A stretch of 64,000 bases of DNA from Mucilaginibacter tundrae (GTDB lineage Bacteria > Bacteroidota > Bacteroidia > Sphingobacteriales > Sphingobacteriaceae). The stretch is from positions 248,001-312,000 of the forward strand of contig NZ_JACCBZ010000006.1 in NCBI RefSeq assembly GCF_013408825.1. The letters are read 5' to 3'. Numbering within the stretch: the stretch's first letter is position 1; each line of letters opens with the position of its first letter. A model generated the notes under the pieces. It made no database searches and had not been told where the DNA came from. It saw nothing but the letters and a program-made list of their open reading frames with translations. Of the stretch, positions 1 to 64,000 are shown piece by piece. Both the position numbers and the translations under genes were made by a program.

Positions 1-2140
1 GTGCAGGCTTCGCTTGTTTTGCCAGAAATTGGTCCTGGATATACTCGAATTTGTTGTTCAGTGTTTGAAATCCTGCTTTTTCATAATTGCGTATGGCTCT
101 TTTGATCCTTTTTTCTACCGGCCAGCTATACGTGCTTTTTAGAAAATGCAATAACTCATAGCCGTAAAGGAGCTCTTCATCGGTTAAAAGATAATCGTCT
201 TCAACAACAAGGCTCAGCTTTTCGGCGGTATCTTGTGAATTGAAAATAGCTAAAAATCCTGATCGCTGGATGATTTCCTTACCTTGTGTTTGCCACGCAT
301 TCAACTTTATCTCAAGTTCCTTAAACCGGAAGGAATAGGCTAATACCAATACCTGGTCGTAAAAACTTTGTTCTGCTGATTCCAGGATATTGAAACTATG
401 CACACGGGCCAAAAGGATTTTAGTAGACAAACTGGTTTCTTCATTATTAAGTAATGCTGTCACTACATCCTCGTCGACGAAATTGGTGATCGGAACATGG
501 TAATCCTTTAAGGCAGCCAACAGTAACTTTTTGAGCGAATTATCAAGGTCATCATCCAGGATATAAGCTTTATAGGCCTGGTAATTGACATAATTGATCA
601 AGGAGAACTGATTATGCGTATTAGCATAGTTAAGATTGCCAATCCAAATCTTATTCTGAATAGTGCTTAGCTTCGCCAGTGTTTCGACCATGGGTTCATG
701 CTCAGGTTTTTTCTGAATATCAAAAACACGGAAGTCCCGCCAGATCTTGTTACGCTTGTTTTCAACTGAAAGATCGATTTGTGAAATTTCCGGGTTAATA
801 AAGTCGCCGTTCTCCAGGAACAGGAAGAATGCTTTTAAAGCGGAACCGGCACCTGAAATTTTAATTTTGTTATTTGTTTCCTGCTGTAAAAAGGATATTA
901 CGGACGGCGCCTGAAGCGGAATCCTGATGATACTGTGATTTTCGTAAAAAAGCTGCTGTTCAACAGGTATCTCAGCAGAACCTACATCGATCAAATAGAT
1001 TTTGTATTGACGATTTTTATTTTTGATAGCTTCCTTGTGAAGAATATCCTTCACCCAATTGATCCATGCTTTGAAATTAGGGTCAACGCCTGAAAACCCA
1101 ATTAGGCAGAAAGATTCCTGGAGCAATGAAATGCGCATCAGTTGTGTAAAAGCTTCGTGTTTTTCCGGGTAAGTATCATAATCTTCCTTGGCGATAACGT
1201 ATAGTTTGTGCGGGTCACCGTCAAATTGGAAATAAAACTCCTCTTTCTGTAGGGTGCTCCTCAGCGACCCATGAAGCTTAATGATATTTTTGGTGCGTTT
1301 CAGGCGAAGGTCAGCGGCATTTCTAACCACATGATATCTGCTCAATAACGCGGTTTCTTTCTCCTTTATGGTTTGATCATTATCCTTAATTTTTGCTTCA
1401 TTTAATCCGATATCGCGCTGAATATCCTGTCTGTCTTTTGCCGCTTTATCGACTGCGTGGCTGGAGCTGATGTTTGCTAAGTCTGCAGGATTACTTGGGG
1501 GTCCTGTAACCGGTGCGTCAGTAATCTCTGGCAAGGCTTGTATTTTTTCCTGAAGCTCATCCCTCTCTCGGTAAAGATTGGCAGTGTCGTTTTCAAGATC
1601 TTCTATATCTTTCCGAAGCTGGCTTATCTGCCCTTCATCGATACAGCAATCCAGTAATTCATCATAATTTGTTGTATATATATTGTTCCACGGCAATTGG
1701 ATTACCTTCCGATGAAGGTTGAGTCGTTCGCCTTTTATTTTAATCGTATTGCCACCAATTTTGAGTTGGAAGTCATCGCCGTCTTTTTCGATAGCAGGTG
1801 TCCGTTCTTCTATGTAGGTCGCTATTGCTTCAGGATAGCCCTTTCTGCGAATGTACTCTGTGACTACTTCAAGATAACCGATCCGGTTAGTGATTTCTTT
1901 GCATTTCTGTTTGGAAAATGCGGATAAGGTCTGTTTGTTTTTAATCCCTGACTTGTTGAGTTGTTGGTAGGCTGTATCTATTTCTTCGCTATAAAGATAT
2001 TTTGTTAAATCTAAAAGCAATTCGTCCCAACTAAGAAATGATGAATGTACGTTCTTACTAAAACCGGCGCCGATAAGTAACGACATATGTTCCCTGGCCA
2101 ATTTATTACGTAAGTCCTTTAAATGTTTTTCGTAGGTCAT
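1..2140 (-). CDS. SIR2-domain protein, probable anti-phage defence NADase (3' end off window)
   Basis: I translated this minus-strand frame by hand: it is open from the ATG at 2138-2140 to the window edge (713 codons, no stop), so the C-terminus is missing. The N-terminal ~370 residues carry SIR2 signatures: GAGFSKN (residues 24-30), TTNYDELL (156-163), LHGS with the catalytic-type His (about 290), and GFSGVDPNF (348-356). Between TTNYD and LHGS lies a charged, coiled-coil-like insert (about residues 170-265). Beyond residue 370 the protein looks mostly helical, as in the long C-terminal parts of defence-associated sirtuins (DSR type). In known families such SIR2 domains deplete NAD+ during phage infection. 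Motifs look intact, so activity is plausible. Position next to a half-tRNA suggests cargo of an integrated element. SIR2 call is firm; the defence role is inference, and partner genes may lie left of the window. Confidence 0.8.
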   Translation of the reverse strand, partial: MTYEKHLKDLRNKLAREHMSLLIGAGFSKNVHSSFLSWDELLLDLTKYLYSEEIDTAYQQLNKSGIKNKQTLSAFSKQKCKEITNRIGYLEVVTEYIRRKGYPEAIATYIEERTPAIEKDGDDFQLKIGGNTIKIKGERLNLHRKVIQLPWNNIYTTNYDELLDCCIDEGQISQLRKDIEDLENDTANLYRERDELQEKIQALPEITDAPVTGPPSNPADLANISSSHAVDKAAKDRQDIQRDIGLNEAKIKDNDQTIKEKETALLSRYHVVRNAADLRLKRTKNIIKLHGSLRSTLQKEEFYFQFDGDPHKLYVIAKEDYDTYPEKHEAFTQLMRISLLQESFCLIGFSGVDPNFKAWINWVKDILHKEAIKNKNRQYKIYLIDVGSAEIPVEQQLFYENHSIIRIPLQAPSVISFLQQETNNKIKISGAGSALKAFFLFLENGDFINPEISQIDLSVENKRNKIWRDFRVFDIQKKPEHEPMVETLAKLSTIQNKIWIGNLNYANTHNQFSLINYVNYQAYKAYILDDDLDNSLKKLLLAALKDYHVPITNFVDEDVVTALLNNEETSLSTKILLARVHSFNILESAEQSFYDQVLVLAYSFRFKELEIKLNAWQTQGKEIIQRSGFLAIFNSQDTAEKLSLVVEDDYLLTDEELLYGYELLHFLKSTYSWPVEKRIKRAIRNYEKAGFQTLNNKFEYIQDQFLAKQAKPA

Positions 2141-2551
2141 TAGGTTAATAAAACATTAAAATTAGGATTAACATTCTATAACCGCTAACCTTTATTGGTT
2201 TTTAGCCCAGCTTTGGTAAATTAAGCTTTTTTACTACGCCAATAACGAACCCTTTTAAGAAATAGATGCCTAACAAATTAGTACCGTTCATTCGGGAATT
2301 TTTGTTTTTATGCGAAGATAGGTACATTTAGTAAAGTTCCTTAAAGAGACTAAAGGTGTCTTTTTTAGTGCTAATAATCATCGCAAGTATTACAAGTTTT
2401 TCTGTTGAATTTCACAAAAAAAGTGTCGGGATTTCGTCGGGATGATTTTTTTAAAATGCTTTGAAATCCAAAAATTTTGTTGTAAATTGGCCTCTGTAAG
2501 TCAGAAACGAAGTTTTCTGCCCTTAAAATATTTCGTGTTTCACCCTCTGCC
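2141..2551. other. AT-rich spacer at the inner end of the putative element
   Basis: No convincing gene is visible. It must hold the promoter of the minus-strand SIR2 gene. Near its right end there is a pair of 8-bp direct repeats (GTCGGGAT at 2425-2432 and 2436-2443), about 110 bp from the half-tRNA. Short direct repeats at this distance are what integrase arm-type sites look like, but that reading is inference. Confidence 0.4.
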
Positions 2552-2600
2552 GAAGACTCATAATCTTTTGGTCCCTGGTTCGAGCCCAGGTGGGCGCACC
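2552..2600 (+). pseudogene. 3' half of a tRNA with anticodon CAU, probable attachment site
   Basis: The sequence folds as the 3' part of a tRNA: anticodon stem GAAGA/TCTTT closing the 7-nt loop CTCATAA (anticodon CAU, Met or Ile2), variable loop TGGTC, T stem CCTGG/CCAGG with loop TTCGAGC, acceptor 3' strand TGGGCGC, discriminator A and CC. The 26 bases upstream show no D-arm and no acceptor partner GCGCCCA, so no full tRNA is present. Tyrosine integrases commonly recombine in the 3' half of tRNA genes and leave such a copy at the distal end of the insert. The intact gene should then lie to the left, outside the window. Confidence 0.7.
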
Positions 2601-2607
2601 GAGTATA

Positions 2608-2641
2608 AAAAGCCGTTCTTTGTAAAAGGAACGGCTTTTTT
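2608..2641 (+). terminator. Rho-independent terminator after the half-tRNA
   Basis: Stem AAAAGCCGTTC / GAACGGCTTTT with a short loop (TTTGTAAAAG), followed by a T run. It looks like the original terminator of the tRNA whose 3' end is retained here. Confidence 0.8.
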
Positions 2642-2789
2642 GTGCTGTTAAGATGCTTTTATTGGTGTGAATCAATGATGAATACCCTGGACATCTTTGG
2701 TAAGAACCGGGAGATCATCTGCGACTGGGATATTTTCCCTGAATTATTATTTCAATAAATTTCTCAGGCCATTACCTCAGTACAGCGGT
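2642..2789. other. Short spacer with a 27-codon open frame of unknown status
   Basis: A plus-strand ATG frame at 2675-2758 encodes 27 residues (ending PELLFQ) with gene-like composition, but I do not recognise it and it may be a remnant. It lies just outside the proposed element end. Confidence 0.2.
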
Positions 2790-2978
2790 TTACCATGTGC
2801 ACACATACACGCTATCACAGTTTTGATTTGTTCGGTTACCGAATTTTATCACTGTTAAATTTATTGGTTTGTTATTTGCAGAAAATAATGCGATTACTAT
2901 TTCAGGCACAATCTGCACCACTTCATGGAAATCAGGGCCACTCTTTACCCAGGCAATTGCTTCTTTGATTAGATACAT
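2790..2978 (-). CDS. Small hypothetical protein (62 aa), doubtful
   Basis: ATG-initiated frame reading away from imuA, leaving an 83-bp shared promoter region. Residues 1-45 have a plausible protein-like composition (MYLIKEAIAWVKSGPDF at the start), but no family is recognised and the C-terminus ends abruptly. It could be a real divergent small gene or chance. In other bacteria a LexA-like or S24 repressor often precedes imuA; this frame is far too short to be one and shows no such motif. Confidence 0.2.
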   Translation of the reverse strand: MYLIKEAIAWVKSGPDFHEVVQIVPEIVIALFSANNKPINLTVIKFGNRTNQNCDSVYVCTW

Positions 2979-3019
2979 AAAACAAAAGTGAAAATTATTT
3001 TGTAATTCTTTATATAAAA

Positions 3020-3059
3020 TGCTAATATTTTTAGCAAACTTTGTAATCCAAATTGGATT
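3020..3059 (+). promoter_or_regulatory. Two adjacent palindromes upstream of imuA, candidate operator
   Basis: A perfect inverted repeat TGCTAA-TATTT-TTAGCA (3020-3036) is followed by a second, AATCCA-AAT-TGGATT (3045-3059). The first overlaps a -7-like box (TATTTTTA at 3026-3033), and the second ends two bases before the ATG at 3062. This is where an SOS-type repressor would sit. The repressor itself is not in the window. Confidence 0.45.
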
Positions 3060-3061
3060 TC

Positions 3062-3793
3062 ATGCCGGATACCAAAAAAGATATCATCAGTCAATTGCGA
3101 AAGGATATTTTGCTTTGGGAAGGATTTAAGCCTCCGGCAACTGCCGGTGCAGATACTTTTGGTTTGGGGCCATTGGAATCCGCTTTTCCAAATGACATAT
3201 TTCCAACGGGTACCATTCATGAAATGATTTGCCCTACGCCCGAACAGGCAGCGGCAACGGGTGGGTTTATGTCCGGGTTACTGGCTTCACTCATGAATCA
3301 TGAAAGTGCTTGTCTATGGATCGGCACCACAAGAAAACTTTTTCCGCCTGCCTTAATGGCTTTCGATGTCGAGCCTGACCGTGTGATCTTTGTCGACCTT
3401 CAGCGGGAAAAGGATGTACTTTGGGCAATGGAAGAGGCCTTGAAGTGCGAAGGCCTTGCGGCTGTCGTCGCCGAAGTCCGGGAGATCAGCTTCATGCAAT
3501 CACGCCGTTTGCAACTGGCGGTAGAAAATAGCAAAGTAACGGGTTTCATTCTGCGAAATGACCCGCGTAAGCTGGGGACGAATACCTGCGTAGCCCGTTG
3601 GCAGATCAGCTCATTACCTAGTGAACTGGAAGATGGACTACCGGGTGTGGGTTTTCCTCGCTGGCAGGTTGAATTGCTCAGGGTGCGCAACGGCAATCCG
3701 GGTTGCTGGAGATTGGAATGGATGGACGGGCACTTTGTACCCGTTGACGAAAAAACTAATATTCATGAATTACAGAAACGGCAGGCCGGATAA
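3062..3793 (+). CDS. imuA: ImuA-like mutagenesis protein
   Basis: First gene of a three-gene translesion cassette. The product (243 aa from ATG 3062) resembles the RecA/SulA-like ImuA family, with the N-terminal region GLGPLESAFPNDIFPTGTIH preceding the core fold. The position of the RecA P-loop reads PTPEQAAATGG and lacks a GKT/S motif, as expected for ImuA, which acts as an accessory scaffold rather than an ATP-driven recombinase. A TTG at 3053 is in frame but sits inside a palindrome, so the ATG nine bases later is preferred. imuB follows after two bases, arguing for one transcript. Identity rests partly on the imuB-dnaE2 context, which is diagnostic. Confidence 0.85.
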   Translation: MPDTKKDIISQLRKDILLWEGFKPPATAGADTFGLGPLESAFPNDIFPTGTIHEMICPTPEQAAATGGFMSGLLASLMNHESACLWIGTTRKLFPPALMAFDVEPDRVIFVDLQREKDVLWAMEEALKCEGLAAVVAEVREISFMQSRRLQLAVENSKVTGFILRNDPRKLGTNTCVARWQISSLPSELEDGLPGVGFPRWQVELLRVRNGNPGCWRLEWMDGHFVPVDEKTNIHELQKRQAG

Positions 3794-3795
3794 TC

Positions 3796-5298
3796 ATGCA
3801 AAAACGCTTTGTTTCCATATGGTTCCGTCATTTGACTACGGACTGGCTGACACTCCGGCGACCAGAACTTAAGCTGATGCCTTTTGTTTTCGCTGCACCC
3901 ATCCGCGGGCGCATGCTCATCACTGCGGCTAACCTGTTGGCAGAGCAACAAGGGATAGGGGTCGGCATGGCCGCTGCCGATGCCAAGGCTATTGTCCCAT
4001 CATTAGAGGTGGTGGACGACATTCCCGGTAAAGCCGCTAAATTATTGGAAGCTTTGGGTGAATGGTGTATCCGGTATACCCCGCTCGTAGCGGTGGATCT
4101 ACCTAATGGTTTGATCCTGGATGTCTCCGGCTGCGCGCATTTATGGGGCGGCGAAAGGGCTTACCTGGGTGCTATTATTAAAATCTTGCGGAGTAAAGGT
4201 TACGATGCAAGAGGCGCAATGGCGGACACGGTGGGAACTGCCTGGGCAATCGCCCGCTTTGGTAAAGTTAAACCGATCATTGAGCCCGGCGGACAAACGG
4301 AGGCCTTGTTGCCTTTGCCGCCTGCTGCCTTGCGCCTGGAGCCGCTGATTTTGGAACGGCTGCAAAAACTTGGTCTTTATACGATCAGTAATTTTATCGG
4401 ATTGGGGCGTTCCGCTTTGCGTCGTCGTTTTGGCGAGGATTTCCTGTTGCGTTTAAACCAGGCTTTGGGCAACGAGGATGAACCTTTGCAATTGATACAA
4501 CCGGTTGAGCCTTACCAGGAACGGCTTCCATGTCTTGAACCTATAAGAACGGTACCAGCGATAGAGATCGCTATCAAAAAATTACTGGAATCCCTTTGCT
4601 TCCGTTTACATGGCGAAGGCAAGGGAATACGTACAGCGATCCTGGAATACTACCGTATAGATGGTGAAATAGGTTCGGTCAGTATTGGTACTAACCGTGC
4701 CTCTTACCATGCTGGGCATTTATTCAAGTTATTTGAGCTGAATATAGCGAAAATCGAACCTGCACTGGGTATTGAGCTATTTGTTTTGAAAGCTCCCAAA
4801 GTGGATGATGTAGAACCCGGACAGGAGGCGATCTGGTCTCCCGAAGGTTGCGGACTGGAGGATGCAGGCTTAGCGGAATTACTGGACAGACTGGCTAATA
4901 AAGTTGGCGCGGATTGTATCCGCCGTTACTTGCCGCAGGAACGCTACTGGCCGGAGCGCTCCATCAAACTAGCTCACTCCTTACAAGAAAAAAAAACAAC
5001 AGCTTGGCGCATGGATAGACCAAGGCCGTCATTATTATTAGCCCAGCCAGAACGCATCGAAGTAACTGCGCCGGTACCTGATTACCCGCCGATCCTATTC
5101 CGGTATAAAAACGTGGTACATTATATCAAAAAAGCCGATGGGCCGGAACGCATCGAACAGGAATGGTGGATCGAAACTGGTGAACACCGCGACTATTATT
5201 ATGTCGAGGACGAAGCAGGACAGCGTTATTGGCTATTCCGCTCGGGGCATTATGATGTCGAAAGTTCAAAATGGTTTATTCACGGTTTTTTCGCATGA
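3796..5298 (+). CDS. imuB: ImuB, catalytically dead Y-family polymerase homologue
   Basis: 500-aa Y-family-like protein. Active Y-family polymerases start with a DxD-type motif and carry SxDE in the palm. Here the N-terminus reads VSIWFRHL with no aspartate, and the palm motif is AVDLPNGLILDVSG (about residues 99-112), so the Glu of SIDEA is lost. This is the pattern of ImuB, which bridges the sliding clamp, ImuA and DnaE2 rather than synthesising DNA. The stop codon overlaps the dnaE2 start (ATGA), indicating translational coupling. Function is from family knowledge; residue loss is seen directly. Confidence 0.9.
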   Translation: MQKRFVSIWFRHLTTDWLTLRRPELKLMPFVFAAPIRGRMLITAANLLAEQQGIGVGMAAADAKAIVPSLEVVDDIPGKAAKLLEALGEWCIRYTPLVAVDLPNGLILDVSGCAHLWGGERAYLGAIIKILRSKGYDARGAMADTVGTAWAIARFGKVKPIIEPGGQTEALLPLPPAALRLEPLILERLQKLGLYTISNFIGLGRSALRRRFGEDFLLRLNQALGNEDEPLQLIQPVEPYQERLPCLEPIRTVPAIEIAIKKLLESLCFRLHGEGKGIRTAILEYYRIDGEIGSVSIGTNRASYHAGHLFKLFELNIAKIEPALGIELFVLKAPKVDDVEPGQEAIWSPEGCGLEDAGLAELLDRLANKVGADCIRRYLPQERYWPERSIKLAHSLQEKKTTAWRMDRPRPSLLLAQPERIEVTAPVPDYPPILFRYKNVVHYIKKADGPERIEQEWWIETGEHRDYYYVEDEAGQRYWLFRSGHYDVESSKWFIHGFFA

Positions 5299-8200
5299 AG
5301 TATAGCGAATTACAAGTGACCAGCAATTTCACGTTCCTGCGGGGCGGTTCGCACCCTGATGAATTGGTGGAACGTGCCGCTGATCTGGGTTATACGAAAA
5401 TTGCCATCACCGATCGGAATAGCGTTGCAGGTGTTGTCAGGGCGCACGAAGCTGCGAAATTAAAAGGAGTTACGCTCATACCCGCTTGCAGGCTTGACCT
5501 GTTGGATGGGCCGGGCTTGTTGGCTTATCCAACTGATATTACAGCCTGGGGGCGAATGTGTGCTTTATTAACGCTTGGCAACTTACGAACAGAAAAAGGT
5601 AAATGCGATCTGTATAAAAAAGATGTATTTGAGCATGCTGAGGGAATCAAGTTTATTGCTATACCTCCGGCTGCCCTTAATAAGAAATTCGATTTTGATG
5701 AAGTCTTTAAAAAGAGCCTTCGGGAATACCAGGAAATATTGGGTACCGCACTTTACCTGGCAGCAAGCCGCACCTACAATGGCGATGATGCAAAGCGCTT
5801 GTTCAGGCTATCCCAGCTGGGTGTACCAATGGTAGCTACTGGTGATGTACATTACCACGAATCCTACCGCCGGGAATTGCAGGATGTAGAAACCTGTGTA
5901 CGAGAGAAATGCACCATCCATACCGCAGGCTTCCGGCTGCTGGCCAACGCAGAAAGATACCTAAAGCCAGTAGAGGAATTGGAGCGATTGTTCAGGCAAT
6001 ATCCTGATGCTCTGGCGCGCACAGAAGAAATTGCGGAATCCTGTACTTTTTCATTGGACACCTTAAAATACCTAGAACCCGAATGGGTCAGTCCGGACGG
6101 GCGCTCTGCCGATGAACATTTGGCAAAACATACCTGGGACGGTGCCCAACAACGCTTTAGCGGAAACATCCCACAAAAGATTAGCGAACAGATTAGCTTT
6201 GAACTGGCCTTTTTTGCGCGGCGCAAACTGGCAAAATATTTTCTGAGGATCTTTGAATATACCAGTAAAGCGGAGGAATGGCATATCCTGCACCAGGGCC
6301 GGGGTTCGGCAGCCAATTCAGCAGTTTGTTTTTGCCTGGGCATCACAGCCGTAAACCCCGAAAAATCCCGGCTGCTCTTTTCCCGCTTTATGTCTGATGC
6401 ACGTGACGAATGGCCTGACGTGGACGTAGATTTTGAACATGAACGTCGGGAAGAAATCATCCAGTGGATATATGAAACCTATGGCCGCGAACATGCCGCA
6501 ATTGTGGCTACTGTTACACAAGAACGCCATAAAGGTGCAATCCGTGATGTAGGTAAAGCCATGGGGTTATCCGTGGATACCATTAACCGGCTTTCAGGAG
6601 CCATAGGGGATTTTGAAGAAGAAGCATTTAACCGTGACCGTATTATCGCGCAGGGGCTTAACCCCGATGATCCCTTACTATTCAAAGTATTGGAACTGAC
6701 GGAACAGTTGATGGGTTTCCCCAGACAATTAGGCCAGCACACAGGCGGGTTCGTTATCACTCAGTGCAAGCTATCTGATATCTGCCCGGTGATGAACGCC
6801 CGAATGGAAGACCGCACCCAACTGGAATGGAACAAGGATGACCTGGAGGCGCTCGGTATTTTAAAAGTAGATGTACTGGCGTTAGGTATGTTAACCTGCA
6901 TCCGGAAAGGTTTTGAGTTGGCGAACCAACACCATGGTTTGGATTTAACTTTAGAAAATGTTCCCCAAGATGATCCTGCCGTGTATGACATGATTTGCCA
7001 TGCCGATACGCTTGGCGTTTTCCAGATCGAAAGCAGGGCGCAGATGTCCATGCTGCCACGTTTAAAACCACGTGTTTTTTATGACCTTGTGATAGAGGTT
7101 GCTATAGTCAGGCCGGGCCCGATCCAGGGCGATATGGTACACCCCTACCTACGCAGGCGTGACGGAATAGACCCCATCGAATACCCATCCAAGGAACTCG
7201 AAGATATATTGGGCCGGACATTGGGTGTCCCGTTATTCCAAGAGCAAGCCATGGAGATCGCCATTGTAGCCGCAGGCTTTACCCCAGCCGAAGCTGACCA
7301 ATTACGCCGTAGCATGGCGACGTTTAAAGCCAAAGGATTGGTCAGTCAGTACCGGAAAAAGCTGGTGGATGGTATGGTAGCTAAAGGCTACACCGAAGAA
7401 TATGCAGGCCGGATCTTTAAGCAACTGGAAGGATTTGGTAGTTATGGATTCCCTGAAAGCCATGCCGCATCATTTGCGCACCTCGTTTATATATCATCCT
7501 GGCTCAAATGTCATTATCCGGATGTATTTGCCGCCGCTTTATTAAATAGTCAACCGATGGGCTTTTACCAGCCAGCACAAATTGTTATTGATGCGCGGAG
7601 GCACGGTGTAGAGATAAGGCCGGTGGATATCAATCATTCTGACTGGGACAACACGCTGGAAGATAAAGCCGGGCAATATCGCGCACTGCGTTTAGGGTTC
7701 AGGCAGGTAAAAGGCTTGCGTGAAGATGACATGGCTTTATTAATAAAGGGAAGGCACACTGGCTATGCCAGTATCAGCCAGCTAAGTGATGCCGGAGTCC
7801 CGCAGGCTGCCATCGAAAAATTGACCGATGCGGATGCCTTCCGTTCCATGAAGCTTGACCGCCGGGAAGCTTTATGGGAAGTACCTGCATTGAGCGACAA
7901 GCCCTTCGGCTTGTTTGCAGGCCAGCCATCCGAAAGTTCAAAGGAGGCACAGATCAGCTTGCCATTTATGACTCAGGCTGAGCATGTGGTACAGGATTAT
8001 GCAGCTACTGGCCTTTCCCTGAAAGCGCACCCTGTCAGCTTCACGCGCGAAAAATTAAAATTGCTGCATGTAACCGCAACCGCCAATCTGCCAACCCTCA
8101 AGGATGGTGATCCGATCAGGGTAGCAGGACTGGTTACTGTACGGCAAAGGCCCGGTACCGCAAAAGGCGTGGTATTTATCACTATTGAGGATGAAACAGG

Positions 8201-8477
8201 CTTTGCCAACCTGGTTGTATGGGAGAAAATATTTGATAAATTTCGCAAAGAGATTGTGCAATCCCGCCTTTTGATGGTGGAGGGTAAATTGCAGATCGAA
8301 GGTGAAGTGATCCATGTGGTAGTAAAACGCTGTTTCAACTTAACCAAATTCTTAAGCGGTTTAACAGCGGCATGCAATGAAGATGTGCCGGTATTTACCT
8401 TATCACGCGCCGATGAAACCACTTCTCCAATACCTGATGCCCGTAATATCTTTCATAAAGGCAGAAATTTTAAATAA
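5295..8477 (+). CDS. dnaE2: Error-prone DNA polymerase III alpha subunit DnaE2 (ImuC)
   Basis: 1060 aa from the ATG at 5295, which overlaps the imuB stop. The N-terminal PHP domain starts at LQVTSNFTFLRGGSHPDEL. The polymerase palm carries the three catalytic aspartates in PDVDVDF (D375, D377, D379). A C-terminal OB-fold (about residues 935-1015, with IRVAGLVTVRQRPGT) follows. At about 1060 residues it is shorter than replicative DnaE (about 1150-1200 or more) and matches the DnaE2 class. It performs lesion bypass and induced mutagenesis with ImuA and ImuB. No terminator stands directly after it apart from the shared hairpin near 8612. Confidence 0.93.
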   Translation: MKYSELQVTSNFTFLRGGSHPDELVERAADLGYTKIAITDRNSVAGVVRAHEAAKLKGVTLIPACRLDLLDGPGLLAYPTDITAWGRMCALLTLGNLRTEKGKCDLYKKDVFEHAEGIKFIAIPPAALNKKFDFDEVFKKSLREYQEILGTALYLAASRTYNGDDAKRLFRLSQLGVPMVATGDVHYHESYRRELQDVETCVREKCTIHTAGFRLLANAERYLKPVEELERLFRQYPDALARTEEIAESCTFSLDTLKYLEPEWVSPDGRSADEHLAKHTWDGAQQRFSGNIPQKISEQISFELAFFARRKLAKYFLRIFEYTSKAEEWHILHQGRGSAANSAVCFCLGITAVNPEKSRLLFSRFMSDARDEWPDVDVDFEHERREEIIQWIYETYGREHAAIVATVTQERHKGAIRDVGKAMGLSVDTINRLSGAIGDFEEEAFNRDRIIAQGLNPDDPLLFKVLELTEQLMGFPRQLGQHTGGFVITQCKLSDICPVMNARMEDRTQLEWNKDDLEALGILKVDVLALGMLTCIRKGFELANQHHGLDLTLENVPQDDPAVYDMICHADTLGVFQIESRAQMSMLPRLKPRVFYDLVIEVAIVRPGPIQGDMVHPYLRRRDGIDPIEYPSKELEDILGRTLGVPLFQEQAMEIAIVAAGFTPAEADQLRRSMATFKAKGLVSQYRKKLVDGMVAKGYTEEYAGRIFKQLEGFGSYGFPESHAASFAHLVYISSWLKCHYPDVFAAALLNSQPMGFYQPAQIVIDARRHGVEIRPVDINHSDWDNTLEDKAGQYRALRLGFRQVKGLREDDMALLIKGRHTGYASISQLSDAGVPQAAIEKLTDADAFRSMKLDRREALWEVPALSDKPFGLFAGQPSESSKEAQISLPFMTQAEHVVQDYAATGLSLKAHPVSFTREKLKLLHVTATANLPTLKDGDPIRVAGLVTVRQRPGTAKGVVFITIEDETGFANLVVWEKIFDKFRKEIVQSRLLMVEGKLQIEGEVIHVVVKRCFNLTKFLSGLTAACNEDVPVFTLSRADETTSPIPDARNIFHKGRNFK

Positions 8478-8611
8478 TCCCATAAAACTTAGATCTTAAA
8501 ACGACTCAAAATCAGCCTAAAATTCGCTTTTTTTCTACACTAAAAAATGAGATTCCATCCAAAAAGTTACAAATAATATAAGGTTTTGTAGATTTTAAAA
8601 CCCTTTTAAAC

Positions 8612-8646
8612 AAAAAACCCCGGCTATTTGCCAGGGCTTTTGTTTA
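8612..8646. terminator. Terminator between convergent dnaE2 and clpX
   Basis: Imperfect hairpin (AAAACCCCGGC / GCCAGGGCTTTT, loop TATTT) with T-rich flanks on both sides. It could stop both dnaE2 and clpX transcripts. Confidence 0.6.
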
Positions 8647-8662
8647 TCTTAGAGATGCTTTG

Positions 8663-9901
8663 TTAAGCAACCTTCAACTTTTTCAAATCTGATTTTTCGA
8701 ATTTCTCGTGGGCGTAATCCAATGTTACAGTTAACTGTTTCACATCTTTTTGTGATGGGAATTCAAACATCGCGTCGATCATGATCGCTTCACATATCGA
8801 TCTTAAACCACGCGCGCCTAATTTAAATTCCATTGCTTTATCAACAATAAAATCAAGCACCTCAGGTTCAAAATCTAAATTCACACCTTCGTATTCAAAC
8901 AGTTTTTTGTACTGTTTCAATAATGAGTTTTTAGGCTCTGTAAGGATGTTTTGCAACGCTTCCCTATCTAACGGGTTCAAGTAAGTTAAAATCGGTAAGC
9001 GACCAATTAACTCCGGTATTAAACCAAACGATTTCAAATCCTGTGGTGTGATGTATTTGTACAGGTTTTTCATGTCAACCTCGCCATCATCACGTTTCAT
9101 TTTGTAACCAACGGTTTGGGTACGTAAACGGTTAGCGATCTTACGATCAATACCATCAAATGCGCCACCGCAAATAAACAGGATGTTGCTGGTGTTAACA
9201 GTAATCATTTTTTGGTCGGGATGCTTACGGCCGCCTTGTGGTGGTACATTAACCATGGTTCCTTCCAAAATTTTCAATAAAGCTTGTTGTACACCCTCGC
9301 CTGATACATCACGGGTGATAGAAGCATTATCGCTCTTACGGGCAATCTTGTCCACCTCATCAATATAAACAATACCACGTTCAGCTGTAGCCACATCGTA
9401 ATCGGCAGATTGCAGCAAGCGGGTTAAAATGCTTTCCACATCCTCCCCTACATAACCGGCTTCGGTTAATACGGTAGCATCGCAAATACAAAAAGGTACA
9501 TTTAATATTTTAGCCAGCGTTTTTGCCAGCAAGGTTTTACCTGTACCGGTTTCGCCAACCATTATAATGTTCGATTTTTCAATCTCAACTTCGTCCTTTT
9601 CAATACGTTGATTCAGGCGTTTATAGTGATTGTATACCGAAACAGATAATACTTTCTTAGCATCATCCTGGCCAATAACATATTGATCAAGGTGACTTTT
9701 AATCTCGGCGGGTTTCAATATCCCGGGGGTGGCCGGCGTTGTTTTAACCTTACGCACTTTCAGCTCTTCAGCCAATATTTCGTTAGCCTGGTTTACACAC
9801 TTATCGCAAATGTGCGCGTCAAGCCCGGCTATTAGCATCAGGGAGTCCTGTTTTCCTGCGCCGCAGAACGAACATCTTATCTCCTTGCTGTTTTTATTCA
9901 T
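8663..9901 (-). CDS. clpX: ATP-dependent Clp protease ATP-binding subunit ClpX
   Basis: 412-aa AAA+ unfoldase that feeds substrates, including tmRNA-tagged proteins, to ClpP. The N-terminal zinc domain has Cys10, Cys13, Cys32 and Cys35. Walker A is GETGTGKT (116-123), the pore loop GYVG is near 149-152, Walker B is IVYIDE (177-182), and the sensor region has [12 protein letters not shown]. The loop that docks on ClpP reads VGY where E. coli has IGF. The usual SSD SspB site cannot be judged. It lies 125 bp downstream of clpP on the same strand, with a short repeat between them. Length and motifs are complete. Confidence 0.98.
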
Positions 9902-9957
9902 CTGATTTCCTTTTATTTAACAAAAATAACTATTTGTTTTAATATATTAAAGCATAT

Positions 9958-10018
9958 AGTTGATGGTTCATAGTTCCTAGCAATTCGCCATCAACCATGA
10001 ACTATCAACTATGAACTA
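9958..10018. repeat. ATGAACTATCAACT-type repeat cluster between clpP and clpX
   Basis: Several forward and inverted copies of the unit ATGAACTATCAACT and its variants are packed in about 60 bp. Such simple units are scattered in intergenic DNA of this group. No coding potential is seen. Confidence 0.6.
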
Positions 10019-10026
10019 ATAGCTAA

Positions 10027-10755
10027 TTACTTAACCTTAGTACTGTTGCCTCTTAAAATCTCATCTACCATACCAAATTCTTTCGCTTCTTCAGCAATCA
10101 TCCAATGGTCACGGTCCGAAGCGTCCCATACTTTTTCGTATGATGCACCGCTGTGGTCGGCTATGATCTGGTATAATTCCTTTTTAAGCTTGGTAATTTC
10201 ATGATACGAAATTTCGATATCTGATTGTGTACCCTGCGCGCCGCCTGATGGTTGGTGTATCATTACCCTTGCATGTGGTAATGCTGCCCTTTTTCCTTCG
10301 GCCCCTGCACATAATAAAACCGCGCCCATTGATGCCGCCATACCTGTACAAATTGTAGCCACATCGTTTGATATGAACTGCATCGTATCATAAATACCTA
10401 AACCGGCATAAACACTACCACCCGGAGAATTAATATAGATCTGGATGTCGCGTTTGCTATCAGCCGACTGTAGGAATAGCAATTGAGCTTGAATAATGTT
10501 TGCAATACTATCATAAATCGCATCGCCTAAAAAAATGATACGGTCCATCATCAAACGCGAGAACACGTCCATCTGCGCAACATTAAGCTGGCGCTCTTCA
10601 ATAATGTAAGGCGTCATGCCATTTGGCGAGTTCACAATACCACTTGGCGCGTTACCGCGATCAAACGTCGAAAGGTATTTATCTACATATATACTGTTAA
10701 TGCGGTGATGTTTAACCGCATATTTCCTGAATTCATTTTTATCAATAGTATCCAT
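10027..10755 (-). CDS. clpP: ATP-dependent Clp protease proteolytic subunit ClpP
   Basis: Serine peptidase forming the barrel that partners ClpX. From the chosen ATG (10755, MDTIDKNEF) it is 242 aa. An upstream in-frame start at 10836 would add 27 low-complexity residues without family support. The catalytic triad is visible: Ser142 in GMAASMGA, His167 in MIHQPSGG, Asp216 in SDRDHW. The N-terminal ~50 residues are longer than in E. coli ClpP, possibly a propeptide removed by self-processing. Gene order tig-clpP-clpX on one strand is conserved in many bacteria. Confidence 0.96.
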   Translation of the reverse strand: MDTIDKNEFRKYAVKHHRINSIYVDKYLSTFDRGNAPSGIVNSPNGMTPYIIEERQLNVAQMDVFSRLMMDRIIFLGDAIYDSIANIIQAQLLFLQSADSKRDIQIYINSPGGSVYAGLGIYDTMQFISNDVATICTGMAASMGAVLLCAGAEGKRAALPHARVMIHQPSGGAQGTQSDIEISYHEITKLKKELYQIIADHSGASYEKVWDASDRDHWMIAEEAKEFGMVDEILRGNSTKVK

Positions 10756-10916
10756 GTTAATTTGTTTTTGTTTTAATGTATCGGCAGAGTTGTCCGCCCT
10801 AAATATAGTTGTTACTTCAATACTTTTATCACCCAAAAGTTTTCAAAAAGTAAATTTATTTGGATTAGTATCAAGTAGCGAGTATCAAGTATCAAGATTT
10901 TCAGGTTGTTGTAAAA

Positions 10917-10949
10917 CACCAAAAGCAACTTAATTAGTTGCTTTTGGTG
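10917..10949 (-). terminator. Strong hairpin between tig and clpP
   Basis: Perfect 14-bp stem CACCAAAAGCAACT / AGTTGCTTTTGGTG around a 5-nt loop, followed on the minus strand by TTTT. It probably ends or attenuates the tig transcript before clpP. AGTATCAAGTATCAAGA-like repeats flank it. Confidence 0.6.
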
Positions 10950-11006
10950 AACATCAAACAAGCAATGTGTATTGCTACTTGATATTAAATATTCGATACT
11001 AAAGAA

Positions 11007-12368
11007 TTAGTGTTTATGCTCAGCTACCAATTTGTTAAAATCGGTAATCGCAATATCTTTCTTTTCTAAAGTAACAACGCTTTTTATATAATCAAATGTT
11101 TTAAGTGCTTTTAGCTCTTCAAATATTTTGTTTGCGTTCTCTTTAGTTTGCAGATATTGTACAGTGTATTGCGCTAATTGCTCTTCAGCAATAGGCTGCG
11201 GGCTGTACATTTGGAACTGTTGCGCCAAACGTTGTTTTGCTAAAGCGAAAACTTCGTCATATTTAATCTCAACGTTGTTTTCTTTCATGATCTTGTTTTC
11301 GATCAAAGTCCATTTAAGGTTCTTCGCGAAATCAGCATAACCGCCTTGTAATTCCTCCTCGCTTAACTTTTCATTCGTAGCTTTTAACCAGCGTTTCAAA
11401 AATTCGTCGGGCAGGTTAAAATCAACTTTATTTAAGCTGTAGTGGTATATTTCATCCTGTAACTGGCGCTCAGCGTCCTGTTGCATCATGCTTTCTAACT
11501 CTTCAGTTATTTTAGCCCTGAATTCCGCTTCGTTTGTTACGGTACCTTCACCAAATAATTTGTCAAAGAACTCCTGGTTCAAATCACCTTCCGCTAAACG
11601 GTTAATATTTTTAACAGTTAACTGGAAGTTCGATTTTAAATCACCCGCCACATCTTCGTCAACTTTTAAAATAGCCGCGATGCGCGTCGCGTCATTGTTA
11701 TAAGCTTTCTGAATATCCAGCGTAACTACATCATCTTTTTTCAGGCCGATCAATGATTTTTTGATCTCTTCGTTTTGTACCTGGTCTAATCTAACAGATG
11801 TTGTATTGCTTATCCCATCCTCAAAAACAGAACCATCAGGCGAAAGTTGCACTAAATCTGAATAAAGCACATCATCATCTGCCGATACGTCAGGATTTGT
11901 CATTTTGCCATAGCTTCTGCGGATATTTTTAATACGTGATGCCAATGTTTCCTCATCAACTTTAATAACGTATTGGGTCAATTTATCTTTCGACGTAAAA
12001 TCGATATTAAACTCAGGCGCCAAACCAACTTCGTAGTTAAACTCAAAGTTATCGGCATAATCCCAATTGTATTCTTTGCTATTTTCAACTTTTGGCAAAG
12101 GTTGTCCTAGTACCTCTAATTTCTCTTCTTCTATATATTTATTCAGGGAATCTGATAGTAGGGTGTTGATTTCATCAACCAAAATGCTTTTTCCATACAT
12201 CCTTTTGATATGTGATGGCGGCACCATGCCCGGGCGGAAACCCGCTATCTTAGCTTTTTTAGCTTGTTCTTTTATAGCCTTCTCAACACGTGGCTGGTAA
12301 TCTTCAGGGTTAAGGTTGATCTTTAAGATCGCGTTCAGGTTATCAATTTTTTCCTGTGAAATATTCAT
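11007..12368 (-). CDS. tig: Trigger factor, ribosome-associated chaperone
   Basis: 453 aa, close to the usual length. The ribosome-binding signature GFRPGMVP is at residues 43-50, followed by the helical stretch leading into IVDEINTLLSDSL-like sequence. A central region (about 150-250) stands where the FKBP-type PPIase domain lies but is divergent, as is common in Bacteroidota trigger factors. The long helical C-terminal chaperone arms fill the rest. It binds nascent chains at the ribosome exit. It leads a tig-clpP-clpX cluster, linking folding and degradation. Confidence 0.95.
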   Translation of the reverse strand: MNISQEKIDNLNAILKINLNPEDYQPRVEKAIKEQAKKAKIAGFRPGMVPPSHIKRMYGKSILVDEINTLLSDSLNKYIEEEKLEVLGQPLPKVENSKEYNWDYADNFEFNYEVGLAPEFNIDFTSKDKLTQYVIKVDEETLASRIKNIRRSYGKMTNPDVSADDDVLYSDLVQLSPDGSVFEDGISNTTSVRLDQVQNEEIKKSLIGLKKDDVVTLDIQKAYNNDATRIAAILKVDEDVAGDLKSNFQLTVKNINRLAEGDLNQEFFDKLFGEGTVTNEAEFRAKITEELESMMQQDAERQLQDEIYHYSLNKVDFNLPDEFLKRWLKATNEKLSEEELQGGYADFAKNLKWTLIENKIMKENNVEIKYDEVFALAKQRLAQQFQMYSPQPIAEEQLAQYTVQYLQTKENANKIFEELKALKTFDYIKSVVTLEKKDIAITDFNKLVAEHKH

Positions 12369-12480
12369 CTTTTTTTGCGGATAAATTTATTTTTAAATCG
12401 TTTGTAGCTTAATATCAATAGCAATGCCAACAAACATTTTTAGAGGCGCAAAGGTATTAAAAAAAATTAAAAAGGTAAAT
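12369..12480. promoter_or_regulatory. Upstream region of tig
   Basis: AT-rich DNA ahead of the minus-strand tig start; it must contain its promoter. No clear TAnnTTTG box could be fixed. Confidence 0.3.
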
Positions 12481-12650
12481 TACTCACCCGGTCTTGCTGC
12501 GCTCGCCCACCCTCTCTACCGCGAGCGGTAAAGAGGGGAACATAAAATTTGTCATACACATACATCCATGCACCGCTCCATCCCCTCTTGTCGCGCAGCG
12601 ATAGAAAGGGTCGACCATCCGTTAGCCAACGGAGAAAGTCGGGGTGAGTA
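12481..12650. repeat. MITE-like element with 9-bp terminal inverted repeats
   Basis: Ends TACTCACCC (12481-12489) and GGGTGAGTA (12642-12650) are perfect inverted repeats. Inside there are further complementary blocks (CCCTCTCTACCGC... against ...GCGATAGAAAGGG). It holds no transposase. A long frame through it has atypical composition and is treated as chance. Confidence 0.6.
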
Positions 12651-12826
12651 AACGAAGCGAAAAGTCTTTGGGCGTTCCCCTGCGGGTCAGGCTTTCCACT
12701 CATACTGCACGAGGCCTTAGCCACAGGCCGGTATCCGCTCCAATCCTTAACGCATTTCTTAAAACTGCTGAATTTATTTCAGCATCCCACATGCAATGTT
12801 TACAATCATAATGGTCACTCAGCAAC

Positions 12827-12857
12827 TGGGATCCCGAAACAAGTTCGGGATGACGAT
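12827..12857. repeat. Partial copy of the TGTCATTCTGAG/GGGATGACG hairpin family
   Basis: Contains GGGATCCCGAAACAAG followed by TTCGGGATGACG, a self-complementary fragment ending in the GATGAC motif seen at other hairpin repeats in the window. Confidence 0.45.
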
Positions 12858-12859
12858 CA

Positions 12860-12990
12860 AAAAAAGCGCAAAAGCCCGACGGAAAACCGGGCCGGGAGCT
12901 GGCCCTGCGGGCAGAAGGTTTTTTCCGTCTTGACTTTTTGGTTCTTTTGTGTCAAGACAAAAGAACTAGCCCAGCGGCAATAAGCGGCGA
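12860..12990. repeat. Dispersed repeat, copy 1 (GTCAAGACAAAAGAACTAGC type)
   Basis: Shares with 14770-15090 the blocks GCGCAAA, CGGGCCGG, a TCTTGA-TTTTTGGTTCT core and CAAGACAAAAGAACTAGCCC followed by GCGGCAAT-AGCG. The TCTTGA/TCAAGA arms can form a hairpin. No gene lies in it. Confidence 0.65.
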
Positions 12991-13020
12991 AAACATTTTA
13001 TTAAAATGAGAATATCTCTG

Positions 13021-13078
13021 CTGAGGAACGAAGAATCTGTAAGGTGATTTATTACAGTACAGATTCTTCGTTCCTCAG
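13021..13078. repeat. Perfect 21-bp hairpin repeat (GAAGAATCTGTA family)
   Basis: Arms at 13021-13041 and 13058-13078 are perfectly complementary around a 16-nt loop, and the right side continues into AATGACA. A close relative lies at 20315-20381. It sits downstream of the head-GIN lipoprotein gene and could also act as a terminator-like structure. Confidence 0.75.
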
Positions 13079-13103
13079 AATGACAATGAAAAGAGAACAA
13101 CAA

Positions 13104-13826
13104 TTAATTAACCTTCTCCAAATCTGAAGATCCCGACTTATCATTAGTCACATTACTTGGGTTCCCCTTATACTTAATATCCGATGATCCGCTGGTGCTT
13201 ACGTGTAAATTATGCAACACGTTTACCTCACAATCACTTGATCCGGATGTCTCAATATCATAATCACCCACAACAAAACCAAAAGCCGAAAGCTTGCCAT
13301 CGCCGCTAAAATCAATTTTATGCGAGCTCGCCTGACCGGTCAAGTAAATTTCTGACGATCCGCTGCCTTCAGTAGTAACATTGGCCGCATTCAAATTTAG
13401 TGTAATTTTGCTGTCGCCCGACATACCAATAGCCAAATCCTTAGTAACCAGAATACCATTAGAAGACACTTCGTTACTGCCAGATGTACTAATCTCGTCT
13501 AAGTTATGTACACCAATAGTTATAACAGTTTCGCTTGCATTACACGCTCCTCTTTTATTCTTGATATATAATTCATCATCTTTTACCGGTGTTTTTATAT
13601 GTTTGATGATGTTGTCGTCAGCCGTAATCGTTACTGTTAACGAGCTATCTTGTTTAAGGTAAACTTTAAACGCCCCTGAGATATCGATCTTTTTAAAATC
13701 AACCACTTTACGGGTTTCAGTAACCTGGTGACCAGAGCCCTGGATGCAATCCACATCACAGGATGTTAACGAAGCCACGCCGAAGCCGGCAAAAATTAAC
13801 AGGGCAGATACATATGCTTTTTTCAT
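13104..13826 (-). CDS. Head GIN domain (DUF2807) lipoprotein
   Basis: 240 aa with a lipoprotein signal peptide: charged start MKKAY, hydrophobic core, and lipobox LTSC around residues 20-23, so the mature protein should be lipid-anchored. From about residue 40 it shows the DUF2807 pattern, with VVDFKKIDISGAFKVYL followed by parallel-beta repeats rich in TSGSS/SGDG turns, typical of a right-handed beta-helix. The molecular role of this family is not established. A second DUF2807-like gene follows upstream on the same strand, suggesting a paralogous pair. Confidence 0.85.
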   Translation of the reverse strand: MKKAYVSALLIFAGFGVASLTSCDVDCIQGSGHQVTETRKVVDFKKIDISGAFKVYLKQDSSLTVTITADDNIIKHIKTPVKDDELYIKNKRGACNASETVITIGVHNLDEISTSGSNEVSSNGILVTKDLAIGMSGDSKITLNLNAANVTTEGSGSSEIYLTGQASSHKIDFSGDGKLSAFGFVVGDYDIETSGSSDCEVNVLHNLHVSTSGSSDIKYKGNPSNVTNDKSGSSDLEKVN

Positions 13827-13955
13827 AACAGTGTGTTTATAGTTAAACAGTTTAGACTTCTAATATACAATTCAGGTTTCACTAAAAATAAAAAAAAGCC
13901 ACGTCTCGTAAGGCATAGCTCCTGATATATGATTGAACTTTTGCAAAAGTATTGG

Positions 13956-14567
13956 TTATAAAGTCGCCAATTCATCAACACTATTATGTTGAACTGGTTT
14001 AATAATTTGTTTTACATCATTAAAGTGTACAGTTTGAAGAGCGCTTTGGTTTACTGTAGTTAGTGTTGAATATTGCAGGTCGAAGGTATCAACGCTGCCA
14101 CTTAGGTTAGCTTTAGCACGATCATTTACATTGATGCTTGCGCTGTAAGAATCCAGATTCAATGTAGCAGTTGACGTGTTGTAAAGATTTACGTCAAGGT
14201 TGATCTCTGATAATTTACCGAAAGATTTAACTTCCGCATTGTCATAAACACTTATCGAACGTAAATCATTAGCGGTAACCCAAACTACCAATTTATCTTT
14301 TGTGTATGATGATATACGTAACACACCGTTTTGGCTTTGTACCAAAGCATTTTCTGCGTAGTAGTTATTGTATACTTTTACCTGGTCGCTGGTGCCATCG
14401 CTTACAAACACCTGAACGTTTCCGTGGATTTCGATTTTGTTTATTTTGCTAACGTTGTTTAAAACTACAGCGGCATTGTTATTAGTTTTTGTGGCTGCTT
14501 TACTTAAATTTACTGTACCAAGGGCTAAAACTGTGATAGCTGCTATGGTGATTACTGAGGTTTTCAT
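13956..14567 (-). CDS. Secreted DUF2807-like (head GIN) protein
   Basis: 203 aa from ATG 14567 (MKTSVITIAAITVLALGTV, an evident signal peptide with a likely cleavage after SKA). A longer start at 14636 would place polar residues ahead of the signal peptide and is rejected. The pattern NVSKINKIEIHGNVQVFV followed by short beta repeats resembles the neighbouring lipoprotein, but it lacks a lipobox and the TSGSS turns, so it is probably periplasmic or exported. Function is unknown; the family call is moderate. Confidence 0.75.
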   Translation of the reverse strand: MKTSVITIAAITVLALGTVNLSKAATKTNNNAAVVLNNVSKINKIEIHGNVQVFVSDGTSDQVKVYNNYYAENALVQSQNGVLRISSYTKDKLVVWVTANDLRSISVYDNAEVKSFGKLSEINLDVNLYNTSTATLNLDSYSASINVNDRAKANLSGSVDTFDLQYSTLTTVNQSALQTVHFNDVKQIIKPVQHNSVDELATL

Positions 14568-15117
14568 TTTTTTATGATTTTGATTGTCAATTGTTTGTAT
14601 TTCATTAATTACAACCATAAGACGACCCCGAACCATTTACGTTACAGCAAATTACGGCCTAATAGACGTATGACACTAATATGTCGGTAAACCCCAAATT
14701 TTCATCGGTGAAAGGGGAGAAAAAGATTTAAGAATCAAGAGCCAAGAATCAAGATTTTAGTTACATGAGCCAAAAGAGCGCAAACGTCCGGCAAAAAAGC
14801 GGGCCGGCATATTGCAGGAATGCCGGTTTTAGCTTTCCTTTTTCCCGACAGGGGATAAGGTTCGGGCGAAATCCGGTAAAACAATGCTGACCCGGTGCGG
14901 CTGCAGGGCATAGGAAATTTTTACTGAAGCGGGAAAGAGTGGCGAAGCGAGGGGTAAAACTTTCCAGCCCAGGTTTTAACGGATTTGCAGGGCAAAGGCC
15001 CGTGCGGCAAAGAAGCATTTCTGCTGTCTTGAATTTTTGGTTCTCCTTTCAAGACAAAAGAACTAGCCCGTCGCGGCAATGAGCGACACAAAGCGACTAA
15101 ACAGATAAGCACATTAA
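14568..15117. repeat. Repeat-filled spacer; dispersed repeat copy 2
   Basis: About 550 bp without a gene. 14729-14758 holds AATCAAGAGCCAAGAATCAAGA simple units. 14770-15090 is a second, longer copy of the element at 12860-12990, sharing the TCTTGA-TTTTTGGTTCT and CAAGACAAAAGAACTAGCCC blocks. Frames across it have unnatural composition. The part next to 14567 must carry the promoter of the DUF2807-like gene. Confidence 0.6.
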
Positions 15118-17010
15118 TTAAAGATAATAAACCTCCCCATCACTCTTCAATTTCCCCGCATCCAATAATAAACGAATCGTCTCCATCCGCTCCTTCTCCA
15201 CCCCACTTTTGATCGAAGTCACCAAACCCCCAATATCCAGCGGACCAATACTCAACAACTCCACAATCTCATTCGTGATCACATCACCGATCTCGGCAGC
15301 ATTCACCTGGCGCTTTTCCTCCAGGCAGATATCACAGATCCCGCACTTAGGCGCATTATCCTCATCAAAATAGGCCAGCAGCATCTGGCTGCGACAGCGG
15401 CGGTGCAAGGCATAAGCAAAAACAGCCTCTATCTTACGGCGATAAGTTTCCTTTCGCTGCTCGATCAACTGCTTATTTATATATAAGGTATTTTCTTTTT
15501 GTCTCGCCTTTAAGTAAGTAACCTGCGGATGATCAGTTTGCGGCAAATAATTTAATATGCCAACTTCCTGCAATTGTTTCAGTGCGTCAATTACCTGCTG
15601 GGTACTCATGTTGGTACGCCGGGCAATATCAAACTCGCGCAAGCGCACATAATTCTCAAATGCCCCGCCATACGAGCGCAACAAAGTTTTTATAAACGGA
15701 TCCCACCCTGCGTTCTGTATCTGGAAATTATACAACTGTTCGTTAAACACCCTAAACATAAACCTCGACGGCAAAAAAACACTCTCGTTAAACGACAAAT
15801 ACTCATCCTGCTCCAAAAACTTCAAAGCATTTAAAGTCTTCACCGGATCAAGGTTATACTTGCTGCAAAAGGCCGCGATATCCAAATCAAAGCTCACGCC
15901 CTCGCCCGCGTCATAAGCTAACTGGTAATAATTAGCCAAACTATGGTATACCTTCTTGATCTCATCAACCGATGGAAAATTAAACTCCATCTTCCGCAAT
16001 TCCTTCTGCCGGTCAGCCTCAGTATAAAGCAATATGCCATATGCCTTATACTCATCCCGCCCCGCGCGGCCCGCCTCCTGATAATATGCCTCCAAACTCT
16101 CCGGCATATCCTTATGGATCACAAACCGTACATCAGCCTTATCAATCCCCATCCCGAAAGCATTGGTAGCTACAATAATCCGGGTACGGTTATTTACCCA
16201 ATTTTCCTGCCGGGCAGATCGCTCCGGCATGGGTAAACCCGCATGGTAGTAATCCGCACGGATGCCGTTATCATTATAAAACTTTGCTATTTCAACCGTT
16301 TCCTTCCGGCTGCGTACATATACTATACCCGTGCCTTTAACCCCGTTGGGAATATCCAACAACTTCTTCAACTTATTTTCATCGTGTAGAACCACATAAC
16401 TGATATTCTTCCGTTCAAAACTCTTTTGAAAAACACGGGCATTCTTAAACCGTAATTTATCCTGAATATCAACCCTTACTTCGGCGGTTGCCGTGGCGGT
16501 AAGCGCCAGCACCGGCACGTCCGGATGCAAATCCCTGAGATCTGCAATATGCAAATATGGTGGTCGAAAATCATAACCCCATTGCGATATACAATGTGCC
16601 TCATCAACCGCTATCAAATTCACCTTCATGTATTTGATGCGCTCCTGCACCAATTCCGACAATAAACGCTCCGGCGATAGGTACAAAAACTTCACATCAC
16701 CATAAACACAGTTATCCAATGCGATGTCAATCTCCCGCTTACTCATCCCTGAAACAATGGAAATTGCCTCAATACTTTTAGCCTTTAAACCCTCTACCTG
16801 GTCTTTGATCAATGCGATCAGTGGCGAAACTACGATACATATCCCCTCCTTAGCCAACGCCGGCACCTGAAAGCAGATGGATTTCCCGCCACCCGTCGGC
16901 AACAAAGCCAGCGTATCATGCCCCAGCAAAACAGACTGTATGATCTCCTCCTGCATCGGCCGGAAGACTTCATGGTTCCAATACTGTTTGAGGATTTGCT
17001 GAATGGTCAT
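15118..17010 (-). CDS. recQ: RecQ-family ATP-dependent DNA helicase without HRDC
   Basis: 630 aa from ATG 17010 (MTIQQILKQYW); a GTG four codons upstream is possible. Superfamily 2 helicase motifs are present: LPTGGGKS (Walker A, about 37-44), VDEAHCISQWGYDFRPPYL (motif II), and ATNAFGMGIDKADVRFVIH and QEAGRAGRD (motifs V-VI). The RecQ zinc site has four cysteines near 539, 556, 559 and 562 (CGICDIC). After it comes only a short winged-helix-like tail; no HRDC domain is seen. It unwinds 3'-5' in recombination and fork repair. It is divergent to the amidohydrolase gene, with 88 bp between them. Confidence 0.93.
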   Translation of the reverse strand: MTIQQILKQYWNHEVFRPMQEEIIQSVLLGHDTLALLPTGGGKSICFQVPALAKEGICIVVSPLIALIKDQVEGLKAKSIEAISIVSGMSKREIDIALDNCVYGDVKFLYLSPERLLSELVQERIKYMKVNLIAVDEAHCISQWGYDFRPPYLHIADLRDLHPDVPVLALTATATAEVRVDIQDKLRFKNARVFQKSFERKNISYVVLHDENKLKKLLDIPNGVKGTGIVYVRSRKETVEIAKFYNDNGIRADYYHAGLPMPERSARQENWVNNRTRIIVATNAFGMGIDKADVRFVIHKDMPESLEAYYQEAGRAGRDEYKAYGILLYTEADRQKELRKMEFNFPSVDEIKKVYHSLANYYQLAYDAGEGVSFDLDIAAFCSKYNLDPVKTLNALKFLEQDEYLSFNESVFLPSRFMFRVFNEQLYNFQIQNAGWDPFIKTLLRSYGGAFENYVRLREFDIARRTNMSTQQVIDALKQLQEVGILNYLPQTDHPQVTYLKARQKENTLYINKQLIEQRKETYRRKIEAVFAYALHRRCRSQMLLAYFDEDNAPKCGICDICLEEKRQVNAAEIGDVITNEIVELLSIGPLDIGGLVTSIKSGVEKERMETIRLLLDAGKLKSDGEVYYL

Positions 17011-17042
17011 TTGTATATTCACACAATTAATGTGACAATCCC

Positions 17043-17070
17043 AAAACTATCTATTTACATCAATAGTTTT
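17043..17070. promoter_or_regulatory. Inverted repeat in the recQ/amidohydrolase divergent promoter region
   Basis: AAAACTAT (17043-17050) and ATAGTTTT (17063-17070) form an 8-bp inverted repeat in the 88-bp gap between divergent starts. It could be an operator or chance in AT-rich DNA. Confidence 0.3.
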
Positions 17071-17098
17071 AACTTCGCACAGCAAACATTGTAAAATA

Positions 17099-20000
17099 AT
17101 GAAGTTTATCTGCCTCTCCCTAATTGTTTTGTTAACCGGAACTGCCGCCTATGCCCAAAAATGGAACGTGGAAACCCCTCCCGGCTCATCAAAAAAAGTA
17201 ACCCTTACGCTTAACGAGGGTACCTGGATGGATTTGGATGTTAGTCCCGATGGTAAAACAATTGTTTTTGATCTGCTGGGCGATATTTATAGCATGCCGG
17301 TAACGGGTGGTAAGGCTGCTTTGCTGGCAGGTGGCAAGGCATGGGAAGTGCAGCCGCGTTTTAGTCCCGATGGTAAACAAATTTCCTACACCAGCGATAA
17401 AGAGGGCGGCGATAATATTTGGGTGATGGATGCCGACGGCAGTAACAAACATTCCGTTACCAAAGAAACTTTCAGATTGCTAAATAATGCTGTTTGGACT
17501 CCCGAAGGACAAAACCTGGTGGCACGCAAACACTTTACCAACACCCGCTCTTTAGGTGCGGGTGAGCTTTGGCTATACAATAAAGCCGGTGGCGATGGCA
17601 TCCAATTAACCAAACGCAAAAACGACGAACAGGATGCTGGTGAACCAGCCGCATCGCCAGATGGTAAGTATATTTACTGGAGCGAGGACGTTACGCCCGG
17701 CCCAAATTTTCAATATAATAAAGACCCAAACAAAGGCATCTACGCTATAAAAAGATTGAACCGCGAAACAGGCGACATCAATACAGTATCCAGCGGAACA
17801 GGTGGCGCCTGCCGCCCGCAAATATCGCCTAATGGCAAACTGATGGCTTTTGTAAAACGTGTAAGGCTGAAATCGGTAATGTACCTGCATAACCTGGAAA
17901 CAGGTGAAGAATGGCCGGTATATGATGAATTATCGCACGATCAGCAGGAAACCTGGGCCATATTTGGTGTATACCCTAATTTTGCATGGACGCCAGATAG
18001 TAAAAACCTGATATTTTATGCCAAAGGCAAGATTTGGAACCTGGATATCAATGCCTTAAATGCTACACCTATCCCATTCGAGGCGACATCAACCCAAAAC
18101 ATAACCGAGGCATTGCACTACCAGCAAAAAGTTTTTCAGGATGAGTTTACTGTTAAAATGATCCGCGAGTTAACTACTTCGCCCGATGGCAAGCAAGTTG
18201 CATTTAATGCAGTCGGTTATATCTACCTAAAAACATTACCTAACGGTATACCTACCCGCATCACTTCTACCAGCGATTTTGAGTATTCGCCAGATTTTAG
18301 TCCCGACGGCAAATCAATTGTGTACGTAGATTGGACCGATGAGTTAAAAGGTTCTGTTAATATTTACAACATAGCTACCAAAACTGTAACCCGTTTAACA
18401 GCGGATAAAGGGTTTTACTACACACCAAAATTTTCCAATAAAGGCGATAAAATAATCTTCCGAAAAGGCGAAGGCAACGAGGTTTTAGGCTTTGCCTTCG
18501 GCGAGAATTCTGGTATTTATATAATGCCGGTAACCGGTGGCACACCGCAGATGATCATCAATAATGGCATTAACCCGCAGTTTTCAACCGACGACTCCCA
18601 GGTTTACTATCAAAGCAGCGATGGCGATAAAAAAACGTTTCGTGTAATGGATATAAGTGGCGCTAATCAACGTACACTTTATACCTCAACCTACGCCACC
18701 CAGTTTAACCCAAGCCCTGACGGTAAATGGATGGCTTTTACAGAGTTATTTAACTGCTACATCACACCAATGGTAAGCACCGGTAACCCGCAGGACCTTT
18801 CTTCGGCTAATAAAGCGATACCATTAACCAAACTAACCCGGGATGCTGGCACTTACATACAATGGAGCAAGGATAGCCAAAAACTAATGTGGACGCTTGG
18901 CCCCCGCTATTATATCAAAACTATTGCAACCGGCGATACTACGGGGGTCGACATCGGCCTTAAATTAAAAACCGATGTACCCGACGGTAAAATAGCATTT
19001 ACAAATGCCCGCATCATCACCATGAAGGATGATAACGAAGTGATAGAGCAGGGAAATATTATAATCGATCATAATAAAATTATAGCCATTGGTAAAACTA
19101 CTGATGTACCTGTACCGGCCGATGCCAAAGTTTTTGATGCGACAGGCAAAACCATTATGCCGGGCATTGTTGATGTACACGCCCATTTGCACCCAAGTGT
19201 TGATGGTGTATCGCCACAACAGGATTGGAACTATTATGCCAATCTTTCCTACGGAGTAACTACCGCGCATGATCCATCTACCAATACCGAGATGGTGTTT
19301 AGTCAGGCCGAAATGCTAAAGGCTGGTAACATGGTTGGCCCGCGTGTTTACTCCACCGGTACAATTCTTTATGGTGCCGATGGTGATTTTAAAGCGGTAA
19401 TTAATAATTTGGATGATGCAAGATCAAACCTGCGCCGTTTAAAAGCAGTGGGCGCGTTCTCTGTAAAAAGCTACAATCAGCCCCGCCGAGACCAGCGCCA
19501 GGAAATTATTGCCGCCGCGCGGGAGCTGCAAATGGAAGTAGTGCCCGAGGGCGGTTCAACATTTTTCACAAATATGAATATGATATTGGATGGACATACC
19601 GGCATTGAGCATAACATACCTGTTTGGCCTGTTTATAAAGATGTAATTTCATTGTGGAATGCCAGCAGATCGGGCTATACGCCAACGCTGATTGTTAGCT
19701 ACGGCACTCAATTTGGCGAGAATTTTTGGTACGACCGTACCGAAGTTTGGAAGGATGAACATTTATTAAACTTTGTTCCGCAATACATTGTTGATGCCCG
19801 CTCCCGCCGCAGGACAACCTCTGAGTATGGCGATTACGGCCACATCGACGTATCAAAATACGTAAAGCAAATAGCCGATGGCGGAACAAGAGTAAACTTA
19901 GGCTCACATGGTCAGTTGCAAGGCTTGGGCGCGCATTGGGAAATGTGGATGCTGGCCCAGGGAGGCATGGCACCAATGGATGTTTTGCGCTGCGCGACCA

Positions 20001-20293
20001 TCAACGGTGCATCTTATTTAGGGATGGATAAAGAGATCGGGTCATTAGAACCCGGCAAATTGGCCGACCTGATCGTGATGAATGATAACCCGCTGGATGA
20101 TATCCGCAATACCGATAAAATCAAATATGTAATGGTTAACGGCCGCCTGTACGATTCAGATTCTATGAACGAGATAGGCAACCGCGAAAAACCACGCCTC
20201 CACTTCTGGTGGCAAATGGGCCGTGGCGACATGATCAGTCTGCCAGTTGATAATACAGAAACATATTTGTTTGGTACGCAGGATGGAGATTAG
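17099..20293 (+). CDS. Exported TolB-like beta-propeller / amidohydrolase fusion protein
   Basis: 1064 aa with a clear signal peptide (MKFICLSLIVLLTGTAAYAQ, cleavage near residue 20). Residues about 25-620 hold repeated WD40-like PD40 units of the form SPDGKxIxFxS (for example DVSPDGKTIVFD, RFSPDGKQISYTS), as in TolB and Tricorn N-domains. Residues about 640-1050 form an amidohydrolase: the metal motif VDVHAHLHP puts His694 and His696 at the active site, and the C-terminus has GSLEPGKLADLIVMNDNPLDD. Such proteins are exported hydrolases, some annotated as imidazolonepropionase-like; the substrate is unknown. It stands alone between recQ and a hairpin repeat. Confidence 0.88.
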   Translation: MKFICLSLIVLLTGTAAYAQKWNVETPPGSSKKVTLTLNEGTWMDLDVSPDGKTIVFDLLGDIYSMPVTGGKAALLAGGKAWEVQPRFSPDGKQISYTSDKEGGDNIWVMDADGSNKHSVTKETFRLLNNAVWTPEGQNLVARKHFTNTRSLGAGELWLYNKAGGDGIQLTKRKNDEQDAGEPAASPDGKYIYWSEDVTPGPNFQYNKDPNKGIYAIKRLNRETGDINTVSSGTGGACRPQISPNGKLMAFVKRVRLKSVMYLHNLETGEEWPVYDELSHDQQETWAIFGVYPNFAWTPDSKNLIFYAKGKIWNLDINALNATPIPFEATSTQNITEALHYQQKVFQDEFTVKMIRELTTSPDGKQVAFNAVGYIYLKTLPNGIPTRITSTSDFEYSPDFSPDGKSIVYVDWTDELKGSVNIYNIATKTVTRLTADKGFYYTPKFSNKGDKIIFRKGEGNEVLGFAFGENSGIYIMPVTGGTPQMIINNGINPQFSTDDSQVYYQSSDGDKKTFRVMDISGANQRTLYTSTYATQFNPSPDGKWMAFTELFNCYITPMVSTGNPQDLSSANKAIPLTKLTRDAGTYIQWSKDSQKLMWTLGPRYYIKTIATGDTTGVDIGLKLKTDVPDGKIAFTNARIITMKDDNEVIEQGNIIIDHNKIIAIGKTTDVPVPADAKVFDATGKTIMPGIVDVHAHLHPSVDGVSPQQDWNYYANLSYGVTTAHDPSTNTEMVFSQAEMLKAGNMVGPRVYSTGTILYGADGDFKAVINNLDDARSNLRRLKAVGAFSVKSYNQPRRDQRQEIIAAARELQMEVVPEGGSTFFTNMNMILDGHTGIEHNIPVWPVYKDVISLWNASRSGYTPTLIVSYGTQFGENFWYDRTEVWKDEHLLNFVPQYIVDARSRRRTTSEYGDYGHIDVSKYVKQIADGGTRVNLGSHGQLQGLGAHWEMWMLAQGGMAPMDVLRCATINGASYLGMDKEIGSLEPGKLADLIVMNDNPLDDIRNTDKIKYVMVNGRLYDSDSMNEIGNREKPRLHFWWQMGRGDMISLPVDNTETYLFGTQDGD

Positions 20294-20314
20294 ATTGTCT
20301 TTTATACTCAATTT

Positions 20315-20385
20315 GTCATTCTGAGCGCAGCGAAGAATCTGTACGGTGTAAACTACTTTACAGATTCTTCGCTATGCTCAGAAGG
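20315..20385. repeat. Hairpin repeat TGTCATTCTGAG / CTCAGAA, second copy
   Basis: Arms 20321-20343 and 20359-20381 match at 21 of 23 positions and share the GAAGAATCTGTA core with the hairpin at 13021-13078. It sits between convergent genes and may also work as a terminator. Confidence 0.7.
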
Positions 20386-20391
20386 ATAATA

Positions 20392-21315
20392 CTAAATAGT
20401 ATCAACTCCCTTCACCCTAAATTTCAATCCATCCTTAAACCCTGAGAAATCATTTTTTAGCTGTCGCGATACAATTTTCAATTCATCGCCATCACGCTGT
20501 ACCTCCAGATAATGGAAAGCGGGTTTATAATCTGCGGAAAGGTCATGCATCTCATCATTATTGGCATTCAAAGGTTGGTGCAGGCCTCCGCCGCCGCCAA
20601 TCACCAGGAAGTATTTACCTTGCACTTTAAACCGTTCGAAATTGTGTGAATGCCCAGAGATAAACAGTGCACATTTTTTCGACTGGAAGAATAACGGCAA
20701 AAAGTTCTTCTGTACTAATGTTGATGGCTTTACAATGCGACTATTAGTATAAGGAGAATGATGACAGCCGACAATAATAAATTTTACAGCCGGATCATTA
20801 TCCAAAGCCACTAGCTTATTTTTATACCAGGTATTCTGATTCACTATTTCCAGATCACTCATCTTACCAAAATTAGAATTAAGTAAAATAACAGCTATAG
20901 AGTCGACAATTTCTGTATACCCGGCAGGGTTATACATCGGGAATCTCACCATAAATCTCTTAGTCCCTTTTTTGGTGTTGAACATTACCTCATGGTTACC
21001 CAAAGTTGCGTAAACCGGTATAGAATCCTGGATAGTGTGTTTGATATAAATATCCATATTCTTCCATGCGCTGCTACTCTCACCTAAAGAAACCACATCG
21101 CCCAAAATAAACATGGCAGATGGATGTATCTTGTTCACATCCTCAAATATCATGCGGGTGGCTTTTAAATTACTGTCGGGTTTCAGGAATAGTTTCTCAA
21201 TCCACATCGGTTCCTGTGTATCACTGGCAAAAGCAAGGAATGGCTTTTTATCCTGCGCAGATGCGGAGCAGAAGCTTAATAACAGGAATAATAGGAATGT
21301 AATAGCCTTATTCAT
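20392..21315 (-). CDS. Secreted metallophosphoesterase
   Basis: 307 aa from ATG 21315 (MNKAITFLLFLLLSFCSASAQ, a signal peptide); a start 12 codons earlier is less likely. Calcineurin-type motifs appear in order: FASDTQ, FILGDVVS, ATLGNHEV, VGCHHSPY and ISGHSHNFE, giving the two-metal active site. The first motif lacks the usual DxH form (SDTQ), so metal site 1 may differ. It likely hydrolyses phosphoesters in the periplasm; the substrate is unknown. It is convergent with the amidohydrolase gene. Confidence 0.85.
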   Translation of the reverse strand: MNKAITFLLFLLLSFCSASAQDKKPFLAFASDTQEPMWIEKLFLKPDSNLKATRMIFEDVNKIHPSAMFILGDVVSLGESSSAWKNMDIYIKHTIQDSIPVYATLGNHEVMFNTKKGTKRFMVRFPMYNPAGYTEIVDSIAVILLNSNFGKMSDLEIVNQNTWYKNKLVALDNDPAVKFIIVGCHHSPYTNSRIVKPSTLVQKNFLPLFFQSKKCALFISGHSHNFERFKVQGKYFLVIGGGGGLHQPLNANNDEMHDLSADYKPAFHYLEVQRDGDELKIVSRQLKNDFSGFKDGLKFRVKGVDTI

Positions 21316-21416
21316 AACAGCTAAACGCAAAAAGGCACCAAATGATTGCAAAACATTGGTGTATAAAAAAAGCAGCTACGGTTAAGTGCTGCTTTAATCT
21401 GCTTTGTTTAATAAAA

Positions 21417-22616
21417 TTATATCCCTCTTCTTCTCTTTTCCTTAACTATCAAACTCAATTCCCGGCTCATTTGTCCGGCAATCGCTGTATTCTCCTGCGC
21501 CCTTCTAAACAAGTACGGTAGTACCGCTTTTATAGGCCCATAAGGCACGTACTTAGCTACGTTGTAGTCGGCATTAGCAAGGTTAAAGCTTAAATTATCA
21601 CTCATCCCCAACAACTGCGAAAAATAAACATGCGGGTTTTTAGGATCAATATTCTTCTCTTTCAATAACTCGGCAAGCAACTGGCAGCTTTGCTCGTTAT
21701 GCGTTCCCGCTACAAAAGCAATTCGGTTAATATGATCTACGCAAAACTTCATTGCCGCGTTATAGTCTTTATCCGCCGATTCTTTATCTGGTTGTATTGG
21801 CGACGGGTAACCCATTTCCTCGGCACGTTTACGTTCCTTCTCCATATACGCCCCGCGAACGATCTTAGCGCCTAAAATAAAGCCTTCATCAACCGCCTGC
21901 AGGTAATCGTCTTTAATAGATTGCAGTTTATCATGGCGGTACATTTGGTAGGTATTGTATACAATGGCCTTTTCTTTATTAAAGCGGTTCATCATATCTA
22001 AAGCCAGTAGATCTATGGTTTTTTGTATCCAGGTTTCCTCAGCGTCAATCATAACCGGGATGCTCAACTTAAAGGCCCTGGTACAAATATCCAGCACGCG
22101 TTGCTGTACTTTCTTCCATTCCTTTTGCTCATCAGCGGTTAGTTCCTGCGCGGCATCCAATTTTTCCAGTAACGAGAAACGGCCAACACCGGTAACCTTA
22201 AATACAGTAATTGGCACGGCTTTATCGCCTGATGCACGATCAATGGTGCGGATGATCTCGTCGCGGGTATGGTCAAAAACCTGCTCATCATCCTCGCCTT
22301 CTATCGAGTAATCTAAAATAGTCCCTACACCGCCTTCAGCTAAATTTTTGATGGTATGGTCGCACTCGGCAATGGTTTCACCGCCGCAAAAATGATTGAA
22401 AATGGTTGCTTTTATTAATCCCTTAATCGGCAGGCCTATGTTAATGGCGAAATTGGTGATAGGTGGCCCGATCTTCACTAAAAAATTAACATTGATGATT
22501 TTGAACAGCCAATAAGCACGTTTAAGCGCATTATTGGACGAATGCCGAAACGCTATTTCGGTATTCTCGAAAGAGAGGCTATCTTTTAGGGTCATATTAA
22601 AATGCGTTTCCGACAT
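21417..22616 (-). CDS. Proline dehydrogenase
   Basis: 399 aa, single-domain FAD enzyme that oxidises proline to pyrroline-5-carboxylate. Family signatures include DAEETWIQ, YNTYQMYRHD, KIVRGAYMEKER (the substrate-contacting lysine-arginine region), VAGTHNEQS, and the C-terminal PYLFRRAQENT segment. The start at 22616 (MSETHFNMTL) is the only one giving the N-terminal helix seen in the family. No P5C dehydrogenase is adjacent, so the two steps are encoded apart. It is divergent from the S4 protein gene, with 88 bp between starts. Confidence 0.93.
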   Translation of the reverse strand: MSETHFNMTLKDSLSFENTEIAFRHSSNNALKRAYWLFKIINVNFLVKIGPPITNFAINIGLPIKGLIKATIFNHFCGGETIAECDHTIKNLAEGGVGTILDYSIEGEDDEQVFDHTRDEIIRTIDRASGDKAVPITVFKVTGVGRFSLLEKLDAAQELTADEQKEWKKVQQRVLDICTRAFKLSIPVMIDAEETWIQKTIDLLALDMMNRFNKEKAIVYNTYQMYRHDKLQSIKDDYLQAVDEGFILGAKIVRGAYMEKERKRAEEMGYPSPIQPDKESADKDYNAAMKFCVDHINRIAFVAGTHNEQSCQLLAELLKEKNIDPKNPHVYFSQLLGMSDNLSFNLANADYNVAKYVPYGPIKAVLPYLFRRAQENTAIAGQMSRELSLIVKEKRRRGI

Positions 22617-22689
22617 GAAGAAAATACCTGCAAATCAAAAACGTGGTTACAAATTTATAAAAGATAACTCATTATTTCTGCGAATAGCT

Positions 22690-22697
22690 TAATTTTG
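22690..22697 (+). promoter_or_regulatory. -7 box upstream of the S4 protein gene
   Basis: TAATTTTG matches the Bacteroidota TAnnTTTG consensus perfectly and ends only 7 bp before the ATG at 22705. If used, the transcript would be leaderless or nearly so. No good -33 element was found. Confidence 0.4.
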
Positions 22698-22704
22698 CCC
22701 ACCC

Positions 22705-22911
22705 ATGATTGAATTTAAAGTAACAGGCGATTATATCCCGTTAATACAATTGCTTAAAGCAGCTGGTTTAGTACAAACCGGCGGCGAAGCGCAAATAGTT
22801 GTGACAGAGGGCGAAGTAAAATATAACGGACAAATTGATTACCGCAAACGCCTAAAAGTAAAAAAAGGCGATGTTATCGAATTCAGGAATAACAAAATCG
22901 TGGTGATTTAA
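22705..22911 (+). CDS. RNA-binding S4-domain protein
   Basis: 68 aa, made up almost entirely of one S4 domain (LIQLLKAAGLVQTGGEAQ, then VKYNGQ and RKRLKVKKGDVIEF), similar to YbcJ/RlbA-type small S4 proteins. These bind structured RNA, probably ribosome-related; the target is unknown. aroB starts 4 bp after its stop, so the two are likely co-transcribed. Confidence 0.85.
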   Translation: MIEFKVTGDYIPLIQLLKAAGLVQTGGEAQIVVTEGEVKYNGQIDYRKRLKVKKGDVIEFRNNKIVVI

Positions 22912-22915
22912 TTTT

Positions 22916-23980
22916 ATGGATACTATTCAAAGCATTGGCTACCCTATATATTTTTCTGATAGCCTTACCCAACTGGCAAATTTTATAAAACAAGGCAACT
23001 ACTCCCGCTTTTTTATTTTAACCGATGAAAATACAAGCGTGCATTGTTTGCCTTTATTGAAAGAGAAATTAGGCGATAACGAAGATGCTTACGACCTGAT
23101 TGAAATAAGCGCGGGCGAAGAAAGCAAGGATATTGATTTTTGCATCGGTGTTTGGAAAATGCTGATTGATTTTGGCGCCGACCGCAGAAGCCTGATGGTA
23201 AACCTGGGTGGCGGTGTAATCAGCGATCTGGGTGGTTTCGCGGCTTCTACTTACAAGCGTGGGATAGATTTCGTACACGTACCTACTACCCTGCTTTCAC
23301 AGGTTGATGCCTCCGTTGGCGGTAAAACAGGGATAGATATCGATAGCATTAAAAACATCATTGGCACATTTACCCAGCCAAAAGCGGTATTTATCAGCTA
23401 TGATTTTTTAACCACGCTGCCTGAACGACAGATCCTCTCTGGTTTAGCTGAAATGCTTAAACATGGCTTAATTTGCGATGCGGATTATTGGGATCAACTT
23501 AAAACAAGCGATCTTAAAAAACCATCTGCAGAATTGATCTATCGCTCAATAGAGATAAAAAACAAAGTTGTTATTGAAGATCCCAAAGAAATGGGTATCC
23601 GCAAAAGCTTAAACTTCGGTCATACCATTGGTCATGCTGTTGAAACATATTCTTTATTACATGATGAGCACAAAGCCCTTTCTCACGGCGAGGCAATCGC
23701 TATCGGCATGATCTGTGAAGCTTATCTTTCGCACAAAAAAATAGGTTTAAGTACTGATTCGCTTAACGAGATCGTAAATGTCATCAATAAGTTATATCCT
23801 AGATACAATATACCTGAAACTATCTTTGATGAGTTATACACTTATATGCAGAAGGATAAAAAGAATGAGGACGGCAAAATAAACTGCACATTTTTACAGG
23901 ATATAGGCCAATATAGCATTGATAACATCTGCACAAAAGACGAACTTTACGAAAGCTTAAGGTATTACACATCATTATAA
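22916..23980 (+). CDS. aroB: 3-dehydroquinate synthase
   Basis: 354 aa, second step of the shikimate pathway (DAHP to 3-dehydroquinate, NAD+ and metal dependent). Visible signatures are NLGGGVISDLGGFAASTYKRGI, the substrate loop VPTTLLSQVDASVGGKTGID, and the metal-ligand region LNFGHTIGHAVE with SHGEAIAIGM. Glu and two His ligands are in place. It is coupled to the S4 gene and followed after one base by the hydroxylase gene. The remaining aro genes of this window lie 4 kb downstream. Confidence 0.95.
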   Translation: MDTIQSIGYPIYFSDSLTQLANFIKQGNYSRFFILTDENTSVHCLPLLKEKLGDNEDAYDLIEISAGEESKDIDFCIGVWKMLIDFGADRRSLMVNLGGGVISDLGGFAASTYKRGIDFVHVPTTLLSQVDASVGGKTGIDIDSIKNIIGTFTQPKAVFISYDFLTTLPERQILSGLAEMLKHGLICDADYWDQLKTSDLKKPSAELIYRSIEIKNKVVIEDPKEMGIRKSLNFGHTIGHAVETYSLLHDEHKALSHGEAIAIGMICEAYLSHKKIGLSTDSLNEIVNVINKLYPRYNIPETIFDELYTYMQKDKKNEDGKINCTFLQDIGQYSIDNICTKDELYESLRYYTSL

Positions 23981-23981
23981 T

Positions 23982-24905
23982 ATGCCCCAATTAGATCATC
24001 GTGGAGATGCCGCAGTAACACTCGTAGCACTATTGGTGCTGCTTACCATAGCCGAAATGTGGCTCAGCTACAGGGAGGATCGCAAGTATTACGACAAACG
24101 TGATACAATGACTAACGTTTATTTAACCGTACTGGCATTTATCCTAAACGTTGCGGTGAAATTCTCCACTTTTTTCCTGCTGACCCTTGCCTGGCAATAC
24201 CGCCTGTTCGAGATCAAGAATGTTTGGATCTACTGGATCGTACTGGTTACCGCGCAAGACTTTTTATACTGGGTACTGCATTATGTGGGCCACTATTCTC
24301 GCATGTTTTGGGCGATGCACGTAACACATCATTCATCAGAACACTTTAATTTAACCACAGGTTTCCGCTCCACGGTGTTTGAGCCTTTGTATAGGGTGTT
24401 CTTTTACTTACCGCTGGCCTTTATTGGTTTTAACGCGCTGGATATATTGTACGCTTACTTAATTACTCAGCTTTACGGCAACATCGTCCATACGCAATAC
24501 AAAGTCAACCTGCCTAAATGGTACGGCTGGATCTTGGTAACACCATCGCACCACCGGGTTCACCATGCATCAAATATTCCTTACCTGGATAAAAATATGG
24601 GGATGGTTTTTATCGTGTGGGACAGGCTATTCGGCACTTTTCAGGAAGAGAATTTATCCGACCCCATTAAGTACGGACTTACCCATCAACCCGAAGATGC
24701 CGGCCCGGTAAACATCCTTTTTCACGAGTGGAAAGCTTTGCTGCACGATGTGAGACAAGCGCCCGGCTTTAAAAACAAAGTCTTGTATTTTATAAAGCCC
24801 CCCGGCTGGAGTCACGATGGCAGCACACAAACCGCTAAAGTTTTACAGCGGGAATGGAAACTACAACATCAGGATTCTAATTCATCAAAAAGCCACGCGG
24901 CTTAA
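23982..24905 (+). CDS. Sterol desaturase / fatty acid hydroxylase family membrane protein
   Basis: 307 aa integral membrane di-iron enzyme. The three histidine boxes are visible: HYVGH (near residue 103), HVTHHSSEH (near 117), and HHRVHH (near 190), set among about four membrane segments starting at residue 12. Members hydroxylate or desaturate lipids; the substrate here is unknown. It starts one base after aroB stops, so it probably shares that transcript, though the link to shikimate chemistry is not obvious. Confidence 0.88.
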   Translation: MPQLDHRGDAAVTLVALLVLLTIAEMWLSYREDRKYYDKRDTMTNVYLTVLAFILNVAVKFSTFFLLTLAWQYRLFEIKNVWIYWIVLVTAQDFLYWVLHYVGHYSRMFWAMHVTHHSSEHFNLTTGFRSTVFEPLYRVFFYLPLAFIGFNALDILYAYLITQLYGNIVHTQYKVNLPKWYGWILVTPSHHRVHHASNIPYLDKNMGMVFIVWDRLFGTFQEENLSDPIKYGLTHQPEDAGPVNILFHEWKALLHDVRQAPGFKNKVLYFIKPPGWSHDGSTQTAKVLQREWKLQHQDSNSSKSHAA

Positions 24906-24917
24906 ATAGCATCGCCC

Positions 24918-24966
24918 ATTCAAGCGCCCACGCTTGAATGCCAAGAATTGTAAGCGTCCACGCTTA
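24918..24966. repeat. Two AAGCGTCCACGCTT-type palindromes
   Basis: ATTCAAGCG-CCCA-CGCTTGAAT (24918-24939) and TAAGCGTCCACGCTTA (24951-24966) are small hairpins of the same family as the cluster at 38272-38393. Confidence 0.7.
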
Positions 24967-25015
24967 AAATAAAAACAAACCCGTACATTCATCCATCAAT
25001 TAAACCTTGCCGATT

Positions 25016-25480
25016 ATGGACAATGTACAGCTCATCCAAAGTTTTTACAATGCTTTTGCCTCCGGCGATGCCGAAGCGATGGTAAGATTATATGCTGATG
25101 ATATTGAATTTGAAGATTTCGCCTTTGGTCCGTTAAAAGGTAATAACGCCAAAAACATGTGGCGTATGCTGCTAAAAACACCCGGCATTAAAATCACCAC
25201 AAGCAATATTAAAGCTGATGATCAAACCGGCAGCGCCAATTGGGTTGCAGAATATACCTTCAGCCTCACAAGCAAAAAGGTGATCAATCATGTTCACGCC
25301 GAGTTCATTTTCGCTAACGGCAAAATAGTAAAACACACCGATACCTTCAGCTTTTGGAAATGGGCAAGCCAGGCATTCGGATTGAAAGGCTTTTTGTTGG
25401 GGTGGACTCCACTAATGAAGAATAAAGTAAGAGAGCAAGCATTAGCCCGCCTAAGCAAATTCAATCCTAAAAACCCCTGA
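25016..25480 (+). CDS. SnoaL/NTF2-like protein
   Basis: 154 aa from ATG 25016 (MDNVQLIQSFYNAFASGDAEAMVRLY); a TTG three codons earlier is possible. The start, with its NAFASGDAEAMVRLYADDIEFED stretch split over the first helices, is typical of the NTF2/SnoaL cone fold used by polyketide cyclases and by many uncharacterised small enzymes. No catalytic assignment is possible. It overlaps the convergent cytochrome-b-like gene by 14 bp. Confidence 0.75.
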   Translation: MDNVQLIQSFYNAFASGDAEAMVRLYADDIEFEDFAFGPLKGNNAKNMWRMLLKTPGIKITTSNIKADDQTGSANWVAEYTFSLTSKKVINHVHAEFIFANGKIVKHTDTFSFWKWASQAFGLKGFLLGWTPLMKNKVREQALARLSKFNPKNP

Positions 25481-25931
25481 ACAATGGCCGACTAATCAAC
25501 GGCGAAAACGACCAGGGCACCGACGATAAAATAACCAGCAGCGCGATAGTAAACCATATCGCCATCGTTTTAAATTTCTCCGGATCGGTATTCTTTCGTT
25601 TGGATTTGTAGGAGCCGATAGTAATGAGAATGATCCCGGTCAGCATCATAGTTACGTGTTCCATCCCAAAAAACCGGAGTTGCCGCTCATGCACCGCATC
25701 CTTAAAATTATAAAGAAAATAAGCCACTATCGGGCTGATGAAGTATAACCATAAACCGATGATCAATTGCACATGCGCTATAGTAGCAGTAATGTGCCGC
25801 ACGCTGTTATCAAACTTGGTAAACAGCTTCTTAAGCAACCAGCCCCGGTAACCACGGTAAATAGCGAAAAGTAAACTCGTTAACACAAACCACCGGATTA
25901 AAGAATGCGTTGCTAAAAGAATTAAGTACAT
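25467..25931 (-). CDS. Four-helix membrane protein, cytochrome-b-like
   Basis: 154 aa with four hydrophobic segments (about 3-22, 50-72, 88-106, 125-145). Conserved-looking histidines are at H9 (ATHSLIRWF), H46 (VRHITATIAHVQL), H53 and H91 (GMEHVTMM). Similar Bacteroidota proteins are annotated as cytochrome B; heme binding is plausible but not shown. The gene ends inside the 3' end of the SnoaL-like gene on the other strand. Confidence 0.65.
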   Translation of the reverse strand: MYLILLATHSLIRWFVLTSLLFAIYRGYRGWLLKKLFTKFDNSVRHITATIAHVQLIIGLWLYFISPIVAYFLYNFKDAVHERQLRFFGMEHVTMMLTGIILITIGSYKSKRKNTDPEKFKTMAIWFTIALLVILSSVPWSFSPLISRPLFRGF

Positions 25932-26020
25932 AGGATAAGCTTATGGTAGTATGACGATTGAGGAGGGAAAAGATTTTAAAAATAAATAATTAAGTTAGCT
26001 GACCTAAAAGCCATTGGTAA

Positions 26021-26533
26021 ATGAATTCAAATCTTAAAAACAATTTAGATAATCTTACGCCTCATGACCATAAGTATACAGTAAGATTTTGGAAGCCAAT
26101 ATCATCAGGATTCCCTATTATCATTGGTTTTGGTTTTAGCGCATGGCTACTAGTTAAAGATAATGGCACAATTGTCGAAAAGGGATTCATTTTAGCTTTT
26201 GTATTATATTTTGGTGGATTATTAGTATACATTCTTAACAGATATTTGGCTTGCTATAATCAGATAATTGAAATTTCTTGGGCTGACGATACATTTTACT
26301 TTGGAGATAATATACAGATAAATATGTATAAGAAAGCTGATGTTCAACAGGTGCTTATTTGTCAACCCGGCGGAGTAAAGAAAGTTCATTTCTTCTATGC
26401 ATATGTAATTACTTTTAAGGATGGTTCAACAATCAAATTTTCAAATATGTTAATATCTGAAGCTGAAATCATAAACTCGTTTCCAGATGATTTGATTAGA
26501 TATGGTAGTAAGAGTCCTTTTTGGATGTTATAA
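26021..26533 (+). CDS. Hypothetical membrane protein with PH-like C-terminal part
   Basis: 170 aa, not recognised. Two hydrophobic segments (about residues 28-46 and 55-74) are followed by a beta-rich soluble part of about 95 residues whose EISWADDTFYFGD and VITFKDGSTIKFSN strands recall bacterial PH-like domains. Base composition is more AT-rich than in its neighbours. It has no clear operon partner and precedes the pheA leader region. Confidence 0.6.
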   Translation: MNSNLKNNLDNLTPHDHKYTVRFWKPISSGFPIIIGFGFSAWLLVKDNGTIVEKGFILAFVLYFGGLLVYILNRYLACYNQIIEISWADDTFYFGDNIQINMYKKADVQQVLICQPGGVKKVHFFYAYVITFKDGSTIKFSNMLISEAEIINSFPDDLIRYGSKSPFWML

Positions 26534-26617
26534 TCTCATCCAAAAAGAAGTCAAATCAATTTTCACCAAATAAAATACTGTTTCACCTATTTATTTGAAG
26601 AAAATAAAAATTTTCTA

Positions 26618-26647
26618 TTGACAAAAGCTTTTTTAACCGTACATTTA
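26618..26647 (+). promoter_or_regulatory. Promoter of the pheA leader
   Basis: TTG (26618-26620), a 19-bp spacer, then TACATTTA (26640-26647), which fits the Bacteroidota TAnnTTTG -7 box at 7 of 8 positions. Transcription would begin just ahead of the leader-peptide ATG at 26665. Confidence 0.6.
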
Positions 26648-26664
26648 CCGCATACAATAACAAC

Positions 26665-26730
26665 ATGACTTTTAACACCGCATTTTTTTATGGCTATTAC
26701 TTTTACTTTAACAGTAAGAGCCGGGACTAA
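26665..26730 (+). CDS. Phe/Tyr-rich leader peptide of the pheA operon
   Basis: A 21-codon frame (ATG 26665, TAA 26728-26730) with 5 Phe (codons 3, 7, 8, 13, 15) and 4 Tyr (codons 9, 11, 12, 14). Codons 7-15 read FFYGYYFYF. It directly precedes a switchable terminator and prephenate dehydratase, the arrangement of ribosome-mediated attenuation. The last codons and the stop overlap attenuator segment 1 (26719-26728), so a ribosome that finishes translation would mask it. No frame of this size is otherwise expected here. Function is inferred from this logic; it has not been shown experimentally in this sequence. Confidence 0.85.
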   Translation: MTFNTAFFYGYYFYFNSKSRD

Positions 26731-26788
26731 TATGCGATAACAAACATATAGAAACTGAAAAGTCCCGGCCCACAAGCCGGGACTTTTT
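26719..26788 (+). promoter_or_regulatory. Transcription attenuator: antiterminator and terminator hairpins before pheA
   Basis: Segment 1, AGCCGGGACT (26719-26728), is identical to segment 3 (26775-26784). Segment 2, AGTCCCGGC (26761-26769), can pair with either. Pairing 2:3 gives a stem with loop CCACAA followed by TTTTT (26784-26788), a rho-independent terminator. Pairing 1:2 prevents it. With Phe/Tyr plentiful the ribosome reaches the stop codon inside segment 1 and the terminator forms; on starvation it stalls upstream at the Phe/Tyr codons and 1:2 forms. The pheA ATG lies 15 bp downstream. Confidence 0.85.
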
Positions 26789-26803
26789 GCTTTAACAGAA
26801 TTT

Positions 26804-27706
26804 ATGAAAAGCGAAAAACCAAGAGTTGCAATACAGGGTATCCGTGCCTCCTTTCACGAGGAAGCTGCATTTAAATACTTTGGCGAGAATATCGAGACCA
26901 TTGAATGCAATTCTTTTAAGCAAACCTTCGAGGCGCTCCAAAATAAAGAGGCTGATTACGTGGTGATGGCTATTGAGAACAGCATAGCCGGCAGCATTTT
27001 GCCAAACTACGCGCTGATGATGAGCTATGGCTTCCCGATAGTTGGTGAAGTTTACATCCCCATTCAGCTACACCTGATGGCTTTGCCGGGCGTAAAGTTT
27101 GAGGATATTAAATATGTAACCTCCCACCCCATCGCTATCCGCCAGTGTGTTGATTTCTTTGACGAATACCCGCACCTACAAATGGTTGAAAGTAATGATA
27201 CCGCTGCCTGTGCCAAACGCATCAAAGAAGAAAAACTAACCGATACCGTGGCAATCGCTAATACGTTGGCAGCCAACTTATACGGTTTGGAAATTTTAGA
27301 GCGCCGGATCGAATCCAATAAACGCAATTTTACCCGTTTTTTGATCATTACCCATCATGATAACCAGTTAAAGGGCACACCCAATAAAGCATCATTATGT
27401 TTTGAGGTAAGTAACAAAGTAGGTTCATTAGCTAAGGTGCTCAACATCTTCGCGGATCAAAACTTGAACATGAGCAAAATACAATCCATGCCGGTACTGG
27501 GCAAACCATCCGATTATAATTTTTATGTAGATGTAGAATGGAAGGAAACCAGGCAATACGATAATGCCATCAAACAGATATTGAAATACACCCACAACTT
27601 TAACATTTTGGGCGAGTATGAAAAGTTTGAGGAACAACCAAGCATTGATCAGTTCAAAAAACCCGAACAAAAAAAATATATCAAAATAAAAACATTAAGC
27701 AAATAA
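26804..27706 (+). CDS. pheA: Prephenate dehydratase
   Basis: 300 aa monofunctional enzyme converting prephenate to phenylpyruvate. The catalytic domain spans about residues 5-185 (AIQGIRASFHEEAAFKYF, VMAIENSIAGSI, and the active-site TRF in RNFTRFLIITHH). A C-terminal ACT domain (about 198-275) contains GSLAKVLNIFADQNLNMSKI. The Phe-binding ESRP motif of classical enzymes reads QSMP here, so feedback inhibition may be altered. No chorismate mutase domain is fused; that activity is in the next gene. Expression appears set by the upstream attenuator. A tyrA gene is not in the run. Confidence 0.95.
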   Translation: MKSEKPRVAIQGIRASFHEEAAFKYFGENIETIECNSFKQTFEALQNKEADYVVMAIENSIAGSILPNYALMMSYGFPIVGEVYIPIQLHLMALPGVKFEDIKYVTSHPIAIRQCVDFFDEYPHLQMVESNDTAACAKRIKEEKLTDTVAIANTLAANLYGLEILERRIESNKRNFTRFLIITHHDNQLKGTPNKASLCFEVSNKVGSLAKVLNIFADQNLNMSKIQSMPVLGKPSDYNFYVDVEWKETRQYDNAIKQILKYTHNFNILGEYEKFEEQPSIDQFKKPEQKKYIKIKTLSK

Positions 27707-27738
27707 CAGCGACGTAAATTCGCGCAATTCAAAACACG

Positions 27739-28866
27739 ATGAAATTAGAATTAAACATACAACCACTTGAATCCTGGATAAAAACAGGTAAGGAACCTTT
27801 GGTAATAGCAGGCCCGTGCAGTGCCGAAACTGAAGATCAATTAGTAGCTACCGCGCATTTATTGGCTCAAACATGCCGTGTGTCTGCATTACGTGCCGGT
27901 ATATGGAAACCACGTACCCGCCCCGGAGAGTTTGAAGGTATTGGTAGCATTGGTTTAGAGTGGTTAAAACGCGCTAAAGCAGAAACAGGCTTGCCTACCG
28001 CTGTTGAAGTGGCTACCGCTAAACACGTTGAAGAAGCGTTAAAAGCAGGTGTTGATATTCTATGGGTTGGCGCACGTTCAACCGCAAACCCGTTCACCGT
28101 ACAGGAAATTGCTGACGCATTGAAAGGTGTTGACGTACCCGTAATGGTTAAAAACCCGGTAAACCCTGATTTGTCACTATGGATCGGCGCTTTAGAGCGT
28201 ATCAATAACGCGGGTATCACCAAATTGGCAGCTATTCACCGTGGTTTCTCCTCTTACGAAAAATCTGCTTTCCGTAACGAACCAATGTGGGATATCGCTA
28301 TCCACCTGAAAACTTTGGCTCCGCATTTACCAATGATCAACGACCCAAGCCACATCACCGGCAACCGTTCATTAATTGGTTACGTGTCGCAAAAAGCATT
28401 GGATTTGGATATGCAAGGTTTGATGATCGAATCACACATCGACCCTTCAGTTGCGTGGACAGATGCTGCACAACAGGTTACCCCTGCTGCTTTGGTTGAG
28501 ATTATCGACCACCTGACTTTACGTAAACCGGAAGTTCGCGATACCGAAGTAAAAGATAAATTAGCGGAACTACGCAGCCAGATCGACAAAATTGATGATT
28601 TGGTAATTCAAAAAGTAGCTGAGCGTATGCAGATCTCTGAAAAGATCGGCCAGTACAAAAAAGACAACGGCATCACCATTTTACAGGTTAACCGTTGGGA
28701 CGAGATCCTGAACAAACGTACAACTTACGCTAAAGCATTAAAATTAAGTGCAGAGTTCACTGAAAAATTATTAGAATTATTACACAGCGAGTCTATCCGC
28801 AAACAAACCGAAGTGATGAATAAAGATCAGGCCGGACAAGCAGCTGATAAACTAACACACGCTTAA
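27739..28866 (+). CDS. Bifunctional DAHP synthase / chorismate mutase
   Basis: 375 aa. Residues about 1-265 form a type I-beta DAHP synthase (IAGPCSAE, LRAGIWKPRTRPGEFEG, VGARSTANPF, IHRGFSS, NDPSHITGNR), the entry step of the shikimate pathway. Residues about 275-360 form an AroQ-type chorismate mutase (LAELRSQIDKIDDLVIQKVAERMQISEKIG). In such fusions the mutase binds prephenate or chorismate and feeds back on the synthase. The start lies 32 bp after pheA, so the two are co-transcribed. Both domains appear complete. Confidence 0.94.
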   Translation: MKLELNIQPLESWIKTGKEPLVIAGPCSAETEDQLVATAHLLAQTCRVSALRAGIWKPRTRPGEFEGIGSIGLEWLKRAKAETGLPTAVEVATAKHVEEALKAGVDILWVGARSTANPFTVQEIADALKGVDVPVMVKNPVNPDLSLWIGALERINNAGITKLAAIHRGFSSYEKSAFRNEPMWDIAIHLKTLAPHLPMINDPSHITGNRSLIGYVSQKALDLDMQGLMIESHIDPSVAWTDAAQQVTPAALVEIIDHLTLRKPEVRDTEVKDKLAELRSQIDKIDDLVIQKVAERMQISEKIGQYKKDNGITILQVNRWDEILNKRTTYAKALKLSAEFTEKLLELLHSESIRKQTEVMNKDQAGQAADKLTHA

Positions 28867-28887
28867 TAAAATACATTCCGTTCGCAT

Positions 28888-28942
28888 ATTCTCCCCTTGT
28901 AATCAGGGGGGGGATGTCGACGGAGTCGACAGAGGGGTAAAC
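28888..28942. repeat. CTCCCC/GGGG-type intergenic repeat with an 8-G run
   Basis: TTCTCCCCTTGTAATCAGGGGGG with a following GTCGACGGAGTCGAC palindrome and AGAGGGG. It belongs to the same C/G-run hairpin class as the block embedded in the aroA coding sequence 225 bp downstream. Confidence 0.55.
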
Positions 28943-28972
28943 CCACCATGCCGATCAAACCATACTTACATC

Positions 28973-30244
28973 ATGCACCAGAATATCATCCTCACCAAAA
29001 AAACCAAAACCGCCAACGGAACCATACAGCTTACAGGCTCAAAAAGCGAGTGCAACCGCGCCCTCGTGATTGAAGCCCTGAGCGATGGTAAAGTTAAGGT
29101 TGAAAACATTTCTGATGCGGCGGATACGGTGACTCTGCATTCTATTTTAAACGGAAAGCTTCATAAAGTCTCCCCTACCGGGGGAGATTTAGAGGGGGCT
29201 GAAATCAACATTGGCCCCGCCGGTACAGCCATGCGTTTTTTAACAGCCTATTTCGCCGTTCAGGATGATGAGGTGATATTAACCGGCAGCGAACGCATGA
29301 AGCAAAGGCCAATAGGTATTTTGGTTGATGCCCTGCGCCAGTTGGGTGCCAACATCGACTATGAAGAACAGGATGGCTTCCCGCCGTTAAGGCTTAAGGG
29401 AGGCTTTACACAGCTTACTAACCAAATCAATATAAAAGGTAATATCAGCAGCCAGTACATTACTGCGCTGCTGCTTATTGCCGCCAAATTGCCTTTGGGT
29501 TTGGAATTGCATATTGAGGGTGATTTAACCTCGAAACCTTATGTAGAAATGACTTTAGCCATGCTACAGCAGGCAGGCATCCGGCACCAATGGAATGGCA
29601 ATGTGATCAGCATCGCGCACCAGGAATTCGCGCCGACGGTTTTACCTGTCGAGCCGGATTGGAGCGCGGCGTCTTATTGGTACGCCATTGCGGCTTTGGC
29701 TGACGAGGCCGATCTTTTCCTGCCGGGATTAACGCAATACAGCCTGCAGGGCGATAGCGTAATCACCGAGATAATGGCTAATTTTGGCATTACCTCGCAG
29801 TTTAAAAACGGGGGTGTCCATTTACAAAAAGAAGTTAAACCAATTTTCAGGAAGATATTTGATCTGAAGGAATGCCCTGACCTGGCACAAACTGTCATCG
29901 TGGTTTGCGCCGCGTTAGGTCACGAAGCTACTTTTACCGGCCTCGAAACCTTAAAGATTAAAGAAACCGACCGTGTTTTAGCCCTGCAAAATGAGCTGGC
30001 AAAAATTGGCGTTAAACTGATTGAAAAAGGCCAGGTTTACAAGCTTGATTGCAGCGAAAAGCATATCCCCGAAAAGGTTTTCATCAATACTTACGAGGAT
30101 CATCGCATGGCAATGGCTTTCGCGCCTTTAACTTTGATCATACCTGAAATGGAGATTGAAGACGCTAAAGTGGTTGAGAAATCATACCCGGCTTTTTGGA
30201 GTGATTTGGAGAAGGTTGGATTTAGTGTTGAGGTGAAAGAATAA
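28973..30244 (+). CDS. aroA: 3-phosphoshikimate 1-carboxyvinyltransferase (EPSP synthase)
   Basis: 423 aa, adds PEP to shikimate-3-phosphate. Signatures are GSKSECNRALVIEAL near the N-terminus, NIGPAGTAMRFLTAYF (the PEP-binding region, about 79-94), LTGSERMKQRPIG, GNISSQYITALLL and KIKETDRVLALQNEL (active-site KExDR), and YEDHRMAMAFAPL. Residues 66-76 (VSPTGGDLEGA) have no counterpart in the usual family and are encoded by a repeat-like hairpin (29167-29200) inserted in frame just before the PEP-binding motif. All catalytic motifs are intact, so the enzyme is probably active. Confidence 0.93.
   Translation: MHQNIILTKKTKTANGTIQLTGSKSECNRALVIEALSDGKVKVENISDAADTVTLHSILNGKLHKVSPTGGDLEGAEINIGPAGTAMRFLTAYFAVQDDEVILTGSERMKQRPIGILVDALRQLGANIDYEEQDGFPPLRLKGGFTQLTNQINIKGNISSQYITALLLIAAKLPLGLELHIEGDLTSKPYVEMTLAMLQQAGIRHQWNGNVISIAHQEFAPTVLPVEPDWSAASYWYAIAALADEADLFLPGLTQYSLQGDSVITEIMANFGITSQFKNGGVHLQKEVKPIFRKIFDLKECPDLAQTVIVVCAALGHEATFTGLETLKIKETDRVLALQNELAKIGVKLIEKGQVYKLDCSEKHIPEKVFINTYEDHRMAMAFAPLTLIIPEMEIEDAKVVEKSYPAFWSDLEKVGFSVEVKE
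29167..29200 (+). repeat. Repeat-derived in-frame insert within aroA
   Basis: TCTCCCC-TACCG-GGGGAGA forms a 7-bp stem, followed by TTTAGAGGGGGCT. This resembles dispersed C/G-run repeats in intergenic DNA (see 28888-28942), but here it is read as aroA codons 66-76. Confidence 0.6.
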
Positions 30245-30274
30245 AGGCGAAAGGTTAAAGGCACTCAAAAAGGG

Positions 30275-30345
30275 TGTCATACTGAGGCACTCGAAGTATG
30301 CGGGCAAAGGCCTTTACGCTTATGCTTCAATGCCTCAGCATGACA
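30275..30345. repeat. TGTCAT...ATGACA hairpin repeat between aroA and aroC
   Basis: TGTCATACTGAGGC at the left pairs with GCCTCAGCATGACA at the right, with partly complementary middle parts (AAAGGCC/GGCCTTT region). Same end motif as the hairpins at 20315 and 55150. Just before it lie AAAGGCGAAAGGTTAAAGG simple units. Confidence 0.7.
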
Positions 30346-30408
30346 ACGCGCTAGTACAAAAAATAACAATCGGTGAAATCAATCCTCATCGGTGAAATCA
30401 AAAAGAAA

Positions 30409-31503
30409 ATGGCAGGCAATTCATTCGGACAATTATTCAGGATAACCACTTTTGGCGAATCGCATGGCGAAGCTATCGGCGTAATAATCGACGGCTGTCC
30501 GTCGCAGCTACCTGTTGATTTGGAATACATTCAATCCGAACTGGATAAACGCAGGCCCGGTCAATCCAAGATCACTACTCAGCGCAAAGAAAGCGATACG
30601 GTAAAAATCCTTTCAGGCATGTTTGAAGGAAAAACTACCGGTACCCCCATAGCCATGTTGATCCCGAATGAAGACCAGCGTTCAAAAGACTATACCCATA
30701 ACGTAGATGTATTTCGCCCATCACATGCAGATTACACCTATCAAACCAAATATGGCATTCGAGATCATCGTGGCGGTGGCCGCTCATCAGCCCGTGAAAC
30801 CGCGGCGCGTGTAGCAGCAGGAGCGTTAGCCAAACTGCTGTTAAAAAGCCATGGTATAGAGATCGTTGCACATGTAAGCAGCGTAGGGAAGATCAACGCA
30901 CCAAACGTTGACATAAGCGATGTGCAGGAGTTTATTAACCAGCGCGAGGAAAACATAGTCCGTTGCGCCGACCCTGCCACAGCGGAGGAAATGATCGAAT
31001 TTATTGATAACATCCGCAAAGCGGGCGATACCGTTGGCGGCAAGATCAGTTGCTATGTTAAAAACTGCCCCGTTGGTTTAGGCGAACCTGTTTTTGATAA
31101 ACTTCATGCCGAACTAGGCAAGGCGATGTTAAGCATTAACGCCGTACACGGTTTTGAATTTGGCTCCGGCTTCTCCGGCAGCGAAATGCTGGGTTCAGAG
31201 CATAACGACATATTTGTAAAGGATCATAACGGCGATATCATCACCATTACCAACTATTCCGGCGGTATACAGGGCGGTATCAGCAACGGCATGCCTATCG
31301 AGTTCAAAGTTGCATTTAAACCCGTAGCCACCATCATGAAAGCCCAGGCCACCATCGACAGCGAAGGCAACGCCGCCGAAATATCCGGCAAAGGCCGCCA
31401 TGATCCTTGTGTAGTGCCAAGAGCGGTTGTTATTGTGGAAGCAATGGCTGCTTTGGTTTTAGCAGATCACTGGATGAGGAATAGGAATTCCATTTTAGGA
31501 TAG
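30409..31503 (+). CDS. aroC: Chorismate synthase
   Basis: 364 aa from ATG 30409 ([20 protein letters not shown]); a GTG at 30373 would prefix unrelated residues. This is the last common step of aromatic synthesis, FMN-dependent. Signatures are [63 protein letters not shown], and the C-terminal [18 protein letters not shown]. It lies 164 bp downstream of aroA with a hairpin repeat between, and is probably the end of the pheA operon. Confidence 0.95.
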
Positions 31504-31582
31504 CCAAATAAAACATCTCCACGCTAAAATAAATTATTCATCTGCATATTTGCAAATACGCACATCTGCACATCAATAAACC

Positions 31583-32809
31583 ATGCTTACCTCACCTATC
31601 CAACTCTACAAAAAAGCCTACAGCGGTCTATCGCTAAACAGCTGGTACTTGTGCCTGGTGATGCTGGTGAACCGCAGCGGCACCATGGTTATTCCCTTTA
31701 TGACCATCTATTGCACTAAAGAGCTGCACTTAACCATTATACAAACGGGCTACATCATGGGATTGTTTGGTTTAGGCTCGATATTGGGTGCATTCCTGGG
31801 TGGTAAATTAACCGATAAAATAGGTTTTTATGATCTGCAGATCGGTGCCCTATTCAGCGGCGGAATGTTATTCATCATTTTAGGATTTCAGCATACTTTT
31901 ATTACGTTGGGCGCAGGCGCATTTATCCTCAGCCTTTGTAACGAATCTTTTCGCCCCGCAAACTCGGCCGCTATCGCCTATTACAGTTCGGCGGAGAACA
32001 AGACCCGCTCCTACTCCTTAAATCGTTTGGCAATTAACCTCGGTTGGGCATTTGGCGGTGCCTTGGGCGGTTTTCTGGCATCATTCAATTACCATTTATT
32101 GTTTTGGGTAGATGGCTGCACCAATATGGTTGCTGCAATAATATTATTAAGACTAATACCGCGCTCAGGTATTTTAAAACCTAATAAAAACAAAGAGACA
32201 AAAGCTAACACCGCATCCGCCTATAAAGACACCACCTATTTAGTTTTTATCGGGTTGATCACACTTTTCGCCATTTGCTTTTTTCAACTGTTCACCATGC
32301 AGCCCTTATTTTATAAAACCATGTGGCAACTAAACGAACGTGTTATCGGCGCGTTAATGGCACTTAACGGCATTTTAATTGTGATGATTGAAATGATCCT
32401 CATTCACAAACTCGAAGGCCGCAGGCACCCGTTAAAATACATTAGTTTCGGTGTGTTACTGGTTGGTGCAGGTTTTGTATTGCTAAATGTATTACCGCAT
32501 GGCACACTATCAGGCTTAGCAGTTATTATCTTCATCACGCTTGGCGAAATTATGGCGATGCCCTTCACCAACTCCTTTTGGATAGCCCGCACTACCGAAA
32601 ATAATCGCGGAGAATATGCTGCATTATACAGTATGTCATGGTCTGCCGCGCAAATTTTGGCGCCTACTGTTGGCAGTTTAATTATTGTTGGTGGTGGGTT
32701 TGCTTTGTTATGGTGGATATTGGGTGGGGTATGTCTGGTGGCCGCGATTGGTTTTTCGGTATTGTATCGATATTTAAAAGCTAGTAATAGGGGTAACCTC
32801 AACCTTTAA
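31583..32809 (+). CDS. Major facilitator superfamily transporter
   Basis: 408 aa, about 12 membrane segments. The conserved loop between helices 2 and 3 reads GAFLGGKLTDKIGFYDLQ (residues near 72-90), the MFS signature GxLaDrxGrr in diverged form. Members of this subgroup are drug or solute exporters; the substrate cannot be assigned. It lies 79 bp after aroC, so co-transcription is possible. The 3' end overlaps the next, convergent gene by 11 bp. Confidence 0.85.
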   Translation: MLTSPIQLYKKAYSGLSLNSWYLCLVMLVNRSGTMVIPFMTIYCTKELHLTIIQTGYIMGLFGLGSILGAFLGGKLTDKIGFYDLQIGALFSGGMLFIILGFQHTFITLGAGAFILSLCNESFRPANSAAIAYYSSAENKTRSYSLNRLAINLGWAFGGALGGFLASFNYHLLFWVDGCTNMVAAIILLRLIPRSGILKPNKNKETKANTASAYKDTTYLVFIGLITLFAICFFQLFTMQPLFYKTMWQLNERVIGALMALNGILIVMIEMILIHKLEGRRHPLKYISFGVLLVGAGFVLLNVLPHGTLSGLAVIIFITLGEIMAMPFTNSFWIARTTENNRGEYAALYSMSWSAAQILAPTVGSLIIVGGGFALLWWILGGVCLVAAIGFSVLYRYLKASNRGNLNL

Positions 32810-33359
32810 CACCAGCAGTGACTAATGTTAATTTCAAATTCAGCTTTTCAATTGCCTCTTTTACTTCTAAGGGAAGTGATTCATCATACGAGACTTTTTT
32901 GAGATGTTTAAACTGGCTTATGGCAATGATCAGGTTGTCGCTATCACTGAGTTTAATATCCTCCAGCATTAAATGCTGAACGGGCAAATCTTTTAAAATA
33001 CTCAAATCACCTACATTAACACGTTGAAAACGAAGAAATTCGACTTTAGTAAAATCAGCTATCCATTCTGGTATTAAACTATGCTCTGAATTTTTCAACA
33101 CTTTACTTATAAAGGATGGTTGAAAAACTAAACTTTTCCCTTCGTGAATTTTATCTTTAACTGTAGGTGGTAAGTCAATCTCATCAAATTTAGGGGTAGT
33201 AAATAACATGTAAGGCGTATCTTCAACACCTATAACAGAACATTCAGGATTGACAAATAAGATTTTGCCTTTATCCTTAAGTGAGCCGAAATCTACGCCG
33301 ATAGATACGTTACCCGTTGAGTATGATTTAGGAATTTCTTCCTGATTTGGCCATTCCAT
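32799..33359 (-). CDS. Hypothetical protein with LRR-like C-terminal part
   Basis: 186 aa, no signal peptide or membrane segment. The N-terminal 110 residues are not recognised. Residues about 115-165 show a leucine pattern (VEFLRFQRVNVGDLSILKDL, then VQHLMLEDIKL and FKHLKKVSYDE) suggestive of leucine-rich-repeat-like turns. No function can be given. It lies 18 bp downstream of the DinB-like gene on the same strand and may share its transcript. Confidence 0.6.
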   Translation of the reverse strand: MEWPNQEEIPKSYSTGNVSIGVDFGSLKDKGKILFVNPECSVIGVEDTPYMLFTTPKFDEIDLPPTVKDKIHEGKSLVFQPSFISKVLKNSEHSLIPEWIADFTKVEFLRFQRVNVGDLSILKDLPVQHLMLEDIKLSDSDNLIIAISQFKHLKKVSYDESLPLEVKEAIEKLNLKLTLVTAGVKG

Positions 33360-33377
33360 TTATGAAATTAATATTTA

Positions 33378-33881
33378 TTATTTGTCCAACAAAACCTTAA
33401 CCGTTACCAACAACTGCCCCACATGCCGCATAGTATGCTCCGCGCTATGAACTAACAATCCAATAACTGTTGAAGGTACCTTCGCTCTCCCAACACCTCT
33501 AACTTCGGCCAAAGTGCCTTCATCTGTCTCGCTTAATTGTTTTATAGCGATATCAACCTGACGGTTAAAACACTCCAACAAATCACCTAACTTTACATCA
33601 GCATTCTTCCCTTCAGCCGTCAAATAATCCAACTGCTGCTGATCAAGCTGTTCATCTTTCGCATAAGTATATAATCGATCCAACACCCCCGCCATATGCT
33701 GCAAATGAAATCCCGGCGATGCCATGCTTGCCACCTTTTCCCAAAGCAAATCATCCGGGAAATCCGTCATCAACCTATTAACTTCTTCCCTCGCCTGCAA
33801 CAAGGCATGCGCTACGGGTTGCAGCAATGCAGGTATCCCTTGCAGCGGGCCGCGTAACCAAACTTCGGGTTTACTACTCAT
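33378..33881 (-). CDS. DinB-family four-helix protein
   Basis: 167 aa. Helical throughout, with metal-ligand histidines in the DinB/YfiT pattern: SPGFHLQHMAGVLDRLY (about residues 56-72) and VHSAEHTMRHVGQL (about 142-155). Such proteins form a four-helix bundle with a three-histidine metal site; many act as thiol transferases or are of unknown role despite the DNA-damage name. It sits two bases downstream of the GH26 gene. Confidence 0.82.
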   Translation of the reverse strand: MSSKPEVWLRGPLQGIPALLQPVAHALLQAREEVNRLMTDFPDDLLWEKVASMASPGFHLQHMAGVLDRLYTYAKDEQLDQQQLDYLTAEGKNADVKLGDLLECFNRQVDIAIKQLSETDEGTLAEVRGVGRAKVPSTVIGLLVHSAEHTMRHVGQLLVTVKVLLDK

Positions 33882-33883
33882 TG

Positions 33884-34894
33884 TTATTTACTTTGTAATG
33901 CCGCGCCAACCACATCATGGTTTAACGTTTGGGGCGATGAATAAACCTGTTTCACTCTATCCAGCGTATTGTCGCTCCACAAAAAGTTCGTCCACACCAT
34001 AAAATATGCCCATTCAGGCTGTGCAGCTAATACGGCCTGGTTAGGCAACTCACCTGTTTCGGTAAGTGCCATCAGTTTGCCGTGGGCCAGTTGTTTTAAC
34101 TCGTTATAATCTTTTTGTTCGTAATCAAAATGGTAAACATCTGCTCCCAAAATATCTACATAATTAGCGCCGGGGTAGTAATCTTTATAACTATAAGCCT
34201 CGTCCATCGGGATATCCCTTATCCCATTTGCACCAAAAACCCAGATCAAATTATTTAGATGAAAGTAATTGGTGTAGCGGTCATACATCATCTTCCACAA
34301 TTTGGCTATGCCATCAGTACCCTTCTTATTGCCCCACCAAAACCATACGCCGTTCATTTCATGATATGGGCGCCACAGCACCGGCACGTGTGCATCCTGC
34401 AATTGTTTTAAGTACCCGGCAACTACATCAATTTGTGCCAGCCAGCGTTTATTCAGTTCTGTGTTTGGCGTAGTTAATTCCGTCCATTGGGCATCGGTTA
34501 GTTTTCCCTGGATGCTCTGTTTCCAATCGAACGGTGGTTCATCCGTAGGCCTGCCCTGGTGCCACATCAGGGTAACGATATATCCATCTTGCCATTTTTT
34601 GATTGCTTCGTTTACAACATCCTGTCCGCGGTCGGTTTTCCAATCCCAAATAAAATCCGATCCCCAAAGTGCCGGGTACTTACCTGTTTTGGCGTAAACG
34701 CTGTCCGAATAGGTATTCAGTTGTGTATTAAAATTATGCTGACCGGATATAATATACTTTCCTTTGATGCTGTACAAAAACGCGAGCAGCTTTTTTGCCT
34801 CCGGCGACGCATTTTTATTTACCGGCTCAAAACTTTGAGCAGATGCCTTAAATACCGCAAAAAGGCATATTATTAATACCAAATACTTTTTCAT
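33884..34894 (-). CDS. Exported glycoside hydrolase family 26 (probable beta-mannanase)
   Basis: 336 aa from ATG 34894, with signal peptide MKKYLVLIICLFAVFKASAQ; a start 12 codons earlier is rejected. GH26 motifs: GKYIISGQHN near the N-terminus, WRPYHEMNGVWFWWG holding the acid/base Glu179, and ALTETGELP with the nucleophile Glu279. It likely cuts beta-1,4-mannan in the periplasm or outside the cell. No SusC/SusD pair or sugar transporter is next to it, so it is not part of a visible polysaccharide utilisation locus. Confidence 0.9.
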   Translation of the reverse strand: MKKYLVLIICLFAVFKASAQSFEPVNKNASPEAKKLLAFLYSIKGKYIISGQHNFNTQLNTYSDSVYAKTGKYPALWGSDFIWDWKTDRGQDVVNEAIKKWQDGYIVTLMWHQGRPTDEPPFDWKQSIQGKLTDAQWTELTTPNTELNKRWLAQIDVVAGYLKQLQDAHVPVLWRPYHEMNGVWFWWGNKKGTDGIAKLWKMMYDRYTNYFHLNNLIWVFGANGIRDIPMDEAYSYKDYYPGANYVDILGADVYHFDYEQKDYNELKQLAHGKLMALTETGELPNQAVLAAQPEWAYFMVWTNFLWSDNTLDRVKQVYSSPQTLNHDVVGAALQSK

Positions 34895-35001
34895 AACAAA
34901 CAGATGTTGACAGATATAATTGTAGGGCAAGGTAAAATTAAACTATTTTTATTTGTGGTATAGCAATTGCTATACTCGATAAAAAAATATTTATAAAGTA
35001 T

Positions 35002-36549
35002 ATGACCCCCCATCACAGTTTTATTAAACGCCATATCCGTACCCTTTTACTCTTGTCACTTTGCACCCTATTTATCGGCATCCAAAGCTGTAAAAAGAAA
35101 CGGTCGGAACTGGCCACCATTTTTTACAAAAAAACACCAAATAAAGTATTTAAAAAGCTGGATCCTGAGCAATTCGCCACCGTTTTCCAGGCAGTAATTG
35201 ATAGTGAACAATCGAAGTTAAAATATCCTGATGCTATTAAAAATTTTTACGATAGCCACGATTATGAACCGGTTTTCCTGTTAGCGAACTTTAAAAACAA
35301 TGAATTGAATACCTTAGTTGATTATTACGATAAGGCCAACGACCAGGGTTTGGATTCCAACATGTTTCAACCGCAACAGGTGCGCGCCTTGGTAGCCAAG
35401 TTCTACAATAAAAAAGCCATCAAAACAGTTGATGAAGCTTATCATGATATGGCTGAATTGGAACTGATGACAGCTAATTCGCTCATCAAATATTCAAGCG
35501 CAATTCAATATGGCATTGTCAATCCTAAGAACATTTACCAACGTTACTTCACGGTAACTAAGGAAGCCGACAGCACAACCATCGATCAGGCGTTGAATAC
35601 AACTGATTTGAAAAAGTATTTGGATAGCATCCAGAACAAGGACCCACAGTTTATCGCTTTACAGAAAGCTTATACGAGCAATACTATAATACCCGGCACA
35701 TCTGCCGAGGAAAGCAAGCGTATCTTTTTAGTTAATTTGGAACGCCTTCGCTGGAAGAATAAACCTACTGAGAGCAAGTATGTAATTGTTAATATCCCCG
35801 ATTTTCATTTGGACGTGATGGATGGCGGTAAATCAATTTTAGGCATGGAAGTTTGCGTGGGTAAAGGCCGCAACTCTGATTACAGAAAGTCTTTAGTTAG
35901 CTATGATGATACCGACAAGGTTGACAAACCGGTACACGAAACGCCGCTATTAAACAGCTTGATTTACGAAGCAGAAGTAAACCCGGTATGGAATATTCCG
36001 GAAAGTATCGCAAATAAAGAGATCATTACGCAGGCTGCGAAAGACCCTTACTATCTATCAAACAAAAACATTACTGTTATGAAAAATGGCAGGAAAGTAG
36101 ACGATGTGGAATCGATTGACTGGTCGAGCGCTGATAAATCGGAATACTCATTTCAGCAACAGCCAGGGGCTGATAACTCATTGGGTAAAGTAAAGTTCCT
36201 ATTCAAAAATAAAAGCAGTGTTTATTTGCATGATACGCCAGCGCAGTTACCGTTTGCACAAAGCATGCGCGCGGTTAGCCACGGTTGTGTGAGGTTGCAA
36301 AAACCACAAGATTTTGCACATGCCCTATTTGGTGATGGCCCAAAATATGATTTGATCGCCAAAGATATGGCTTCTGAAAAACCTGACCCAACCGAAATTG
36401 CGTTAAGGCCTAAGATGCCGGTTTACATCACCTACGTAACTTGTTGGGCCGATAGTACAGGTACCCTGCAATACCGTAAAGATGTGTACGGACAGGACAT
36501 AATTTTGTATGCTAATTTAACAAAAGCACTGGGTGCAAGTATCAAGTAA
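35002..36549 (+). CDS. L,D-transpeptidase of the YcbB type, lipoprotein
   Basis: 515 aa. The N-terminus has a basic start, a hydrophobic core and GIQSC (Cys about residue 30), a lipobox. A domain of about 200 residues precedes the YkuD catalytic domain, whose motif SHGCVRLQ gives His427 and Cys429. YcbB-like enzymes make 3-3 cross-links in peptidoglycan. The usual N-terminal peptidoglycan-binding domain is weak here. A second YkuD-type protein lies convergently just downstream. Confidence 0.88.
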   Translation: MTPHHSFIKRHIRTLLLLSLCTLFIGIQSCKKKRSELATIFYKKTPNKVFKKLDPEQFATVFQAVIDSEQSKLKYPDAIKNFYDSHDYEPVFLLANFKNNELNTLVDYYDKANDQGLDSNMFQPQQVRALVAKFYNKKAIKTVDEAYHDMAELELMTANSLIKYSSAIQYGIVNPKNIYQRYFTVTKEADSTTIDQALNTTDLKKYLDSIQNKDPQFIALQKAYTSNTIIPGTSAEESKRIFLVNLERLRWKNKPTESKYVIVNIPDFHLDVMDGGKSILGMEVCVGKGRNSDYRKSLVSYDDTDKVDKPVHETPLLNSLIYEAEVNPVWNIPESIANKEIITQAAKDPYYLSNKNITVMKNGRKVDDVESIDWSSADKSEYSFQQQPGADNSLGKVKFLFKNKSSVYLHDTPAQLPFAQSMRAVSHGCVRLQKPQDFAHALFGDGPKYDLIAKDMASEKPDPTEIALRPKMPVYITYVTCWADSTGTLQYRKDVYGQDIILYANLTKALGASIK

Positions 36550-36584
36550 TTATTATCAAGACAAAAATCTAAAAACTATAAAAC

Positions 36585-36615
36585 AAAAAATGCCGGGCAA
36601 ACCCGGCATTTTTTA
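36585..36615. terminator. Bidirectional terminator between two transpeptidase genes
   Basis: AAAAATGCCGGG-CAAA-CCCGGCATTTTT, a strong GC stem with A and T tails on both sides. It serves both convergent genes. It is flanked by the TATCAAG/CTTGATA units also seen near clpP. Confidence 0.85.
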
Positions 36616-36660
36616 TTAAGAAAATCTTGATACTTGATACTAATTACTTACCACTATAAA

Positions 36661-37452
36661 TTATAGTTTAGCTATTTTATTTCCGTCATTATCAGTTGGA
36701 AAAACATAATCAGCCGAAAGATCTTCGTTTAAATATTTAGAGTTGTAGCTGCTATCATTGCCATTAATAAAGAAAACAGTTTTTCCTTTTATGGTATTTA
36801 TCACCTGCTCTGATACTTCAGGCGATACCGCAGGGCAACCCCAGCTACGGCCTAAACGACCTAGTTGGTTAATAGTGCTTTGGCTTACATAAGGTGCAGC
36901 GTGTACCACAATTTCACGAGCACGTGCGGCATCGTTAAAACCGGCATCTAAACCATCCAAACGTAATGAGCGGCCATGTTTACCCACATAAATATCATCA
37001 GCAAGGTAAAAACCCAAGCTGCTTTGGTGAGATTCGTCGGTATTTGAAAAGCTGTTGGCCACATCATCACCACTACCTTGTCCGTGTGCTACCCAAGTGT
37101 TAATTAACAGGTGTTTTTCAACAAGGTCAATTATCCACATGCGTTTTTCGCGGCTTGGTTTATTAAAATCAACCACAGTTAAAACACTACTGAAAGGAGA
37201 TATTTTTTGAGTTGATTTAAGATTCATAAAGCCGGTTACCGCTTTTCTAAAAACCATCTCGTCTAATCCTGATGCCTGTAAGTTGGCTGTCTGGTAAACT
37301 TCGTCAACATATTGTTCAAAAAGTTCTTTTGCTGATGCGGGTGCATGCTTTGCAGCAGTCACTTTGTTTGTGGCGTGTACGGGTTTCCAACTGATAATGG
37401 TAATTGAAAAAAGTAAAGCCGCGCAGGTTATCCACCAAAAATGTTTCCTCAT
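36661..37452 (-). CDS. Murein L,D-transpeptidase catalytic domain protein (YkuD_2 type)
   Basis: 263 aa with an N-terminal membrane or signal segment (WWITCAALLFSITIISW, residues 6-22). The catalytic motif is visible as VHAAPY (His184) with GRSWGCPAVSP (Cys206). Preceding signatures VAHGQGSGDD and FYLADDIYVGKHGRSLRLDG match the YkuD_2 family of exported peptidoglycan-modifying enzymes. Biochemical activity in this subfamily is less well known than in YcbB. Confidence 0.85.
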   Translation of the reverse strand: MRKHFWWITCAALLFSITIISWKPVHATNKVTAAKHAPASAKELFEQYVDEVYQTANLQASGLDEMVFRKAVTGFMNLKSTQKISPFSSVLTVVDFNKPSREKRMWIIDLVEKHLLINTWVAHGQGSGDDVANSFSNTDESHQSSLGFYLADDIYVGKHGRSLRLDGLDAGFNDAARAREIVVHAAPYVSQSTINQLGRLGRSWGCPAVSPEVSEQVINTIKGKTVFFINGNDSSYNSKYLNEDLSADYVFPTDNDGNKIAKL

Positions 37453-37666
37453 AAATCTAATTAGATATTAAAAAATCTGTTAAATAAAACGGGAATAGGT
37501 TGTTGAATAGAACGTTTATAATTGCTGTGATGATACAAATATAGAAAAATTATGTTTTCCAAATATCACATCAGTTTCATATTTGTTAATTAAATTATCA
37601 TTAAATTAAATATCAATGGTAATTTTTATACTTCTACGAGATAAAACTACAAAATGTTATTTATAA

Positions 37667-38248
37667 TTATTTAACCCAACTAATTTTTTCTTCCAGCGGG
37701 ATAGTTCTTTTTCCTTCGGGATGCTGGTCGGCATAACCTAAATACAGGATGCCTATAACGGCGTCTTCTTCGCCTAACAATAAAAAATCTTTCATTGGCT
37801 GTTTAAGCGCCATGCCGCCTGTGCCCCAATAGGAGGCAATATTTAACGCGGTTGCACCTAATAAAAGGTTTTGAACAGCACAAGCTGTAGCAGCCATCTC
37901 TTCAAAAGCAGGGATCTTAGGCAGTTTGCCCCGTTTCATAATCGCGATGATCACATGGGAGGCTTTATCGCCTTGCTGACTTAAATTAGCAAAAACACCT
38001 TCGTTAAATTCATCGGCAGGTGTATTGCTCTTATATAAATAAGCATGCGCCAGGCAAAACTCCGACGGGTTTTCATAAACCATAAAACGCCACGGTTCAG
38101 TATAGCCGTGGGTAGGCGCCCAATCGGCTAATTCCAATATCGAAGCAATGTGGCCGTTAGGTATTTTATGGCCATTCATCATAAAAGGCTTGATGGTGCG
38201 GCGGTTTTGTATGATGTTTGTTAGGGAGGTGAAATCGTTGGTATCCAT
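37667..38248 (-). CDS. Nitroreductase-family flavoprotein
   Basis: 193 aa, FMN/NAD(P)H fold. The N-terminal IIQNRRTIKPFM holds the FMN phosphate-contacting arginines; ADWAPTHGYTEPWRFMVYE is the second cofactor region; GTGGMALKQPMKDFLLLGEEDAVIGILYLG follows in the C-terminal half. It resembles YdjA-type small nitroreductases. Substrate is unknown. It is separated from the upstream E1 gene by the palindromic cluster at 38272-38393. Confidence 0.87.
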   Translation of the reverse strand: MDTNDFTSLTNIIQNRRTIKPFMMNGHKIPNGHIASILELADWAPTHGYTEPWRFMVYENPSEFCLAHAYLYKSNTPADEFNEGVFANLSQQGDKASHVIIAIMKRGKLPKIPAFEEMAATACAVQNLLLGATALNIASYWGTGGMALKQPMKDFLLLGEEDAVIGILYLGYADQHPEGKRTIPLEEKISWVK

Positions 38249-38267
38249 AGAAATTAATAATAATGCC

Positions 38268-38398
38268 CGTTCCAGCGTCTACGCTTGGATGCGACTAGTT
38301 TAAGCGTCCACGCTTAAACTATACAAAACGTAATTTTAATCAAATAAGCGTGGACGCTTATTAAAAAATAAAGTTCAAGCGTAGACGCTTGAACTGGC
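38268..38398. repeat. Cluster of four AAGCGTCNACGCTT palindromes in a nested inverted repeat
   Basis: Units at 38272-38288, 38299-38318, 38344-38361 and 38374-38393. Outer pair (centre GTCTACG / CGTAGAC) and inner pair (centre CGTCCACG / CGTGGACG) are each other's inverted copies, so the whole block can fold as one large nested hairpin. Same family as 24918-24966. Confidence 0.75.
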
Positions 38399-38418
38399 GT
38401 TAAAGAAAATGTCAATGA

Positions 38419-40851
38419 TTAATATATCGCCGGGAACTTACCCGGATTCGCCTCGCTCATCATGTTGTAAACGGTATCAATTACATCATCAAGCGATGGT
38501 TTGGTAAAGTAATCACCATCCGAGCCATAAGGCGGGCGGTGTTCCTTTGCCGTTAAGGTGCGTGGTTGGGCGTCAAGCGCGTAATAACCACCTTGTGCTT
38601 CAAGTATCCGCTGCATAATATAAGCTGAGCCTGCACCCGGTACGTCCTCATCAACAACCAGCAGTTTGTTGGTTTTCTTTAATGATGCACCGCACAAATT
38701 ATCGGTATCAAACGGATACAAGGTTTGCGGATCAATAACTTCAATATTGATACCCATTTTAGCTAATTCAGGCACAGCTTCCATTACAATGCGTAATGTA
38801 GAACCATAGGAAACCACAGTAATGTCGCTGCCTTCACTTAATATTTCGGCCTTACCCAATGGTACGGTAAATTCGCCAACGTTGGTTGGTAGTTTTTCTT
38901 TTAGGCGGTAGCCATTCAGGCACTCAATTACTAATGCTGGCTCATCACCACGCAATAGGGTGTTGTACATACCTGCAGCCTGCGTCATATCGCGTGGAAC
39001 GCAAATGTGCAAACCACGCATCGCGCTTAATATCATTCCCATCGGTGAGCCAGAGTGCCAAACACCTTCTAATCTGTGCCCGCGCGTGCGGATGATAACA
39101 GGCGCTTTTTGGCCACCCATGGTACGGTAGCTTAAACTGGTAAGGTCATCGCAAATGATAGTCATGGCGTAGATCAGGTAATCCAGGTATTGGATCTCCG
39201 CGATTGGCCTTAAACCACGCATGGCGATACCCATCCCCTGCCCTATAATAGATGTTTCGCGGATGCCGGTATCGGTGATCCTAATATCTCCGTATTTATT
39301 TTGCAAACCGGCAAACCCTTGGTTTACGTCGCCAATAGCGCCCAAATCTTCGCCGAAGGCCACAATTCTCTTATCACGATCAAAATTCGCATCAAAGCAG
39401 GCATTCAACACCTCGCGACCATCAACTAACTTAGCATCATCTTCGTATTGCGCATTAATAACCGGCACTTTTAGCGGCGACTCGATAGTATTGGAGAAAA
39501 GCTTGGTATTATAACGTATATCGTTTTTGCTTATCTCATCTTTAAGCCATGCTTGCAAAGCCCTGCGTTCGGCACTATCCTCATTTACTGTTAAACGCAA
39601 TGCTTTACGTGTAGCCGATACTATATCTTTCCTTCCGGGATCAACGCAACTATGTAATTCAGCGGCGATTTCCATTAAATCGTCCCTGAAAGCAGATACA
39701 TCTGCCAGGGCTTCTAGATCTTTAGCCGTTTCATTCAATTCAACGGTAATAATATCAGCTAGTTCGTTCCAGGCTTCGCGCTGGCATTCGCGTACATATT
39801 TCTTGGCTTCCGCCTCCATTTGATCAAGATCTTCAGGAGTAGCAATAGCGGTGGCTATCATCCATTCGCGCATCTTTACCAAACAGTCGTGGTCATTTTC
39901 CCACGTCAGGCGATCCTTTGATTTATAACGCTCATGTGATCCTGAGGTAGAATGCCCCTGCGGTTGGGTCATTTCGGTAACATGTATCAGTACAGGCACA
40001 TGTTCTTCGCGGCAAAGCGAAATAGCACGTTCGTAAGTTTCGCAAAGCGCTACATAATCCCATCCGCGTACTTTAAATATCTCGAAGCCGTTAGTACCTT
40101 CTTCGCGCTGAAATCCTTTTAATATTTCAGAAATATCTTCTTTAGTAGTTTGCAGGCTGGCAGGTACAGATATCGCGTAAGCATCATCCCAAATGGAAAT
40201 AGCCATAGGCACCTGTAATACACCGGCAGCATTAAAAGTCTCAAAAAAAGCGCCTTCGGATGTTGAGCCGTTACCTATAGTACCAAAAGCAACCTCGTTA
40301 CCATTAACCGAAAAGTTATCCAGGTACGACAGCTCTTTATTTTGGCGATATAACTTTGATGCATAGGCTAAGCCCAGCAAACGTGGTATAGCACCGGCAG
40401 TTGTTGAAATATCGGAAGCACAATTCTTAGTTTCCACCTGGTTTATCCAGTTGCCATCAGTATCTAAAAAACGTGTAGCGTAATGACAGTTCATTTGCCT
40501 GCCGCCTGACGCAGGTTCCTTTTCAATATCCGGATTTGCATAAAGCTGGGCAAAAAATTCTCTCAGGTTGCTCATTCCTGTCGCAAACATAAAGGTTTGG
40601 TCGCGGTAATAGCCCGAGCGCCAGTCTCCATTACGGAAAGCTTTAGCCATAGCCAGTTGTGCAACTTCCTTTCCATCACCAAAAATTCCAAACTTGGCCT
40701 TACCAGTAAGTACCTCGCGGCGGCCCAATATACTGGCCTGGCGACTCTCATACCCAATGCGATAATCATTGATGACGATCTTCTTAAAATCATCAAAACT
40801 CAGATCAGCAACATTAAAAGTACCGGCAACTTGAATTGCAGTTTCGGGCAT
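38419..40851 (-). CDS. Fused 2-oxoacid dehydrogenase E1 (alpha + beta), thiamine-dependent
   Basis: 810 aa joining E1 alpha (about residues 1-400) and E1 beta (about 450-800), as in Bacteroidota branched-chain/2-oxoisovalerate dehydrogenase E1. The alpha part carries the TPP/Mg region, but the usual GDG reads GNG (193-195) and the paired Asn-Asn reads DD (222-223, SIWDDAYAIS). The swap of acidic and amide ligands may be compensating. The beta part has FGEDLGAIGDVNQGF and GIAMRGLRPIAEIQYLDY. E2/E3 genes are not in the window, so it is encoded apart from the rest of the complex. Confidence 0.88.
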   Translation of the reverse strand: MPETAIQVAGTFNVADLSFDDFKKIVINDYRIGYESRQASILGRREVLTGKAKFGIFGDGKEVAQLAMAKAFRNGDWRSGYYRDQTFMFATGMSNLREFFAQLYANPDIEKEPASGGRQMNCHYATRFLDTDGNWINQVETKNCASDISTTAGAIPRLLGLAYASKLYRQNKELSYLDNFSVNGNEVAFGTIGNGSTSEGAFFETFNAAGVLQVPMAISIWDDAYAISVPASLQTTKEDISEILKGFQREEGTNGFEIFKVRGWDYVALCETYERAISLCREEHVPVLIHVTEMTQPQGHSTSGSHERYKSKDRLTWENDHDCLVKMREWMIATAIATPEDLDQMEAEAKKYVRECQREAWNELADIITVELNETAKDLEALADVSAFRDDLMEIAAELHSCVDPGRKDIVSATRKALRLTVNEDSAERRALQAWLKDEISKNDIRYNTKLFSNTIESPLKVPVINAQYEDDAKLVDGREVLNACFDANFDRDKRIVAFGEDLGAIGDVNQGFAGLQNKYGDIRITDTGIRETSIIGQGMGIAMRGLRPIAEIQYLDYLIYAMTIICDDLTSLSYRTMGGQKAPVIIRTRGHRLEGVWHSGSPMGMILSAMRGLHICVPRDMTQAAGMYNTLLRGDEPALVIECLNGYRLKEKLPTNVGEFTVPLGKAEILSEGSDITVVSYGSTLRIVMEAVPELAKMGINIEVIDPQTLYPFDTDNLCGASLKKTNKLLVVDEDVPGAGSAYIMQRILEAQGGYYALDAQPRTLTAKEHRPPYGSDGDYFTKPSLDDVIDTVYNMMSEANPGKFPAIY

Positions 40852-40960
40852 ATCTTATTTGTTTAAGCGGTAAAATTATGAAATTCTATTTTGTAATTGG
40901 TATACTCTGCATTCAAAACATTCAGTTTTTATAATAGTTTTTTTATTGGGCTAAACCTTT

Positions 40961-40968
40961 TATATTTG
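40961..40968 (+). promoter_or_regulatory. -7 box of the DUF1573 gene
   Basis: TATATTTG matches TAnnTTTG exactly and lies 19 bp ahead of the ATG at 40988. No convincing -33 TTTG at proper spacing. Confidence 0.5.
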
Positions 40969-40987
40969 TTACAATCAAACACGTAGT

Positions 40988-41416
40988 ATGAAAAAGATAT
41001 TATTAATATGCGCGGTAATTATAGGCTTTGCATCTATCGCGAAAGCACAGGATGATCAAAAACCTGAGTTTAAATTCAATGAAGAAAAACATGATTTTGG
41101 TAAAATACCACAAGGTACACCTGTAACTACTGTTTTTGAATTTACTAACATTGGTAAAGAACCGCTTATTTTGGCTGATGTTAGGCCTACTTGTGGTTGT
41201 ACCATTGCTGACTACACCAAAGTACCGGTTAAATCAGGCGATAAGGGCTTAATTAAGATCACTTATAATGCAGCTGCAGCTTACCCATTTAACAAAACAA
41301 TTGTTGTTACCTCGAATGCTAAAACTCCTCAAAAATTCTTAGTAATTGTGGGTGAGGTAGTTGCAAAAACCGCACCTGCACCCGCGACAGGGACTACCAC
41401 AGGGACAAGCAATTAA
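40988..41416 (+). CDS. DUF1573 secreted protein
   Basis: 142 aa with signal peptide MKKILLICAVIIGFASIAKAQ. The mature part is one DUF1573 immunoglobulin-like domain (KHDFGKIPQGTPVTTVFEF, then ADVRPTCGCTIADYT and VVTSNAKTPQKF). The CGC motif is typical of the family. The C-terminus is a low-complexity Ala/Pro/Thr/Gly tail. These are abundant exported proteins in Bacteroidota with no firm function. It has its own promoter and terminator. Confidence 0.88.
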   Translation: MKKILLICAVIIGFASIAKAQDDQKPEFKFNEEKHDFGKIPQGTPVTTVFEFTNIGKEPLILADVRPTCGCTIADYTKVPVKSGDKGLIKITYNAAAAYPFNKTIVVTSNAKTPQKFLVIVGEVVAKTAPAPATGTTTGTSN

Positions 41417-41439
41417 TAGAATTTATTAAATATATTTGC

Positions 41440-41464
41440 AAAGCCCCGATAAAACGGGGCTTTT
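41440..41464 (+). terminator. Terminator after the DUF1573 gene
   Basis: AAAGCCCCG-ATAAAA-CGGGGCTTTT, a perfect stem with a T tail. Confidence 0.85.
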
Positions 41465-41520
41465 GCCGTTTATACAGGCAAATATTTTAACTGACTGTAT
41501 TTATTATTTTGATTTTCACA

Positions 41521-42729
41521 ATGCCAAAAATTTCTGACAAAGGGCAACGTATGCCCGCATCTCCTATTCGTAAACTTACCCCATTTGCCGACAAAGCTAA
41601 GCTTGACGGTAAAAAAGTTTATCACCTAAACATTGGCCAGCCTGATATTGAAACCCCGGCAGGCATGCTTGATGCAATAAAAAATATCGATTTTAAGGTT
41701 TGGGCCTATACCCCATCCGAAGGTACTTTAGCTTATCGTACCAAGCTTACCGAGTACTATAATAAACTGGGCTATAATATAACCCCTGATAATATTTTGG
41801 TAACCACAGGCGGATCAGAAGCGATAACCATCGCTATGATGAGTTGTTTGGATGCTGGCGATGAGATTATCATCCCAGAACCGTTCTATGCAAATTATAA
41901 CGGCTTCGCCAGTCAAAGTGACATCGTAGTTAAGCCCATACTATCATACATTGATAATGGTTTCGCGCTGCCGCCGATAACGGAATTTGAGAAACTCATT
42001 ACTCCAAAAACCAAAGCTATATTCATTTGCAGCCCGAATAACCCTACCGGATATTTATACTCAAAGGCTGAACTTGAAGATCTTAAAAAATTAGTTTTAA
42101 AGTACGATCTATATTTGTTTTCAGACGAAGCATACCGTGAGTTTTGCTATGACGGAAGTGAATTTACCTCGCCCATGTTTTTGGAGGGATTAGAGGAGAA
42201 CGTTATTGTTTTAGATACCGTGAGCAAGCGTTACAGCGCATGCGGCGCCCGTTTAGGTTGCCTCATCACCAAAAACAAAGCAGTTTGGACGGCAGGCTTA
42301 AAATTCGCACAGGCGAGGTTGAGTCCGGGCATGGTGGAGCAAATTGCAGGAGCCGCAGCGGTTGATACGCCAGATGAATATTTTGAAGCTGTAAATAAGG
42401 AATACACTGCCCGCCGTAATACCATTGTTAGTGCATTAAACAAAATGAACGGCGTTTACTGCCCTAATCCGGGCGGGGCTTTTTACGTGGTGGCACAACT
42501 ACCTATTGATAATGCTGATAAGTTTTGCCAATGGATACTGGAGAGTTTTAGCTATAATAACCAAACGGTTATGATGGCGCCTGCAACAGGTTTTTACAGT
42601 ACCGAAGGCGCTGGATTGAACGAGGTAAGAATGGCATACGTTTTGAATATAGATGATATACAGAACGCGATGATCTGTTTAGAAAAGGCTTTGGAAGAAT
42701 ATCCCGGAAGAACAGTTATTTCTTTATAG
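41521..42729 (+). CDS. Class I PLP-dependent aminotransferase
   Basis: 402 aa from ATG 41521 (MPKISDKGQRMPASPIRKL); a TTG four codons upstream is possible. Fold type I features: NIGQPDIETP, the cofactor region TTGGSEAITIAM, SPNNPTGYLYS, SDEAYREFCYD, and the PLP lysine in DTVSKRYSACGARLG (about Lys236). It resembles aspartate/aromatic aminotransferases. Whether it supplies transamination for Phe/Tyr synthesis cannot be decided from sequence alone. Confidence 0.9.
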   Translation: MPKISDKGQRMPASPIRKLTPFADKAKLDGKKVYHLNIGQPDIETPAGMLDAIKNIDFKVWAYTPSEGTLAYRTKLTEYYNKLGYNITPDNILVTTGGSEAITIAMMSCLDAGDEIIIPEPFYANYNGFASQSDIVVKPILSYIDNGFALPPITEFEKLITPKTKAIFICSPNNPTGYLYSKAELEDLKKLVLKYDLYLFSDEAYREFCYDGSEFTSPMFLEGLEENVIVLDTVSKRYSACGARLGCLITKNKAVWTAGLKFAQARLSPGMVEQIAGAAAVDTPDEYFEAVNKEYTARRNTIVSALNKMNGVYCPNPGGAFYVVAQLPIDNADKFCQWILESFSYNNQTVMMAPATGFYSTEGAGLNEVRMAYVLNIDDIQNAMICLEKALEEYPGRTVISL

Positions 42730-42782
42730 GGTGAAAGGATAAAGGTAAAAGGCGAAAGGTTTTAAATGATACGTCATTATCC

Positions 42783-42813
42783 TTTCACCTTTCATCTAAT
42801 AAGCTTATCTTTG
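42783..42813 (+). promoter_or_regulatory. ssrA promoter
   Basis: TTTC (42783-42786), 19-bp spacer, and TATCTTTG (42806-42813), a perfect TAnnTTTG box, about 50 bp before the mature tmRNA 5' end. GGTGAAAGG-type simple repeats run up to it. Confidence 0.6.
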
Positions 42814-42862
42814 ATGCCTTATCTGCTAACTGCCTGCTGGCAAAGCAAACTCTACAAAAAAT

Positions 42863-43232
42863 GGGGTCGACCGGAATTGACAGGATGGAGATAAGTAAGT
42901 AAGCATGCAGCGCGTTGGGTGAATTAGCGCTTAAATCAGAACGCTCAAACTTACAAATGGCGAAAATACTTACGCCTTAGCAGCTTAATTTAGAATTTAG
43001 CATGCTTTTGTCCCGCCGGTTTTCTGTTTTGTTGGATCGGCAACCGGGGCATCGAAAAACGAAAATAGCCTGCTTAATGGTGTGCGTAGCAGGCGAAACA
43101 AAGCACCTAAGGAAGACGGTACAGGTAATCGGCTGACCTTCCCCTTCCCTACAATTAAACAGCAGATAAGCATGTAGAAAGCTTACCTTATACCATGTTT
43201 GGACGAGGGTTCGAATCCCTCCGGCTCCACCA
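42863..43232 (+). ncRNA. ssrA: Transfer-messenger RNA (tmRNA)
   Basis: One-piece tmRNA of about 370 nt. The 5' acceptor strand GGGGTCG pairs with CGGCTCC near the 3' end, followed by A and CCA (43229-43232). The T arm GAGGG-TTCGAAT-CCCTC is intact. The tag reading frame (42959-42988) ends the peptide in GENTYALAA before TAA, close to other Bacteroidota tags and ending in the ALAA degron recognised by ClpXP. It rescues stalled ribosomes; clpX and clpP lie elsewhere in this window. A minus-strand frame over it is treated as chance. Confidence 0.97.
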
Positions 43233-43277
43233 CTATCCACTCGCAGAGTCCCTTCGGAGACCCCTGCAGGGGACGGA

Positions 43278-43317
43278 CAAAGCCTGCGAATCAAATGATT
43301 CGCAGGCTTTGTTTTTT
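43278..43317 (+). terminator. ssrA terminator
   Basis: AAAGCCTGCGAATC / GATTCGCAGGCTTT long perfect stem with a short AAAT loop, then GTTTTTT. It lies 45 bp after the tmRNA 3' end. Confidence 0.88.
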
Positions 43318-43360
43318 AGTCATTTGACTAATTATAAGCCCGAAGGGTTTAATCAATAAA

Positions 43361-44254
43361 CTACATCAACAACACTTTCCAGGCATCCATTACCCGGCCG
43401 TTATCTAACAATTGCTTAGCTTTCAAATGCAGGTGTAAGGTGCGGCTGTCACTGATGGTAGCATCAACCAATTCTTTCATTTCATCGGTTCGACCAAAAG
43501 CTCTTACCTCCTCATCGGATGGTAGAGTTTCTACAAGCCCCAATACCCCCAGATTATTCCCGGTTAATACTTTGGAGTATTTAACCTGTTTTGGAAAAGC
43601 ATCTACGCCCATACCTATTCCGGCACTGCCTGTTGGTTTGGAAATTTTAAATAAATTATCGCTGGTTACCCTACAATACCAATCGCCGCCTAAACGAGCC
43701 ACCAGATCTATTTTATGCGGGTCTATTTTACCATTAGCATCCAAAATAGCTTCACTAATATGAATCCGTTTCACCTCTGCAATAACCAAATTACCCGCGC
43801 CCCCGTTCTTTCCTAACGATATCACATCATTTACTACACATTCCAATTGAACGGTCGATTCCGCTACCCTCGGTGGTTTTACCGTCTCTGAGGCCAATTC
43901 AGTAAACCCCGCTTTCGGAAATTCATTTACTCCTTTTTTGTAATCCAGACTGGTTAAATAGGTCTGTTGCACCATATCGTAGTTCACAATATTAATCACA
44001 CATTCAGGTACCTCCAAAACGTTTTCAAGCGTGTGTTTAGTGGTATTATCCCGCGCCCTGCTTGTCGGTGAAAAAACACATATTGGTGGATTGATACTAA
44101 AAACATTAAAAAAACTAAACGGACTTAAATTAACCTCGCCGTTTTTGTCAATAGTGGATACAAAGCATATTGGCCGGGGTGCAATGGCATAGTGCAAATA
44201 AACTTGCATTTCGGCCGGTGTCAAAGATGATGCATCAATAGTTCTTAACTTCAT
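43361..44254 (-). CDS. Flavin reductase-family (FMN-binding split barrel) protein
   Basis: 297 aa. The N-terminal ~200 residues match the flavin reductase-like split-barrel: AIAPRPICFVSTIDKNGEVN, LSPFSFFNVFSINPP, and then CVFSPTSRARDNTTKHTL. Residues 200-297 form an extra helical tail not assigned. Such proteins bind FMN and reduce free flavin or act as oxidoreductases; partner is unknown. A 270-bp spacer without visible genes separates it from the next gene. Confidence 0.82.
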   Translation of the reverse strand: MKLRTIDASSLTPAEMQVYLHYAIAPRPICFVSTIDKNGEVNLSPFSFFNVFSINPPICVFSPTSRARDNTTKHTLENVLEVPECVINIVNYDMVQQTYLTSLDYKKGVNEFPKAGFTELASETVKPPRVAESTVQLECVVNDVISLGKNGGAGNLVIAEVKRIHISEAILDANGKIDPHKIDLVARLGGDWYCRVTSDNLFKISKPTGSAGIGMGVDAFPKQVKYSKVLTGNNLGVLGLVETLPSDEEVRAFGRTDEMKELVDATISDSRTLHLHLKAKQLLDNGRVMDAWKVLLM

Positions 44255-44525
44255 TCATATGTTTATTTAAAGCTTAATCAGCCTAATAGCTATTCTTTGA
44301 TCCAGTATCGACCGTATGATAATAACTTTAGGCATTGGCCGGCTTATTGTTGCAACACGTAAATATACACAATAGCCTTTTTAAAGGTTTACATAAAATA
44401 AAGTCTTTAAGTAAATTATACACCTATAGCAAACTTATGAGAGCACAATATTTTAAACATCGTCAGTAGGCTGATTTTCCAAAGATACCAACGATATAGG
44501 CCGCCCCTCGCTTTGGCCATGATCG

Positions 44526-44891
44526 CTAATAAAAAAAGGTTTCGGATATTATCTTGTCATCTTTTACGCCAAAAACCGCGATTTCTGCTAACTGCACGCG
44601 TTGCCCATTTTTAAAGGTCATATCCCTGCCCATGGCTACGCTAAAATAGTCGCCACCAACAACAGGTTTGCTGCAAAAGAAGCTATGTACTTCGGCTATA
44701 AGTTCCAGCCTGGCTTTTGATTTTGCCAAAACTCTTTCAATACCTTTGGTTACGGTGGGTACGCCCATTGCCAAAGCATGTTCAGGCTCGGTGCAAATAA
44801 TATCGGCACTGTATAATTGTTGATAGATCTCTGCTACTTGTCTTTTTTGAAAAAGTTCATTGTAACGATTGGCTAATTCCTGAGTTGTCAT
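44526..44891 (-). CDS. SnoaL/NTF2-like small protein
   Basis: 121 aa. The start TQELANRYNELFQKRQVAEI, a beta strand EVHSFFCSKPVVGGDYFSVA and the end VQLAEIAVFGVKDDKIISETFF follow the NTF2 cone fold. No active-site call is possible. It is divergent from an AraC-family regulator, with 95 bp between starts, so it is a natural candidate target of that regulator. Confidence 0.72.
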   Translation of the reverse strand: MTTQELANRYNELFQKRQVAEIYQQLYSADIICTEPEHALAMGVPTVTKGIERVLAKSKARLELIAEVHSFFCSKPVVGGDYFSVAMGRDMTFKNGQRVQLAEIAVFGVKDDKIISETFFY

Positions 44892-44986
44892 ATTTTTTGA
44901 TTTAATTTTAATATCACAAAGATATTATGCCAATCAATACTAAAAGTATCTAAAAGTGCTGTATGTTTGTTTAATCGTATTAAAAC

Positions 44987-45901
44987 ATGGATGCATTAAG
45001 TACCATATTGGAAGCAGTGGGGTTAAGAAGTGTAGTTTACAGCAAATTTCCGCTTGCAACCCCATGGGGGCTGGATATTGTTAAGGATGAAAATTCGCAA
45101 TTCTGGCGGTTGGTGAGCGGCAGTTGTACTGTTGGTTCGCCTGATGGCCGCGTTATAGAAATGGCGGAAGGTGACCTTGTATTTGTACCTCATGGCAGCG
45201 CCCACTGGATAGCAGACAGCGCTACGAGCTTACGCATGCCCTCGCCCGAATTTGTTAAGGCCAGGAGAGGGGGTATCCCTGTTTTTAATAATGGCGATAA
45301 CAGAACTATTTTGGTAGCGGGCCATTTTGAATTTGATTACCAGTCGTTGCATCCTTTTTTGAAGGACCTGCCGCCGGTTATCCATATCAGGCAATATGTA
45401 ACAGAAAACCAACTATTGGTAAAAGAGGTTACACAATTAATGCTGGAAGAGCTAAATAACGAAAAGCCGGGGAGCGGAGTAATGCTGAAATGCCTGTCAG
45501 AAATTATGTTTGTAAATATTATTAGGGCTTATTTGGAACAGGCTGAACCCGGCAGCGGTTTCCTTTCCGCGCTAAACGACCCGAGGATCAGTAAAGCCTT
45601 GAAACTGATACAGGACTCGCCCCAAAATAATTGGACGCTGGAATCCCTGGCATCGGAGATTGGTATGTCACGCTCTGTTTTCTTTAACCAGTTTAAAAAA
45701 CTGGTACATGAAACACCGTTAAGCTACCTTACTAACTGGCGCATGAGGCAAGCGCAAAAGTTATTAATGATGAGTAACAGCAATATAGCAGAAATTGCAG
45801 TAAACGTTGGTTATCAGTCAGAAGCAGCTTTTAACCGGATATTTAAATCAAAAACCGGGCAAACTCCCGCGGTGTACAGAAGAAGTAAACTTTTAAAGTA
45901 A
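44987..45901 (+). CDS. AraC-family transcriptional regulator with cupin-type sensor
   Basis: 304 aa. Residues about 10-190 form a cupin_6-type ligand domain (LATPWGLDIVKDENSQFWRL, VFVPHGSAHWI). The C-terminal ~100 residues hold two HTH motifs: WTLESLASEIGMSRSVFFNQF and SNIAEIAVNVGYQSEAAFNRIF with KTGQTPAVYRR. It probably regulates the divergent SnoaL-like gene; ligand unknown. It has no obvious terminator before the AT-rich spacer that follows. Confidence 0.88.
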   Translation: MDALSTILEAVGLRSVVYSKFPLATPWGLDIVKDENSQFWRLVSGSCTVGSPDGRVIEMAEGDLVFVPHGSAHWIADSATSLRMPSPEFVKARRGGIPVFNNGDNRTILVAGHFEFDYQSLHPFLKDLPPVIHIRQYVTENQLLVKEVTQLMLEELNNEKPGSGVMLKCLSEIMFVNIIRAYLEQAEPGSGFLSALNDPRISKALKLIQDSPQNNWTLESLASEIGMSRSVFFNQFKKLVHETPLSYLTNWRMRQAQKLLMMSNSNIAEIAVNVGYQSEAAFNRIFKSKTGQTPAVYRRSKLLK

Positions 45902-46276
45902 TTTTTATGCGACCAGAAGAAGTGTTTCACCGCGGCACAAAAACCGATCAATAAACCTGAAAAACACGATTAAAAAGCTATGAAAACCATTATTTTTCCA
46001 TCAAAAACAAGCGAAAAACGCATAAAAATCAATGATTTTCGAATGTTTTTAAGCCTTAAAAAGGCATTTTTAGACCAAAATACGTTTCAAAACTGATGTA
46101 AAAACCGCGTTTTCATGGTGATTTAGGGTCTTTTTTGGTTGAAAAGTGTACCAACTGTACCAATGTGTTTCATCTGTACCGCGGTACAGCATAGCGTAGG
46201 CAGCTCTACGAAACCCCTCCGATACAAGTGGAGATGATCGATTAAGATCATCCAGTGTTTTATACTGTTAAGGGCA
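45902..46276. other. Gene-free spacer with a 16-bp perfect palindrome
   Basis: About 375 bp. It contains A-rich sequence with a GCCTTAAAAAGGC hairpin and, at 46174-46189, the perfect palindrome CTGTACCGCGGTACAG. Two further TGTACC words (46147-46152 and 46156-46161) lie just upstream. No gene is supported; the palindrome could be a protein-binding site. Confidence 0.5.
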
Positions 46277-46507
46277 TCATTTATAAATTAGTACCACTAA
46301 TTCAAGCACCTTAACGTAACTCAAAACGATTTTTGACCGTACATCATTCAATTGCTTTTTACAGATCCGGAAGATGTTCCAATGGTTGGCACCACTGTCC
46401 TTGTCTACTAAATCGTAGCACTCTGTAACCTCTTTTACAACGCTTTTTCGGATCTGTTCGTTGAGCCAGGTTTTAACCTTTGCATCGAACGCTGCTTTAC
46501 TGTACAT
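46277..46507 (-). CDS. Small hypothetical protein (76 aa)
   Basis: ATG-initiated, charged first 50 residues (SKAAFDAKVKTWLNEQIRK and then VTECYDLVDKDSGANHW) with a hydrophobic end (VLELVVLIY). Composition is protein-like, but no family is recognised. It is isolated, AT-rich, and reads toward the palindrome at 46174. It may be real or a remnant. Confidence 0.35.
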   Translation of the reverse strand: MYSKAAFDAKVKTWLNEQIRKSVVKEVTECYDLVDKDSGANHWNIFRICKKQLNDVRSKIVLSYVKVLELVVLIYK

Positions 46508-46690
46508 TATACTACATTTTTTTTAAAATATATAACAATACTAATATACGACTCTTTGAAATGAATAACTCATTATAGAAAATCTATCCCTCTAAACAAA
46601 TTAAAAATATTATACAGTTAAATGCATATTTTCGTTAAAGTTAAACCAATTCAGGTTTAGTTGGTCTATTATAATGCTAATACCTACGTT

Positions 46691-48775
46691 ATGAAAAACA
46701 AATTTAAAGTCGGTTTTACTTTACTAATCGCAGGTAGTTTTTTTATTTTATCATCATTTTTCCAGCGCTCCGCACCAGTAACTTCTTATAAATTCCCTTA
46801 CAAAAGGGCTGGTTTGACTGAACGTCAGGCAGCTGAATACCTTGTTGGCCGCTTTACTTATGGCGCTACCCCGGGCGAGGTTGATTCGGTTATGAAAATG
46901 GGACTTGAAAATTGGTTTTCACAACAGCTGAATGCCAATCTTACAGATGATTCACTAAACAAACGTTTAGCTGCCTACAATGATATTAACCTGACTAATA
47001 CAGAGGTTTGCCATATTTATCCTCCCGGCTTTGTAATACGCACGCTGGCTATTAAAGACAGTGCTATTAGTAAGGATTCTGTAGATAAAGCTGTTGATAA
47101 AAAAGCTTTCAATGCGCAGATACAAGCATACATGGATAAAAAAGGCTTTAAAAATGACCAGGACCTGTATAAACAATTTATTGACCAACATATTATAAGG
47201 GCCATTTATTCACAAAACCAGCTAAGAGAGGTATTAACCGATTTTTGGTTTAACCATTTCAATGTATCATTTTTTAAAGGTGAGTGCGCCCAGTTTATAC
47301 CTGCTTATGAGCGGGATGTAATACGACCGAATGCCTTGGGTAAATTTGATCAATTGCTTGTGGCATCCACTAAATCACCTGCTATGTTATATTACCTGGA
47401 TAATTTTACCAGCGTAGGGCCGCCTCCCCCTAATACCCCAAAACCGGCTTCCGTACAACCTAAAACAGATGACGCCAATATGCTGATGACCGGCGGAAAT
47501 AAACCGCAATCAACAGTAAAAAATAATCCGGCAGATATGTCAATGATGATGAGCGCTGCTTCAACGCAACCTGCAAAGCCTGTAAAAACAATTACTCAAC
47601 CCGGTAAAAACCTAAATGGCCTGAATGAGAATTATGCCCGCGAGGTAATGGAGTTGCATACGCTGGGGGTTGATGGTGGATATACGCAAACAGACGTAAC
47701 TCAAGCTGCACGTGTATTAACCGGGTGGACGGTTTACCCCATCAGTGATTATGCTTATGGTGCGGCCATGAAAGGATTAGTCGCCAAGGTTGGCGAAGAC
47801 AATTTGGCTGCAAAAGGTTATGTACACGAAGGCGATTTTTTGTTTACCCCAAATCGACACGATCAGGGCGAAAAGGTTGTATTGGGCCATACCTTTCTAG
47901 CTAGTAAAGACCCGAACGTTGGCTACCAGGAAGGCATAACACTGCTGGAAATGCTGGCTAATCATCCATCGACGGCTAAGTTTATATCCCGGCAATTAGC
48001 CGTTCGTTTTGTGAGCGACACGCCACCACAAAGCTTGATAGATAAAATGGCCAAATCTTTTATTGATCATGATGGTGATATAAGGCAGGTGTTAATTACA
48101 ATGGTCACCTCTAAGGAGTTTTGGAATAAGAAAAATATAGATGCAAAAGTAAAATCACCTTTTGAGTTAGCTGTTAGTTCGGCAAGGGCACTAAATGCTG
48201 ATGTAAAAGATCCTTATCCATTATTTAACTGGATGGCGAAAATGGGTCAGAAAATTTATTATTACCAGGCACCAACCGGTTTTCCAGATCGCGCTGCTTA
48301 TTGGATTAACACAGGAGCGTTGCTTGATCGTATGGATTTTGGACTGGCACTGGCCAGCGGACAGATAGGCGGAATAAACATAAAATTAAGCACCTTCAGC
48401 AAAGCACTTGCAAATGATCCGCAAGCAGCAGTTAAGGATTATAGTAATGCATTGCTGCCCGGCGACGACCCAAATGAAATGACAAAAGAACTGATACCGC
48501 TGTTGAACGACCCTGCAGTGTTAGCCAAATTAGCAAATACTGGTAAACAGCCAATTAAGCACGATCCTGTTGCTACTGAAAAGCCTGTAATTGGAGCGCC
48601 TGGAGATATGGCGCTAATGAGCGCCTTTGCTGAAAGTCAGTCTAAAGTACTAACACAAGCTCCGGTAGCGCAGCCACTTGTGAACATTTCAACCAATAAC
48701 AAAATGAATGCTAATAATATGCGCTCACTTATTGCCGGAATAATTATCGGTTCGCCGGATTTTCAAAAACGGTAA
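46691..48775 (+). CDS. DUF1800 family protein, exported
   Basis: 694 aa from ATG 46691 (MKNKFKVGFTLLIAGSFFILSSFF, signal or anchor); a start ten codons upstream would place polar residues first. The DUF1800 core is visible: AEYLVGRFTYGATPGEVD, LREVLTDFWFNHFNVSFFKG, LNENYAREVMELHTLGVDGGYTQ, VTQAARVLTGW and PTGFPDRAAYWINTGAL. A low-complexity Pro/Gln/Met insert lies at about 250-300. This family occurs with DUF1501 partners, as here; the function is unknown. Confidence 0.9.
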   Translation: MKNKFKVGFTLLIAGSFFILSSFFQRSAPVTSYKFPYKRAGLTERQAAEYLVGRFTYGATPGEVDSVMKMGLENWFSQQLNANLTDDSLNKRLAAYNDINLTNTEVCHIYPPGFVIRTLAIKDSAISKDSVDKAVDKKAFNAQIQAYMDKKGFKNDQDLYKQFIDQHIIRAIYSQNQLREVLTDFWFNHFNVSFFKGECAQFIPAYERDVIRPNALGKFDQLLVASTKSPAMLYYLDNFTSVGPPPPNTPKPASVQPKTDDANMLMTGGNKPQSTVKNNPADMSMMMSAASTQPAKPVKTITQPGKNLNGLNENYAREVMELHTLGVDGGYTQTDVTQAARVLTGWTVYPISDYAYGAAMKGLVAKVGEDNLAAKGYVHEGDFLFTPNRHDQGEKVVLGHTFLASKDPNVGYQEGITLLEMLANHPSTAKFISRQLAVRFVSDTPPQSLIDKMAKSFIDHDGDIRQVLITMVTSKEFWNKKNIDAKVKSPFELAVSSARALNADVKDPYPLFNWMAKMGQKIYYYQAPTGFPDRAAYWINTGALLDRMDFGLALASGQIGGINIKLSTFSKALANDPQAAVKDYSNALLPGDDPNEMTKELIPLLNDPAVLAKLANTGKQPIKHDPVATEKPVIGAPGDMALMSAFAESQSKVLTQAPVAQPLVNISTNNKMNANNMRSLIAGIIIGSPDFQKR

Positions 48776-48825
48776 TGAATGAGATAATAATGATAAAGAA
48801 TATCACATAGAATAATATTAAAACT

Positions 48826-50100
48826 ATGGTAAGCAGAAGAGGATTTTTAAAATCAGGAGGGCTCGCATTAATGGGCATAGGATTGATGGGCGGTATACCC
48901 GGCTTTTTGGCCGAAGCTGTAGCCCGTGAACAGATTATCAAACCTTATGGAAAACGCAAGGTAATGGTGTGCATATTTCAGCGTGGTGCAATGGATGGGC
49001 TGATGGCGGTAACACCGTTTACGGATACCTATTTACAACAAGCGCGGCCTACTCTCTTCATGTCTGCCGCCAAAAGCAGTACCCCCGGTAATCCGCTGAT
49101 CGATTTGGACGGCCATTATGGACTCCATCCCTCAATGAAAGCTTTTGAACCCATATTCAGGGAGAAACGATTGGCGATAGTGCATGGTATAGGTTCGCCC
49201 AATAATACCCGTTCTCATTTTGATGCACAAGATTATATGGAATCAGGCACGCCATTTGACAAAGGCACCAACAGCGGCTGGTTAAACCGTGCTGTTGGTT
49301 TGTTAGGACACGATACCCTTACCCCGTTCAGCGCGGTTAGTCTAACATCTGCCATGCCGCGTTCTTTTTATGGGGATAACCCGGCGCTGGCAATCAGCAA
49401 CTTGCAGGATTTTGGCATCCAGATGCGAGGCAACGCCGTAGGAACCGATTTGGCATCCAGGAGTTTTGAAGAGTTATATGGCCAAAGTTCTGCAGGTTTA
49501 TTGCAAAACACAGGGCGAGAAAGCTTTGAAGCGATAAAAATGTTGCAAAAGAACGATGTGCGTAATTATAAGCCAGCAAATAATGTTGTTTACCCAAACT
49601 CAGCACTTGGAAATGCATTAAAACAGATCGCGCAATTGATCAAAATGGATGTTGGCCTTGAAGTGGCCTTTACCGAATCCAATGGATGGGATACTCACTT
49701 TAACCAGGGGACGGAAAACGGAATATTTGCCAGAAATGTGGCAGATCTAAGCAACAGCATTATGGCATTTTGGAACGATCTGGATGCTTATCAGGATGAG
49801 GTAACCGTGATGACCATGACTGAATTTGGCCGTACTGTACACCAGAATGGTACCGGTGGTACCGACCATGGCCGTGCTTCCTGCAATTTTATATTGGGTA
49901 ACACTGTTAACGGAGGCCTGATACACGGACAAGTGCAGCCTATGAGTACAGATAACCTAGAAGACGGGCGTGACCTGCCGGTAACAACTGACTTCCGTTC
50001 CGTCTTTAGCGAGGTGGCTGATAAACAGCTTAAAGTTAATAATGATCGTATTTTATTTCCCGACTGGAAAGGTGAAAAAATAGGTGTAATCAACGGTTAG
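48826..50100 (+). CDS. DUF1501 family protein with Tat signal
   Basis: 424 aa. The N-terminus has a twin-arginine signal (SRRGFLKSGGLALMGIGLMG). DUF1501 motifs: VCIFQRGAMDGLMAVTPF, HGIGSPNNTRSHFDAQDYME, ESNGWDTHFNQG, and TMTEFGRTVHQNGTGGTDHG, similar to the alkaline phosphatase/sulfatase-like metal fold. It starts 50 bp after the DUF1800 gene; the two families are nearly always paired and probably form an exported complex. Substrate is not known. Confidence 0.9.
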   Translation: MVSRRGFLKSGGLALMGIGLMGGIPGFLAEAVAREQIIKPYGKRKVMVCIFQRGAMDGLMAVTPFTDTYLQQARPTLFMSAAKSSTPGNPLIDLDGHYGLHPSMKAFEPIFREKRLAIVHGIGSPNNTRSHFDAQDYMESGTPFDKGTNSGWLNRAVGLLGHDTLTPFSAVSLTSAMPRSFYGDNPALAISNLQDFGIQMRGNAVGTDLASRSFEELYGQSSAGLLQNTGRESFEAIKMLQKNDVRNYKPANNVVYPNSALGNALKQIAQLIKMDVGLEVAFTESNGWDTHFNQGTENGIFARNVADLSNSIMAFWNDLDAYQDEVTVMTMTEFGRTVHQNGTGGTDHGRASCNFILGNTVNGGLIHGQVQPMSTDNLEDGRDLPVTTDFRSVFSEVADKQLKVNNDRILFPDWKGEKIGVING

Positions 50101-50172
50101 GTCAGCCGTTAAAGTTGCAGGTATCTTTATGTCGCTATATTTTTTTTAAAAAAGTTGTTACCAACTGGCAGG

Positions 50173-50204
50173 GTTTATAATTTCAATTAAAATATATTAA
50201 GCTT
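50173..50204. repeat. Direct repeat, left copy, before the TPR gene
   Basis: GTTTATAATTTC, a 5-bp variable middle, then AAATATATTAAGCTT. The right copy is at 50667-50699; 27 bases in two blocks are identical. Left copy ends 8 bp before the TPR gene ATG. Confidence 0.7.
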
Positions 50205-50212
50205 ATACCATT

Positions 50213-50674
50213 ATGCAATTTGAACCCGATAACAAAATTGTAAAACTCTGCGCCAAGGGAATGGACATGGAAGGTGAAGGCAAAAATGAAGAAGCTGCAA
50301 AAGTATTTCTTCAGGCATGGGAACAGGCCAGCGACGACAAGGAGAAATTCACTGCTGCTCATTATCTCGCCCGGCATCAAAAAAGTGTGGCCGATAAATT
50401 AGCCTGGGATGAAATAGCGCTAGACCTGGCATTGAAAATAAAAGACGACAGTGTTAAAGGAGCTTATCCTTCGCTTTACCTGAACATTGCCAAAGGCTAT
50501 GAGGATCTAAAGGAATTTGAAAAGGCAATAAAAAACTACGAAACAGCGCTTACTTGTACTAATTTTCTGCATGAAGATGGTTATGGAAAAATGATCAAAG
50601 GTGGCGTCGAGAATGGCCTCGAACGAATTAAGACACATTTAACAGTGATGATCTTAAGCAGTAGAAGTTTATAA
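50213..50674 (+). CDS. TPR-like helical protein
   Basis: 153 aa. Helical repeats typical of TPR: DMEGEGKNEEAAKVFLQAWEQA (about 19-40), GAYPSLYLNIAKGYEDLKEFEKAIKNYETAL (about 83-113). Such proteins are often mislabelled as rRNA adenine methyltransferases in Bacteroidota, but no methyltransferase motif is present. The last three codons and the stop lie inside the right copy of the flanking direct repeat, so the C-terminus may have been redefined by a rearrangement. Confidence 0.72.
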   Translation: MQFEPDNKIVKLCAKGMDMEGEGKNEEAAKVFLQAWEQASDDKEKFTAAHYLARHQKSVADKLAWDEIALDLALKIKDDSVKGAYPSLYLNIAKGYEDLKEFEKAIKNYETALTCTNFLHEDGYGKMIKGGVENGLERIKTHLTVMILSSRSL

Positions 50675-50699
50675 TTTCGAGCTGAAATATATTAAGCTT
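50667..50699. repeat. Direct repeat, right copy, at the TPR gene 3' end
   Basis: Same two blocks as 50173-50204 with a 6-bp middle. It covers the end of the TPR coding sequence. Confidence 0.7.
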
Positions 50700-51537
50700 G
50701 CAGCTTAATTAAACGACTCACAAAATAATCCCGTTCTGTTTTATGTATATTTCAGCTACTAAATATTTTTTTGTATATTTTAATAATTAGCACATTGACA
50801 ATATCATAACATAAACCTATATTTACATATTCTAAGATTTAATATTGTTTTGGACAGAGCTAATACTCCATGCAATATTTATCTGGAATTGGAAGTAGTC
50901 GAAAATCCATAATAACAGAGTAGACAACCTAACCTTAACCTTAAAACAAATGAACACTCACTTTGATGATAAAATCTATCATCCCTTACCATACAATACT
51001 GTCTAACATTTCTTCTTTATTATAGAGAAATCCGCAGTTTGCTGATGAAAATGCTTTTGTTAAAAACAGGAAGGTAAAGCATTGCATCTTGCTTTTGCAG
51101 AAGTGAATAAGTATTGAATTGGTCTAAATATTAGTAAAAGCTGCCAACAACTTCTTATCATTTAGTCGCTTTGTGCAAGTATTATTTTGATGCTTCGCTA
51201 AAAGCGCTATAGATAATGTATGTGGCAAATTAATACTTTTTTGCCATGCGTTATTTTTCAATCCTCTCAAAAGACATTGTATTATAATAAATAATCTGCA
51301 TCGATACCAAGGCAAGCGATGAAAGTTACACAATATGGGGAATTCGAAAACCCAGAAAAAGAGTAGAGGAAACAATTAATCAATAAAAACGATACACCAG
51401 AGAAAATAATCAATCGTAAGTATCTAAGCTGACTGGACAGCGATTAACCAGGGCAAATTCCGAAAGGCCAATAAAAGGAAAGGTGGATGCTGAAAAACCT
51501 TAAAAAGAGTAAGCAAATCATTTAAATACCTAAACCA
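50700..51537. other. AT-rich stretch without a convincing gene
   Basis: About 840 bp with no supported gene. A short ATG frame (50950-51006, 18 codons) ends early. A gene-like run in another frame near 51028-51090 (NPQFADENAFVKNRK) has no start and may be debris. Composition is lower in GC than neighbours, consistent with decayed or transferred DNA. The end next to 51538 must carry the promoter of the following gene. Confidence 0.4.
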
Positions 51538-51906
51538 ATGCCATCACAAGGAAATTTAACCATTATTAATGCGTTACCAAACACTAATATTCAAATAACA
51601 TGCGACAGTAACAATTGGAATTGTTGTGACGCCCCACAACCCGGAACTGATCTAGGATCGTTGAAACCGTATACTAGTTTACTATACCCATGTTTCAGAA
51701 AAGGCGGCCATGGTTGCGACGGAAACCAAGGAGTATGGACCCTTGACATTTTAGGGAATAGTTTATCGCTTGGCACTCAACCGTTTCAAATAGACGGTGA
51801 TGGAAACATTGATTTCAATGGATCGAATACAGGGGCTTTTACATCATACCTTGTTAATAGTGGAAGTAATAATGTTATATGGATTATCCTTCCGGTTATT
51901 TCGTAA
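51538..51906 (+). CDS. Small cysteine-containing beta-rich protein, unrecognised
   Basis: 122 aa without signal peptide. Five cysteines (near 22, 29, 30, 52, 60) fall in the N-terminal half, and the sequence is rich in Asn, Gly and Thr, with short hydrophobic strands (NLTIINAL, IQITCD, GVWTLDIL, VIWIIL). This pattern suggests a compact beta-sandwich. A distant resemblance to aegerolysin-like small proteins can be imagined but is not demonstrated. It has a strong terminator directly downstream, which supports a real, independently transcribed gene. It lies alone in low-GC DNA, possibly acquired. Confidence 0.6.
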   Translation: MPSQGNLTIINALPNTNIQITCDSNNWNCCDAPQPGTDLGSLKPYTSLLYPCFRKGGHGCDGNQGVWTLDILGNSLSLGTQPFQIDGDGNIDFNGSNTGAFTSYLVNSGSNNVIWIILPVIS

Positions 51907-51931
51907 CAAAAACAAAAAACTTTTAATTCCT

Positions 51932-51973
51932 GAGGCTGTCTCCAATAGCCGGAGACAGCCTCTATAATTTTTT
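51932..51973 (+). terminator. Strong terminator after the cysteine-containing gene
   Basis: GAGGCTGTCTCC-AATAGCC-GGAGACAGCCTC, a perfect 12-bp stem, followed by TATAATTTTTT. This GAGGCTGTCTC stem is a common terminator sequence in this group. Confidence 0.88.
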
Positions 51974-52182
51974 GTCCTAACAAGAATTTTAAATAGATTA
52001 ACATTAGTGCTTCTACTTTCAGTTGAAGACGAGGTTTCATACACACCCCCTCCCCCACACCTCCGGGTAGGCTTGGTCTATGAATTATTATCCCCATAGC
52101 CACCACAGATTCAATTTTTTCTCATCGCTTAAACAGGTAAAAAGAAGCTCTTTTCTTGATCAGTGTAGGGCTTCTTCTTACA

Positions 52183-53955
52183 TTATGCATTTACTGATGA
52201 TTCTTGCGGTACTGCCGGTAAAGTAAAATAAAACCGGCTTCCTATACCCACTTCACTTTCCACACCAATTTCGCCACCCTGGGCAGCTATAAATTCTTTG
52301 GATATGGCCAGTCCTAAACCTGAACCGGACTTATTTTGGCCGTCGGTTGGTACCTGGAAATACCTGTCGAATAAACGCGATTTGTATTTATCATCAATGC
52401 CCTTTCCCAAATCTTTTACAGAGAATTCTATCAAATTAGCTTTCTTAGATACATCAACTGTAATTTTTGATTTCGGCGGACTGTATCGTAAAGCATTTGA
52501 CAAAAAGTTGATCATCACCCATGCCGTTTTCTCCACATCGGCATTAACATCCGGGATATGGGGAGCTACGCTCTGCTCTATAATTATACCTTTTTGGTCG
52601 GCCTCAAATTTTATCGCTTTTATCGCATAATCAATTATTTTTTCGGGTTTGGTTGGTACAAAATTTAATTGAATATTGCCAGTTTCCACCTGCGACAGAT
52701 CCAATAATTCGTATGTTATTTTAAGCAGACGTTCCGCATCGCCGCTGATGTGCTTTACTAGTTGGTTCTGTTCAGGATTTAATGCACCTACACGTGTATC
52801 TGCCAGTAAACCCGCACTCATTTTAATAGCGGATATAGGAGTTTTAAGCTCGTGCGATATTGTGGCTATAAAATTACTTTTAGCCTCGTCACGCTCTTTA
52901 AATTCAGTTATATTACGAAGAATATATACTATACCTACTGATTTTTTGGCAATATTTACCGGCCCTTCACTCGGTGATAAGTTTGGCACTAAAATTTCGC
53001 GGGTTTCTAACTGAAAGAATGAATCCTTACCCTCGGCAAAAATTTTAAATGCCCTATCTGATTTTTCGCCATTGATAATAGATTTAAACAGATCATTATT
53101 TTTACTGACGTCTTCAACTAATTTCCCTGTCAACTTATCCTCACCCAAATTCAAAATAGCTTTTGCGGCTGTATTGATAAAGAGTATTTCGTGTTTTTCA
53201 TTTACGCCGATAATTGCGTCATGCATTTGCTCAATAATGGTTTCGATACGTGATTTCTCCGACATTATTTTGGACAAATTGCTATTTTCCCATTCATTTA
53301 GCTTTGACGCCATATCATTAAAGGCGTTGGCAACCTCTGCAAACTCATCACTTTTATCAAAATGGATACGCTGTCCATAGTTCTTTTGACTGATCTCCCT
53401 TATACCCTCTAATAGCGCATTTAAAGGATTAGATATAATCCCAGGGAAATTTACACTAAAGCTAAACAGCACAAGGAAAGTGAAGGCTCCAGCTAAGCCC
53501 AAAAAAACTACCGCGTCTTCAACATCTTTATGTGCCTTTTCATTTTTAATAACGATGGCACGCATATTTACCATTTCAACGGTACGTAGAAACCGCCTTG
53601 CTATTTTTTCAGCCTCTACCTGCTGTGGTAGCGAGGCAGACTTATCCTGAAGCTGGGTAAATGCCTTGCGGATGCCGTTAGCCGCTTCAAACTCGCCGCG
53701 CTCGGTGATATTGTGTTCTTCCTTAACTAACTGTTCATTAAAATATTTTATAGCGGCATCTTTCAGTGGCAGATTTTCTTCATCCAATACTGAACGCATT
53801 TCGCTTACGTAGTTTAACGATTCGTAGTTATCCTTTAAAATAACCTTGGCACTAATAGAAATTTGGTTGATATAAAACAAAGATACCGCTCCAAAAAACA
53901 GCACCACAATAAACAAAAAGCCGAAGCCTAAACGGAGTTTATTTTTTACTTTCAT
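52183..53955 (-). CDS. Sensor histidine kinase of the Kdp module
   Basis: 590 aa. Two membrane segments (about 11-29 and 149-168) flank a periplasmic part of about 120 residues. HAMP (about 170-222), PAS-like (about 236-350) and HisKA with phospho-His368 in FIATISHELKTP follow. The ATP-binding part has NFLSNALRYSP, DLGKGIDDKY and GSGLGLAISKEF. It overlaps the short KdpD gene by 4 bp, so the kinase function missing from that protein seems supplied here. Its target is probably the sigma-54 activator at 59960-61309, since no KdpE is present; this is inference. Confidence 0.88.
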   Translation of the reverse strand: MKVKNKLRLGFGFLFIVVLFFGAVSLFYINQISISAKVILKDNYESLNYVSEMRSVLDEENLPLKDAAIKYFNEQLVKEEHNITERGEFEAANGIRKAFTQLQDKSASLPQQVEAEKIARRFLRTVEMVNMRAIVIKNEKAHKDVEDAVVFLGLAGAFTFLVLFSFSVNFPGIISNPLNALLEGIREISQKNYGQRIHFDKSDEFAEVANAFNDMASKLNEWENSNLSKIMSEKSRIETIIEQMHDAIIGVNEKHEILFINTAAKAILNLGEDKLTGKLVEDVSKNNDLFKSIINGEKSDRAFKIFAEGKDSFFQLETREILVPNLSPSEGPVNIAKKSVGIVYILRNITEFKERDEAKSNFIATISHELKTPISAIKMSAGLLADTRVGALNPEQNQLVKHISGDAERLLKITYELLDLSQVETGNIQLNFVPTKPEKIIDYAIKAIKFEADQKGIIIEQSVAPHIPDVNADVEKTAWVMINFLSNALRYSPPKSKITVDVSKKANLIEFSVKDLGKGIDDKYKSRLFDRYFQVPTDGQNKSGSGLGLAISKEFIAAQGGEIGVESEVGIGSRFYFTLPAVPQESSVNA

Positions 53956-55085
53956 GATAGTATAACTAAATCAGTTTCTGTAGCTGCCAGGTTTTTAAGC
54001 AGCTGATTAAATACGGTTGTTCTCAAAATCACCTGAAACAGGTTTAAATGTGGTTTGCCAATGCAAATGGTGGTTATTTCTCGTTCTTGTGCAACCTTCA
54101 TTATGGATGCGGTTATTTTATCGCTTTTTACTTTCAATAGTTCGGCCCCCAGCTCTGTAGCAAGTTTGAAATTGTTTATCAAATGCCTTTGCTTATCCAG
54201 CTTTATCCTATCCAAACTTTCATTACTGCTTTGTACATAAAGTACTATCCAGGGCGCATGAAAATAGGATGCTAACCGGGCAGTTTTTCGGATCACTATC
54301 TTAGATGTTTCAGCGTTGGACGATATGCAGGCTAAAAATCTCTCGGGCCTTAATTTTATTTGTTTAGGGATCTCAATATCTATCTTACGCTCCAAATGAT
54401 GTGCCACTTCTTTAAGTGCTATTTCGCGTAACTGCAATATTTTATCACTCCTGAAAAAATTCTGAAGCGCGCGTTCAACTTTTGATTTGTCGTAGATCTT
54501 ACCATCTTTTAATCTATCAATCAATTCATCCGCAGTTAAATCAATGTTGACTATCTCATCCGCCATCTCCAGTACTTTATCGGGTATGCGTTCTGTGATC
54601 GGAATACCGGTAATGGATTCGATCTCCTCATTCAAACTTTCTAAATGTTGAATATTTACCGCCGATATTACGCTGATGCCAGATTCCAGAATATCCAGCA
54701 CATCCTGCCAGCGTTTACTATTTTTGCTGCCTTCGATATTACTATGTGCCAATTCATCAACAATGACCACTTCCGGGTGGCGGTTCATGATTTGTTGCGC
54801 GTCCATTTCCTCCAGCTCCTTGCCTTTATAAAATATCTTTCTGCGCGGGATGAGTTTTAGTCCATCCAGCAAAGCATGGGTTTCCGTACGATTATGAGTT
54901 TCGATATAACCTATCTGCACATCAATGCCATTACGTTGCAGGGCATGTGCTTCCTGTAGCATTCGGTACGTTTTGCCTACACCGGCACTCATACCAATAT
55001 AAATCTTAAACTTTCCGCGCCTTGATCTTTTTACCAGATCGAGAAAATGCTCAACGGATTGTTCTTTAAGTTCTTCTTCACTCAT
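53952..55085 (-). CDS. kdpD: KdpD sensor module lacking the kinase (short KdpD)
   Basis: 377 aa. The N-terminal KdpD domain has Walker A GMSAGVGKT (31-39) and DELAHSN (109-115). A universal-stress-protein-like domain fills about 245-377. E. coli KdpD is about 894 aa and continues with four membrane helices and a histidine kinase; here the protein stops before them. The next gene, overlapping by ATGA, encodes a separate membrane kinase. Such split KdpD arrangements occur in Bacteroidota. It likely senses K+ or turgor state in the cytoplasm. Confidence 0.88.
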   Translation of the reverse strand: MSEEELKEQSVEHFLDLVKRSRRGKFKIYIGMSAGVGKTYRMLQEAHALQRNGIDVQIGYIETHNRTETHALLDGLKLIPRRKIFYKGKELEEMDAQQIMNRHPEVVIVDELAHSNIEGSKNSKRWQDVLDILESGISVISAVNIQHLESLNEEIESITGIPITERIPDKVLEMADEIVNIDLTADELIDRLKDGKIYDKSKVERALQNFFRSDKILQLREIALKEVAHHLERKIDIEIPKQIKLRPERFLACISSNAETSKIVIRKTARLASYFHAPWIVLYVQSSNESLDRIKLDKQRHLINNFKLATELGAELLKVKSDKITASIMKVAQEREITTICIGKPHLNLFQVILRTTVFNQLLKNLAATETDLVILS

Positions 55086-55149
55086 AATTTAACGAACTAA
55101 CCGGCTGCGGTTTAACCGTAGCCGGAGTAATTACCTTATTCAATATTAA

Positions 55150-55247
55150 TTGTCATTTCGAACGATAGAGAGAAATCTTCTGCGATTTACATTGCCGTGT
55201 TGCATGTTGTAGAAGATTTCTCTCTCGTACCTCGTTCGAAATGACAA
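55150..55247. repeat. Long hairpin repeat TTGTCATTTCGAACG / CGTTCGAAATGACAA
   Basis: Left arm 55150-55181 and right arm 55211-55247 are complementary over most of their length. It lies between kdpC and kdpD, where some Bacteroidota carry a porin gene. Same end motif (TGTCATT) as other hairpins in this window. Confidence 0.75.
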
Positions 55248-55258
55248 TCAGGCAAAAC

Positions 55259-55822
55259 TTATTTCATCTCATCCAAAGCTACGTTCAATTTTAAAACGTT
55301 AACCTTGGCTGGGCCGAATAAACCTAACAATGGTTTTTCAGTATTCGTTGCTATCAGGCTGTTTATTTTATCTGCTGATATATTCCTCACCTTGGCAATA
55401 CGGGCAACCTGAATTTGTGCCCCGGCTGGTGACAAGTCGGGGTCTAAGCCACTACCTGATGAGGTAACCAATTCGGCAGGTATCTGCGAGCGGGTTACTG
55501 TCGGGTTGTGCTTTAAAAAAGTATCAATAGCCGCGTCTACGGTTTTTAAGTAATCAGGATTTGATGGGCCTTTGTTAGTTCCTGCACCTGCATCAGCCTG
55601 GTAGTTAGCAGCCGAAGGACGTGACCAGAAGTATTTATCCTTAGTGAATTTTTGACCTATGTTGGCAAAACCAACCACACGACCGTTGTAAGTGACTGTT
55701 TCACCGTCGCCATTGCCTGGTGCAAATTTACCTATTCCGGCTATGGCTAATGGATATATTCCTGCTAATAACACTATCAGTATGATAGTTAGTTTTAGGG
55801 ATGGTAAGAAAAACGCTTTCAT
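55259..55822 (-). CDS. kdpC: Potassium-transporting ATPase subunit C
   Basis: 187 aa. One membrane helix near the N-terminus (about 10-28, SLKLTIILIVLLAGIYPLA) and a periplasmic part with FWSRPSAANYQ, NPDYLKTVDA and TSSGSGLDPDLSPAGAQIQVARIAK, all typical of KdpC. It stabilises the KdpFABC complex and aids K+ delivery. It follows kdpB after 21 bp. Confidence 0.94.
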   Translation of the reverse strand: MKAFFLPSLKLTIILIVLLAGIYPLAIAGIGKFAPGNGDGETVTYNGRVVGFANIGQKFTKDKYFWSRPSAANYQADAGAGTNKGPSNPDYLKTVDAAIDTFLKHNPTVTRSQIPAELVTSSGSGLDPDLSPAGAQIQVARIAKVRNISADKINSLIATNTEKPLLGLFGPAKVNVLKLNVALDEMK

Positions 55823-55843
55823 GATTTTATTTTTAATATTCTG

Positions 55844-57874
55844 TTATAAAAATACGCCTACTGCAAGATCAATTAATTTGATTCCGATGAACGGGATCAA
55901 CACACCACCTAAACCGTAGATTAACAAGTTACGGCGTAGTAACGCGCTTGCACCTATCGCTTTATATTCAACACCGCGTAATGCCAATGGGATAAGCAAT
56001 GGAATAATGATGGCGTTAAATATTACTGCTGATAATATAGCTGACTGTGGGCTGTGCAGATCCATAATATTCAATGACCTTAATGCAGGTATCGATACCA
56101 TGAACAATGCAGGCACTATGGCAAAGTATTTAGCCACGTCGTTTGCAATAGAAAAGGTAGTTAGCGTACCACGGGTCATCAATAATTGCTTACCAATTTC
56201 CACGATCTCGATCAGCTTGGTTGGGTCATTATCCAGATCCACCATGTTACCGGCTTCTTTAGCCGCCTGGGTACCGCTGTTCATGGCTACACCAACATCT
56301 GCCTGGGCAAGTGCGGGGGCATCATTTGTACCGTCGCCCATCATGGCTACCAGTTTGCCTTGTTGTTGTTCAACCTTAATGTAGTTCATTTTATCTTCAG
56401 GCTTTGCTTCCGCAATGAAGTCATCCACACCAGCTTTTTCAGCTATAAATTTGGCGGTTAACGGGTTATCACCGGTAACCATTACGGTTTTTACACCCAT
56501 GCGGCGCAAGCGTTCAAAACGCTCGGCAATGCCGGGTTTAATAATATCCTGTAGTTCAATTACACCTAGTATCTCTTCGTTTTGTGATACCACTAAAGGT
56601 GTACCGCCATTTGAAGCGATGGTTTTCACATTTGCTTCAACCTCTGAAGGAAACGTGTGACCAGCGTTGATAGCCATTGTTCGGATGGAATCAAATGCAC
56701 CTTTCCGAACGCGTAAACCATCAGGGGTATCTAAACCACTTGAGCGGGTTTCGGCGGTAAACTTGATAAATACAGAGTTTTCAGGTGCCTTGGTCACTAC
56801 CATATTTTTATCCTGTTCGGCCAGCTCAACAATAGATTTACCTTCAGGCGTTTCATCAGCTAACGAACTTAAAACACAGGCTTTTATAAAGTCATGCTCG
56901 TTTACACCATTTGCCGGATAAAAGTTGGTCGCTTTACGGTTACCTATGGTGATTGTACCTGTTTTATCTAACAAAAGCACGTCTAAGTCACCTGCAGTTT
57001 CAACGGCCTTGCCTGATTTGGTGATCACGTTTGCACGTAAGGCCCTGTCCATGCCCGCAATACCGATGGCCGATAACAGGCCACCGATAGTTGTGGGTAT
57101 TAAACAAACAAACAAGGATATAAATGCCGCTATGGTTATAGGCGTGTTCGCATAGTCGCCAAACGGTTTCAGCGTGATACAAACAATCACGAATATCAGC
57201 GTGAAACCGGCCAACAAAATTGTTAAAGCAATTTCGTTGGGCGTTTTTTGGCGTGATGCACCTTCAACCAACGCGATCATCTTATCCAAGAAACTTTCGC
57301 CGGGTTGTGTAGTAACCTGCACTTTTATTTTGTCGGACAATACTTTGGTACCACCGGTTACAGATGATTTATCGCCACCTGATTCACGAATAACTGGAGC
57401 AGATTCGCCTGTAATGGCTGATTCGTCAATGGTAGCGATACCTTCGATGATCTCTCCATCGGTAGGAATAGTATCATTTGTCTCGCAAATGAATATATCG
57501 CCTTTTTTAAGTAAAGACGACATTATAATTTGCTCTTTACCATCTACCAATAAACGGGCAGGGGTTTCTGAACGTGTTTTGCGCAAGCTTTCGGCTTGTG
57601 CCTTGCCACGCGCTTCGGCGATCGCTTCGGCAAAGTTGGCAAACAGTACAGTTAAAAACAGTACTAAGAATATGGTAAAATTGTAACCCCAACCTCCCTG
57701 ACCTGTATTAGAGAAAGAGAAGATAGTTACGATAAGCATTACGACTGTGCCTATCTCCACCGTAAACATTACGGGGTTACGTACGAGTATACGTGGATCA
57801 AGCTTGATAAAAGATTGCACAAGGGCATCTTTCATCTGGTCAGCCTGGAATAATGTATTTTTATCAGATTTCAT
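55844..57874 (-). CDS. kdpB: Potassium-transporting P-type ATPase subunit B
   Basis: 676 aa P-type ATPase that powers K+ uptake. Phosphorylation motif DKTGTIT with Asp303; dephosphorylation loop TGES (155-158), whose Ser corresponds to the inhibitory phosphoserine of E. coli Kdp[19 protein letters not shown] membrane region; [21 protein letters not shown] and [21 protein letters not shown] hinge motifs. Complete length. Confidence 0.97.
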
Positions 57875-57886
57875 GGTTGATATCGA

Positions 57887-59602
57887 TTATTTGATTGAAA
57901 AGTGTTCGGCTATAGGGCCTAAGGTTAAAGCTGGGAAGAAAGATAAAGCGGCAACAATAACAATTACAGCTAATACCATCACCCCAAAAGTGCCGGTATC
58001 GGTTTTTAAAGTTCCTGCTGATTCGGGTACGAATTTTTTGTTGGCAAGTATACCTGCAATAGCAACCGGACCAATGATAGGCAGGAAGCGTGATATGAAA
58101 ATAACCAGGCCGGTACTTACGTTCCAGAATATATTGTTGGCGGTAAGCCCTGCATAACCCGAACCGTTATTGGCCGCGCTGGATGCGTATTGGTACAACA
58201 TCTCGGAAAAACCATGGAAACCAGGGTTATTTAACCATGCGGATGGTTTAGTTGCCCAAGCTGCATTAGCAAAGTGAACTAACACATAAGTTGATATAGC
58301 TGTGCCTACTAATATTACAAACGGGTGCAGCAAGGCGATGAGCGAAGCGATCTTCATTTCACGTGCTTCAATTTTTCGGCCCATGAACTCTGGTGTTCGT
58401 CCAACCATTAAGCCTGAAATGAATACCGCGATGATAATGAATATATAGAAGTTAAGGAAACCTACACCTACACCACCATAAAAGGCGTTTATCATCATAT
58501 CAAACATTTGTGCCATGCCTGATACCGGCATCATGCTATCATGCATGGAGTTTACAGAACCGTTTGACGTTACCGTTGTAGTAATGCCCCAGTACGCTGA
58601 AGCGGCAGCGCCGAAGCGTACTTCCTTGCCTTCCATTGAACCACCGGGCTGACTTATACCCATATGTGCAATATTAGGGTTACCCCCAACTTCAGCATTT
58701 ACTGATGGGTACACCATAGCCAGGAATCCAATAGTCATTACACCAAATATTACCCAGGCTAGTTTCTTTTTATTCAGATAATAACCCAAGGCAAATACCA
58801 GCGCTATTGGAATTAATATGATACTGATGTTCTCAACAATGTTGGTTAAGTAGTTAGGGTTCTCCAGTGGGTGGGCCGAATTAGTACCGAACCAACCGCC
58901 ACCGTTTGAACCTACCTGCTTAATAGCAACCATGGCAGCAACAGGTCCACGTGATACGTGTACAGTATCACCTTGTAAGCCTATTACAGCAACTTTACCT
59001 TTATAACTGGTTGGTGTACCGTTAAATGCTAAAATTAAAGCAACTACAAAGCTGATAGGCAATAATACGCGGGTGATTGATTTCAGGAAGAAATCCCAAA
59101 AGTTACCAAGCTTGTCGGTAATCTTATCCTTCATCGCTTTAAACACTACCATCATTGCAGCCAAACCTGTAGCAGCACTGACAAAGTGCAGGAACATAAA
59201 CACAAAATGCTGTGTAAAGTAGGTTGCTAATGATTCGCCTGAATAATCCTGCAGGTTGGTATTGGTTATAAAGCTTAACGCAGTGTTGAACGCCAAATCA
59301 GGAGATTGGCTTGGGTTCCCATCGGGGTTTAATGGTAAATGCGCTTGGAACAGCAAGCAAAAGAAAGCATAAAATAACCAAATAACGTTAATGGTTAACA
59401 ATGCTTTTAAATGCTGTTTCCAGTTCATTTCGCGATTAGGGTCAATGCCTGCGATCTTAAAGATAAACCTTTCAACCGGGGCCATAAAATCAAGCCAGGT
59501 GTGTTCGCCTTTAAATACCTTGGCAATATATTTACCAAGTGGTATGGCCAGCGCTACGGTGGCCAGGTACATAAAAATTATACCAATGTATTCTGTGTTC
59601 AT
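57887..59602 (-). CDS. kdpA: Potassium-transporting ATPase subunit A
   Basis: 571 aa, K+-channel-like subunit with about ten membrane helices and four selectivity-filter regions, for example NTNLQDYSGE and SNGGGWFGTNSAHPLENP and NNGSGYAGL. It sits 12 bp upstream of kdpB. KdpA gives the complex its high K+ affinity. Confidence 0.96.
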   Translation of the reverse strand: MNTEYIGIIFMYLATVALAIPLGKYIAKVFKGEHTWLDFMAPVERFIFKIAGIDPNREMNWKQHLKALLTINVIWLFYAFFCLLFQAHLPLNPDGNPSQSPDLAFNTALSFITNTNLQDYSGESLATYFTQHFVFMFLHFVSAATGLAAMMVVFKAMKDKITDKLGNFWDFFLKSITRVLLPISFVVALILAFNGTPTSYKGKVAVIGLQGDTVHVSRGPVAAMVAIKQVGSNGGGWFGTNSAHPLENPNYLTNIVENISIILIPIALVFALGYYLNKKKLAWVIFGVMTIGFLAMVYPSVNAEVGGNPNIAHMGISQPGGSMEGKEVRFGAAASAYWGITTTVTSNGSVNSMHDSMMPVSGMAQMFDMMINAFYGGVGVGFLNFYIFIIIAVFISGLMVGRTPEFMGRKIEAREMKIASLIALLHPFVILVGTAISTYVLVHFANAAWATKPSAWLNNPGFHGFSEMLYQYASSAANNGSGYAGLTANNIFWNVSTGLVIFISRFLPIIGPVAIAGILANKKFVPESAGTLKTDTGTFGVMVLAVIVIVAALSFFPALTLGPIAEHFSIK

Positions 59603-59614
59603 GGTTTTTATAGT

Positions 59615-59692
59615 TTAAAATCTTTCGGGTTTAAGCAGTACATATACCATGTATATGAATACCGCGATGGCTACAATGAATAATGCGATCAT
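59615..59692 (-). CDS. kdpF: KdpF small subunit
   Basis: 25 aa: a single membrane helix (MIALFIVAIAVFIYMVYVLL) ending in KPERF, exactly the KdpF pattern. It starts at the ATG at 59692 and ends 12 bp before the kdpA start. KdpF stabilises the transport complex. Confidence 0.88.
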   Translation of the reverse strand: MIALFIVAIAVFIYMVYVLLKPERF

Positions 59693-59697
59693 GGTGT

Positions 59698-59790
59698 TTA
59701 AATTTTTTCGAAGTAATTAACGGATTTGAAAAAGAGCCAGAAGACAAGTACAAATACAAGCAGATAAACGATGGTGAGTGTGATATCCAT
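59698..59790 (-). CDS. 30-aa hydrophobic peptide preceding kdpF
   Basis: 30 aa, mostly one membrane helix (residues 3-20, ITLTIVYLLVFVLVFWLF) followed by a charged end NYFEKI. Its stop lies 5 bp ahead of the kdpF ATG, so it is the first gene of the kdp transcript. It is not KdpF, which is the next frame and keeps its own KPERF end. A role as an extra small subunit or as a leader is possible. I know of no named subunit like it. Confidence 0.6.
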   Translation of the reverse strand: MDITLTIVYLLVFVLVFWLFFKSVNYFEKI

Positions 59791-59805
59791 AATATGTTTG
59801 TTTTT

Positions 59806-59832
59806 TATATGGGGTATACCAAGCTAATGCCA
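59806..59832 (-). promoter_or_regulatory. Possible sigma-54 promoter of the kdp operon
   Basis: On the minus strand TGGCATTAGCTTGGT runs from 59832 down. The -24 GG is perfect; at the -12 position GG-N10-GC reads GT, so the match is incomplete. It lies just before the 30-aa peptide gene. Its proximity to a sigma-54 activator gene is the main support. Confidence 0.3.
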
Positions 59833-59910
59833 CAAAAAACAGTTTACACACAAAAGCCTTTAAATCAAATAATTACAAGGTAAATTATTAAAGCCAAATA
59901 CTGAAAACAA

Positions 59911-59941
59911 AAAAGACCCTACCAAAATGGAAGGGTCTTTT
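59911..59941 (-). terminator. Terminator of the sigma-54 regulator gene
   Basis: AAAAGACCCT-TCC hairpin (AAAAGACCCTACC / GGAAGGGTCTTTT) with T tails on both strands. It separates the regulator from the kdp promoter. Confidence 0.8.
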
Positions 59942-59959
59942 ACCGAAATGGTAGGATTA

Positions 59960-61309
59960 TTATACTATTTTGTATTGATCGAGTTTTCGATAAAGGGTGG
60001 TTAAACCAATAGCCAATAACCTTGCTGCTTCGGTTTTATTACCATGGGTATGGTTTAATACTTTATAGATGTGTTGTTTTTCGATAGATTCCAAATCGAG
60101 CGCATCTTTTTCTACATGAGCAGTTTTGAACTCTACCGGTAACAGATCGGAACTGATCACACCATTTTCCGCCAGTATCACTACCCGCTCAATTACGTTT
60201 TTTAGTTCCCGCACATTACCTTTCCAAGTATGTTGGGTAAGCATGTAAATAAATTCATCACTCATCTTTTCTATACGCATATTTACTTTAGCGCTAAATT
60301 GCTTCAGATAATGTTTAGCCAACAATTCAATATCAGCTTTGCGATCATTTAATGATGGTAGATTAATTGTGAATACAGATAAGCGATAAAACAGATCCAA
60401 TCTAAATCGTCCCTCTTCAGCTTCTTGCTGCAAATCGCGGTTTGTGGCAGCCAGTATACGGATATTTACTTTCGTAGTTTGGGTATCGCCAATCTTAATA
60501 AAACTCCGACTTTCCAATACGCGCAATAGTTTCGCTTGTAGTTCCAGACTCATCTCCCCTACTTCATCTAAAAATATCGTACCATTGTTGGCCTCCTCAA
60601 ATAAACCTTTCTTGTCTTTTAAAGCGCCTGTAAATGATCCAGCTTTGTAGCCAAATAATTCACTTTCCAATAAATCCGGCGGAAAACTGCTGCAATTAAC
60701 CGCTACAAAGGGTTGTAAATGACGAGGGCTATCATAATGAATGGCCTCAGCAAATACCTCTTTACCTGTACCTGTTTCGCCGAGCAATAACACAGTTGTA
60801 TCGGTGGGTGCAACCTTTTTTGCAATCTCCACGGCATCCAAAATAGCTTTTGAACGCCCTAATATATTATCAAAACTATATTTACCACTTATGCGTGCCT
60901 CTAAATTAAAAACCCTTAGTTGCAATTGCGCTTTTTCAGCTGCTTTGTAAGTTAGCGGAATTATTTTGTGGTTATCGTCGCCTTTGGTAATGTAATCAAA
61001 GCCACCATTTTTTATGGCTAAAACGCCATCGGCTATAGTGCCATAAGCGGTAAGGCTGATCACTTCAACATACGGCTTTTTTTCTTTAATAAGTTTTACC
61101 AACTCAACCCCATTAATATCGGGCAACTTTACATCACTCAATACTACATGGATCTCCTCAAGCATTAAAACTTTTAGTCCCTCTTTAGCGGTGTTTGTTT
61201 GAAAAACTTTAAATCCTTCCAGTTCTAGCGTTCTTGCAATTAGGGCTGCCAGGTTTTTTTCATCATCAATGACGAGTATATTCGCCAATATCTTAGTTTT
61301 AGTCTCCAC
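59960..61309 (-). CDS. Sigma-54-dependent response regulator (NtrC type)
   Basis: 449 aa from a GTG at 61309; the nearby ATG at 61314-61316 is out of frame and no other start lies before residue 49. Receiver domain (about 10-125) has Asp15/Asp16 and phospho-acceptor Asp59 (VLSDVKLPD). The AAA+ part has GETGTGKE (177-184), Walker B TIFLDEV, and the sigma-54 contact loop as GSFTGA (224-229) instead of GAFTGA. A Fis-type HTH closes the protein (NKTEAARLLAIGLTTLYRKL). It lies next to kdp and likely replaces KdpE as activator; this is inference from context. Confidence 0.9.
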   Translation of the reverse strand: METKTKILANILVIDDEKNLAALIARTLELEGFKVFQTNTAKEGLKVLMLEEIHVVLSDVKLPDINGVELVKLIKEKKPYVEVISLTAYGTIADGVLAIKNGGFDYITKGDDNHKIIPLTYKAAEKAQLQLRVFNLEARISGKYSFDNILGRSKAILDAVEIAKKVAPTDTTVLLLGETGTGKEVFAEAIHYDSPRHLQPFVAVNCSSFPPDLLESELFGYKAGSFTGALKDKKGLFEEANNGTIFLDEVGEMSLELQAKLLRVLESRSFIKIGDTQTTKVNIRILAATNRDLQQEAEEGRFRLDLFYRLSVFTINLPSLNDRKADIELLAKHYLKQFSAKVNMRIEKMSDEFIYMLTQHTWKGNVRELKNVIERVVILAENGVISSDLLPVEFKTAHVEKDALDLESIEKQHIYKVLNHTHGNKTEAARLLAIGLTTLYRKLDQYKIV

Positions 61310-61675
61310 GGTTCATGAGGTTTTGTCAAACACGCACCAACTAAAAGGATGCCTGTTATTTTATAACGGATTAAATTGAATTATCTGACTGTAAAACAGT
61401 GCTTTTCTATTTTATGCTTTTGATTGCTTCTTTGTAAATGCTTTCATATTGATAGGCTATTTTATCAATATGGTAGGGTTCAGCATATTTTTCCACTCCT
61501 TATATTATTAATTTACTCTTAATAGCATCGTCATAATACCACTATTATTAATAAATGATTTGCTTAGAACTTAAAACAACCCAATAAATTCTCAAAATCC
61601 CGTTTAATATACGTACTTTCATACACAAGATCCCACTCAATCCGGATAGATTGAACCATCCATTAGCAAGAAACT
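61310..61675. other. Spacer upstream of the KAS III-like gene
   Basis: About 365 bp. Apart from the remnant at 61407-61496, it is AT-rich and holds the divergent promoters of the NtrC-type regulator and the KAS III-like gene. No other gene is visible. Confidence 0.4.
61407..61496 (-). pseudogene. Glycosyltransferase-like C-terminal remnant
   Basis: On the minus strand a 30-residue run from 61496 to a stop at 61407-61409 reads like the end of a family 4 glycosyltransferase (EKYAEPYHIDKIAYQYESIY). An in-frame stop precedes it and no start or catalytic part is seen, so it appears to be a leftover 3' end. Confidence 0.35.
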
Positions 61676-62764
61676 TTGAACAAGCAAATTTATTCCATTA
61701 TTATTGGAAGCGGGAGTTATATCCCAACACACGTAGTACCAAATGCAGACTTTATAAATAATGAATTTTATGGGCCTGATGGTTTAAAACTAACCAAAAG
61801 CAACCAGGTTATCATTGACCAGTTTGAGCAAATTACGGGTATACAGGAACGGCGATATGTAACCGATGACCTGCTTACTTCTGATATTGCTTCCTTAGCT
61901 GCAAAGGAAGCGCTGATAGTATCAGGCGTTGACCCTGAAACGTTGGATTACATTATAGTAGCGCACAATTTTGGTGATGTAACCGCCGGCAATTCTTATA
62001 CCGATATGGTACCGGCTTTGGCATCAAGGGTAAAAAATCAATTAGGGATTACAAACCCGGATACCGTAGCTTACGATTTACCATTTGGCTGCGCTGGATG
62101 GTTACAGGGGGTGATACAAGCCGACGGCTATATCCGTTCCGGAGATGCTAAAAAGGTTTTAATTATTGGTGCGGAAACACTATCGCGTATTTGCGATCCG
62201 CACGACAGGGATAGCATGATATATGCCGATGGCGCCGGTGCAGTTATTTTAGCCGCCACTGAAAGTGAAGAACCTGTTGGCATTATATCACATACTACAA
62301 AATCATATGCTAATGAGCTGACTTATGTATTAAAAATGTGCAAATCTGCTCATCCGGAATACACCGGCGATAGATTGTTTTTAAAAATGCAGGGGCGCAA
62401 ACTCTATGAGCATGTATTGAAGATTGTTCCGGGTGTCATTAAGGAGTGCATAACTAAAGCAGGCTTATCAATAGAAGACATGGACAAGCTACTTATCCAC
62501 CAAGCTAATAATAAGATGGATGAAGCTGTGCTTAAGCAGTTGTATGAGCTTTATGATATTAAATCGCCATCAACTGATATTATGCCGATGACCATTTCGT
62601 GGTTGGGCAATAGTTCTGTTGCTACTTTACCTACTTTATACGACCTTATTGAACGAAATAAATTCGAGGGACAGGAATTCACAGCAGGCACAATGATGGT
62701 TTTCGCAGCGGTAGGCGCCGGAGTGAATGTAAATGCGGTAGTATATAAGATACCGGCTAAATAG
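61676..62764 (+). CDS. KAS III / FabH-like 3-oxoacyl-ACP synthase
   Basis: 362 aa starting at TTG 61676; the preceding in-frame stop is at 61664-61666, so no ATG start exists and TTG is the only plausible one. Thiolase fold with the triad Cys139 (LPFGCAGWLQG), His275 (IHQANNK) and Asn312 (WLGNSSVATLP). KAS III enzymes start fatty acid synthesis from acyl-CoA. It is longer than FabH (about 320) and may be a specialised ketosynthase. No other fab genes are adjacent. Confidence 0.85.
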   Translation: MNKQIYSIIIGSGSYIPTHVVPNADFINNEFYGPDGLKLTKSNQVIIDQFEQITGIQERRYVTDDLLTSDIASLAAKEALIVSGVDPETLDYIIVAHNFGDVTAGNSYTDMVPALASRVKNQLGITNPDTVAYDLPFGCAGWLQGVIQADGYIRSGDAKKVLIIGAETLSRICDPHDRDSMIYADGAGAVILAATESEEPVGIISHTTKSYANELTYVLKMCKSAHPEYTGDRLFLKMQGRKLYEHVLKIVPGVIKECITKAGLSIEDMDKLLIHQANNKMDEAVLKQLYELYDIKSPSTDIMPMTISWLGNSSVATLPTLYDLIERNKFEGQEFTAGTMMVFAAVGAGVNVNAVVYKIPAK

Positions 62765-62770
62765 TCCAAT

Positions 62771-62807
62771 TGTCATTGCTGTAAGGAGGAACGCCGCGGC
62801 AATGACA
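62771..62807. repeat. TGTCATTGC...GCAATGACA hairpin repeat
   Basis: 9-bp perfect arms (62771-62779, 62799-62807) in the gap between convergent genes, the shortest member of the TGTCAT family here; could act as terminator. Confidence 0.6.
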
Positions 62808-62850
62808 TAACTTTATAATTGCAAAGTCGGGGGATAGTAATGACGTTGGT

Positions 62851-63723
62851 TTACCCAAACAGGTTACTACTCAAGTAGCGGTCGCCCCTATCGCAGCAGA
62901 TAAAAACTATAGTGCCACTGGTTAATTCCTGTGCTAATTTAATGGATGCCGATAAGGCTCCGCCACTACTCATCCCGGCAAATATACCTTCTTCTTTAGC
63001 CATTCTTCTGGCCATTAAAGTCGCCTCGTCTTCCGATATATCCATCACCCTGTCAACTCTTTTTGGATCGAATATTTTAGGTAGATAAGCTTCTGGCCAT
63101 CTGCGTATGCCAGGTATTGATGAACCTTCAATTGGCTGGCAACCCACTATTTGTATATCCGGATTAACTTCTTTTAGATATTTAGAGCATCCCATAATCG
63201 TACCTGTGGTACCCATCGCGCTTACAAAATGCGTTATCTGTTGATTGGTATCGCGCCAAATCTCAGGACCTGTGGTTTTATAGTGAGCCATGTAGTTATC
63301 GTGGTTGGCAAACTGATTCAGCATAAAATAATCATCACCAGCTGCCTTTTCTTCCGCATAGTCACGGCAAACTTCAATATCCTTTAGCAGGGTAACTTTC
63401 GCGCCAAATGCCTCCATGGTTAAGGTACGTTCACGGGTAGAGTTTGCTGGCAAAACCAGTTCGATCTCCAAACCAAATAATGAAGCTATCAAAGCCAACG
63501 CTATACCAGTATTGCCGCTCGTGGCTTCAATAAGCTTAGTTCCCGGTTTAATATCTCCTCGATCTAAAGCGCTTTTGATCATGTTTAATGCCGCACGATC
63601 TTTTACGCTTCCACCCGGGTTATTACCCTCCAGCTTACCAAATATTTTAACATTTGGATTGGGGTTTAAGCGTTTTATTTCAACCAAAGGTGTGTTGCCT
63701 ATCAAATCTAATATACCAGCCAT
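62851..63723 (-). CDS. cysM: Cysteine synthase B (O-acetylserine sulfhydrylase)
   Basis: 290 aa PLP enzyme. PLP Lys41 in NNPGGSVKDRAA, phosphate loop TSGNTG (68-73), GTTGTIMG region and the end GDRYLSSNLFG. The arrangement NPGGSVKDR is the CysM/CysK pattern, and the RRWPEAYLP stretch points to the CysM subgroup. It makes cysteine from O-acetylserine. It begins one base after the serine acetyltransferase gene ends, so the two steps are coupled. Confidence 0.92.
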   Translation of the reverse strand: MAGILDLIGNTPLVEIKRLNPNPNVKIFGKLEGNNPGGSVKDRAALNMIKSALDRGDIKPGTKLIEATSGNTGIALALIASLFGLEIELVLPANSTRERTLTMEAFGAKVTLLKDIEVCRDYAEEKAAGDDYFMLNQFANHDNYMAHYKTTGPEIWRDTNQQITHFVSAMGTTGTIMGCSKYLKEVNPDIQIVGCQPIEGSSIPGIRRWPEAYLPKIFDPKRVDRVMDISEDEATLMARRMAKEEGIFAGMSSGGALSASIKLAQELTSGTIVFICCDRGDRYLSSNLFG

Positions 63724-63724
63724 G

Positions 63725-64000
63725 TTAATCTGCTTTAATTGAAACTTTTATAGTAGGATCATGAAATATTCGTGAGTTTGATGGCACACTGGCTGTTAAC
63801 CATACATTACCCCCAATTATACTATCGTGCCCTATGATTGTTTCGCCACCTAAAATAGTAGCGCCTGAATAAATAACCACATTATCCTCTACAGTTGGAT
63901 GACGCTTAGTATTTGCCATGCTTTTAGCAACACTTAACGCGCCTAAAGTTACGCCCTGGTACAATTTTACGTTTTTACCTATTTGAGTTGTTTCACCGAT
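63725..64000 (-). CDS. cysE: Serine O-acetyltransferase, partial (5' end off window)
   Basis: Only the last 91 residues lie in the window. They consist of left-handed hexapeptide repeats ([20 protein letters not shown], then [16 protein letters not shown] and [16 protein letters not shown]) typical of CysE/EpsC-type acetyltransferases, with the conserved YQGVTLGA and KRHPTVED segments. It supplies O-acetylserine to the coupled cysM. The N-terminal helical domain cannot be judged. Confidence 0.88.

Follow-up and report, generated by a model that had tools for sequence, protein, structure and literature searches.

How the transcription of pheA is governed in Mucilaginibacter tundrae is the question raised by the DNA in front of this gene. 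In the window, which means here the whole stretch of 64,000 nucleotides that was analysed, the upstream gene ends at 26533 and pheA begins at 26804. We consider it highly probable (roughly 0.92) that the interval holds a ribosome-mediated transcription attenuator of the pheA-aro operon. An attenuator is well supported by the sequence itself, by its conservation, by the covariation of a hairpin termed P1 and of the terminator, and by the geometry of the parts; the regulatory response would be that of the mechanism proposed in the last section.

Leader, terminator and operon at pheA

The leader ORF MTFNTAFFYGYYFYFNSKSRD was read on the plus strand at 26665-26730, with the start codon ATG at 26665 and the stop codon TAA at 26728-26730. 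Nine of its 21 codons specify Phe or Tyr (5 Phe and 4 Tyr), as the preliminary description had counted. The first base of the stop codon is the last base of the ten-base segment A (AGCCGGGACT, 26719-26728), an exact copy of 26775-26784 in the 3' arm of the terminator, and segment B (AGTCCCGGC, 26761-26769) is a pairing partner open to both copies. The duplication, the shared partner and a leader stop inside a switch segment, all claimed beforehand, are thus present. In the four-segment numbering, segment 2 is A, the predicted 5' arm of an antiterminator; segment 3 (26758-26769 by folding and sequence) contains B and is the arm common to the antiterminator and the terminator; and segment 4, or C (26775-26787 by folding and alignment), consists of the 3' arm of the terminator and then a T-rich tail beginning at 26785, so that the terminator stem covers 26758-26787. 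Segment 1 is the 5' arm of P1 (26700-26707), a hairpin that we add to the earlier architecture. This arm is made of the last Phe/Tyr codons, and the 3' arm (26713-26720) runs into A; both arms were located by the alignment of 22 genera and RNAalifold. Longer registers of P1 are available, in which GGCT at 26692-26695 also pairs with AGCC at 26719-26722. Behind A, a TATG together with the mini-ORF ATG CGA TAA (26732-26740) occupies 26731-26740 and forms a candidate pause site.

The preliminary description had also reported a promoter. The pair TTGACA (26618-26623) and TACATTTA (26640-26647) is indeed found upstream of the leader on the plus strand, and we take it to be of the Bacteroidota -33/-7 type. 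The pair alone was not above chance in a simple scan (2 found versus 2.7 expected), and it is the relatives that speak for it: TAnnTT[TA][AG] occurred within 40 nt before the leader start at 181 of 197 loci versus 747 of 3940 shuffles, and TTG usually stood 19 nt upstream of this motif in the genus and the family. Since the motif ends 17 nt before the leader ATG in the window, the untranslated part of the leader should be about a dozen bases. Bacteroidota mostly start translation without Shine-Dalgarno sequences, and no such sequence was seen by eye before the leader in the window.

Behind the leader, all on the plus strand, follow pheA for prephenate dehydratase (26804-27706; best NCBIfam model PRK11898 with 204.5 bits, just below the cut-off of 219), a gene for a fusion of DAHP synthase and chorismate mutase (27739-28866), aroA for 3-phosphoshikimate 1-carboxyvinyltransferase (28973-30244; TIGR01356 over the cut-off), aroC for chorismate synthase (30409-31503; PRK05382 and TIGR00033 over the cut-off) and an MFS transporter gene. 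The fusion matched models for both domains, with PF00793 over the cut-off; residues 17-260 resembled DAHP synthase models and residues 268-367 chorismate mutase models, all of these below the curated cut-offs. The start of aroC at 30409 is our choice in an ORF that opens at 30373. We infer that the four named genes, together with the MFS transporter gene, are carried on one transcript. A prephenate dehydrogenase candidate is located elsewhere in the genome, outside this operon. The genome holds one other PF00793 protein besides the DAHP synthase of the operon, which was taken for a putative KdsA, and no DAHP_synth_2 protein was found in it. Between the DAHP synthase gene and aroA lies a GC-rich stretch (28886-28955) with the inverted repeats GTCGACGGAGTCGAC and CCCCTTGTAATCAGGGG; it has a single copy in the window, and among 421 loci it occurred only in the two loci of the same genome that cover this place.

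Spread of the element among relatives

The survey of DNA upstream of pheA took in 92 genomes of the genus, 79 distinct sequences of the family from outside the genus, 39 class loci from outside the family and 24 loci of the phylum from outside the class. It did not extend to 5 of the 95 genus genomes in which pheA occurs, to 14 of 94 family loci, to 11 of 50 loci elsewhere in the class or to 134 of 158 in other classes. The detector demanded a leader with at least five Phe/Tyr codons, segment A and a terminator with a shared arm. It was built after viewing the sequences and loosened once after misses, by which its matches rose from 179/214 to 197/214, and the controls were run with the same detector. 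It matched 88 of 92 loci in the genus, 74 of 79 in the family and 33 of 39 in the class, and, in the other classes, 2 of 4 loci whose pheA was at least 44% identical and 0 of 20 whose pheA was at most 40% identical. Among the controls, it matched 2 of 4680 dinucleotide shuffles of the regions before pheA, one of the 234 reverse strands and two of the 234 stretches taken from further upstream; one of these two was the real element of locus L009, displaced by an inserted ORF. At that locus, a 125-codon ORF (L009:2455-2832, minus strand) sits between the terminator of the attenuator and pheA.

Four genus, five family, three class and two other-class loci were added by eye (L009, L060, L088, L090, L102, L114, L121, L122, L177, L198, L199, L204, L218 and L219); at L199 and L218 the A:B helix is short, of about 5 pairs. 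With these, the element was found at 92/92 genus, 79/79 family, 36/39 class and 4/4 other-class loci of high identity, that is, at 211 of 214 loci overall (197 by the detector and 14 by eye), and it was absent at all 20 other-class loci with the more distant pheA (at most 40% identity). The trp/phe-style switch logic that had been read from the one sequence has counterparts through much of the class. A carrier was present in each of the 22 family genera where pheA was found. When the named genomes were searched for the exact leader pattern, pheA was the gene behind in 116 of 116 matches with a following ORF among the matches listed, the other 4 of the 120 listed being located at the end of the stored DNA; no gene other than pheA stood behind the pattern among these matches.

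The three class loci without the element at pheA (L123, L124 and L210) have pheA directly after a reading frame whose end resembles, by eye, the window's aroA. In the genomes of L124 and L210, the covariance model R1 described below found a Phe/Tyr leader before a DAHP synthase-like gene (L416 and L415, respectively). As the leader stands before this gene where pheA has moved behind aroA, the putative switch appears to remain with whichever gene comes first in the operon. Four loci from other classes of the phylum (L121, L122, L129 and L208) carry the element with a pheA that is 44-47% identical; they would represent either gene transfer together with the switch or mixed assemblies.

Reading frame and pairing of the leader

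Conservation of the leader frame upstream of pheA in relatives had been set beforehand as a test, and the frame proved to be kept, with the Phe/Tyr codons lying in it. The leaders contained on average 8.43 Phe/Tyr codons in frame versus 1.89 and 2.00 in the other frames in the genus (72 distinct sequences), 7.51 versus 1.62 and 1.59 in the family (71 sequences) and 8.28 versus 2.50 and 3.34 in the class (32 sequences), an excess that is partly built in, because the detector demanded Phe/Tyr codons. Less dependent on the detector is the distance from ATG to A, which at 85 genus loci was 53 in 73, 56 in 7, 54 in 4 and 57 in 1. The five loci with one odd base (L035, L041, L054, L075 and L076) end at a TAA just before A, all other distances differing by whole codons, and the leader stop of the genus thus remains near A despite a change of frame.

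The preliminary description had further considered a combined Phe and Tyr sensor to be less usual in a Bacteroidota pheA operon. The mixture is real: two or more codons for each of the two amino acids stand before A in 145 of 146 distinct leader peptides. The element is not confined to a single Bacteroidota operon and runs through much of the class. These counts also bear on a possible, if somewhat unlikely, variant of the attenuator, in which the switch is effectively a sensor of Phe and the Tyr codons are tolerated passengers. A Phe sensor would suit the exchange of Phe and Tyr codons between relatives, the occurrence of Trp codons too (in 30 of 66 distinct family peptides), the fact that the Phe/Tyr codon nearest to A is Phe in 116 of 146 distinct peptides, and a pheA product that leads to Phe only. 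However, none of the 146 distinct peptides is free of Tyr before A, at least two Tyr codons stand there in 145, and the enzymes encoded behind pheA in the window yield chorismate and prephenate, from which Tyr is made too.

The pairings were examined in an alignment of one sequence from each of 22 genera, in which genus g3 was represented by L104, as L102 had been missed by the detector. In the terminator, 97.5% of cells were paired and 5 of 9 pairs were changed on both sides; in P1, 97.2% of cells were paired and 4 of 8 pairs were changed on both sides. Neither result was reached in any of 500 shuffles. P1, formed by the last Phe/Tyr codons with the sequence that leads into A, was predicted unprompted by RNAalifold and is a 1:2 hairpin that overlaps the regulatory codons; in single-sequence folding it received modest support (mean z of about -1.5 to -1.8 in genus, family and class). 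For A:B, 91.9% of cells were paired, a value as high being obtained in 3 of 500 shuffles, and the changes mainly involved G-U pairs. Co-change of A and B in this alignment was weak, with one double change that was matched by 235 of 500 shuffles.

The pairing of A with B was also assessed by swapping partners between loci. A first test used 72 distinct gap-free triples of the 197 loci and located A by its pairing with B, which favours own pairs; in the repeat test, A was placed by its position behind the Phe/Tyr codons, the loci still being those chosen by the detector. Own pairs scored higher than swapped pairs in the class (15.81 versus 11.57, 32 pairs) and in the family (19.47 versus 17.78, 70 pairs), each with 0 of 2000 permutations, and within the genus neither test showed a difference, own pairs being no better (2000/2000). 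The controls for covariation and swapping keep composition and do not keep relatedness. Covariation of the alternative pairing, which had been put forward as a check, was accordingly obtained for P1 and the terminator between the 22 genera and for A:B in class and family, and for A:B it was weak in the alignment and nil in the genus; the support for the predicted A:B helix appears to come from the wider comparison, between families. That A is a copy of C, together with the class and family swap tests, points to an alternative 2:3 pairing that would exclude the terminator. P1 and A:B share few bases and would not be strictly exclusive in the 8-bp register. Taken together, the covariation of P1 and the terminator between 22 genera suggests the segment plan 1:2 / 2:3 / 3:4, as in trp-type attenuators.

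The RNA from 26652 to 26792 reached -38.7 kcal/mol, and 200 dinucleotide shuffles gave -18.87 (sd 2.95; z -6.72), none of them being as good. When the RNA up to 26740 was hidden, the terminator had -22.3 kcal/mol, and the A:B structure, folded from 26716 to just before C, had -16.7 kcal/mol. By computed energy, the terminator was stronger than the stretch from A to B at most loci of the genus (74 of 88), but in the family at only 35 of 74 and in the class at only 6 of 33, which speaks against the switch. Such a ranking would be expected if folding order and not stability decides.

The TATG behind A was present in 64/64 distinct genus, 57/65 family and 17/30 class sequences, and in shuffles it occurred in 130/1280, 201/1300 and 117/600, respectively; in the genus and the family it usually lies 9 nt behind the last G of A. 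Within three codons in the frame of this ATG or TTG, a stop was found in 82 of 118 distinct sequences of the family and genus (19 genera) versus 10 and 23 in the other frames, and when the window's genus was removed, in 44 of 59 versus 5 and 12; the count omits sequences without T[AT]TG, six of which are L100, L142, L156, L166, L184 and L189. TAA, TGA and TAG are all used as this stop. It is missing in 21 of 59 genus sequences and hence is not essential in the genus. The mini-ORF may simply be a fail-safe stop for the third reading frame, because the other two frames also have stops around A. It is quite unlikely, in our estimation, that this conserved minimal ORF (ATG or TTG, usually zero to two codons, and a stop) lets the ribosome re-initiate and park over A, masking A until the terminator is made, and we know of no such holding step in other amino acid attenuators. 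The TATG may possibly also mark a hairpin-stabilised pause of RNA polymerase, which its spacing would fit: P1 ends 11-13 nt upstream of the candidate site, and G-11 G-10, T-3, Y-1 and G+1 at the TATG presumably agree with the pause consensus. A putative stem of TATG with CATA inside the antiterminator loop was considered as another reason for its conservation.

Proposed switch and its place among attenuators

In the mechanism that we propose, a ribosome translating the Phe/Tyr codons of the leader would trail RNA polymerase. With charged tRNA-Phe or tRNA-Tyr in short supply, it would stall at these codons and leave A free; A would then pair with B, no terminator would form and the operon would be transcribed. 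If both tRNAs were charged, the ribosome would reach the stop codon in A and cover A, so that B would pair with C and transcription would end before pheA. Without translation, P1 (1:2) would tie up the start of A and termination would be favoured. Translation of the leader, the answer to tRNA charging and the timing of these steps are what we infer from the arrangement of the parts. The geometry agrees with it. The last Phe/Tyr codon ends 9-10 nt (medians) before A, and a ribosome extends about 15 nt from its P-site codon. With this footprint, a ribosome at the last Phe/Tyr codon leaves at least 6 nt of A free at 193 of 197 loci, and a ribosome that has reached the stop codon masks 5 nt of A or more at 188 of 197; eight of the nine exceptions to masking belong to the 33 class loci and have their stop further downstream of A. 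Clustered codons for the end products in a short ORF, an intrinsic terminator before the first gene and a suitable position of codons and stop relative to segment 2 were all found.

Rfam reported no family at its threshold for the leader; Thr_leader (RF00506, 31.9 bits) and Phe_leader (RF01859, 27.4 bits) both stayed below the gathering score of 55. No T-box family was found in the window at the threshold or in 26550-26900 up to E 10, and riboswitch and T-box readings were dropped, neither kind of family having appeared at either Rfam threshold used. Matches at the threshold elsewhere in the window were DUF805b RNA (RF02914, 51480-51515) and tmRNA (RF00023, 42863-43232). In principle, a structured 5' region that carries a terminator ahead of a biosynthetic operon could also sense a metabolite or a protein, as a riboswitch, a T-box or the target of an RNA-binding protein, with an incidental small ORF. 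This is very improbable, since no riboswitch or T-box family was found at Rfam thresholds or up to E 10, and since the Phe/Tyr codons and the leader frame are conserved whereas the bases between A and B are not. That the terminator, the strongest structure here, merely insulates pheA from upstream transcription, with A a chance copy and the leader unused, is scarcely credible, because the upstream gene ends at 26533 with a promoter-like pair in between, such a terminator would shut pheA off, and both the leader and A have been conserved along with it in the class, A following B between families.

The classic attenuator is the trp operon leader (trpL) of E. coli. Like trpL, the pheA leader has a short ORF with codons for the end product, hairpins 1:2, 2:3 and 3:4 that share arms, a stop codon beside segment 2 and a U-rich terminator before the first structural gene. 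It differs in its Phe/Tyr instead of Trp codons, in the stop lying inside segment 2, in the TATG and mini-ORF behind segment 2, in that no Shine-Dalgarno sequence was seen before the leader, and in its phylum. With Phe_leader, which we take to be the pheA/pheST leader of Proteobacteria, it shares a Phe-rich leader and a terminator before pheA, and the weak match of 27.4 bits extends over the whole model; in contrast, its Tyr codons are as numerous as its Phe codons and its sequence is unrelated at the threshold.

In the same phylum, a transcriptome study of Flavobacterium psychrophilum reported strong indications that amino acid operons are preceded by leader-peptide attenuators, and described structured 5' elements upstream of pheA and hisG that are conserved in Flavobacteriaceae and have no Rfam hits (PMC9723704). 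That pheA element concerns the same gene as ours; the one paragraph given to it in the main text names neither Phe/Tyr codons nor a spread beyond Flavobacteriaceae. Small ORFs in long 5' UTRs of Bacteroides thetaiotaomicron are described, in a remark in PMC7366714, as reminiscent of leader peptides. The uORFC-13-1 motif before aroF, from Acholeplasma and environmental sequences only, likewise has a small ORF and a terminator before a DAHP synthase gene, but it belongs to another phylum and has at least one Phe codon (PMC8632094). An attenuator survey of 2010 (Lopatovskaya et al., cited in PMC4833913) may cover Bacteroidota. No fuller account of a Bacteroidota pheA attenuator was found in the open-licence papers searched. 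This type of switch is classical, and it had already been glimpsed in the phylum; the present comparison adds how far it extends through the class, a plan of four segments with covariation, the constant mixture of Phe and Tyr codons and the third-frame stop.

Other leaders of this sort were observed. Upstream of trpE in the same genome (L364, contig C1, minus strand), a leader MIKIYQTNLWWHQQNWQPDTI with three Trp codons is followed by a GC-rich hairpin and a T run, a predicted trp-type attenuator. Upstream of hisG (L363, contig C4, minus strand), the leader MGRFNLHHLHLHHRHHMATR has eight His codons, and a scan of the stretch read found no terminator behind it. The covariance model R1 was run over 296 genomes of the class and matched 94 at E up to 0.01. 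Ten of 20 further matches had a recognisable amino acid leader and ten resembled chance terminators, and R1 was therefore rejected as a clean classifier. The leaders that it revealed stand before genes that were named from the starts of their proteins: Thr/Ile leaders such as MNFNTSIITTIIITTGINQRG with a terminator before an aspartokinase-like gene (L402, L403 and L404, which also have TTG TTG TAA after the stop codon of the leader); in other families of the class, His leaders before HisG-like genes (L409 and L420) and a small ORF rich in Ile/Val before a branched-chain aminotransferase-like gene (L414); and Phe/Tyr leaders before pheA-like genes in further families (L389, L390, L391, L393, L394, L413 and L421). 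Together with the Trp, His, Thr and Ile leaders, the pheA leader points to a set of such switches in the phylum, unflagged by Rfam at the threshold in the window. Attenuation by a leader peptide works only if the first ribosome keeps up with RNA polymerase. Conservation of such a switch through the class would therefore imply coupling of transcription and translation in these bacteria, at least at leaders of this type, and the pheA switch would be a ready reporter for this question.
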